A DNA stretch of 34,523 nucleotides from Microcoleus sp. FACHB-DQ6. GTDB lineage: Bacteria; Cyanobacteriota; Cyanobacteriia; Cyanobacteriales; Microcoleaceae. The notes under the pieces were generated by a model. That model searched no databases, was not told where the DNA came from, and worked only from the letters and a program-made list of their open reading frames with translations. Position numbers and translations under genes: made by a program. The stretch spans positions 1 through 34,523 of the forward strand of contig JACJNV010000081.1 in assembly GCA_014695175.1 (NCBI GenBank). Direction: 5' to 3'. Shown one piece after another: positions 1 to 34,523 of this stretch (positions are counted from its first letter, which is position 1; each line of letters starts with the position of its first letter).

Positions 1-93
1 GGTGCTTTGATGCGGAAATTGGTGCATTTGGCTTTTGGTATTTTAAAGTCCCAAAAGCCTTTCGACCCCAATTATTTGACTGCTACCCCTTGA
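1..93 (+). CDS. C-terminal fragment of an IS110-family-like transposase (runs in from left edge)
   Basis: Frame 1 is open from the window edge to a TGA at 91-93 and encodes about 30 residues containing RKLVHLAFGILKSQKPFDPN. This matches the conserved C-terminal tail of IS110-type transposases (an RKLLH..FG.LK...PFDP pattern, recalled from the family). Only the end is visible, so it cannot be told whether the element is intact. It ends 17 bp before the stop of uvsE on the other strand, so the insertion edge lies in the short gap. The length is too small for certainty. Confidence 0.6.
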   Translation, partial: GALMRKLVHLAFGILKSQKPFDPNYLTATP

Positions 94-109
94 CAGGTCA
101 AGACAGTAT

Positions 110-1054
110 CTACGAGACCTTGCTAAATTGTGGAACATTCGCAGACAACCATTCGGCGCGCAACTTTTCAATAGCTAATTCTTTGAATTTAGCTTCTACT
201 TCAATCCAAGGAGCCTGATAATAACAATTAGGCATTTCTGTAATTAAATCGCTGTGGCGCGGATCGGCAAAAAATTCTCTGCCATTGGATATGTGAACTA
301 ATTGCGATTCAGGAACCGACCAAGTTGTGCGGGCTGCTTCGAGCATTTCGGCAACACTGGGGTCGTCATAACTTTCTAAATGTTCGTGAATGACGTGGTG
401 GTGGGCGTCAAAAACCATTGGTACGCCAGTATCAAGACAAACTTCTAAAATTTCCGAAGAACTGTAAGCGTATTCGTCATTTTCAAAGGTTAAGCGCGAT
501 CGAATTGATTCTGGCAAGTCGCGGATGACTGATTTGAGCTGCGAACTGCGATCGCTCTTGCCGCCGTGAATGTTCATCAGTGCCTCTGGCGATCGGGGCT
601 GTCCCAACATATCTAAAATTAAAGCATGAGTGGCGAGAATTTTAATGCTGTTTTCAACCACAGAAAGCTTGTCGGAACTTAGGACGACAAATTGATCTGG
701 GTGGAGTACCAAGCGGATGCCCAAAGAAAGAGCGCGATCGCCCGTCTTTTGCAATTCCTCGGTCATGGAGTGTAGCACTGCTTCCCCCAAATCTGTATCT
801 GCAAAAGGGAACAGTGCGGAAGTCATGCGGTAGAGCTTAATTTGATTAGCACAACAGAAGTCGATCGCTTTGTCAAGCCGCTTTAAGTTGTCTGTATAAA
901 GCTCGCGCAATACTGTTTCTTGTTCAGTTTCCGAAAGCTGTAAAAGTCGCTTCCGCGTCACAGTGCGAAAGCGCACTGCATCGGATGTTGTAATGCAGAC
1001 TAGCCCCAATTCCGGCAATTTTTCCTGTTCCAATACTTGGTTAATCCCGCTCAT
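110..1054 (-). CDS. uvsE: UV damage endonuclease UvsE/UvdE
   Basis: 314 residues, the usual length for this TIM-barrel family. The enzyme nicks DNA 5' of cyclobutane dimers and 6-4 photoproducts and starts alternative excision repair without UvrABC. The N-terminus has the family's LGLVCIT...RFRT.T core (residues 17-33). Probable metal ligands are visible in order: H118 (LHPDQ), H163 (NIHGG), E191 (FENDE), H218/H219 (DAHHH), H254 (VHISNG) and E287 with K289 (EVEAK). These match the three-metal site known from the Thermus enzyme. No strong ribosome site precedes the ATG (GGAA lies about 13 nt upstream). It converges on the IS110 remnant and lies downstream of a small hydrophilic gene on the same strand. 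Such genes are scattered in cyanobacteria and suit high-light habitats. Confidence 0.93.
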   Translation of the reverse strand: MSGINQVLEQEKLPELGLVCITTSDAVRFRTVTRKRLLQLSETEQETVLRELYTDNLKRLDKAIDFCCANQIKLYRMTSALFPFADTDLGEAVLHSMTEELQKTGDRALSLGIRLVLHPDQFVVLSSDKLSVVENSIKILATHALILDMLGQPRSPEALMNIHGGKSDRSSQLKSVIRDLPESIRSRLTFENDEYAYSSSEILEVCLDTGVPMVFDAHHHVIHEHLESYDDPSVAEMLEAARTTWSVPESQLVHISNGREFFADPRHSDLITEMPNCYYQAPWIEVEAKFKELAIEKLRAEWLSANVPQFSKVS

Positions 1055-1156
1055 TTATCAATAATTCCTAACTTTAATTTTATGTTAAATAGTTTTCTCG
1101 TAAGGACTTGAGTTCTTAGCCTTGAAGTTTTTAGGTACTACTGAACCTGCCCAAAT

Positions 1157-1188
1157 AGTCCGGCAGAGATTGAACTCTCTGGCGGACT
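1157..1188. other. Stem-loop between the small hydrophilic gene and uvsE
   Basis: AGTCCGGCAGAGA (1157-1169) pairs with TCTCTGGCGGACT (1176-1188) at 12 of 13 positions around a 6-nt loop. No U-tract follows on either strand, so it is not a clear intrinsic terminator. It could be an mRNA-stabilising or regulatory hairpin in the uvsE 5' region (uvsE starts at 1054, minus), or the decayed end of a repeat. Confidence 0.5.
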
Positions 1189-1292
1189 AGGGGGACAGGT
1201 GCAAGATGTAATTAGTACAAACGTGAGTTGTTATCAAAAATCTAATGAACCGCCTCGCCGATAGCATATCGGTGCCACTTTAATCGATATAA

Positions 1293-1499
1293 CTATTGCT
1301 GTTCTTCGCCAGACTCAGCCTCTTCGTCGGGCCGCGCGGTGGCAACAGGATTTTCCATTGCTTCGTTATGGAACGGATAACCGGATGTTTCTTGATTTAG
1401 CGGGTCAGCGGGTTGGTCGGCAGGGGATGTAATTTGACCGTTAGTGTTGGTATTGGGTTTGGTGGAAGAGCCTTTATGGCTGGCGTGACCGCTACTCAT
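1293..1499 (-). CDS. Small hydrophilic protein of unknown function (68 aa)
   Basis: The protein is rich in Ser, Asn, Pro, Thr and Glu, with no hydrophobic segment and no Cys. It ends in an acidic stretch (DEEAESGEEQQ) and looks intrinsically disordered. I do not recognise the family. A strong Shine-Dalgarno (GAGGA, then seven A/G bases) sits just upstream of the ATG on the minus strand, which is the main reason to accept the gene. It lies between the sigma-factor chimera upstream and uvsE downstream on the same strand, but gaps of over 200 bp on both sides argue for its own transcription. Confidence 0.65.
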   Translation of the reverse strand: MSSGHASHKGSSTKPNTNTNGQITSPADQPADPLNQETSGYPFHNEAMENPVATARPDEEAESGEEQQ

Positions 1500-1722
1500 C
1501 TTTTTTTCCTCAATTAGGCTTATGGAACAATTTCTAGCTTAGACTTAGCGGCTGCGGGCGATCGCCTATCTTAAGTCAGAGATCTGCTATACAAGTCTTG
1601 CGGCAGGTTTGACCCATTCCCTCTAACTAATGCCGGTTCGCGGCTGAACCATAGGCAGGTACAGGACAGCGATTTTGGTCAAATATCGGCTCAGCATTAA
1701 CGTCAATCTAGGTATATTGTCC

Positions 1723-4548
1723 TCATTTTTTGACTTTAACAGATTCTATGTTCAAACCGAGGTTGCTTATAATGTGGCGAACATCTTTCTCTGTGATTTC
1801 TTGATGCTTTCCCTTGGCTACAAAGCAAGTTTTGGGCATATCAGCGGGTTTTTGGGCTTTGGCTCCCTGCGGCATCTGAATTTTTGCGATACTTTTACCT
1901 TTGGAAATGTTTGTAATTAGCTCTTGCTTTTTTTGTGGATGCTCAAGCACATTTTCGATCGCAGCGTACTTATTCTCAAAGAAGTCTTTAAAGGCATCTT
2001 TCTTCTCCTCTGGTTCAGGAAGCGATTGCCCCTGAACCAGCATATTTATATTTTCCTTAGCCGTCAGGATATCGCCGATTGGCCCCGTAGCCTCGTGATT
2101 TCCGACAGCTATAGCAGGTAAATCTGGTATTGCTTCCGCCTGAATAATAAATTTTCCTCTCACTGCTGCCATCGCCAGAGTTTTTCCCAATGATTCGGCT
2201 ACCGCATCGTGTAAGGAAGCCAAACGCTCTTCATCTGCTTCTTCCAATTCGGCAATTAGTGTTAGCAGTTTGGAGAAAGGATGATTGCCGTCAGCCAAGA
2301 GTTGGGTGTCGGGATGCAAGTCAGACTCCTGCGATTCGGAGATGGCGCGTTGAAGTTCGCGGGCTTTTTCCTGACATTCCAACAATGACTGAAAATTGCT
2401 CTCTACTCGATGGGCGATCGCTAAAACTCGTTCCAGAACCCTCAAAGCAGAGTCGCGGACAAGAGCGATCGCACTTTTTTGCTTCTCGGCAAAATCAACA
2501 CGCTCAAGTACAGACTTGATATCTGCTAAAGAACCAATTTCCTCAGCCTTCAGCATTGGCGATACTGCCAAATATTCAGCCAGTTCTAGCGCCTTGTCGC
2601 GAAGCTGAATAAAGTTTTTACCGGAATCGTCAAGTTCTTGAATCAGCTTTTGACATATAGGTATACCAGGGTAAAGCAACTTTCCACTCGCCTCTGACAG
2701 CCGTGCCTCCACTTGGGAAAAAACATCTTCTAGTGCGGTGAGTTGTTTCAGTAAGTCTGCTGAATTGTGTTCCATCGGTTTAATCACTCCATTCAAGTTA
2801 TTTTCTCTCAGTTCGGCAATGTGGAAATTATGCTCATTCAAATTTGCATAATTCAGATTTTTTTCACTTCCCTCGGCACTGGACAGATAAGTCTCAGCCA
2901 ATATTGTTTGTTGTATATTTGATTCTTCTATGAAATTGTTAGAAGGAATTAATGGTTCGGTCATATTAGCTATCTCAACTATTTTATCACCTACAGGCTC
3001 TTGTAAGAAAGTGTCGCAATGGCTGCGAGACAAGTTTTCTGAAATGTTGAACAGTCTGGGCTGCATCGGTTGGGGGATCGATCTTTTTGTGTGAGTTTGG
3101 TCAATTGCTGTCGGGCGAATATAATCTTCTAGCAATGTGCTGCGACGCTGCGATCGCAACTTTTTCAAAGCCTCACCCTCAATTTGCCGAATCCGTTCGC
3201 GGGTAACATCAAATATATTGCCGATTTCCTGTAGACTTTTCTCACAGCCGTCATCCAAGCCGAATCGCATCCGCATAACCTCACGTTCGCGCGAACTGAG
3301 GGTGTTTAAAACTCTTTCTATGTCTCGCAGCCTGTTAATGTTGAAAATGTAATCTTCTGGTGTTTCCCCATCGAATTCAATCAACTCTCCCAATGTACAA
3401 TCTTCGTCCTCACCCATTGGAGTATCTAAGGAAATGATCGGTTTATCCGATTGAATAACCAAGGGCAACTTTTTAGTAATTTTGCCCCACAAGTGAACAG
3501 GTAGTCGGATGGTACGGGAATGGTTGTAAATCGCCCGCGTAATTTCCTGACGAATCCACCAATATGCGTAGGTGGAAAACCTGTAGCCCTTCGTGCAATC
3601 AAACTTTTCTACAGCCCTGATTAAACCGAGATTTCCCTCCTGAATCAAGTCTAAGAAATCCAGCCCTCTATTTTGATATTTTTTAGCAATTGAGACTACC
3701 AGCCGCAAGTTAGACTCTACCATTTTGTCTTTCGCTTTTCGGCTGCCCTCTAATTCTAACTCAGCAATTTTTCGAGCTAATTCAATCTCTTCGTCAGCTT
3801 TGAGCATGGGAATTCGACCGATTTCTTGCAGGTAAACCCGAAGCGAATCGGACGGTATACGGTCTTCTTTAAATTTTATGCTATCAGGAATGGTTTTATG
3901 CCAAGCTTCATGAAATTCGTCAAAGTTGCTAAAGCCGTGATTTTTATGCAACTGTGCTAATAAAATCTCGAAGAGCATTTTTAAATGAGAGTTTGTCGGA
4001 CTGGCGAATGGGATATCTTTAATATGTTTGACTTTTCCTAATACATCTTTAGATTCATTGCGTTTGTGTTGGCGGCGGTTGATAAGGGATAAAGTCAGAG
4101 TTTCTCCATGCTGAAAAAGAACGATCGCGGGAATCGGTAAAATTTTATTAATCTCGCGGATAATGCCGTCAAGTTGTTCTATAGTGTACGCGCTCCTCCG
4201 CAGTGCGATCGCGAAAAACAAGTAGGAAGTAAAAAAAGCACTCTCACCGCTGCTAGTATCAAATTCGACAAACTGGTCATTATCTGCAATTTCTGTCCCG
4301 GTAAATTGGAAGAGGAAATCAACCGACAGCCATTCCTCTAAGAAAGCTTTTTGAAAGTTTAGCTTTTGATCTCTGTCAAATTCTGCAATAAAATTATCCG
4401 AACTATTAGGTTCGAGCGCATAAATTATATCACTTCGGTAGCCAAGAGTAAAGAACAAATTACGGGCGTTATCGGCAAGTTTTCCCTTGGCAAAACTACT
4501 TAAAGCTTGGTTAATAGATGCTTTGGCTTGTTGTTCGCTGACGCTCAT
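1723..4548 (-). CDS. Chimeric sigma-70 factor: Eco57I-type restriction N-domain + sigma regions 1.2-4 + long helical tail
   Basis: 941 residues in one uninterrupted frame. Residues 1-220 resemble the N-terminal domain of large Eco57I-type DNA methyltransferases that pair with PLD/SNF2 helicases (LGYRS near 35-39, VDFLFQ 76-81, [22 protein letters not shown] 138-159, [10 protein letters not shown] 161-170). No methyltransferase motif follows. Instead sigma-70 begins: region 1.2 about 233-262, regions 2.1-2.4 about 275-345 ([26 protein letters not shown]) and region 4 about 405-470 with a complete helix-turn-helix ([11 protein letters not shown]). Region 3 is about 30 residues shorter than in E. 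coli RpoD. Region 4 looks more like non-cyanobacterial RpoD ([10 protein letters not shown]) than cyanobacterial SigA (LSRERVRQLE, from memory). Residues 480-941 are a linker, pentapeptide-like units (about 562-586) and helical or coiled-coil sequence of unknown family. The ATG overlaps the helicase stop by 4 bp (ATGA), with GGTGA upstream. HIP1 sites inside the gene suggest long residence. Sigma assignment certain; N-domain likely; role unknown. Confidence 0.9.
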
Positions 4549-7500
4549 TTAATCACCAGCCAGGTAATCAGTTCAAAATCCGTTGTTGCTTTAACCTGAT
4601 GCGCTTGCTCAACCAATACTGCACGGCGGCTAGACAGCAGGTGGCCGATGCTCCGCTTCTTGTAAATATCTGCAATTGAATCAACCGCCCGCTTCAGCAA
4701 GTCGTTATACAAATTCATATCAAATCCGTTATTAGTTTGTCGATCGAACAAATTGCACAACTCTTCATAGGGAACAGTACACCCCGCACACAGCAACTGA
4801 TATATTTCAAGTATTTGTTTGGGTTGAGCAAAAGTTAATCGCACTTCCTTATTTTCTCGAACGTAAACTAAAAAGTATGGTTGCAGTGGGTTGACGGTTT
4901 TATTATCAAGACAATCGCCTTTCTGTTTGAGGCAAAAAATTACGCCGGGAGCAATTATCGGGGACTCCGAGTTAGTTGGAACTACTGCATAGAGTCCTAA
5001 AGGGGCATCTTGGAGTAGTTTGCGGTTGCTCTCAATGTATTTGGCTAGTTCCATTCGGAAATCATCGAGAGTGAATTCCGTTAGGGCTACACTCTCAGTG
5101 AAATCTTCGAGATCCAGCACCTCATCTTTCAATCGCAGCAACTGCTTGTCGCGGTATTTCAAATCACTCTCAATCAGTTCTTGAATCTCCTTTGCTTCCA
5201 GCAGGTTATCTTCAAATGTACCAGCCATGTCCGCTAAAGCCATCCGTGCTTCTACTCGATTTTTCAGATTGATGTATTGATCCAAGTCCTCTGTCGGCCA
5301 AAAATTAATTAATTGTACCGTGTGGTTGGGGCTGCCAATGCGATCGCACCTGCCGAACCGCTGGATAATTCGGACTGGGTTCCAGTGTATGTCGTAGTTA
5401 ATCAGATAATCACAATCTTGTAAATTTTGCCCTTCGGAAATACAATCAGTGGCAATTAATAAATCAATCTCGCAGTCTTGCCGCATAGATGGAATTTGGG
5501 CGCGTTTCTTGGCGAAAGGCGAAAAATTTGTCAGGATGTGATTGAACTCGTTTTTGCCAAAGGTAGTCTTATTTGCCACCGATCCCCCTGTCACCAAAGC
5601 TAAGTTAATTTTCAATTCTACTTTTGCCCATTCCCGCAATCCTTCGTAGAGATAGACTGCCGTATCTGCAAAGGCAGTAAAGACTAAAACCTTGCGATTT
5701 GGTTGGCCATGCTTGTTAGTTGTAGGATGCTTAACTTTCTCGGCGATCAGTTCTTTTAACTCAGCCAGCTTGGCATCGCGTTCAACAGAAATGCTTTGGG
5801 CAGAATTGTAAATTTTTTTAAGCTGTTCCTTGTCGCGTTTCAGGTCTTTTAACCAGGTTTCGACATCGAGGTGCGCCATTTTAACTTTTAGCTTGCCAAC
5901 CTCCCACGCCGCTCGTAAATCCTCGTCTTCTTCTGCCTCGAACTCTAAATAGTTGAAATCAATTTCCGCGTTTTCGTCTTGCCAATTCCTGAAGGATTCG
6001 AGTCGTTTTTGTAACTCGGATATTTTGTCAATAGTCCGCTGCATTGTGATAGCGAAGGAATTCACCGAGCTTTCCAGGCGTTTCAAAAAATTAACCTTTA
6101 TCATGCCGATCAGAGAGCGTTCGCGATCGCTCTGTTTGAAGTTTTGCACTCTTTTATTTTCATACACCGAACGGTATGGCGGCAGGACATATTTTGAAGG
6201 GTTGAATAGCGAGAGTTGATATTTAGAAATTTCGCTGTTAAGCTGTTCGTAGGACATGAACTCACCCTTTAGGTCAATCTCAGGAAATACGGAGATGGGT
6301 TTGAGCCGTTCTGGAAAGCCGCCTAATTGGGCGATCGCATCTTTATAGTATTTTTGAATGTGCTTGCGAGATCGTGCGATCGTCAATTCGTCAAGCAGTT
6401 TGAAAAAAGCAGAACTTAGTTCTTCCAGCAGTTCGCTAGTTTTGCGATCGCGACTTTTCGTTGCCCATTTGGTAAATTTCCCCTGAGCATCAGCTAGTGT
6501 ATCGCGCAGACTGGCAATTCCCAGCGACTCCCCAAACGCAGTGTCGCCACCTTCTGTGATAAAATAAAGTTGATTCCGCAAATCCTTTAAATCATTGTTA
6601 ACCGGAGTTGCTGATAAGAGTAGCACCTTAGTTTTGACACCGCTCTTGATAATGTCATCCATCAGCCTTTCGTAACGGCTCTTTCTAATTAGATTGCCAA
6701 ATTCGTCCCGTTTACTCTTGATGTTGTTGCGGAAATTGTGGGATTCGTCAATAACTACCAAGTCATAGTTGCCCCAATTAATCGTTTCTAAATTAATGTC
6801 CCCAGACCAACCGGAATCGCGACTCAGGTCGGTGTGAGATAGGACTGTATAGCTAAAGCGGTCTTTAATAAAAGGATTGATATCGCTATTGTTCTGTGCT
6901 TGATATACAGTCCAATTATCGCGGAGTTTTTTGGGACACAGAACTAAAACTTTTTCATTCCGCCGTTCAAAATATTGAATAACCGCTAGAGCTTCAAATG
7001 TTTTCCCTAAACCAACGCTGTCAGCAATAATACACCCGTTATATCGTCGGATTTTATTGATGGCGGCCTTAACTCCGTCTTTTTGAAATTCAAATAGAGA
7101 TTTCCAGATTTCTGTATCAAATAGGTGTAGCTGTTCGCTTAGAATATCGCTTTTTTCTAGGTCATCTAGAAAAGTCTCGAAGATATGAAACAGAGTTTTG
7201 TAGTAGATAAACTCAGGAGAATTATTCTGGTAAAGTTGCTCTAGGTACAGCAGCACATCTTGTTTGACATCTTCGATGAGCTCGGCATCATTCCAGAGTT
7301 CATCAAACCAGGCTTTAAGGTCGCGGGTATCGCGCTTACTATCTACTTCTAAATTGAGTTCAATATTGTTATATTTCGTACCTAATCCCAGTCCCCGCAC
7401 GGTAAAATTAGAACTGCCCATAATAGCATTTTCGCTTCCGTTATGAGCAATGTGATACATTTTGCCGTGCAGTAAATTAGATTGCTTTACCGACCGTATC

Positions 7501-7844
7501 TGTACTTGTTTCTCAATCCATTCGGCACATTCTTTCGCAACCCGCTTTTGCTCCAACCGATTTTGTAGCTGCAAGCCCTCATCCTCAATTTGGAACGCCT
7601 TTTTATCGGTTTTACTGGGGTCAAGGGACTTGATGAAGCGCGGTTCGCCAAAGAGAAATTTCAAGCTTTTAATACTTAGAAGTTGTTCCTTCAAAGCATC
7701 AAAAGCATAAATTGTAAAGTAAGCAGAAACAATTGACAAGGTTGAGTTTTCCTCAACCTTGGCTTTCAAAAAATCGCCCACAGTGCCGCGGTGGCGGTTG
7801 TCTCTAATTGCCGACTTTGGGAGAGAAGAATCATGCTGTGACAT
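4545..7844 (-). CDS. PLD-like nuclease / SNF2-family DEAD-box helicase fusion
   Basis: 1099 residues. The N-terminal phospholipase-D-type nuclease domain (about 20-200) has one HxK motif (H126, K128 in LLHGKMYHI) and the downstream GSSNF (143-147). A single HKD implies that dimerisation makes the active site. The superfamily-2 motor has Walker A GLGKT (278-282), the motif II box DESH (366-369), motif III SATP (411-414), a long helical insert (about 530-700), then motif IV VFTAF (721-725), motif [10 protein letters not shown] (797-805) and motif [12 protein letters not shown] (828-837). All motor motifs are intact. An AAAGG ribosome site precedes the ATG. In other genomes this helicase type is paired with an Eco57I-like methyltransferase in restriction or phage-defence loci. 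Here its 3' end overlaps the sigma chimera by 4 bp, so the two are co-translated. Domain calls are firm; the defence role is inferred. Confidence 0.93.
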
Positions 7845-7953
7845 AGCCTACCTTTATGCGGTTGTTGCACTTGTTGGCTATATTCTACATCTTCCACAAT
7901 TCTCAAGAACAGGCTTCCCGGCTCGTTCTACAACACATACCGACATTGTACAA

Positions 7954-9780
7954 TCAACTCCGCAAACGCCCTGACCTGAGAATGCTAATAACTAACCACA
8001 AACCCAAAAAACTCGCCGCCCCAAACAAACCCGTGCTCAGAAAAGATAGTTGAGGAGTTTGTGCGTTAGAAGAAATAATTGCCGCCCCCACAATCAGCGA
8101 ACCCACGACAATACTAAAAGAAAGTCGGTTCGCAGAATCCCCCAGAGTGCGGCGCAGCGGATCGAGTTCTTTTAGTGTCAAGTTCCACTTCAAAGTTTCC
8201 GAAGTAACCCGGTCTAAAAGCACTTCCACCTGTCGCGGAGATTGCAAAGATAAGCTTTTCAGATCCAGGGCTGTTCTCAGCAGAGCTTGCACCGGATCAT
8301 CTCCTAATAACTGACGCCGAAACATATCGGTCATCAGCGGTTTCACCTGCTCTACAATATTAAACCGGGGATTAAAAGAGCGCGCCAGTCCTTCCAAATT
8401 CGCTAGAGTTTTTGCATACAAACCGAGATTGCTGGGCAGCCTAATTTTATTTTTGCGGGTGATTTCCAGCACCTCATAAAAAATTTCCGACAAGTTCATT
8501 TGCGACAAGCTGATATTGTAATACTTGCGGAGCATTCGAGCCAAATCGTTTTCTAGATTAACTAAACTTGTCGGCTGAGCAAATTCAGCCATTTCCAAAG
8601 TTAATTGAGCGCAGCGCTGAGCGTCTAAATCGACAATTGCCAGCAACATTTCGGTCAAATTTTGCTGAGTTCGCGGGTCTAATCTGCCGACCATGCCGCA
8701 GTCTAGCAGGGCTATGCGGCCATCTTTGAGATAAAATAAATTGCCGGGATGCGGGTCTGCGTGAAAGAATCCGTCGATATACAACTGCTGGAAGAAAACG
8801 CGGCAAAGCAAGGTTGTAATTTCTTCGCGTTCGGCATTTACATCTCCTTTGTGGCGAATTCCTTGCAAATCGCCTAACAAAATTGGGACTCCGTTCAGCC
8901 ACTCCATTACTAAGAGTTTTTTTGTAGTCAACTCCCAGTTAATTTCTGGTAGGACAACTTGTGTGGGGTCAAACCATTTACTTTTAGATAAATTGCGGCG
9001 CAGTTCGTCTGTGTAGCTGGCTTCTTGAATGAAGTCTAGTTCTGCACGCAGGGCGATCGCAAATTCTTCAGCTAAGGCGACAATATCGTATTGTTGACCG
9101 AAGTCTGTGAGCATCACAAGTTCTGCCAAACCTCGGAGCACGGCGATATCTTGTTCGATGACAATCTCAATACCGGGGCGCTGAACTTTGAGGGCGACTT
9201 CGCGACCGTCTTTTAAAGTAGCTTTGTGGGTTTGGGCGATCGAACCTGCGGCGATGGCTTCGGTGTTAAATTTGGCGAAGGTATCTTCGAGAGATTGTGT
9301 GAGTTCCTTGCGGACGATAACTTCTACTTGCGACCACGGTACGGGCGGTACTTCCGCTTGTAGCGTGGAGAGGATTTCGATGTAGCTGGCCGGTAAAAGG
9401 TCGGGACGGGTGCTCAGCAATTGTCCCAATTTGACAAAAACTGGGCCTAATTCGACGAGGATGTTGCGGAGAACTGCTGGAGTTGGGAGACTGGGTGCGT
9501 CGGTTTTGCGGCCGGTTAGGAGGCTTTTCATGTAGTCCCAACCGTTGCGGAAGACGACCTCTAGAATTTCTCCTTTGCGAGAAGTGTTTTGAACTAGGCT
9601 AAACAAGGGGCCTCCGGGTCGATCGGGTTTAAGGGCTATATAACTACTAGGATAGCGCTGTTGACCGGGCTGACCAGTGTCTTGGGGAATAACTTGGGCG
9701 AAAGGCTGCGATTCCCTACGGGATAGCTTCGCACGCGCGTATTTTGGGGTGTGGGGGCGATCGGTTTTTGGCTTTGGCAT
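7954..9780 (-). CDS. AarF/ABC1/UbiB-family kinase-like protein
   Basis: 608 residues with the family signature: KxGQ (117-120), the Ala/Gly-rich nucleotide loop AAGSIAQ (177-183) instead of a P-loop, ALKVQRPG around K198, HADPHPGN (340-347) and LLDCG (358-362, the DFG equivalent). Two hydrophobic segments near the C-terminus (about 552-600) anchor it in a membrane. The family has ATPase or atypical kinase activity and supports prenylquinone metabolism; cyanobacteria carry several paralogues, so the exact substrate is open. A strong GAGGAG precedes the ATG. The first 50 residues are poorly structured, and part of them is encoded by a dispersed palindromic repeat (9709-9739). The helicase gene follows 109 bp downstream on the same strand, so read-through is possible, though the functions look unrelated. 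Confidence 0.9.
   Translation of the reverse strand: MPKPKTDRPHTPKYARAKLSRRESQPFAQVIPQDTGQPGQQRYPSSYIALKPDRPGGPLFSLVQNTSRKGEILEVVFRNGWDYMKSLLTGRKTDAPSLPTPAVLRNILVELGPVFVKLGQLLSTRPDLLPASYIEILSTLQAEVPPVPWSQVEVIVRKELTQSLEDTFAKFNTEAIAAGSIAQTHKATLKDGREVALKVQRPGIEIVIEQDIAVLRGLAELVMLTDFGQQYDIVALAEEFAIALRAELDFIQEASYTDELRRNLSKSKWFDPTQVVLPEINWELTTKKLLVMEWLNGVPILLGDLQGIRHKGDVNAEREEITTLLCRVFFQQLYIDGFFHADPHPGNLFYLKDGRIALLDCGMVGRLDPRTQQNLTEMLLAIVDLDAQRCAQLTLEMAEFAQPTSLVNLENDLARMLRKYYNISLSQMNLSEIFYEVLEITRKNKIRLPSNLGLYAKTLANLEGLARSFNPRFNIVEQVKPLMTDMFRRQLLGDDPVQALLRTALDLKSLSLQSPRQVEVLLDRVTSETLKWNLTLKELDPLRRTLGDSANRLSFSIVVGSLIVGAAIISSNAQTPQLSFLSTGLFGAASFLGLWLVISILRSGRLRS
9709..9739. repeat. Dispersed palindromic repeat, copy 1 (inside aarF-like gene)
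   Basis: It begins CGATTCCCTACGGGATAG and ends CACGCGCG. It matches 27358-27388 at 29 of 31 positions in the same orientation. The inner ATCCCGTAGGGAAT-type palindrome resembles the small dispersed repeats known in cyanobacterial genomes. Here it is in frame and encodes part of the N-terminal extension of the AarF-like protein (around RAKLSRRESQ). Confidence 0.75.
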
Positions 9781-9901
9781 TACTCCTCATAGTAATTTAC
9801 ATTTAAAGCATACATAATATTTTTATAATTAAAAAATTATACGTCAATAAATTTAATTATATAAGTAAAGTAAATATTCAGATTTAGGAAAGGTCAAAAA
9901 G

Positions 9902-10741
9902 ATGAGTGGACTTAATGTAACATTTACAATTCCTGAGTCGAGTAATCAAGGTTTAGAATAGTGGGAAGTATCTACGAGTTTGCGGTGTGATTCGGGATGC
10001 ACAGAAGCAGCCGCCTGAAATAGTTGCTATGTTGCGTAAAGTAAACTCTAATCTTTCTCCAGTATCAACCCTACTATAGCCATCCTCGCATCATTTGTGA
10101 ATTTCTTACTCCCGAGCGAGCGGGTTCGGGGAGGGTTGGGTGGGGTAAAAAATTTACGACTTCTGCAAGGATTTCTATATCTCAGTGTGGTTCAGTTGCC
10201 AGTATCCTCACTTTAACTGTCTCATGTACAGCATTTATTGTCGTACTACAGCGGTTAGAAGAAATTGAACAACGCTTGAAGGGAATGGAGCATAAAATAG
10301 ACCTGAGTTTTTATGCTGATTTCCGTGCGAATCTCAAATCTGCACAAAATGCCTTTACAGGAAAAATTATGATAACCGCAGAGCGTTTGAATCCAGGCTG
10401 TTTCGGGGTTGAACACAGCTCAAGCGATTTACAAAGATTACATTCTTACAGCATTTGATGATCGGATACAGCTTGCCGAGCAATATCTTTCTTCTTTGTT
10501 TTTAGCTTATTTAGGTGAAATCCTTTGCTACTTAGTGTTAGAAGAAATCGAAGTGGCACCGAATTGTATACAGAAGGAGAAAAATATTTGGCATCCCTTA
10601 GTTGTAAAATATATTGAAAAGATGTTGCTCCCTGTCGATTCCGCAGAGTGGAATAAGTTTATTGAGACACAGCCTAAAGTATTTTTACCAGAAAGGGACG
10701 GGCGATTAAATAAAATCCCAATCAAGTGGGAACAATTGTGA
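9902..10741 (+). pseudogene. Decayed gene for a cyanobacterial hypothetical membrane-associated protein
   Basis: Four pieces of one protein can be read in shifting frames. MSGLNVTFTIPESSNQGLE starts at 9902 and meets a stop at 9959-9961. GKYLRVCGVIRDAQKQPPE is read from 9963 and stops at 10077-10079. A third piece, from about 10162, has a hydrophobic stretch (SVASILTLTVSCTAFIVVL) and then LEEIEQRLKGMEHKIDLSFY. After a frameshift near 10400 comes AIYKDYILTAFDDRIQLAEQ to the stop at 10739-10741. The order (IPES motif, GGVIRD-like motif, transmembrane helix, coiled coil, helical C-terminus) matches a cyanobacterial family I remember but cannot name. About 60 nt near 10090-10150 (GAGCGAGCGGGTTCGGGGAG) does not fit and may be an insertion. 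Two frameshifts plus a stop mean it is not functional. Confidence 0.6.
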
Positions 10742-10751
10742 TATCCCATTT

Positions 10752-10874
10752 ATATCATTTCCGGTTACACTCATACATGATGTTGACGGTTGACGGTTGA
10801 CTGTTGACGCCGTGAACAGTGAACAGTGAACAGTGAACTCGAATTTACTATTCCGATGCTAACGGATTTGATAT
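10752..10874. repeat. MITE-like element, copy A
   Basis: The left end ATATCATTTCCGGTTACA (10752-10769) and right end TGCTAACGGATTTGATAT (10857-10874) are imperfect inverted repeats (13 of 18). The core consists of heptamer tandem repeats: ttgacgg-type at 10783-10810 and gtgaaca-type at 10812-10839. The same ends and the flanking motif ATTCCGATGC recur in copy B at 32324-32457. There is no coding capacity, so it would be non-autonomous. Confidence 0.6.
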
Positions 10875-11155
10875 TAGACAGGATTTCGGAGCGATGCCAG
10901 AATCGGAGGTAGTGTTCTAGTTCCTGAGATGGAGCCTTAATCCCCTTTTCAGAGGTCGTTTCTAGCAAATGTACAATTGGTTTGAGTTTCTTCCACGTCA
11001 TATTTGCAGCCGAGTTGACCGAGTAAGGCAAACGAGAATTGTCTGCCACTGAGTATCACGGTCATCTGCTGGGATTGGTTCTAAACTTCTAGCTTTGCCG
11101 CCTCTGGATACAATACCCATCTTGACTTTGGCTTTAGTATTTCCCAACAAGTCTA
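10875..11155 (-). pseudogene. Remnant of a DDE transposase (ISAzo13/IS630-like), internally deleted
   Basis: On the minus strand one frame reads LGNTKAKVKMGIVSRGGKAR, like the transposase core around the catalytic region. After a break near 11045 another frame reads MTWKKLKPIVHLLETTSEKG and then LEHYLRFWHRSE, like a transposase C-terminus. The usual terminal WDI-type residues are lost where MITE copy A begins. The middle of the enzyme is missing, so this is a dead copy. The family name is from memory of similar cyanobacterial transposases and is uncertain. Confidence 0.45.
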
Positions 11156-11294
11156 TAAATTGAAGTGATTGATTTGATAAAAAAGAACATTTGCTCTTAT
11201 GAGTGGAGTTTGACTAAAGTAAAGGCATCAAAGAAAAACGCCAGCGAACATTAACCAGTCAGCTTCAACTAGACATTCACCCGTGAGGTTTGCC

Positions 11295-11999
11295 ATGAAA
11301 TCCACTCTCTCCAACAGCGTTAACGCCAACATGAAAACCGCCAGCCATCAAAGGCCTTTACAGCTTACCCCTCAAAAACCAGAGGAAAAAGCCTTAACTC
11401 GCGGACAGCAGTTAGCAGATACCCTAGCAGCGAAAGTGGGTTCGTGGCCCTTTTTGATTGGACAGACAGTAATCCTCGCCGGGTGGGTGGGCGCGAACCT
11501 GACACCGGGCATTCCTCACTGGGATCAGCAGCCCTTCATCCTGCTCAACTTAGTATTCTCCTTTGCTTCTGCTTACACTGCACCGATTGTGTTAATGAGT
11601 CAAAACCGCCAGTCGGATGCCGAACGCCAACAAAATCTCTACAATCATCAAGTTAATCTCAAAGCCGCTCACGATGTGGTACTACTGCACGAAAAGCTCG
11701 ATCGATTAAGCCACCACATTCCTGACTTAATGGAAAAGCTCAATCAGCAACAGCAATCTGTCAGTCCCATCAAAGAGATGGTGATGCCAGCCCCCGTTAA
11801 AGCAATTACCGAAGTTAATGAAGCAGCTAAGCCGTCTGCTTCCGATGGGAAGCAGAAGGCTGAGGTTCCCATACTACTTCCCCAAGTATTTAAATCGAAC
11901 TTTGACTCATCAAAATATGCAGAAGTAATGCCAATTTTACTTCCAACTCAAAAGCCCTCAACACATTCGGTATCCGCGTCAAGCTATTTCAAGCTGTGA
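11295..11999 (+). CDS. DUF1003-domain membrane protein
   Basis: About 234 residues. The DUF1003 core (about residues 40-150) has two hydrophobic helices, one around WPFLIGQTVILAGWVGANL and one around PFILLNLVFSFASAYTAPIV, followed by the hallmark MSQNRQ..AER and a helical cytoplasmic stretch (LHEKLDRL). The C-terminal third is Pro/Lys/Ser-rich and probably disordered. The function of DUF1003 proteins is not established. I prefer the ATG at 11295 because GAGG lies 7 nt upstream of it; a GTG at 11283 in the same frame is possible. The gene precedes the CadD-like transporter on the same strand, and an operon is plausible. Confidence 0.85.
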   Translation: MKSTLSNSVNANMKTASHQRPLQLTPQKPEEKALTRGQQLADTLAAKVGSWPFLIGQTVILAGWVGANLTPGIPHWDQQPFILLNLVFSFASAYTAPIVLMSQNRQSDAERQQNLYNHQVNLKAAHDVVLLHEKLDRLSHHIPDLMEKLNQQQQSVSPIKEMVMPAPVKAITEVNEAAKPSASDGKQKAEVPILLPQVFKSNFDSSKYAEVMPILLPTQKPSTHSVSASSYFKL

Positions 12000-12141
12000 C
12001 AATCGACGTTACTAATCAGTGAATGAGAGCGTCAGTCTCCCCAATCTCTTCAGTAACATTTTTAACAAAAAAAAGCATCTACATCAATTAATCTCCGGCA
12101 CTACTCCAGGCATACTAGCATCACAATCTAGGCAGTTAGAT

Positions 12142-12867
12142 ATGAACCCCTTCATTACCGCTATTTCCACAGGTCTTACAGCTTTCGCCGCCACAAATTT
12201 AGATGATATTGTCATCTTGCTGCTGTTCTTCTCGCAAGTCAATGCTGTTTTTAGACGGCAACACATTGTTACAGGACAATATCTTGGGTTCGCAGCACTG
12301 GTGCTGCTTAGTCTTCCTAGCTTCTTTGGCTGTATGATGGTGCCGCGCCCTTGGGTGGGGATGTTGGGGTTAGTACCAATTGCCATTGGAGTCAGCCGCC
12401 TGCTAAATGGAGATACAGAGGCTGATGAGGAAAATACAGCTACAGATTCGCCTAAATCCACTATCTTTGCTAGTCTTTTATCCCCACAAACTTATAGTGT
12501 AGCTGCGGTGACATTTGCTAATGGAGGTGATAATGTGGGGATTTATGTCCCGTTGTTTGCCAACTGCACTTGGGATAGCCTGCTAGTGATTCTGAGCGTC
12601 TTTTTCTTGCTAGTGGGTGTCTGGTGTTATGTGGCGTATCAACTAACTCGCATGAGCGCGATCGCGACCCTACTTGTCCGCTACGGTAATTCCCTGGTTC
12701 CCTTCGTTCTAATGGGTCTGGGTACGCTGATCCTGCTCGATAGCCATACTCTAGAGAATCGCGGTTTAACGGTAGTTACTGTAGCTATCAGTTGCTTGTG
12801 GCTGCTGATATTGCTTAAAGACAGTTATCTATCGTTAGAGACTGCACCTAAAGTCGAAAAAATTTAG
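12142..12867 (+). CDS. CadD-like cadmium resistance / LysE-superfamily transporter
   Basis: About 241 residues from the ATG at 12142. The N-terminus FITAISTGLTAFAATNLDDI is the family hallmark (ATN.DDI in the first helix), followed by VILLLFFSQV and a second-half repeat with FANGGDNVGIYVPLF. Five or six transmembrane helices are evident. Family members move divalent metal or small cations, so cadmium specificity is only by homology. The frame is open back to a GTG at 12019, but the extra 41 residues are polar and unlike the family, so I favour the later start. It follows the DUF1003 gene, and a strong terminator directly follows its stop. Confidence 0.85.
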   Translation: MNPFITAISTGLTAFAATNLDDIVILLLFFSQVNAVFRRQHIVTGQYLGFAALVLLSLPSFFGCMMVPRPWVGMLGLVPIAIGVSRLLNGDTEADEENTATDSPKSTIFASLLSPQTYSVAAVTFANGGDNVGIYVPLFANCTWDSLLVILSVFFLLVGVWCYVAYQLTRMSAIATLLVRYGNSLVPFVLMGLGTLILLDSHTLENRGLTVVTVAISCLWLLILLKDSYLSLETAPKVEKI

Positions 12868-12887
12868 GCAAGCTAGAGTTCAAGTTT

Positions 12888-12950
12888 CCTCCACTTTGCT
12901 GAAGTTGAAAAATAAATAATTTATAACTTCAGCAAAGTGGAGGGGTTTTC
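12888..12950 (+). terminator. Intrinsic terminator after the CadD-like gene
   Basis: A perfect 19-bp stem: CCTCCACTTTGCTGAAGTT (12888-12906) pairs with AACTTCAGCAAAGTGGAGG (12925-12943) around an 18-nt A/T-rich loop, followed by GGTTTTC. It separates the CadD-like gene from the secreted-protein gene at 12991. Confidence 0.8.
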
Positions 12951-12990
12951 TAAGAACAAACTCTGATTTCTTACACAAAGGACAACAAAA

Positions 12991-13617
12991 ATGAGCAAGT
13001 TTTTCAAAGTAATTCTGGTGGCTTTAGTGCTTTTCGTAAACTTAGCTGTAGCTCAGCCTTCTTGGGCCGGCAAGGATTTCACAAAGGGGGCTGACTATGC
13101 GGAAGTGACACAGGAATTGAATCAACTTTTGTCAGCTCAGAGCGATCCTTCGACTGCGGGTTATACGCCTGAACAGTACCAACAGCGGTTGGCCGAATTG
13201 CAAATGCAGAAGTACGTGATCGAAACTGCTAAAAAGCGGGCTCAGTGCCGTAATCAAACCGGGCAAACGCTGGCAGTTTATGCGAATAAGCCGAAAAAAT
13301 TGCCCACGCAACTTTATTTCTTGGCAGCCGGTGAGATTACAGATGATGATTGGGATTGCGATGGTATTTACGTGCCAGCAGGGACTCAAGCTACTTTAGG
13401 TCCGGTGGCTGAGCCAGTTTCTTTGACTGAACCGGTTGCTATTAAGGTTGTAGATGGTACGCAGCTAATTGCTACAACGAATGCAGCAACGGGTGGTATT
13501 CAATTGAATGTTGCCCCTGCTAAAGTTTTTAAAGCGGGTGAGACAACTTGGACTTTGCCCTCGTTTTCTCAGGCTCAGATTAATGCACAAGTTCCTACGC
13601 CGGAACTGATTGATTAA
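12991..13617 (+). CDS. Secreted protein of unknown function (208 aa)
   Basis: A clear signal peptide: Lys-containing start, hydrophobic core VILVALVLFVNLAVA, and a probable cut after QPSWA (about residue 26). The mature part begins with a helical, Gln-rich segment (EVTQELNQLLSAQ, QQRLAELQMQ) and ends in an extended, probably beta-rich region with VPAGTQATLGPV. Two mature Cys (in AQCRNQ and WDCDG) might form a disulphide. I do not recognise a named family, though such short secreted proteins are common in cyanobacteria. AAAGGA precedes the ATG at good spacing. The gene is a single transcription unit bounded by terminators at 12888-12950 and 13681-13721. Confidence 0.85.
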   Translation: MSKFFKVILVALVLFVNLAVAQPSWAGKDFTKGADYAEVTQELNQLLSAQSDPSTAGYTPEQYQQRLAELQMQKYVIETAKKRAQCRNQTGQTLAVYANKPKKLPTQLYFLAAGEITDDDWDCDGIYVPAGTQATLGPVAEPVSLTEPVAIKVVDGTQLIATTNAATGGIQLNVAPAKVFKAGETTWTLPSFSQAQINAQVPTPELID

Positions 13618-13680
13618 TCCTTCTTGAGGAACGGTTAATTGTTGGGGACTTGGGAAAAAATAAAGTCCCAGGCAGAATAG

Positions 13681-13721
13681 AGGAGAGGCAATGCCACCAT
13701 TGGCGATTGTCTCTCCTTTTT
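13681..13721 (+). terminator. Intrinsic terminator after the secreted-protein gene
   Basis: AGGAGAGGCAATGCC (13681-13695) pairs with GGCGATTGTCTCTCCT (13702-13717), with small mismatches, and is followed by TTTT. It lies about 65 bp past the stop at 13617. Confidence 0.75.
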
Positions 13722-13759
13722 AGATCGCAAAAAAGCCAGAAGATGCTGGTAAAAAAAAG

Positions 13760-13957
13760 ATGGAACAGTGGACTAAAGATAAGATTAGCCAATTCACGCA
13801 TACTGCTAATAGTCAAAGCGCAATTGGTGATGATGCACGGCACGGTGTCGAGCGCAACGATCCACCCAAAGAACCTATGCCAAAATCAGAAGCAGTGGCT
13901 TTAATTAGGAATCTGCTAAAACAATGGCTTGAGTGGAAGTGCGAACAACAAAAGTAG
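13760..13957 (+). CDS. Possible small protein (65 aa), unknown
   Basis: A highly charged reading frame with an amphipathic C-terminal helix (EAVALIRNLLKQWLEWKCEQQ). No family is recognised. Support is weak: the start follows an A-rich run with no clear Shine-Dalgarno, and the ORF is short. Against a shadow ORF, it does not overlap any larger gene and its composition looks protein-like. It ends about 95 bp before the end of the convergent manC-like gene. Confidence 0.4.
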   Translation: MEQWTKDKISQFTHTANSQSAIGDDARHGVERNDPPKEPMPKSEAVALIRNLLKQWLEWKCEQQK

Positions 13958-14051
13958 AATAGTAAAGGACGACACAGATTAAGAAACGAAAGTCTGGATA
14001 AAGAGTGATTAATCCTTTGTATTCGCCTGCCCAATCTGTGCCGTACTTACA

Positions 14052-15113
14052 TTATAACAACTCTTTCAATTTATCATCTTCTCCCAACACTTTAATCACC
14101 TGTTTAATCTCCTGCGTCCTATCTTTTTTCACAATCAAAGTTACGTTGCCATCTCTGACAACTACCACATCTTCTAAACCAATGGTGACAATCACCTCGT
14201 TCTCATCGGCTGCATAGAAAATGCCGCCTTTGGTGTCAATTCCGACGTGTTTTGCTAATTCCACATTCGGTTTGTCTCCTTGCAGCAAACGACCGATCGC
14301 ATTCCAATCTCCCAAATCGTCCCAGCTAAAGCCTACGGGCAGAACACAGGCTTTTTGCGTCTTCTCCATCAGCGCGTAATCGATGCTAATCTTCGGTAAT
14401 TCGGAGTAAGCAGCGGCGCCTTTTGCTTCCAAAGCTGCCATCATTTCCGGTACATGATTTCGCAATTCTGTCAAGACTGTTCCAACTCGAAATACAAAAA
14501 TTCCGCCGTTCCAACTAAACTTGCCGCTGGCTACAAATTCTTCAGCAGTTGTGCGATCGGGCTTTTCGGTAAACCTGGCCACTCGATAGGCCGGAAAACC
14601 GGCAAAACTGCCAATTTCCTCGCCTTGTTCGATGTAGCCGTAGCCGGTGGAAGCATAACTCGGTTTTACTCCCAAAGTGGCGATCGCATCCTGATTTTTC
14701 GCCAACTCCGCCGCCGCCTCCAAAGTCTTGACAAACTCCTCGGGTTCCCCAATCCAGTGATCCGCCGGGAAAAAACCCACCACGGCATCCTCACCGTAAC
14801 GCTTGGCAGTTTCTATAGCAGTCCAGGCCACTGCCGGCGCAGTATCCCGGCCCTCGGGTTCCGCCAGCAAATTCTCAGGAGGTAACAGCGGCAACTGTTC
14901 CCGGACTCCCGCAGCCAACATTTCCGACGTTACCACCCACAAATCGTCCCAGCCGTTACCTAATGTTAAGAGTCTTTCTGCTGTAGCTTGCAGCAAACTC
15001 TTGCCGCTACCGTCGAGACTCAAAAACTGCTTGGGGCGCTGCTTGCGGCTGAGAGGCCAGAAGCGTTCGCCTTTACCGCCGGCGAGTATTACGGGAATTA
15101 AGGTTTTGGTCAT
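14052..15113 (-). CDS. Mannose-1-phosphate guanylyltransferase
   Basis: 353 residues, the length of the monofunctional enzyme without a phosphomannose-isomerase domain. It makes GDP-mannose from GTP and mannose-1-phosphate for polysaccharides and glycans. The nucleotidyltransferase signature ILAGGKGERFWPLSR (9-23) with RPKQFL follows the usual N-terminal strand. GRDTAPAV, FFPADHWI, TEKPD and FSWNGGIFVF are the expected downstream motifs. The C-terminal part (about 270-350) forms the left-handed beta-helix-like segment of the family. No obvious Shine-Dalgarno precedes the ATG. The CRISPR leader lies directly upstream, pointing away, so the two are divergently transcribed. manC would be the usual symbol but I leave it blank. 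Confidence 0.92.
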   Translation of the reverse strand: MTKTLIPVILAGGKGERFWPLSRKQRPKQFLSLDGSGKSLLQATAERLLTLGNGWDDLWVVTSEMLAAGVREQLPLLPPENLLAEPEGRDTAPAVAWTAIETAKRYGEDAVVGFFPADHWIGEPEEFVKTLEAAAELAKNQDAIATLGVKPSYASTGYGYIEQGEEIGSFAGFPAYRVARFTEKPDRTTAEEFVASGKFSWNGGIFVFRVGTVLTELRNHVPEMMAALEAKGAAAYSELPKISIDYALMEKTQKACVLPVGFSWDDLGDWNAIGRLLQGDKPNVELAKHVGIDTKGGIFYAADENEVIVTIGLEDVVVVRDGNVTLIVKKDRTQEIKQVIKVLGEDDKLKELL

Positions 15114-15468
15114 GGTTTGAAGTTTAAGGGTTCTGATCTATTTTGCTCGACAGCTTATAATTATGAAGAGAATTGTTGCTGTCTGCGGGTTTTGGGGGCT
15201 AGGTATATTTTTGGGAAAAGTGCGTCTGTTGGTGGGTGTAAAAATCGAGGGGTAAATTTTTTGGGCTGTAATCCAATTTCTGTAAGGGTTTGAGGCTAAT
15301 TCCTGGGGATAAGGGCAGACGCAATTGCTGAAACCTTTATAGGATAAGGGTTTGAGGGGTAAAGTTTAAATAGGGTATTGACAGGTCGGAGGCTGAAATG
15401 ATATTTTTGCTAATACAGACGCAAATGAACGTTGAAAACCAAATACACCAAGGCTTCTGGAACGGGCG
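15114..15468 (+). promoter_or_regulatory. CRISPR leader region with probable promoter
   Basis: This non-coding stretch separates the divergent manC-like gene from the first repeat. A promoter-like pair is visible: TTGACA at 15378-15383 and TATTTT at 15402-15407 (18-bp spacing, preceded by TGA as in an extended -10), about 60 bp before repeat 1. The region contains direct repeats: TAAGGGTTTGAGG at 15283-15295 and 15345-15357, GAGGGGTAAA at 15247-15256 and 15354-15363, and CAGACGCAA at 15316-15324 and 15416-15424 (exactly 100 bp apart). Placement as leader follows from the decayed repeat being at the other end. Confidence 0.65.
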
Positions 15469-18184
15469 GCCGGAAAATGCCTAAAACCCTATCAGGGATT
15501 GAAACCTTTGTTGAGCTGTAAAACTTCTTCTATTTTTCTGCCGGAAAATGCCTAAAACCCTATCAGGGATTGAAACTGATTGCAATCTAACGAACGAACA
15601 AGCACGAACGCCGGAAAATGCCTAAAACCCTATCAGGGATTGAAACTGGGCAGTGGCAAGAGGCCGAAGACGCCGAGAAATCGCCGGAAAATGCCTAAAA
15701 CCCTATCAGGGATTGAAACTCTGAGTTTTTCTCCGATGTGGAAATATACGGCATTCAGCCGGAAAATGCCTAAAACCCTATCAGGGATTGAAACTTTGAA
15801 TTCCTAGCACTCAGAATAAATCATCACGCCGGAAAATGCCTAAAACCCTATCAGGGATTGAAACGCACTAAGAAGGGTAATTGGCTTTATACTAAAAATG
15901 CCGGAAAATGCCTAAAACCCTATCAGGGATTGAAACTGCAATACGATACCAACAGCACCAGAAACAGTAGCGCCGGAAAATGCCTAAAACCCTATCAGGG
16001 ATTGAAACTCATGATTGATGTAGTCCTTGCAGCCACCTTAAGCGCCGGAAAATGCCTAAAACCCTATCAGGGATTGAAACAATACTGCTGAGATGATTAG
16101 CACTACTTACGGAATGGGGCCGGAAAATGCCTAAAACCCTATCAGGGATTGAAACCTTGCTGCTAAAACCTGAAAATATACTTTTTTTAGCGCCGGAAAA
16201 TGCCTAAAACCCTATCAGGGATTGAAACTACACTTGGTGTACTTATCAGATGATCCAAGTTAATACTGCCGGAAAATGCCTAAAACCCTATCAGGGATTG
16301 AAACAAGAGTATAAAAAACAATCCATCAAAAACGCGGGCTGCCGGAAAATGCCTAAAACCCTATCAGGGATTGAAACCTGTTGGTTTGTTGGGGTAATTG
16401 GTGTTGATGAATCAGGCCGGAAAATGCCTAAAACCCTATCAGGGATTGAAACGGATTGTAAAGTTTCTAGAGAAGGCCCATCAAAAGCCGGAAAATGCCT
16501 AAAACCCTATCAGGGATTGAAACCCGATATAACGCACTCGCTGACCTTTCACAAAACCAGCCGGAAAATGCCTAAAACCCTATCAGGGATTGAAACCGTT
16601 TGAGGGCTGTTGATGTGAGAGAGGGAGAATCAGGAGCCGGAAAATGCCTAAAACCCTATCAGGGATTGAAACTGGAGCTAAAAAATTATGGCACAGTGCG
16701 ACGGCTACCGCCGGAAAATGCCTAAAACCCTATCAGGGATTGAAACCTAATCATTAGACCTATTCATTAAACCTAATGAGCCGGAAAATGCCTAAAACCC
16801 TATCAGGGATTGAAACCTTGAGTGGCATTGAGCTACACCAACTAGGATAAGCCGGAAAATGCCTAAAACCCTATCAGGGATTGAAACGGGAGGAAACATT
16901 TCAGCCAGTGGCATATTTGCCAGCCGGAAAATGCCTAAAACCCTATCAGGGATTGAAACGGCTTGCGACAGCCATGACTCGCACCCTATCCCTGCCGGAA
17001 AATGCCTAAAACCCTATCAGGGATTGAAACAGGGAAACCAAGCAGCCGAGAATCAGAAGCTTTTTAGTTGGCCGGAAAATGCCTAAAACCCTATCAGGGA
17101 TTGAAACAATGCGGCATAACTCGCCGCTGGCAGCTTTTTGGCGCCGGAAAATGCCTAAAACCCTATCAGGGATTGAAACCCGGAATTTGCCAACCGATCG
17201 CGAAATTATCCACGCCGGAAAATGCCTAAAACCCTATCAGGGATTGAAACTATTTGCATTAAAAGCCGTCTGGCTGTATCTACTGCCGGAAAATGCCTAA
17301 AACCCTATCAGGGATTGAAACTTCATTGCTTGTTTCGATTTCGCTACTTTTTAGTGGAGCCGGAAAATGCCTAAAACCCTATCAGGGATTGAAACCCTGC
17401 TTCGACAGAGAGAATAGTCGTGACTCCAGAGCCGGAAAATGCCTAAAACCCTATCAGGGATTGAAACGAAAACGGCTGCGGGGATAAACCCGATCGAAGG
17501 TACGCCGGAAAATGCCTAAAACCCTATCAGGGATTGAAACTTGTTGGGTTTTGGCAAGAAACTGGGAAAGAAGGGCCGGAAAATGCCTAAAACCCTATCA
17601 GGGATTGAAACGCGAAACCAAACTTCAAACTCTGCTGGTTTGAATGCCGGAAAATGCCTAAAACCCTATCAGGGATTGAAACTTCACCCCGCAACCATCT
17701 CCCGGCATCTCTCCAACTCGCCGGAAAATGCCTAAAACCCTATCAGGGATTGAAACAATTTGATTAAATTCGAGGTTTAACGCGGTTAAATTGCCGGAAA
17801 ATGCCTAAAACCCTATCAGGGATTGAAACCAATTCCTGGCGAAGAATTTCCTTACCTGGCCCTGCCGGAAAATGCCTAAAACCCTATCAGGGATTGAAAC
17901 TCGATTTCTCTGTTGATTTCGGGTCTGACCGTGATGCCGGAAAATGCCTAAAACCCTATCAGGGATTGAAACACAGCATTGGCCCCAACAGCTCGACCGA
18001 CAAAAGGCCGGAAAATGCCTAAAACCCTATCAGGGATTGAAACCAGAATCGATTCCTATACCAACAAGATACTTCCGCCGGAAAATGCCTAAAACCCTAT
18101 CAGGGATTGAAACTTCTTGGTATGTAGCACTTGTTTTTTCTATTACGCCGGAAAATGCCTAAATCCCTATCTAGGGCTTGAAAC
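15469..18184 (+). CRISPR. CRISPR array, 38 repeats / 37 spacers
   Basis: The 37-bp repeat starts GCCGGAAAATGCC, has CCCTATCAGGG in the centre (a 4-bp hairpin) and ends GGGATTGAAAC. The first repeat is 15469-15505; subsequent ones are essentially identical up to 18077-18113. Spacers range from 33 to 40 bp. The terminal repeat at 18147-18184 has decayed: one substitution on each side of the hairpin and a one-base insertion, making 38 bp. Decay at the right end and the ATTGAAAC 3' end (the typical 8-nt crRNA handle) both indicate transcription left to right with the leader at 15114-15468. The repeat style is that of class 1 systems in cyanobacteria (type I or III), but no cas gene is in the window, so the type cannot be fixed. 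Open frames running through the array are artefacts of the stop-free repeat. Confidence 0.98.
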
Positions 18185-18336
18185 AGAAGCGGGATGGGAA
18201 GATCGACGATCGCACTCAGAAACCGGGTTTTTTTGCTAGCATACTTCCGAACTCGTACAAACGGCAAAAAACCCACCTTCTTTGATTTTGATGCCTATTC
18301 CTCTTAAGATCTTCAAAACTCAGCCGCAATTAACCC

Positions 18337-18354
18337 AAAACCCTATCAGGGATT
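18337..18354 (+). repeat. Isolated 18-bp piece of the CRISPR repeat
   Basis: AAAACCCTATCAGGGATT is identical to the central part of the array repeat, in the same orientation, about 150 bp past the last repeat. Its hairpin (18341-18351) is followed by ATTTTTT, so on the plus strand it could act as a weak terminator for the array transcript. On the minus strand it encodes the last residues and TGA stop of the serine protease. Confidence 0.7.
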
Positions 18355-19275
18355 TTTTGTCACTCGATCGATCCAACTTGCATAAAATGATACCCGCGTA
18401 TCGCCGGAAATTTCCCCAAAACTGCCATTATCGTCAACTTTATCAATATCGCTGATGTTTGTTTTGAAAAATCCCCGATCGCTATAACCCCAAGAACTAA
18501 TCCCCGCAATCTTCCCGTCAACAAACGAAGGCCCGCCCGAATCTCCGCTAGCGGTAGCTATCTCATTTTTCCCCAAACCGCGATCGCGCAACCTCGGAAA
18601 ATGCCTCCCCAAAGCATCGTGTTCGCTAGTTCCCGCGTCAAAATCAAAGATTAATTGACTCCCCAAAACCAATTCCGACATATCTGATTCTGTAGCATCT
18701 TTCAAAACATCAATTAAAGCATCATAGCGATTCTGTCCGCTATATCTTTTCGCCTCAAAATTAGAATTTTCCTCTTGTCCGTTTGCACCTAAACCGATAT
18801 ACCCGTATCCAACTTTTGTCAATACTTTTCCTACTTCATTTTTGTTTCTATTTATCTCGTACTGTTCGATCCTTGGCGGCGCGACCCTTTTCAGCTTTAA
18901 AATAGCAATATCGTTGCCAACTTCCGATTCGTAACCAGTCCAGCCCGGATGGATATAATATTTGCTAACGGGGATGCTAACTTCACCGCTAGGCAATTTA
19001 AAAATTGCTTTAATTGCCGTTTCAGCAGGAACCTTAACTCCCCCTTCATTCAAACAGTGGGCCGCCGTGAGAACGTACAACCCTCCCGTTAGCAGCGAAC
19101 CAGTACAGGAAGCGGAATGGAGATAGGCTACGCCTGTATATTGATTTAAAGCTAAAGGTTTGCGGGAACTGCTGTCTGGAAAAGCGCTAATTATCGATCG
19201 CCCCACTCCGGCAGTTTCTAAAACTAAAAATACCGTCACAACCGCGATTAATAATATTTTGATTCGTGACTTCAT
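18346..19275 (-). CDS. Secreted trypsin-like serine protease (S1 family)
   Basis: 309 residues. The N-terminal hydrophobic segment (ILLIAVVTVFLVLETAG) is a signal peptide or anchor. The catalytic triad is complete: H73 in LTAAHC, D122 in GNDIAILKL and S246 in GDSGGPS. Cys57 and Cys74 flank the His loop as in chymotrypsin-fold enzymes. The substrate pocket and targets cannot be told from sequence. No PDZ domain follows, so it is not a Deg/HtrA protein. It acts outside the cytoplasm, in periplasm or medium. The last codons lie on a fragment of the CRISPR repeat (18337-18354), so the original C-terminus may have been altered. No clear Shine-Dalgarno. About 105 bp separates it from the next minus-strand gene. 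Confidence 0.9.
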   Translation of the reverse strand: MKSRIKILLIAVVTVFLVLETAGVGRSIISAFPDSSSRKPLALNQYTGVAYLHSASCTGSLLTGGLYVLTAAHCLNEGGVKVPAETAIKAIFKLPSGEVSIPVSKYYIHPGWTGYESEVGNDIAILKLKRVAPPRIEQYEINRNKNEVGKVLTKVGYGYIGLGANGQEENSNFEAKRYSGQNRYDALIDVLKDATESDMSELVLGSQLIFDFDAGTSEHDALGRHFPRLRDRGLGKNEIATASGDSGGPSFVDGKIAGISSWGYSDRGFFKTNISDIDKVDDNGSFGEISGDTRVSFYASWIDRVTKNP

Positions 19276-19381
19276 TTTTGATAGTGAAGTGGTTGGAGAG
19301 CTAATCGAGACCTGACTTGTTCAATCAGTCGGGTCTCGCGAGTATTTCGTTTGTTGAAATTAGCTTACTTATTACAACATT

Positions 19382-19993
19382 TTACTTGGATAATTCGACA
19401 TTAAGTTCGTTCACCACGCGGCGTTTGAGCGGGATTGATTTTTCACGGGGCAGCAAATCAAATACTTTCCGAAAAGCATCATCTACCTGTTCAAATGGTA
19501 TTTGTCCTTTCTCATTAAAAACTACTTTTCCCGATTGGTCGAGGATGAGAGTTTGAGGTACGAAACCTTCGTAATAATGGCTCGGCTCGGTGAGTTCTGG
19601 TGACGGTTGGGGAGGCAAAGAGTCAACTGTTATCGGCATAAAATCGGCTGCCCGGCCGTAAAATTCCTGGAGTTGAGACACGACGATCGCATATTGCTTG
19701 GAGTCGCTGCTGTCGTCAGTGTAAAACACTAACAATACGGGTTTATGGCGTTTGAAAGAATCTGCAAGCTTGGCTTTAGGAGGAACTAGGGAACCGTTGC
19801 CGGCGTAGAGGGAAAATATTGTACCGTCGAAGCGATCGTCTGTGAGAGTTGCCAAAGCTGGCGCCGTACCGCTTAGCAGTATCAAGCTAAGTGCGATCGC
19901 GACTGTTAAAAGACTGGCTGACAAGATTCGCTTCAGCAAGCCCAGGCCAGAAGCAGGAGTAACAATTGAATTTTTGTTCTCAGGAAATATCAT
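19382..19993 (-). CDS. Thioredoxin-fold membrane/lumenal protein, photosystem I accumulation factor-like
   Basis: 203 residues. One hydrophobic N-terminal segment (SLLTVAIALSLILLSGTAPAL, roughly 29-49) acts as signal or anchor. The remainder reads as a thioredoxin fold: LLVFYTDDSSDSKQYA takes the place of the usual active-site strand and helix, and GFVPQTLILDQSGKVVF supplies the cis-Pro and following strand. The CXXC is absent, so it is unlikely to be a redox enzyme. The starts LTDDRFDGTIFSLYAGNGSL match a conserved cyanobacterial protein that I recall being annotated as a thylakoid photosystem I accumulation factor; that name is by memory. The gene is upstream of the protease on the same strand. 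Confidence 0.75.
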   Translation of the reverse strand: MIFPENKNSIVTPASGLGLLKRILSASLLTVAIALSLILLSGTAPALATLTDDRFDGTIFSLYAGNGSLVPPKAKLADSFKRHKPVLLVFYTDDSSDSKQYAIVVSQLQEFYGRAADFMPITVDSLPPQPSPELTEPSHYYEGFVPQTLILDQSGKVVFNEKGQIPFEQVDDAFRKVFDLLPREKSIPLKRRVVNELNVELSK

Positions 19994-20281
19994 AGGTTGT
20001 TGGCAGTGGCTGTAAGGAAAGCGAAATCAGATGCAAAAACTTTCCTAAGTTTATCAGCAACTGTATGCAAATGTTCCTGAGTAGGTTAACGTAGTTTCGG
20101 ATAGACTATGATAATTTGCTTGTTGTAGCGATCGACACGGTGATTCTACCTATCCAAAAACACTATTTGCCATCGGTTTTTCAGGGGCGGGCTGGAAGTG
20201 TCTGCGCCACAATGAAATTTATTTGTTGCGGGCTGGGCTTCTAGCTTCTGAGAAGGGTGCAAGATGTTAAATTCCACTCAT
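19994..20281. other. Intergenic region between divergent genes
   Basis: This region should hold the promoters of the minus-strand thioredoxin-fold gene and of uppP. I see no ORF, RNA gene or convincing promoter pair. The right end passes into heptamer repeats at 20282. Confidence 0.5.
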
Positions 20282-20316
20282 AACTAGAAACTGACAACTG
20301 GGAACTAATAACTAAT
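20282..20316. repeat. Heptamer tandem repeat overlapping the uppP start codon
   Basis: Five in-phase heptamers: aactaga, aactgac, aactggg, aactaat, aactaat. The last supplies the first two bases of the uppP ATG (20315-20317). Such short tandemly repeated repetitive (STRR) sequences are typical of filamentous cyanobacteria. They occupy the place where a Shine-Dalgarno would be. Confidence 0.7.
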
Positions 20317-21217
20317 GATAGCTTTGCTTGACACAATCCTCGCCCAAACGCCCGCTGCTGATGTTTCCGGGCCTGCTCAAATCAATCTGGTGCAAGCGAT
20401 TATTTTAGGAATTGTACAGGGATTAACAGAGTTTTTGCCCATCAGCAGTACCGCTCATTTAAAGGTAGTGCCGATCGCCCTAGGATGGGGCGATCCGGGG
20501 GTTGCTTATACTGCTGTAATTCAGTTGGGCAGCATTGTGGCAGTGCTTTGGTATTTCTGGAAAGACTTGACAACTATAACTTTGGGTGCTGTAGATGCCG
20601 TGATGCGGCGCGACTACAAATCGCAAGAGTTTCAAATAGCGCTGGGAATTGTTTTGGGAACAATACCTATACTCTTTTTTGGGCTGCTAATCAAGGCATT
20701 GGTTCCCGATTTCGATCGCTCGCCACTCAGGAGTTTGACCAGTATCGCCATTGCTTCGATCGTCATGTCGCTACTGTTAGCAACAGCAGAAAAAATTGGC
20801 AAGCGCAATCGCACTTATGAAAAGTTAACTGTTTCAGACGGCATTTTTATGGGATTAGCTCAAGCAATAGCCTTGATTCCGGGGTGTTCGCGATCGGGTT
20901 CCACTCTCACAGCAGGATTGTTCATGGGATTGGAAAGATCCGCCGCCGCGCGATTTTCTTTTTTATTGGGAATTCCGGCAATTACTCTGGCTGGATTAGT
21001 AGAATTGAAGGGTGCTTTGGGAGAAGGAATCAGCGATGCTGGAGTGGCAGCTTTGATAGTGGGGACAATTTCGGCATTTGTGTTTTCTTATTTGTCGATC
21101 GCGTGGCTGCTCAAGTTCCTGCAAACTCAAAACACCTGGGTGTTTGTGTGGTATCGGCTGGCCTTTGGCGTGGCCATTTTAACGGCGATCGCAGGGGGGG
21201 CACTGCGAAATATATAA
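20315..21217 (+). CDS. uppP: Undecaprenyl-diphosphatase UppP (BacA)
   Basis: 300 residues, multi-pass inner-membrane enzyme that recycles undecaprenyl diphosphate for peptidoglycan and other glycan carriers; overexpression gives bacitracin resistance. Both active-site signatures are present: QGLTEFLPISSTAHL (35-49, catalytic Glu and Ser) and PGCSRSGSTL (189-198). Eight or so hydrophobic helices follow the known topology. The first ~20 residues (LLDTILAQTPAADVSGP) are an extension compared with compact bacterial homologues. No Shine-Dalgarno is present because the start lies in heptamer repeats, so a later start is conceivable, but the core begins by residue 23. Confidence 0.95.
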   Translation: MIALLDTILAQTPAADVSGPAQINLVQAIILGIVQGLTEFLPISSTAHLKVVPIALGWGDPGVAYTAVIQLGSIVAVLWYFWKDLTTITLGAVDAVMRRDYKSQEFQIALGIVLGTIPILFFGLLIKALVPDFDRSPLRSLTSIAIASIVMSLLLATAEKIGKRNRTYEKLTVSDGIFMGLAQAIALIPGCSRSGSTLTAGLFMGLERSAAARFSFLLGIPAITLAGLVELKGALGEGISDAGVAALIVGTISAFVFSYLSIAWLLKFLQTQNTWVFVWYRLAFGVAILTAIAGGALRNI

Positions 21218-21239
21218 AATAGAAATTCGATAGCAGTAG

Positions 21240-21257
21240 GAGCGACTTATGTCGCTC
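21240..21257 (+). terminator. Hairpin after uppP, possible terminator
   Basis: GAGCGAC (21240-21246) and GTCGCTC (21251-21257) form a perfect 7-bp stem with a TTAT loop, 23 bp past the uppP stop. No U-run follows, so Rho-independent termination is doubtful. The rest of 21258-21648 is AT-rich and I see nothing else in it. Confidence 0.4.
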
Positions 21258-21648
21258 TGAACTCGGTCTAATTAATAACTGGAACGCCAAATTACAATCT
21301 ATTTTTTCGTAAAATAAACTTAAAAAACTCACAATTAACGAATTTTTTTATAGTTAATAATTCCTGTAGATAGGAAAATCTGAGATAAAAGCTGCGTGCT
21401 TTTAAGAAGGATGAATGCTAACGATTTATATCCGTCTTTTATTTAATTTTATCTGAGGACTATTCTTTGATTTACCTAAGTCATTTACCCGCCCTATAGT
21501 AACTAATAACAATCAGGAAAACAATTAAGTTATCTGATTATGATAATGTTGAATTACAACTCAGACTCTTAAAAAAGAGGTTTGGGTTCTAATTATTCTA
21601 TTTTTTAGCGCTTCGTAGTGCGATCGACCTTTCGGGATTTTTGGCAGT

Positions 21649-22851
21649 TTATTGAAGTTTTCTCAAATTGTTAATGGCTTTTTGATAGTTATCTTTATCA
21701 CCTTGCTGCTGAAATAAGTCTGCTGCTTTCTGAAAGTCTTGCATCGCCCCGGGCTTGTCTCCCCCTTCAGCGCGGGCAATTCCCCGGCTCAAGTAGGCGC
21801 CGGCTAAGTTAGGATCGATTCGCAAAGCTGCATTGTAATCGGCTACAGCAGCCTTGTTGTCTCCTAAACGAAAGCGGGTAACGCCCCGGTTTAAGTAGGC
21901 ACTGGCAAAGTTAGGATTAATTTGCAAAGCTCGATCGTAATCGGCGAGTGCACCCTGGCTGTCTCCTAAATCATCGCGAGCATTCCCCCGGTGGGTGTAG
22001 GCTTCGGCAAAGTTAGGATTGATTCGCACAGCTTCGTTGTAATCGGCTACAGCACCCTGGTTGTCTCCTGAAAAATAACGGATATTCCCCCGGTAGTAGT
22101 AAGCAAGAGCAAAGTTAGGATTAATGCGTAAAGCTTCGCTGTAATCGGCTACAGCACCCTTGTTGTCTCCTAAACGATAGCGGGTAATCCCCCGGTTTAA
22201 GTAGGCACCGGGAAGGTTGGGATTAATTCGCAATACTTCGTTGAAATCCGCTACAGCACCCTGGTTGTCTCCTAAATCAGAGCGGTCAAGTCCCCGGTTG
22301 TTGTATGCAGAGGCATAGTTAGGATTAATTCGCAAAGCTTCGGTGTAATCGGCTACAGCACCCTTGTTGTCTCCCAAACGAGAGCGGGTAACTCCCCGGT
22401 TGTAGTAGGCGAGAGCATCGTTAGGATTAATTAGCAAAGCTGCGTTGTAATCGGCCAGAGCACCCTGGCTGTCTCCTGAGTCATCGCGGGCATTCCCCCG
22501 GTTGATGTAGGCTTCGGCATAATTAGGATTAATTCGCAAAGCTTCGTTGAAATCGCCGAGAGCACCCTTATAGTCTCCTAAACTATACCGGGCATTTCCC
22601 CGGCCGTTGTAGGCTTCGGCATAATTAGGATTAAGCACAATGGCTTGAGTGTAAGCGGCTATAGCGCCTTGATAATCTCCTTTTTCATCTTTTTCCTGAC
22701 CCTGAATAAAGAAATCCTCAGCTTTGGGCGCCGCCACTACAGACGCACTCGGAACCTGAACAGATATAGCGAAAACTGCGGTTGGTTGTGCGATCGCACT
22801 TATTGCAACAGCACCAATCAACGCGATGGAAATTTTTTGAGACAACTTCAT
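21649..22851 (-). CDS. Secreted TPR-repeat protein (10 TPRs)
   Basis: 400 residues. The signal peptide (ISIALIGAVAISAIAQPTAVFA) has a likely cut near residue 28. From about residue 44 to the end run ten consecutive 34-residue TPR units of the form N(F/Y)A.AY.NRG..R..LGD..GA.ADY.EALRINP, with only a short linker before the first. TPR superhelices bind peptides or proteins, so this is a periplasmic scaffold of unknown partner. At DNA level the units are near-identical 102-bp repeats and should be prone to slippage. It lies 39 bp downstream of a shorter paralogue on the same strand, with the same C-terminal unit (KAADLFQQQGD.DNY.KAINNL.KLQ), which points to tandem duplication. A TAGGT lies upstream of the ATG. 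Confidence 0.92.
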   Translation of the reverse strand: MKLSQKISIALIGAVAISAIAQPTAVFAISVQVPSASVVAAPKAEDFFIQGQEKDEKGDYQGAIAAYTQAIVLNPNYAEAYNGRGNARYSLGDYKGALGDFNEALRINPNYAEAYINRGNARDDSGDSQGALADYNAALLINPNDALAYYNRGVTRSRLGDNKGAVADYTEALRINPNYASAYNNRGLDRSDLGDNQGAVADFNEVLRINPNLPGAYLNRGITRYRLGDNKGAVADYSEALRINPNFALAYYYRGNIRYFSGDNQGAVADYNEAVRINPNFAEAYTHRGNARDDLGDSQGALADYDRALQINPNFASAYLNRGVTRFRLGDNKAAVADYNAALRIDPNLAGAYLSRGIARAEGGDKPGAMQDFQKAADLFQQQGDKDNYQKAINNLRKLQ

Positions 22852-22890
22852 GGATTTTACCTATCAATAAAAAAGGAAATTTGTTGCAGT

Positions 22891-23802
22891 TTATTGAAGT
22901 TTGTTCAGATTGTTAATGGCTCTGTTATAGTTATCTCTATCTCCTTGCTGCTGAAATAAGTCTGCTGCTTTCTGAAAGTCTTGAATTGCACCCTGCTTGT
23001 CTCCTAATTCAGCGCGGGCATACCCGCGAACATTGTAGGCTTTGGCATAATTAGGATTAATTCGCAAAGCTTCGTTGAAATCGGCGATCGCACTCTGGTT
23101 GTCTCCTAAACGAGAGCGAGTAACCCCTCGGTTGTAGTAGGCTTTTGAATCGCTAGGATTTATTCGCAGAGCCTCGTTATAATCGGCGAGCGCACCCTGG
23201 CTGTCTCCTGAGTCATCGCGGGCATTCCCCCGGTTGACGTAGGCTTGGAACAAGTTAGGATTAATTCGCAAAACTTCGTTGAAATCGGCGATCGCACCTT
23301 GCTTGTCTCCTGATACATAGCGGAGTATTCCCCGGTTATAGTAAGCCTCGGCATAATTAGGATTAAGCCCAATTGCTTTGCTTAAATCTTCTATAGCACC
23401 CTGAAGATCTCCTTTTCTATACTTTTCCTCACCCTGAATCAAGAAATCCTCAGCTTTTTCCCCGGCCGCCAAATCTGAGTTGCCAATCTGAGCAACGCTG
23501 TACTTTTGAATGTTGCTAAACTCTACAACTGTTAAGTCAACTTTTGGCAGTTTTTTCAAGGTCGCCTCAGTATCACTCCCATGCTTCAGAGTCAATAGCA
23601 AAGTCCTATTTGTACCAGTATCCTCTTGATTAACAGCAGCGCACATCACGGGTTCTGCATTCAGAATCGCAGTGTTAATATATTTGAGAGTGCCGTTGTT
23701 AAAAAAGCTATCATTTGCCGCCCGGCTGGGTTGACAAAAAACTACATTTGTGGTAATACCAACTAACCCGGTTAGGAGTCCTGTCAAGATTTTGAATTTC
23801 AT
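22891..23802 (-). CDS. Secreted TPR-repeat protein (5 TPRs), paralogue of the next gene
   Basis: 303 residues: a signal peptide (ILTGLLTGLVGITTNVVFC, cut near PSRAA), then a unique domain of about 100 residues (30-125) with two Cys and a repeated strand-like pattern, which I do not recognise. Five 34-residue TPRs follow (about 127-290), ending in the same C-terminal capping sequence as the downstream paralogue. The unique N-domain distinguishes it and may give partner specificity. Its TPR block is half the size of the neighbour's, so the pair differs by five repeat units gained or lost. The two are probably co-transcribed (38-bp gap). Confidence 0.9.
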   Translation of the reverse strand: MKFKILTGLLTGLVGITTNVVFCQPSRAANDSFFNNGTLKYINTAILNAEPVMCAAVNQEDTGTNRTLLLTLKHGSDTEATLKKLPKVDLTVVEFSNIQKYSVAQIGNSDLAAGEKAEDFLIQGEEKYRKGDLQGAIEDLSKAIGLNPNYAEAYYNRGILRYVSGDKQGAIADFNEVLRINPNLFQAYVNRGNARDDSGDSQGALADYNEALRINPSDSKAYYNRGVTRSRLGDNQSAIADFNEALRINPNYAKAYNVRGYARAELGDKQGAIQDFQKAADLFQQQGDRDNYNRAINNLNKLQ

Positions 23803-23921
23803 AAATTAAAGATTTTTGCCTTATTCTGTCACAGCTCAAATAAATTCACAACCCAGAACTAACCCTGATGCTAAAGCCGATCGACTTTAGCAAACTTCAA
23901 CAAATAACCGATAATATAACC

Positions 23922-25307
23922 ATGAGCGACTTATCAATCCGACCAGCCCTAATCACCAAAGTTATCCCCGACAGCATCTGCGCCGAAATGGGATTTGAAC
24001 CCGGAGACTCAATCGTCGCCGTCAACGGTCAAAAACCCCGCGATTTAATTGACTATCAATTCCTGTGCGCCGATGAATTTCTAGAATTAGAAGTATTAGA
24101 CACTAAAGGAAAAACTCACAAGTTAGAAATAGAAAAAGATTATGACGAAGACTTGGGAGTGGAATTTGAAACGGCTCTTTTTGACGGACTAATTCAGTGC
24201 AACAACCGCTGCCCTTTTTGCTTTATCGACCAACAACCACCGGGAAAGCGAGAAACTCTCTATCTCAAAGATGATGACTACCGACTTAGTTTTCTTTATG
24301 GTAGCTATCTCACTCTCACCAATCTGACTCAAAAAGAGTGGGAGAGAATCGAGCAAATGCGGCTTTCTCCTCTCTATGTTTCCGTGCACGCTACCGAACC
24401 GGAAGTGCGAATTAGGCTGTTAAAAAATCTCCGCGCTGGGAAGATTCTAGAACAAATCAAATGGTTTCAAGAACGCCGCTTGCAAATTCACGCTCAAGTA
24501 GTTGTTTGTCCTGGTATTAATGATGGCGAACATTTAGAACGCACTTTGTTAGATTTGGCAAAGTTTCATACCGGAAATATTCCCGCTGTAGCATCGGTGG
24601 CTGTAGTGCCGGTGGGTTTAACTCGCTTTCGCCCTGCCGAAGATGAACTAATCGCAGTAACTGCGGAAAAAGCGCGAGAAGTAATCGAGCAAGTGCAGAA
24701 AATTCAAGTGCTTTTGAGTAAAGGAAAAGGTGGTCAAAAGGCGAAAAAGCCGAATTCAAAATCGCGCTGTATTTGGCTGGCTGACGAGTGGTTTTTAATA
24801 GCTGGTTTAGATTTGCCTTCGGCTGAAGATTACGAAGATTATCCGCAAATTGGTAACGGTGTCGGTTCTATCCGCCAGTTTATCCAGCAGTTTGAAACGG
24901 CTTTTGAGAAGCTGCAACCGATGCAAGTCGAGCCAGAGCGCAAGTTAGTTTGGGTGGTGGGGAATGCTGTCGAAAAAGCTTTTGAGCCGATCGTACAACA
25001 ACTAAACCAAATTCCCGGCTTGTCGGTCAACATGGCAGCACTGTGCAGCCACTACTGGGGACAAACTATCACCGTTACGGGTTTGCTCACCGGGCAAGAT
25101 TTGCTCGAAGCTTTGCAGGGGCGAGACTTGGGAGATGGTATCCTGCTGCCGTCGGTGATGCTAAAACAGGGAGAACCGCGTTTTCTAGACGACATGACCC
25201 TCGAACAGCTCGCCAGCTCGCTGAAAACCCGGATTTTGCCGGTGAGCGGAGTAGAGGAACTAATCTCGGCGGCGATCGGTCTGGCAAATGCTGAAGTTAA
25301 ATTCTAA
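23922..25307 (+). CDS. PDZ-radical SAM/DUF512 protein (TIGR03279 type)
   Basis: About 461 residues from the ATG at 23922. An N-terminal PDZ-like domain (ALITKVIPDSICAEMGFEPG, GDSIVAVNG) is followed by a Cys-rich cluster, CNNRCPFCFIDQ, which holds the iron-sulphur site in the CxxxCxxC radical-SAM pattern, and then by a DUF512-like C-terminal region. Family members are widespread in cyanobacteria and have no settled reaction. The frame is open to an ATG at 23868, but MSDLSIRPALITKV matches the family's usual start, so I prefer 23922. No good Shine-Dalgarno at either. It is divergent from the TPR pair (about 65-120 bp apart) and 141 bp upstream of the TolC-type gene. Confidence 0.88.
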   Translation: MSDLSIRPALITKVIPDSICAEMGFEPGDSIVAVNGQKPRDLIDYQFLCADEFLELEVLDTKGKTHKLEIEKDYDEDLGVEFETALFDGLIQCNNRCPFCFIDQQPPGKRETLYLKDDDYRLSFLYGSYLTLTNLTQKEWERIEQMRLSPLYVSVHATEPEVRIRLLKNLRAGKILEQIKWFQERRLQIHAQVVVCPGINDGEHLERTLLDLAKFHTGNIPAVASVAVVPVGLTRFRPAEDELIAVTAEKAREVIEQVQKIQVLLSKGKGGQKAKKPNSKSRCIWLADEWFLIAGLDLPSAEDYEDYPQIGNGVGSIRQFIQQFETAFEKLQPMQVEPERKLVWVVGNAVEKAFEPIVQQLNQIPGLSVNMAALCSHYWGQTITVTGLLTGQDLLEALQGRDLGDGILLPSVMLKQGEPRFLDDMTLEQLASSLKTRILPVSGVEELISAAIGLANAEVKF

Positions 25308-25448
25308 ATTTTGAATCGAACATTCAAAAGTTAAGATGAGTATGGTAATTGTGACTTGTAACCGTCGAGTTCAGGCTACAGACTAGAAACTTGAGCCCTC
25401 AATCTTGCTCTAAAATTGTCTCTAGGATTGCAGAGTAATTAAAAAATT

Positions 25449-27344
25449 ATGCGTGTTTTTCGTCAAATCATCGTAGTCGGAGTGGGCGCTGCAATTACTT
25501 TGGGCAACGCCGCACAGAGTGCTTCAGCACAGCCTCCGGCTCAATCTCAGGACAGTTTGGCCCTTAGCAATCAGCTCGAATTAGGGCAGAATGTTCGATC
25601 GACCTCGAACACAGCGGCAGAATCAGCATCAGAGACGGAACAGTCGATCGCCCTTAACCCTCAAACCTCCAAGTCTCAGCAGCCAGGGGGAGCCAAGATC
25701 GCATCAACTACCCCAACCGGGCCCGAGCAAGCATCAAAGCCTCAACAGGCTGCTCCGGCTTCCCCATCAACTCTGTCTCAGGGCGGTTCAACACCTCTAA
25801 GAGGGTTGGAACCGAAAGACGCTCAGCAGCCTTCCCCGAACCCTCCAAACAATCTTCCTGTGCCGAGTTCCCCCGTACCCATTCTCCGGGGCACTCCGAA
25901 CGAAAGTTTCCCCCCTCTCCCTCCGAGGGGCCTCTTAAACACCAATCCTCCGGCTTCCCTGGAACCCAACCCGAATCCGCTGCTGTTTCCGACAAACCCC
26001 GAGGATGTCAGAATCGAGCAAACTCAGCCAATTACCTTGCAGCAGGCGATCGACCTCGCCCGCCGCAACAGCCAAGTTTTGCAAATCGCTGGAAAGCAAG
26101 TGGAACAAAGCAGAGCAGCTTTGCGCGAACAGCAAGCTGCTCTTTATCCAGACCTGAATTTTCAAATGGACGCCAGCCGGTCTTTGAATGCCGGCGGAGA
26201 ACTCGGAATCCGGGCTGGACAGCGCCGCCTCAACGCTCTGGCTAACCGAACCGGGCAGCCCGCCGAGCAAGCCGGCACAAATTTCGGCAGCAACAGTCTC
26301 AACAGCACTTTGCAGTTGAGCTATGACATCGATTTGTTCGGAAGGCGGCGGGCTAACATCCGCGCGGCAGAGGAACAGGTGCGCCTTCGGGAACTGGATG
26401 TGGAACGCCAAGCCGAGGAACTGCGCTTCGACACTGCTGAGGCTTACTACAACTTGCAAAACTCAGACGGACAAGTTGCCATCCGCCAAGCTTCGGTGAG
26501 AAATGCCCAGCAAAGTTTGCGGGATGCCGAAGCCTTGGAACGGGCAGGGGTGGGAACCCGGTTTGCTGTGTTGCAGGCTCAGGCAAATTTGGCTAACGAA
26601 GTGCAACAACTGTCAGTAGCCCGTCGCGATCAGCGAGTTGCCCAGCGGCGTCTGGCTGAGATTTTGAATATCAGCCAGTCAACGAACTTGACAGCGGCCG
26701 ATCCGGTAGAGCAAGCGGGCTCTTGGAGGCTGTCTTTGGAAGAGAGTATCGTGCAGGCTTTTAGGAATCGCCCCGAGTTGGAACAGCAGTTGGTGCAGAG
26801 GGATATCAGCAAGCAGCAGAGGCGATCGATTCAGGCGGGGCGTTTGCCTCAACTGAGTGTTGGGGGTAGTTACAACGTGCTGGGACAAGACCCTGATAAC
26901 CCCGATCCGTATACTGCTCGCGGCTGGGCCGATGGTTATTCGATCCGGGCGAGTCTGACTTGGAGCATCTTCGATGGGGGCGCGGCGAACGCCAGGGTGA
27001 GACAGCGGGATGCTGATATTACGATCGCCGAAAGTCGATTTGACCAACTCCGCAATCAGGTGCGCCGGGAAGTGGAACAAGCTTATTTTGGCTTAGAGTC
27101 GAGTTTTGAGAATATCGAAACTTCTGAGGCGGGGGTTTTGCAGTCGAGGGAAGCTTTGCGTTTGGCGAGACTGCGGTTTCAAGCTGGTGTGGGTACTCAG
27201 ACGGATGTGATTCAGGCGGAAACTGATTTGACTAGGGCTGAGAGAAACCGATTGTCGGCAATTGTCACTTACAACCTGGGACTTTCGTCTCTCCAGCGGG
27301 CTGTGAGCAATCTTCCCACGAATAACCTCTCGGATGCTCCTTGA
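25449..27344 (+). CDS. TolC-family outer-membrane efflux protein
   Basis: 631 residues. The signal peptide (IIVVGVGAAITLGNAAQSASA) is cut near residue 27. A Pro/Ser/Gln-rich low-complexity linker of about 150 residues follows. Two outer-membrane-efflux-protein repeats then occupy about 195-625, each with long helical hairpins (for example QQAIDLARRNSQVLQIAGKQ, VEQAYFGLESSFENIETSEA) and the ending GVGTQTDVIQAETDLTRAERN that is typical of TolC-type channels. It would trimerise across the outer membrane and serve an ABC, RND or MFS pump that is not encoded nearby. The proline-rich linker is longer than in E. coli TolC and is common in cyanobacterial homologues. Confidence 0.92.
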   Translation: MRVFRQIIVVGVGAAITLGNAAQSASAQPPAQSQDSLALSNQLELGQNVRSTSNTAAESASETEQSIALNPQTSKSQQPGGAKIASTTPTGPEQASKPQQAAPASPSTLSQGGSTPLRGLEPKDAQQPSPNPPNNLPVPSSPVPILRGTPNESFPPLPPRGLLNTNPPASLEPNPNPLLFPTNPEDVRIEQTQPITLQQAIDLARRNSQVLQIAGKQVEQSRAALREQQAALYPDLNFQMDASRSLNAGGELGIRAGQRRLNALANRTGQPAEQAGTNFGSNSLNSTLQLSYDIDLFGRRRANIRAAEEQVRLRELDVERQAEELRFDTAEAYYNLQNSDGQVAIRQASVRNAQQSLRDAEALERAGVGTRFAVLQAQANLANEVQQLSVARRDQRVAQRRLAEILNISQSTNLTAADPVEQAGSWRLSLEESIVQAFRNRPELEQQLVQRDISKQQRRSIQAGRLPQLSVGGSYNVLGQDPDNPDPYTARGWADGYSIRASLTWSIFDGGAANARVRQRDADITIAESRFDQLRNQVRREVEQAYFGLESSFENIETSEAGVLQSREALRLARLRFQAGVGTQTDVIQAETDLTRAERNRLSAIVTYNLGLSSLQRAVSNLPTNNLSDAP

Positions 27345-27357
27345 GATGGGGTTGGGA

Positions 27358-27388
27358 CGATTCCCTACGGGATAGCTACGCTCGCGCG
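27358..27388. repeat. Dispersed palindromic repeat, copy 2
   Basis: It starts CGATTCCCTACGGGATAG and ends CTCGCGCG, 14 bp after the tolC-like stop. It differs from copy 1 (9709-9739) at two positions. Here it is intergenic and may form a hairpin in the 3' untranslated region. Confidence 0.75.
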
Positions 27389-27492
27389 CACCTTTAATCA
27401 CAAAGGCAATTAGACATCGGGTATTAAACGTCCGACACATTAGTTAATATTTTGTAATAGAGTTCCATGTCAACTGCGTTAAGGAATCGGCA

Positions 27493-27789
27493 ATGGCCAA
27501 CATCAAGTTTGTGAAGGAAAATCAGGAAGTCATCGCAGCAGACGGAGCCAATTTGAGGCTCAAAGCTCTAGAAAACCGCATTGATTTGTACACATTTTCG
27601 GGAAAGATGATGAATTGCGGGGGCTACGGTCAATGCGGCACCTGCATTGTGGAAATTGTCGAGGGAAGTGAAAATCTTTCGCCCCGCACTGACTTTGAGA
27701 ACCGCAAGCTCAAAAAAAAGCCCGAAAACTATCGGTTGGCTTGTCAAGCTACGGTCAACGGCCCGGTGAGTGTGAAGACTAAACCCTGA
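27493..27789 (+). CDS. [2Fe-2S] ferredoxin-like protein
   Basis: 98 residues, the plant-type ferredoxin fold. Cluster ligands C42, C48, C51 and C84 follow the CX5CX2C...C pattern, flanked by [16 protein letters not shown] and [10 protein letters not shown]. Arg/Lys-rich stretches (NRKLKKKP, about 70-77) make it less acidic than photosynthetic PetF, so it is one of the auxiliary ferredoxins rather than the main photosystem I acceptor. AAGGAA lies at good distance before the ATG. It precedes psbM by 291 bp and probably has its own promoter. Confidence 0.92.
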
Positions 27790-27855
27790 CTCTCAGAAGG
27801 CAGAAGGCTACAGATGCTTTTATGCAGAAGGAAAGAAAAATTCAGAATCCAAGAA

Positions 27856-27886
27856 TTGTGTTTTTTTTCCTATTTAACTGTATAAT
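27856..27886 (+). promoter_or_regulatory. Possible promoter upstream of psbM
   Basis: A perfect TATAAT at 27881-27886 is preceded by TTGTGT at 27856-27861 (19-bp spacing, slightly long). It lies about 195 bp before the psbM ATG, giving a long leader. Nothing else of note was seen in 27887-28080. Confidence 0.4.
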
Positions 27887-28080
27887 CATTCCTTTTGCCG
27901 ACCTAGGAAAAGAAACGTGGTTTCTAGGAATAAAAGGTTGGGCTGCCAGGCATCCAGGCAGAAAGCGGGTTTCGACGCTTGTCCGTCAGCTCTTCTTCTG
28001 TCTTCGAGTTTGCCTTTCGCCTTTGAGTGATATCCTAGTTGTGTGTGTTTTCCTATTTTCCGATAGAGGCGAGCGTCTTC

Positions 28081-28194
28081 ATGGAAGTTAACGATTTAGG
28101 GTTTGTGGCAACCATTCTGTTTGTATTGGTTCCCAGCGTTTTTCTAATCATTCTGTACATTCAAACAGCTAGCCGTCAAAGCAGAAAAGATTAG
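28081..28194 (+). CDS. psbM: Photosystem II reaction centre protein M
   Basis: 37 residues. The sequence begins [20 protein letters not shown] and continues with one hydrophobic helix ending [11 protein letters not shown]; the first 31 residues follow the well-known PsbM pattern (M.VNDLGF.A.ILFVLVP..FL.IL.IQT.SRQ). PsbM is a single-pass subunit at the photosystem II dimer interface. A short basic tail (SRKD) extends slightly beyond the common end. The gene is convergent with the universal stress gene, and both share the terminator at 28239-28271. Confidence 0.95.
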
Positions 28195-28238
28195 CAACTG
28201 CTGCTATTTCTGTCTGGTTTTCCTGCTGGAAAAAAAAA

Positions 28239-28271
28239 GCGCCAACAGCTTTTTGCTGAGGCGCTTTTTTT
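28239..28271. terminator. Bidirectional terminator between psbM and the universal stress gene
   Basis: GCGCC pairs with GGCGC around an inner CAGC-TTTTT-GCTG hairpin. T7 follows on the plus strand and an A9 run precedes it, so the U-tract requirement is met in both directions for psbM (plus) and the stress gene (minus, ends at 28315). Confidence 0.85.
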
Positions 28272-28314
28272 GTTAACTGTTGAGTGTTAGCTGCTCGCTC
28301 TTAACGATGAGATT

Positions 28315-29166
28315 CTAGCCGACTGTGCGGGCTAGCAAGACGGGACAGTTGGCATAAACTCGCACGTAGTCTGATAGCGAATTTCCCAGGAGTCGATCGA
28401 TATCCACAAAGTTTTTGGCAACGTTGGGTCGCCGATCCGGGGAACCGAGCACCAACAAGTCAGCATTCAAGTCATCTGCAATTCGACAAATTTCTTCCCC
28501 TGGCTTGCCTTTAGCACTCACGCAGCGGTAGCTAACTCCCATTTGTTTCGCTAGTGCTACTGCCGGAGCTAATACGGGGTCTTTTTCAGCACTTGCTGTT
28601 AAATCTGTGCTGGCTTTTCCCGTCAAATCTTTAGTGACGTGTACTAAAATTATCTCTCCGCCACTGGCTTCTTTGACCAAAGATAGCGCAAGCTGCAATG
28701 ACTGTTTGGCAGCTTCTGATTTGTCTACCGCCACCATGACGCGCTTGATTTTTTTGACGTAGATGTCGTCTTTTACTAACAGCATCGGCCGGGATGTTAG
28801 CTGGAAAACGTACTGGCTGACTGAGTTTTCCAAAATCGATTGCAGCCGTCCGAGTCCCCGGGAACCCATAATTACTAAGTCGGATTGTTCTTCTTCTGCA
28901 ACTTGGCAAACTGTGGTTTTCGGATCTCCCTGTTTGAGCCGGGGATTGACTTTGCTGGGATCTATTTTCAAAGACTGGACTGCTTGTGCTAAGATCTTGC
29001 CTCCTTCTTCCAACTTGGCTGCCATGCCCTCGGATGTTACTTGCGGCGGCACGACGTGCAAGACAGTGACAGAGGCTTTTTGCAAGGAAGGGATGTCCAT
29101 CAACATATTAAACATCTCTTCGCACAAGCCGCGACCGGCGACGGCTACTAAAATTTTTTCTATCAT
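28315..29166 (-). CDS. Tandem universal stress protein (UspA family)
   Basis: 283 residues from the ATG at 29166. Two UspA domains lie in tandem: the first starts MIEKILVAVAGRG and ends near LLVKDD, the second starts KKIKRVMVAVDKSEAAKQSL and ends PVLLART. Both carry the G(S)xG(R/L)G-type nucleotide loop (VIMGSRGLGRLQSI in the first, VLGSPDRRP...GNSLSDYV in the second, the latter weaker). Such proteins bind ATP or act as stress chaperones or signalling factors. The frame is open to an ATG at 29250, but a typical UspA start is MIEKILVA, so I chose 29166; the longer form would add 28 residues. It diverges from the thioesterase and converges on psbM. Confidence 0.88.
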   Translation of the reverse strand: MIEKILVAVAGRGLCEEMFNMLMDIPSLQKASVTVLHVVPPQVTSEGMAAKLEEGGKILAQAVQSLKIDPSKVNPRLKQGDPKTTVCQVAEEEQSDLVIMGSRGLGRLQSILENSVSQYVFQLTSRPMLLVKDDIYVKKIKRVMVAVDKSEAAKQSLQLALSLVKEASGGEIILVHVTKDLTGKASTDLTASAEKDPVLAPAVALAKQMGVSYRCVSAKGKPGEEICRIADDLNADLLVLGSPDRRPNVAKNFVDIDRLLGNSLSDYVRVYANCPVLLARTVG

Positions 29167-29308
29167 GGTTTGGGCGGTAAAAATAGTTGAGTTTTCTTGC
29201 GCGACGCTCTGACTAGGGCGTTGGTACTCTAGTGGCTTAATGTCAAGCATAAGCCTGAAGTTTGCTTTATGATTTGTAGAAATGTAGCGTTTTGGAACAA
29301 TTTGTAAA

Positions 29309-29809
29309 GTGTTAGAGAACGATCGAACTCAACCAGAACTCGCACCGGCTGGTGCTATTCAAAATCGGCGCGGGATCGACTCTGAGGGCTGGTTTGAATA
29401 TTTGGTGCGAGTGTACCCTCATCATACTGACTACAGCGGTGTGGTGTGGCACGGGACTTATCTGGCTTGGATGGAGGAAGCTAGGGTGGAAAGTTTGCGA
29501 TCTCTTGGCATCGAGTATGCAGACTGGGTGGCGCAGGGTTTGGAATTACCCGTGGTGGAACTTTCGCTGCGCTACCACCGGGCTGTACAAATGGGTCAAT
29601 CTGTGGCAGTCAGAACGCGGATCGCTGCTACCGAGGGTGTGCGGCTGCTTTGGGATTACCAAATTCGATCGGCTGATACTCAGGAGTTATATGTGACAGC
29701 ACAGGTAACTTTGGTTGGTGTCGATCGCGACAAGAACAAGATTATCCGGCAATTGCCGCCGGCGCTAAAGGAGGCTTTAACAAGGCTTTCTGTCAAACCT
29801 TCAGCCTAA
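29309..29809 (+). CDS. Hotdog-fold acyl-CoA thioesterase (4HBT family)
   Basis: 166 residues. The signature HHTDYSGVVWHGTYLAWMEEAR (38-59) is the 4-hydroxybenzoyl-CoA thioesterase motif, with D41, H48 and E56/E57 as probable active-site residues. The following hotdog strands (VVELSLRYHRAVQMGQSVAV) are intact. A candidate role is hydrolysis of DHNA-CoA (phylloquinone pathway) or another acyl-CoA; the sequence does not decide. The start is a GTG at 29309, and no ATG occurs before the motif. The first 25 residues are not conserved, so the true start could be slightly later. It is divergent from the stress gene, sharing a 142-bp (or 58-bp) gap. Confidence 0.85.
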   Translation: MLENDRTQPELAPAGAIQNRRGIDSEGWFEYLVRVYPHHTDYSGVVWHGTYLAWMEEARVESLRSLGIEYADWVAQGLELPVVELSLRYHRAVQMGQSVAVRTRIAATEGVRLLWDYQIRSADTQELYVTAQVTLVGVDRDKNKIIRQLPPALKEALTRLSVKPSA

Positions 29810-29851
29810 GCTGCTGTTAACTATAAAAAATAGTTTTTGCAGCCTTAGTAA

Positions 29852-29916
29852 GTAGAGTGCGTGACTTTTGAGTTATTCCCTTCGCCCGCAAACTATTGTT
29901 TTGTCACGCACTCTAC
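29852..29916. repeat. Perfect 14-bp inverted repeat before the DMT transporter
   Basis: GTAGAGTGCGTGAC (29852-29865) and GTCACGCACTCTAC (29903-29916) are exact reverse complements with a 37-nt spacer. It could be a terminator-like stem of the thioesterase, a regulatory hairpin in the transporter leader, or a tiny element with terminal inverted repeats. It lies directly upstream of the chosen transporter start at 29952. Confidence 0.7.
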
Positions 29917-29951
29917 ACAACTGCTTTCTGCCTTCATTGGAACTTTTAATA

Positions 29952-31013
29952 ATGTCAAAAAAACTAGGATTGCCAGAGCCAAATATTGAACTTCAGCGCA
30001 ATATTTTGGAAAAAACCGAGTTAAACTCTGCCTTAACAACTGAAGACAAAACTCTTGTTTCAGGAAAGCCAGACAGTTTAAAAAACGGTGAATTAGCTGA
30101 CAGTCAAGGCAAAATTTGGGCGATCGCATCGCTGTCGGCGGCGCTGCTAGCGGTGTCGCTGGCTGCGATTTTTATTAGGTTGAGCGAACGGGAAATCAGC
30201 CCGAATGCTACTGTTTTTAACCGTTTGTGGATAGCAACTGTAGTATTTGGAGTGTGGAATGGTGCGGGTGCTGCGCGTCGCCGAATGTCTGGGGCACAAG
30301 TTGAAGAGCGATCGAACTACACTCTGCAGGATGTGATGCTGTTAACAGCCGTAGGCGTGGTTTCTTCTGCTTCTGTGGTTTTCTGGGCCTGGTCACTGAG
30401 TCAGACTAATGTCGCTAATTCTACTGTACTGCGAAACTTAACTCCTTTATTTACTACTTTGGGGGGATGGCTCCTGTTGGGGCGGCGCTTTGACAACAGG
30501 TTTTTGGTGGGACTGGCGGTGGCTTTGTGTGGCGCAATTGCGATCGGCATGGAAGATTTGCAAACGGCGGGAGACACTCTTGTCGGCGACATTGCTGCTC
30601 TTTTATCGGCGATGTTTTATGCAGGAAATCTGCTCATTTCAGAACATTTGCGAACCAAGTTTCCGGCCACAACTATATTGATATGGCGATGTTTCATTGG
30701 CACTATATTGGTTTTGCCACTGGTTCTGCTTGCGGGCGATCGAGTTTTCCCTTCTTCTTGGCAGGGATGGCTGACTGTAATTGCTTTGGCGGTGATTTGC
30801 CAAGCTTTCGGTCAGGGACTGCTTATCCACAGTCTAGGTCGTTTGTCCTCGGAATTTGTAGCTTTTTTCCTGCTGCTAGAACCCGTAATTACGGCTATTA
30901 TGGCTTGGGTGCTGTTTTCGGAAAGTTTGAGCTTGTTTAATTGGTTTGCTTTCTCTGTGGTTTTGGCTGGAATATATTTGGGTAAATCTAGCGGTTCGGT
31001 CGCTAAAAAATGA
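29952..31013 (+). CDS. EamA/DMT-family transporter
   Basis: 353 residues from ATG 29952. After a polar cytoplasmic N-terminus of about 55 residues come ten transmembrane helices in two EamA halves. The first half contains AAIFIRLSERE and VFWAWSLSQTNVANSTVLRN, the second FYAGNLLISEHL and FVAFFLLLEPVITAIMAWVLFSE (both hallmark pieces of drug/metabolite transporters). Substrate unknown. A TTG at 29868 would add 28 residues but lies in the spacer of the inverted repeat 29852-29916, so I favour the ATG. It is followed 22 bp later by the ATP-grasp enzyme, so the two are likely co-transcribed and may make and export one product. Confidence 0.88.
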   Translation: MSKKLGLPEPNIELQRNILEKTELNSALTTEDKTLVSGKPDSLKNGELADSQGKIWAIASLSAALLAVSLAAIFIRLSEREISPNATVFNRLWIATVVFGVWNGAGAARRRMSGAQVEERSNYTLQDVMLLTAVGVVSSASVVFWAWSLSQTNVANSTVLRNLTPLFTTLGGWLLLGRRFDNRFLVGLAVALCGAIAIGMEDLQTAGDTLVGDIAALLSAMFYAGNLLISEHLRTKFPATTILIWRCFIGTILVLPLVLLAGDRVFPSSWQGWLTVIALAVICQAFGQGLLIHSLGRLSSEFVAFFLLLEPVITAIMAWVLFSESLSLFNWFAFSVVLAGIYLGKSSGSVAKK

Positions 31014-31035
31014 AACAAAAAGGAAAAATATTTAA

Positions 31036-32211
31036 ATGATTCCCCGCTCAATTAACCGGAATCGCTGGCATTATGACTTTAGTTTGCTGCCTCAATATTT
31101 GGAGGGACTCTTTGCTAAATTGCGGATTGCTGTGGTGTTCGGCGGCGACTGCGATCGGCCCGGAGCCGTGATTTACAAAACTCACAATCCCCGCGCTTGG
31201 AAGAGTTACGAAGTCGTCGCCCGCGAGATTGCTAAAGCATTAGCAGAAATTGGCTTTAAGCACGTCTTTGTCCTACCTGACGACATGAATTTGCCGGAAC
31301 AACTCCAACAAAAAAATATTCATTTAGTGTGGCTGAATACTGGTGGAGTCCAGGGCTACAATCCTGTTTGTCACACTCCCGCATTATTGGAAATGTTGGG
31401 AATGCCTTATGTCGGTCACAATCCTTTAAACAGTTCAACGTTAGATAATAAACACGCTTTTAAACGGGAACTGCAATCTGTTGGAATTAAAACCGCTCCG
31501 TTTATGACTTGGCATCCTTCTCAAGGAATTTTGGAGCCTAATTCGCATCAGCGTTTTGCCATTGCTTTTGGTGACTATCAAGGGCCGTTTGTTGTTAAAC
31601 CAGTATCCGGTCGCGCTTCGCTGCACGTTCATTTTGTAGATAAGATTGAAAGTTTGTCTCAGGCGGTTGCGGAAGTTCACCGAGACACTCACAATACTGC
31701 TTTAATTGAAAAGTATTTGCCTGGACGAGAATTTTGTGTAGCGGTCTGCGGCTATGTTACTTATGCTAAAGGCAGATTTGATAAAAATACAAAACCCTTT
31801 GCTTTTTCGACTGTGGAGCGGGTGCTGGAGCCTGACGAACGCATCTTTACTTCTATGGATAAAAAGGCGATCACGGCCGACCGAGGACGGTTAATGGGTG
31901 GTGAGGAACCTGAACTAAAACAAGAGTTAATTGAGCTAGCTCGAAAAATTTATTGGGAGTTTAGTTTGAACAGTTTGGTGCGGATTGATGTCAGGAGTGA
32001 TGCGAATGGCTCACTTTATGTTTTGGAAGCAAATCCCAAACCGGATCTGAAACACCCTGGGGAAAACGTGACGAGTTTGGTAGCTTTAGGTTTGGCGGAA
32101 TACGGAATGAGTTATAACGATTTAATTTTTAGTTTACTCGCGGATAGGTTGGATTATTTGCTGACTCAGCATATCGAAATTATTCCTCATATTGTGGATT
32201 TGCTTCATTAA
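31036..32211 (+). CDS. ATP-grasp enzyme, D-alanine-D-alanine ligase-like
   Basis: 391 residues. An N-terminal ligase-type domain (LRIAVVFGGDCDRPGAV, with GIKTAPF beginning the middle domain) is followed by the ATP-grasp fold: FVVKPVSGRASLHVHF, ALIEKYLPGREFCVAV, and the Mg-binding end VRIDVRSDANGSLYVLEANPKPD. The canonical Ddl end (RxDF ... EINTxPG) is altered to RIDV ... EANPKPDLK, so it may join other amino acids or small acids. AAGGA precedes the ATG. It is 22 bp after the DMT transporter. A distinct product, perhaps a dipeptide, could be made here and exported by the neighbour. Confidence 0.85.
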   Translation: MIPRSINRNRWHYDFSLLPQYLEGLFAKLRIAVVFGGDCDRPGAVIYKTHNPRAWKSYEVVAREIAKALAEIGFKHVFVLPDDMNLPEQLQQKNIHLVWLNTGGVQGYNPVCHTPALLEMLGMPYVGHNPLNSSTLDNKHAFKRELQSVGIKTAPFMTWHPSQGILEPNSHQRFAIAFGDYQGPFVVKPVSGRASLHVHFVDKIESLSQAVAEVHRDTHNTALIEKYLPGREFCVAVCGYVTYAKGRFDKNTKPFAFSTVERVLEPDERIFTSMDKKAITADRGRLMGGEEPELKQELIELARKIYWEFSLNSLVRIDVRSDANGSLYVLEANPKPDLKHPGENVTSLVALGLAEYGMSYNDLIFSLLADRLDYLLTQHIEIIPHIVDLLH

Positions 32212-32323
32212 TCGGACTTGCAGGGTGCGCTGCACCTTACCTGTAAACAAAAGGGATTTGTAAAGAAATATAAATTGTTGGGCCAAGTGAACACAGGCTG
32301 GCAAGTTGTGATAGTTTTGAGTA

Positions 32324-32457
32324 ATATCAATTCCGGTTGCACTCCTCCGGAATTGTTGACTGTTGACTGTTGACTGTTGACGGGCGGGTCGCAAAACTGC
32401 ATGGTTGATTGTTAACTGTTGAGTCGATTTTATTATTCCGATGCAACCGGAAACGAT
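32324..32457. repeat. MITE-like element, copy B
   Basis: The ends TTCCGGTTGCA (32331-32341) and TGCAACCGGAA (32442-32452) are perfect inverted repeats, extended by ATATCA on the left. Inside are four ttgactg-type heptamers (32356-32383). Layout, ends and the ATTCCGATGC motif match copy A at 10752-10874. The remainder of the 32212-32533 gap shows only the hairpin GGTGC-GCT-GCACC just after the ATP-grasp gene. Confidence 0.7.
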
Positions 32458-32533
32458 CTAAGATAGCGATTTGTGGATGTCAATTTTTTGGTCAGGGGCA
32501 AAAAAACTAACTTTATATTAATTAGAAAAAAAA

Positions 32534-34523
32534 ATGCAAGCATTACTTTTATTGATAGGATTTGGAGGCGGGGCATTAGTCTGCGGGCTAATTTTGCATA
32601 AGCGAAATTCACGCAATTTGGTGCGGATGCAGGGTTCGCAGGAGGCTATATCGAATTTGGCGGCTCAGTTGGATGCCCGAAATTCGGAATTGCGGCAAAA
32701 GGTTCAGAATGAAAATAAGTTAAATTCTGAATTGTCCCAGTTGCAAAGTCGGTTTGAGGGTGTGACTCGCGAGCAAGATATTTTAAAAAATCAAGTGTCG
32801 GAAATGGAAGGATTTTTGGCAGGAATTGCCGAAGATCGATCGCAAATTGATTCTCTGATTGCTGATTTGCAGTTTCAGCTAGAAAATGCTAAGCAAGCTG
32901 AGTCGCAGTTAGCAGAAGTGGCAGAACTTAAATATCAGTTAGAAGTTGGGGAGCAGGAGCGATCGCAGCTTAACGCTCAATTGCTGGAAAAGCAAGCAGA
33001 ATTAGAGACGGTTGATGCAGAACGTTCTCAATTTCAGGCTCTGCTGTCTGAATTTGAGACTCAGTTGGAAACGGCTACTCAAAGCAGATTGCAGGTACAG
33101 TACCAGTTGTCAGAAATTCAAATTAAGTTCGATCGCTCGATTCAAGAGCGGGAGCAACTTCAGTCTCAACTGTCGGGTTTGCAAGCTCAACTGCAATTAG
33201 TGGAAGAAGAGCGATCGCAATTTACTTCGGAATTGTCAGAGCTACAAGCTCAATTGGAGAGTGCAGAGCAAGAACGCGAAATACTCAACTCTCAATTGCA
33301 AACCGCTCGCGAACAAGCACAGCAACCTCCATTTGAATTATTAGAACTGCAAACACAGTTAGAAGCTGCTAATCTGGATAAAATGCAGTTAAACTCTCAA
33401 GTTCATGAACTACAACTTCAATCCGAAATGGTTGTTTTAGAGCGAGAGACACTGCTGGCTGAGTTGTCAGAACTGGAGTCTCAGATACATCGCCAGGAGG
33501 GAGATAACTCGCAACTCCAGTCTCAGTTATCAGAACTGCAAGCTCAATTAGAAACTGCTAACACAGAAGGCTCGCACCTTTATTCTTTACTCTCGGAAAT
33601 TCAAAGTCAAGCCGAGACAGCAAACCAGAATCAAAATCAACTTCAATCTCAAATCTCCGAGTTAGAACAACAGTTAGAAAGTGTGGGTCAAAGTCGCTCT
33701 GAATTGGAAGCTCAGCTCACTTCTCAAATCTCGGAATTCCAAACTCAAACCGAGACAGCAAACCAGAATCAAAATCAACTTCAATCTCAAATCTCCGAGT
33801 TAGAACATCAGTTAGAGAGTGTGCGTCAAAGTCGCTCGGAATTGGAAGCTCAGCTCACTTCTCAAATCTCGGAATTCCAAAGTCAAATCGAGACAGCCAA
33901 TCAGAATCAAGCTCAACTTCAATCTCAAGTATCCGAGTTAGAAAATCACCTAAATAGTGTGTATCAAACTCGCTCTGAATTAGAAATTCAGCTAGAAACT
34001 GCTAACACAGAACTTTCGCACCTTTATTCTCAACTGTCGGAATTCCCAGCTCAAATCGAGACAGCCAATCAGAATCAAAATCAACTTCAATCTCAAATCT
34101 CCGAGTTAGAACATCAGTTAGAAAGTGTGCGTCAAAATCGCTCTGAATTGGAAGCTCAGTTAGAAACTGCTAACACAGAACTTTCGCACCTTTATGCTCA
34201 ACTCTCGGAATCCCAAAGTCAAATCGAGACAGCCAACCAAAACCAAACTCAACTTCAATCTCAAATCTCCGAGTTAGAACACCAGTTAGAAACTGTGCGT
34301 CAAACTCGCTCTCAATTAGAAGTTCAGCTAGAAACTGCTAACACAGAACTTTCGCACCTTTATGCTCAACTCTCGGAATCCCAAAGTCAAATCGAGACAG
34401 CCAGCCCGAGTCAAACTCAACTTCAATCTCAAGTATCCGACTTAGAAGTTCAGCTAGATAGTGTGCGTCAAAGTCGCTCTGAATTAGAATCTCAGCTAGA
34501 AACTGCTAACACAGAACGCTCGC
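32534..34523 (+). CDS. Long coiled-coil membrane-anchored protein, 3' end beyond the window
   Basis: The frame is open from ATG 32534 to the window edge (663 codons and still open). The first 21 residues, MQALLLLIGFGGGALVCGLI, form a single hydrophobic segment; after LHKRNS the rest is a Gln/Glu/Leu/Ser-rich coiled coil with heptads of the form SELQ.QLE.A. From residue 361 the protein is built of near-identical repeats: two of 46 residues (33614, 33752), three of 56 residues (33890, 34058, 34226), and a partial one from 34394. Each begins ETANQNQ.QLQSQ(I/V)SELE. The 56-residue unit equals eight heptads, the 46-residue one does not. I do not recognise a named family. It resembles structural or tethering coiled-coil proteins. 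No clear Shine-Dalgarno is seen. Confidence 0.85.
   Translation, partial: MQALLLLIGFGGGALVCGLILHKRNSRNLVRMQGSQEAISNLAAQLDARNSELRQKVQNENKLNSELSQLQSRFEGVTREQDILKNQVSEMEGFLAGIAEDRSQIDSLIADLQFQLENAKQAESQLAEVAELKYQLEVGEQERSQLNAQLLEKQAELETVDAERSQFQALLSEFETQLETATQSRLQVQYQLSEIQIKFDRSIQEREQLQSQLSGLQAQLQLVEEERSQFTSELSELQAQLESAEQEREILNSQLQTAREQAQQPPFELLELQTQLEAANLDKMQLNSQVHELQLQSEMVVLERETLLAELSELESQIHRQEGDNSQLQSQLSELQAQLETANTEGSHLYSLLSEIQSQAETANQNQNQLQSQISELEQQLESVGQSRSELEAQLTSQISEFQTQTETANQNQNQLQSQISELEHQLESVRQSRSELEAQLTSQISEFQSQIETANQNQAQLQSQVSELENHLNSVYQTRSELEIQLETANTELSHLYSQLSEFPAQIETANQNQNQLQSQISELEHQLESVRQNRSELEAQLETANTELSHLYAQLSESQSQIETANQNQTQLQSQISELEHQLETVRQTRSQLEVQLETANTELSHLYAQLSESQSQIETASPSQTQLQSQVSDLEVQLDSVRQSRSELESQLETANTERS
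33614..34523 (+). repeat. Tandem coding repeats in the coiled-coil gene
   Basis: Units start at 33614, 33752, 33890, 34058, 34226 and 34394 (spacing 138, 138, 168, 168, 168 bp), each opening with GAGACAGC. The longer unit carries an extra ETANTELSHLY segment. Near-identity of bases shows recent expansion, and the array continues past the right edge. Confidence 0.9.

Follow-up and report, generated by a model that had tools for sequence, protein, structure and literature searches.

In a cyanobacterial gene pair built around a PLD/SNF2 helicase-nuclease, the catalytic part of the partner methyltransferase has been exchanged, behind its own N-domain, for a SigA-type sigma-70 module and a coiled-coil AAA/STAND-like ATPase, as is shown by comparison of the encoded proteins. 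The gene order beside the helicase was retained through this exchange, and the type of N-domain tracks the type of helicase, with two types of each; both points are likewise shown at the sequence level. In this clear case, a restriction-like pair has given up its marking enzyme for a copy of the main transcription factor fused to an immune-type ATPase, which makes a general question testable, namely how a nuclease-helicase that no longer relies on methylation could discriminate between self and foreign DNA. The pair was found in the window, the whole stretch of 34,523 nucleotides from Microcoleus sp. FACHB-DQ6 that was analysed. A preliminary description of the window had proposed that the methyltransferase was replaced by a sigma protein keeping the N-domain; this proposal is supported, and the replacement is repeated with the second type of helicase and N-domain.

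A methyltransferase exchanged behind its N-domain

The PLD/SNF2 helicase-nuclease (positions 4545-7844, 1099 aa, identified with Pfam and PADLOC) leads the gene pair and the truncated sigma chimera (1723-4548, 941 aa) is the downstream gene, both on the minus strand and at the positions originally described. The helicase stop and the chimera start overlap in the four bases ATGA (4545-4548, minus strand). This overlap, also described earlier for the window, is present there and in seven of seven relatives with a complete gene, which accounts for all eight sigma-type copies of the window kind that were read. The pair is flanked on one side by a UvdE gene (110-1054, minus strand; Pfam E 1e-65) and on the opposite side by an ABC1-type kinase gene (7954-9780, minus strand; Pfam). 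UvdE adjoins ABC1, leaving an empty site, in five of nine checked genomes without the pair, and the ABC1/UvdE site differs on at least one side in two of the seven complete copies of the window kind (L069 and L071). Ahead of the helicase gene, only about the last 60 bases align well, and a search there for a conserved promoter gave nothing decisive.

The window helicase matches PLDc_2, SNF2-rel_dom and Helicase_C in Pfam and scores 425 bits against the PADLOC family C3a139 ‘HKD+Snf2’. It is 90-95% identical to the helicases of the complete copies (86% for L069) and 63-73% identical to helicases that adjoin Eco57I methyltransferases in other cyanobacteria. Nuclease and helicase motifs are present in the window helicase, where the PLD nuclease motif HGKMY...GSSN lies at 7407-7469 (minus strand, from aligned helicases) and the Walker A motif DSVGLGKT at 6999-7022 (minus strand), as well as in the aligned sigma-type helicases. 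The HxK...GSSN pattern was found in 14 of 15 aligned helicases, with both types of partner, the exception being L031, in which the stretch is absent as read. The known PLD/SNF2 helicase and Eco57I methyltransferase pair has the same helicase family, partner N-domain and gene order, whereas here the partner is a sigma-70 and ATPase protein and the methyltransferase is absent. Class 1 DISARM systems are defined as including DrmA, DrmB and DrmC, none of which turned up in a Pfam scan of 12 other window ORFs. The DISARM pair DrmD-DrmMI is comparable, but the window helicase reaches 160.7 bits against NCBIfam DrmD, for a cut-off of 610. In open-licence literature, a PLD/SNF2 helicase with a sigma-ATPase protein was not described among the matches listed.

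The N-domain (residues 1-230; 3859-4548, minus strand) is common to the partner methyltransferases. It shows 39-47% identity to cyanobacterial Eco57I methyltransferase N-termini and scored 135-194 bits against three of them, compared with a maximum of 33.5 bits in 200 shuffles, so that the resemblance first suggested for this region holds. The absence of a methyltransferase motif is also confirmed: [NDS]PP[YFW] is missing from the window protein, all seven partner methyltransferases tested carry NPPY, and the sigma-type proteins contain at most one SPPY each, located in the ATPase part. The exchange junctions lie directly before the methyltransferase segment LNKxFF or TKxFY. With regard to the second helicase type, which is also paired with a sigma-ATPase protein (G405, a Brasilonema plasmid), its N-domain is different and matches the N-domain of its own methyltransferase partner. 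This coupling of N-domain and helicase types may offer a route to predicting the docking domains of other defence systems.

By hhalign, L031/L032 carry a domain related to the type-1 N-domain (probability 99%); membership of the two N-domain types in a single sequence family was not supported, the hhalign probability being 11.8%. An identity with DUF4391 was rejected as well, given a weak similarity of 16.9 bits for a Pfam cut-off of 29.9; DUF4391 exceeded its cut-off in none of 155 genomes, and the two matches found in the cyanobacteria searched were already-known N-domains. The first N-domain structure model reached a pLDDT of 47 and the second a pLDDT of 67.7 with a pTM of 0.71, and Foldseek found no PDB structure that matches the second model at E ≤ 0.001. 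At the sequence level the PDB likewise yielded no match, either to the N-domain with E values of up to 10 or to the C2-G-ATPase region with E values of up to 0.1.

The ATPase and the truncated window copy

The complete versions of the chimera in seven relatives span 1882-2457 residues, with coiled regions and an AAA/STAND-like ATPase after the sigma module. By comparison of reading frames, the window sigma chimera is a truncated gene. Its C1 coiled domain (2140-2763, minus strand) is 87% identical to that of the relative G123 and its C2 domain (1726-2076, minus strand) closes the open frame. Past the stop, a remnant of the lost ATPase-side region (1630-1722, minus strand) preserves 31 residues of degraded homology, with 84% identity, together with further stops; compared with G123, the remaining ~800 residues, including the ATPase, are missing. 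The window copy, from which the ATPase and some of sigma region 3 are gone, is probably a decaying allele that no longer functions in the way proposed below. The preliminary description had missed the truncation, the large ATPase of the complete copies and the SigA-like, fast-evolving character of the sigma part.

The Walker A pattern is present in 18 of 18 ATPases, 14 of which also match a strict pattern for Walker B. AAA_22 (cut-off 27) is matched with 33.4 bits in G123 and 41.3 bits in L109, and P0005 lies slightly under the cut-off with 26.5 bits. The complete copies thus resemble STAND/NLR-like NTPases (nSTAND, AAA_22) in their AAA_22 match, Walker motifs and multi-domain architecture, but nSTAND matches remain under the Pfam cut-offs and the sigma module is here N-terminal. 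The C1 coiled domain also opens sigma-less ATPases. Furthermore, the same ATPase body lies beside a DruE-type (Druantia-type) helicase in L109 and is fused to pPIWI-RE, adjoining PprDinG, in L120. The G-ATPase region of Druantia-type (DruE) and pPIWI-RE (Ppr) loci is homologous to the one described here, whereas the ATPase proteins of those loci were without sigma in the searches made, and the body described here is fused to a sigma module and has a PLD/SNF2 helicase as its partner.

Among 29 genomes of the same genus, some of them incomplete, the C2-ATPase region is held by seven, two hold truncated copies and 20 are without it. A complete sigma-ATPase protein was also found in G212, with the helicase absent within the 19 kb fetched. 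The phage records searched gave no ATPase match and the plasmids searched no type-1 N-domain; in viral contigs, the whole chimera was absent and two N-domain loci were found.

A SigA-like sigma module

The sigma part (3109-3858, minus strand) is SigA-like. In the window, Pfam detects regions 1.2, 2 and 4 (E 6e-13, 2e-23 and 1e-17, respectively), the same three that had been named earlier, and region 3 is damaged, with a partial match under the cut-off. Relative to G123, an in-frame gap of 30 residues is found in region 3 (3474-3475, minus strand), the matches at 3475-3858 and 3118-3474 skipping query residues 129-158. Regions 1.2, 2, 3 and 4 were all found in the complete copies scanned (P0003 and P0005). 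The MZA anti-phage system includes MutL, Z1 and AIPR-type components, and no genes of these types were seen among 12 other window ORFs scanned. Its component MzaA is a likeness in being named as a sigma-70 protein (NCBIfam NF041931), but the window protein scores 263 bits for a cut-off of 800 and the best match is confined to the sigma part.

Median dN/dS values are 0.19 for the helicase, 0.28 for the N-domain, 0.45 for sigma and 0.31 for the ATPase, all below 1. The original proposal would have been refuted by an N-domain unlike that of the methyltransferases, or by a pair unique to this genome with an unconstrained sigma part; instead, the N-domain similarity is strong, the pair occurs in several genomes and the median sigma dN/dS lies below 1. 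In one genome pair, dN was 0.063 for the chimera sigma vs 0.0067 for SigA, at a dS of 0.13 vs 0.14, a protein change about nine times that of SigA.

Residue roles in core binding, -10 melting and -35 recognition were assigned by E. coli sigma numbering. Core-binding residues and most DNA-contact residues are retained in the chimera sigmas, with Q406 and R588 (region 4.2) kept in 11 of 11 and E407 and R584 in 10 of 11. Conversely, Y430, W433 or W434 is altered in four of the 11 (W433/W434 replaced in L069, W433 in L073, Y430H in L074 and L075) and T440 in three further, type-2 copies (T440K/R), which leaves four chimeras with all of these residues; they are unchanged across 23 native sigmas, a set that leaves out one divergent paralogue, G550_b. 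Because promoter-melting residues are altered in four of the 11, a role simply in initiating transcription is disfavoured; the RNA polymerase control that had been suggested is a candidate function. A stronger decay of the promoter-melting regions 2.3-3.0 had the expected direction but was not significant (p 0.126 vs region 4 by permutation, 0.19 vs regions 2.1-2.2).

The sigma types all group with G579, which has no sigma, in a single clade of the ATPase tree (98/97), which implies that N-domain and helicase changed within one lineage. The tree, with the Thiodictyon row dropped, fits one origin and one loss (in G579); G579 nests among the sigma types, and a clade limited strictly to them is for that reason rejected (p 0.003). 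With Thiodictyon retained, the tree is poorly resolved. In the first sigma tree, a single clade of all 14 chimeras had an AU p of 0.005, and types 1 and 2 jointly 0.043. Repeated sigma capture from SigA was not robust, with p 0.005 with long branches and 0.156 without, in a reduced tree that drops long, damaged or duplicate rows (G550chim, G212chim, G550_b, window, G511 and G442chim).

Possible roles of the gene pair

A tentative but plausible reading is that the two genes make up a defence-type system that arose from the restriction-like helicase-methyltransferase pair. The patchy distribution, the empty ABC1-UvdE sites and the recurrence of the ATPase body in Druantia-type and pPIWI-RE loci speak for this reading; the G212 locus, with no helicase within 19 kb, and the differing sites of L069 and L071 speak against it. 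The N-domain, judging by co-occurrence, would dock the giant protein onto the PLD/SNF2 helicase-nuclease, the ATPase would switch between off and on states like those of NLR/STAND proteins, and the sigma module would be a sensor for SigA binders, whether the core RNA polymerase itself or some phage protein that takes over the host sigma. Sigma engagement might then release the helicase-nuclease or shut down the cell. Some NLR immune receptors of plants contain an integrated decoy, and by analogy the principal sigma could be the decoy of an NLR-like receptor, to which phage sigma or polymerase hijackers would bind and so trigger the docked helicase-nuclease; in this specific form the proposal seems rather unlikely. 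A cyanophage has been reported to depend on host SigA-type promoters, and host sigma-70 is bound by T4 AsiA (PMC5780444). If the decoy reading were true, detection of transcription takeover would replace methylation-based marking of self and non-self. Repeated capture from SigA is a possible prediction of a bait model, and its lack of robustness counts against the reading, as do the four chimeras in which all of the named residues are kept.

A sensor or bait role is favoured, by a small margin, over a transcription output, in which an activated ATPase would expose sigma and thereby direct core polymerase to defence or suicide genes with SigA-type promoters. Such an output, which we consider somewhat unlikely, would fit the four sigma regions of the scanned complete copies and the retained core-binding and DNA-contact residues. 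It also has precedents in sigma-type modules tied to immune switches, as described for ECF-sigma-like fusions of TRADD-N conflict systems (PMC8195603) and for CalpL/CalpT/CalpS of type III CRISPR (PMC12751052); the modules in these systems are ECF-like or separate sigmas, whereas here a SigA-type module lies within a helicase-linked giant protein. The changes at Y430, W433/W434 and T440 speak against an output, however, and the locus showed no dedicated target gene for the sigma. Promoter melting would be unnecessary if sigma instead brought the helicase-nuclease to polymerase or promoters, to inspect or cut strongly transcribed foreign DNA, an improbable alternative close to the idea of the preliminary description. 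The association of the N-domain with the helicase and the invariant Q406 and R588 are consistent with such recruitment, but with the methyltransferase gone a means of sparing host genes is not visible.

It is very doubtful that a sigma copy was fused in one ancestor and is now drifting without present use. Its dN/dS exceeds that of helicase and ATPase, the damaged alleles G000 and G511 carry differing region-3 deletions and G579 has no sigma; nevertheless, the frame is open in 11 complete copies from at least five genera, with dN/dS below 1 and Q406 always kept. Several records are metagenome-assembled genomes, which would fit an assembly or binning artefact, but the chance of one is practically negligible, since several independent assemblies show the same architecture, among them that of Microcoleus sp. 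FACHB-61 (L070), whose record carries no MAG mark, as does the complete circular plasmid Brasilonema pBOCT2 (L117).

The helicase–sigma pair and its complete relatives

The pair lies on the minus strand of the window and, by ORF and domain reading, comprises a PLD nuclease and SNF2-type helicase protein of 1099 residues (7844-4545) and a sigma chimera of 941 residues (4548-1723), in which sigma-70 regions 1.2, 2 and 4 were found, as the preliminary description had claimed. The pair lies between UvdE and an ABC1-type kinase; 10 further window ORFs scanned, flanking genes aside, look ordinary. The top PADLOC model for the helicase was C3a139 'HKD+Snf2', at 425 bits. Since the pair falls below the curated cut-offs of both DrmD and MzaA, it was classed as a new variant, a member of neither system.

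The window chimera is shorter than its relative in G123, a genome of the same genus, where a protein of 1882 residues carries the N-domain, sigma regions 1.2, 2, 3 and 4, two coiled domains (C1, C2), region G and an ATPase (AAA_22 at 33.4 bits, cut-off 27). The window frame ends at the end of C2, and the 31 residues beyond its stop match G123 at 84%, interrupted by stops, with the remainder missing; sigma region 3 also lacks 30 residues. In G511 the gene, whose front is lost at a contig end, stops at the same place and its C2 is almost the same (dS 0.03), but region 3 has another and shorter deletion. Both copies are taken to derive from a single truncated allele that is decaying, and recombination is pointed to by their strongly different sigma parts (dS 0.36).

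When GTDB contigs were scanned with the ATPase alignment, eight loci came up, titled Microcoleus, Microcoleaceae, Oscillatoriales or only Cyanobacteria. Six hold the whole gene (1882-2451 residues) and its surroundings, while L072 and L073 are cut by contig ends; G478, at 2457 residues, brings the complete copies to seven. The expected recurrence of the two-gene arrangement was thus found in other genomes, the ATGA overlap that joins the helicase and chimera genes in the window being present in all seven complete copies. Both ABC1 and UvdE flank five of these (L068, L070, L074, L075 and G478); only the ABC1 gene was seen at L069, and neither at L071. As a side observation, two size classes are seen among complete sigma-ATPases, 2447-2457 residues (L070, L071, L074, L114) and 1882-1886 residues (L024, L069, L075), the short form lacking about 570 residues between C1 and C2.

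An order-level survey of 388 genomes gave 49 matches at E <= 0.001, with a full or near-full C2-ATPase region in only 15. Seven are of the window's sigma type, four by direct domain reading (G123, G442, G478, G469) and three (G533, G564, G591) typed via GTDB-scan records that agree with them in match position or length. Three have a sigma with another N-domain (G405, G212, G550), and sigma is absent both from the remnant in G568 and from G579, G302, G420 and G570. Among 29 same-genus genomes, some of them incomplete, seven carry the sigma type, two carry truncated copies (G511 and the window genome, G000) and 20 carry neither, a count that copies devoid of any C2-ATPase region would escape. 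An empty site, with an ABC1-UvdE gap of 136-845 bases and neither pair gene in it, was present in five of nine pair-less genomes checked (G277, G520, G537, G525, G378); UvdE was looked for and not found in G486, G430 and G363, and in G556 ABC1 and UvdE lie on different contigs.

N-domains matched to two helicase types

The N-domain (query residues 1-229) was matched in 13 of 291 cyanobacterial genomes, the window genome and G123 being of the sigma type. By Pfam, G135, G264, G245 and G289 have an Eco57I methyltransferase in the same protein as the N-domain, and the interrupted gene of G015 has it in its downstream piece. The G240 gene is broken, G095 has a short frame, and G124 encodes a 1308-residue protein, left out of the Pfam scan, near a related helicase; closer reading covered all but G253, G213 and G178. 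The likeness proposed between the chimera N-terminus and Eco57I methyltransferases was borne out, with 135-194 bits against three methyltransferase N-termini, where 200 shuffles gave no more than 33.5 bits. Likewise, the usual helicase-methyltransferase pairing was recovered at the loci of G135, G264, G245 and G015, whose helicases are 63-73% identical to that of the window, and the claimed lack of a methyltransferase motif held: an NPPY-type motif is absent from the window chimera, and NPPY occurs in 7/7 methyltransferases tested.

At L028 (G015, 2693-12814) a methyltransferase gene is split within the N-domain, in what looks like an insertion: the N-terminal ~157 residues are encoded next to an intact helicase and the remainder with the methyltransferase ~6 kb away, with other ORFs in between. 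The IMG/VR contig L168 (720-10312) encodes, in addition to an N-domain methyltransferase, a related helicase (59%) and two proteins of 277 and 574 residues; this could mean that the methyltransferase form is mobile, or that the contig derives from a host.

A second type is found in G405 and the Brasilonema plasmid pBOCT2, where a protein of 2398 or 2401 residues combines sigma, C1, C2, G and ATPase with a different N-domain, and downstream of it lies a PLD/SNF2 helicase with 28-29% identity to the window helicase. The first 40 residues of this N-domain matched five of 271 genomes (G087, G016, G266, G225, G212). In G087 and G016 it heads methyltransferases, of the Eco57I kind by similarity (N-domain identity 53% and 43%; methyltransferase E 1e-115 and 3e-106), followed by one or two small genes and a helicase with 69% identity to that of G405 in G087, and 65% over the portion fetched in G016; in G266 and G225 the N-domain frames are short and lack a methyltransferase. 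The type-2 loci thus repeat the pattern: in both types, the exchange left the N-domain, the kind of helicase and the gene order as they were. Three genomes speak against a fixed pairing: no helicase turned up in the 19 kb obtained for G212, the G550 contig ends, and in G568 the helicase precedes the sigma-less remnant.

The ATPase body and its settings

Without sigma, the ATPase body measures 1781-1824 residues in cyanobacteria and 1927 in Salinibacter. It lies downstream of a helicase matching PADLOC DruE4 (1220 bits) in G302, and forms one protein with pPIWI-RE (PprPIWI 184 bits), beside PprDinG (381 bits), in Azospirillum. Matches occurred in 28 of 72,556 plasmid records and in none of the phage records searched. 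The ATPase tree groups the sigma types with G579 in a single clade (98/97), separate from the DruE-linked kind; an earlier tree with one extra outgroup row was poorly resolved. The sigma types alone as one clade were rejected (p 0.003), and because the sigma-less G579 nests inside, a single gain of sigma and a single loss would explain the tree most simply.

A gene for a ~380-residue protein, perhaps a partner of the ATPase, follows the sigma-less form at L109 (10296-11459), L110 (9966-11117), L111 (10388-11527), L118 (12000-13133) and L119 (11814-12968), starting with WQLPGPSQF (L109, L110), WQLPNPNLF (L111) or WELPGPSQF (L118); that of L109, a DruE-type helicase locus, was the one scanned and matched neither PADLOC nor, above cut-off, Pfam. 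At L120 (2143-11913) and L121 (2164-11466) the ATPase ends proteins of ~3100-3256 residues annotated as RNaseH domain-containing, the L120 (Azospirillum) protein being the pPIWI-RE, by Pfam and PADLOC, beside PprDinG. C1 also heads a 583-residue protein with six ChW repeats at L033 (3021-4772, contig C353 of the window genome), and similar C1 proteins of 582-583 residues occur in G123 and G277.

The sigma module and its possible role

The sigma part of the chimera shares 71-76% identity with SigA-type sigmas (six genomes compared) and is placed within the SigA clade (100/99). Across the seven complete copies (21 pairs, medians only), dN/dS was 0.19 for the helicase, 0.28 for the N-domain, 0.65 for the linker, 0.46 for C1, 0.41 for C2, 0.19 for G and 0.31 for the ATPase; the sigma value of 0.45, below 1, agrees with the purifying selection on which the preliminary proposal depended. 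In one genome pair, G123 and G442, dN and dS were 0.0067 and 0.137 for SigA, and 0.063 and 0.132 for the chimera sigma.

Residues whose roles we take over from E. coli were scored in 11 distinct chimeras with undamaged sigma, some from metagenome assemblies (excluding those of the window and G511 and the duplicate G442). Y430, W433, W434 and T440 are uniform in 23 native sigmas, the divergent paralogue G550_b aside. In the chimeras, Y430 is replaced by H in 2/11, WW at W433/W434 by LL in one, W433 by G in one, and T440 by K or R in three, while Q406 (11/11), E407 (10/11), R584 (10/11) and R588 (11/11) are kept. The excess of changes in sigma regions 2.3-3.0 was not significant (p 0.126).

At the sequence level, it can be regarded as established that domains were exchanged, that N-domain and helicase match in two types, that the ATPase is of immune type, that presence is patchy and that dN/dS stays below 1 in complete genes. 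The sigma-ATPase would dock on the helicase via the N-domain, with the ATPase as a putative switch and the sigma module as the proposed sensing part. The module could instead provide a transcription output, or recruit the helicase-nuclease to RNA polymerase or promoters. A sensing or bait role is preferred over both by a small margin, because some copies do without promoter-melting residues yet retain the core-binding ones, and also because the ATPase body turns up repeatedly in defence contexts. In one report, gene classes of a cyanophage apparently use host SigA-type promoters (PMC5780444), which agrees with the sensing or bait reading and is no test of it. Precedents for sigma modules exist in MzaA (name from NCBIfam), a sigma-70 protein in an anti-phage system, and in the ECF-like modules of TRADD-N systems (PMC8195603) and in CalpS (PMC12751052).
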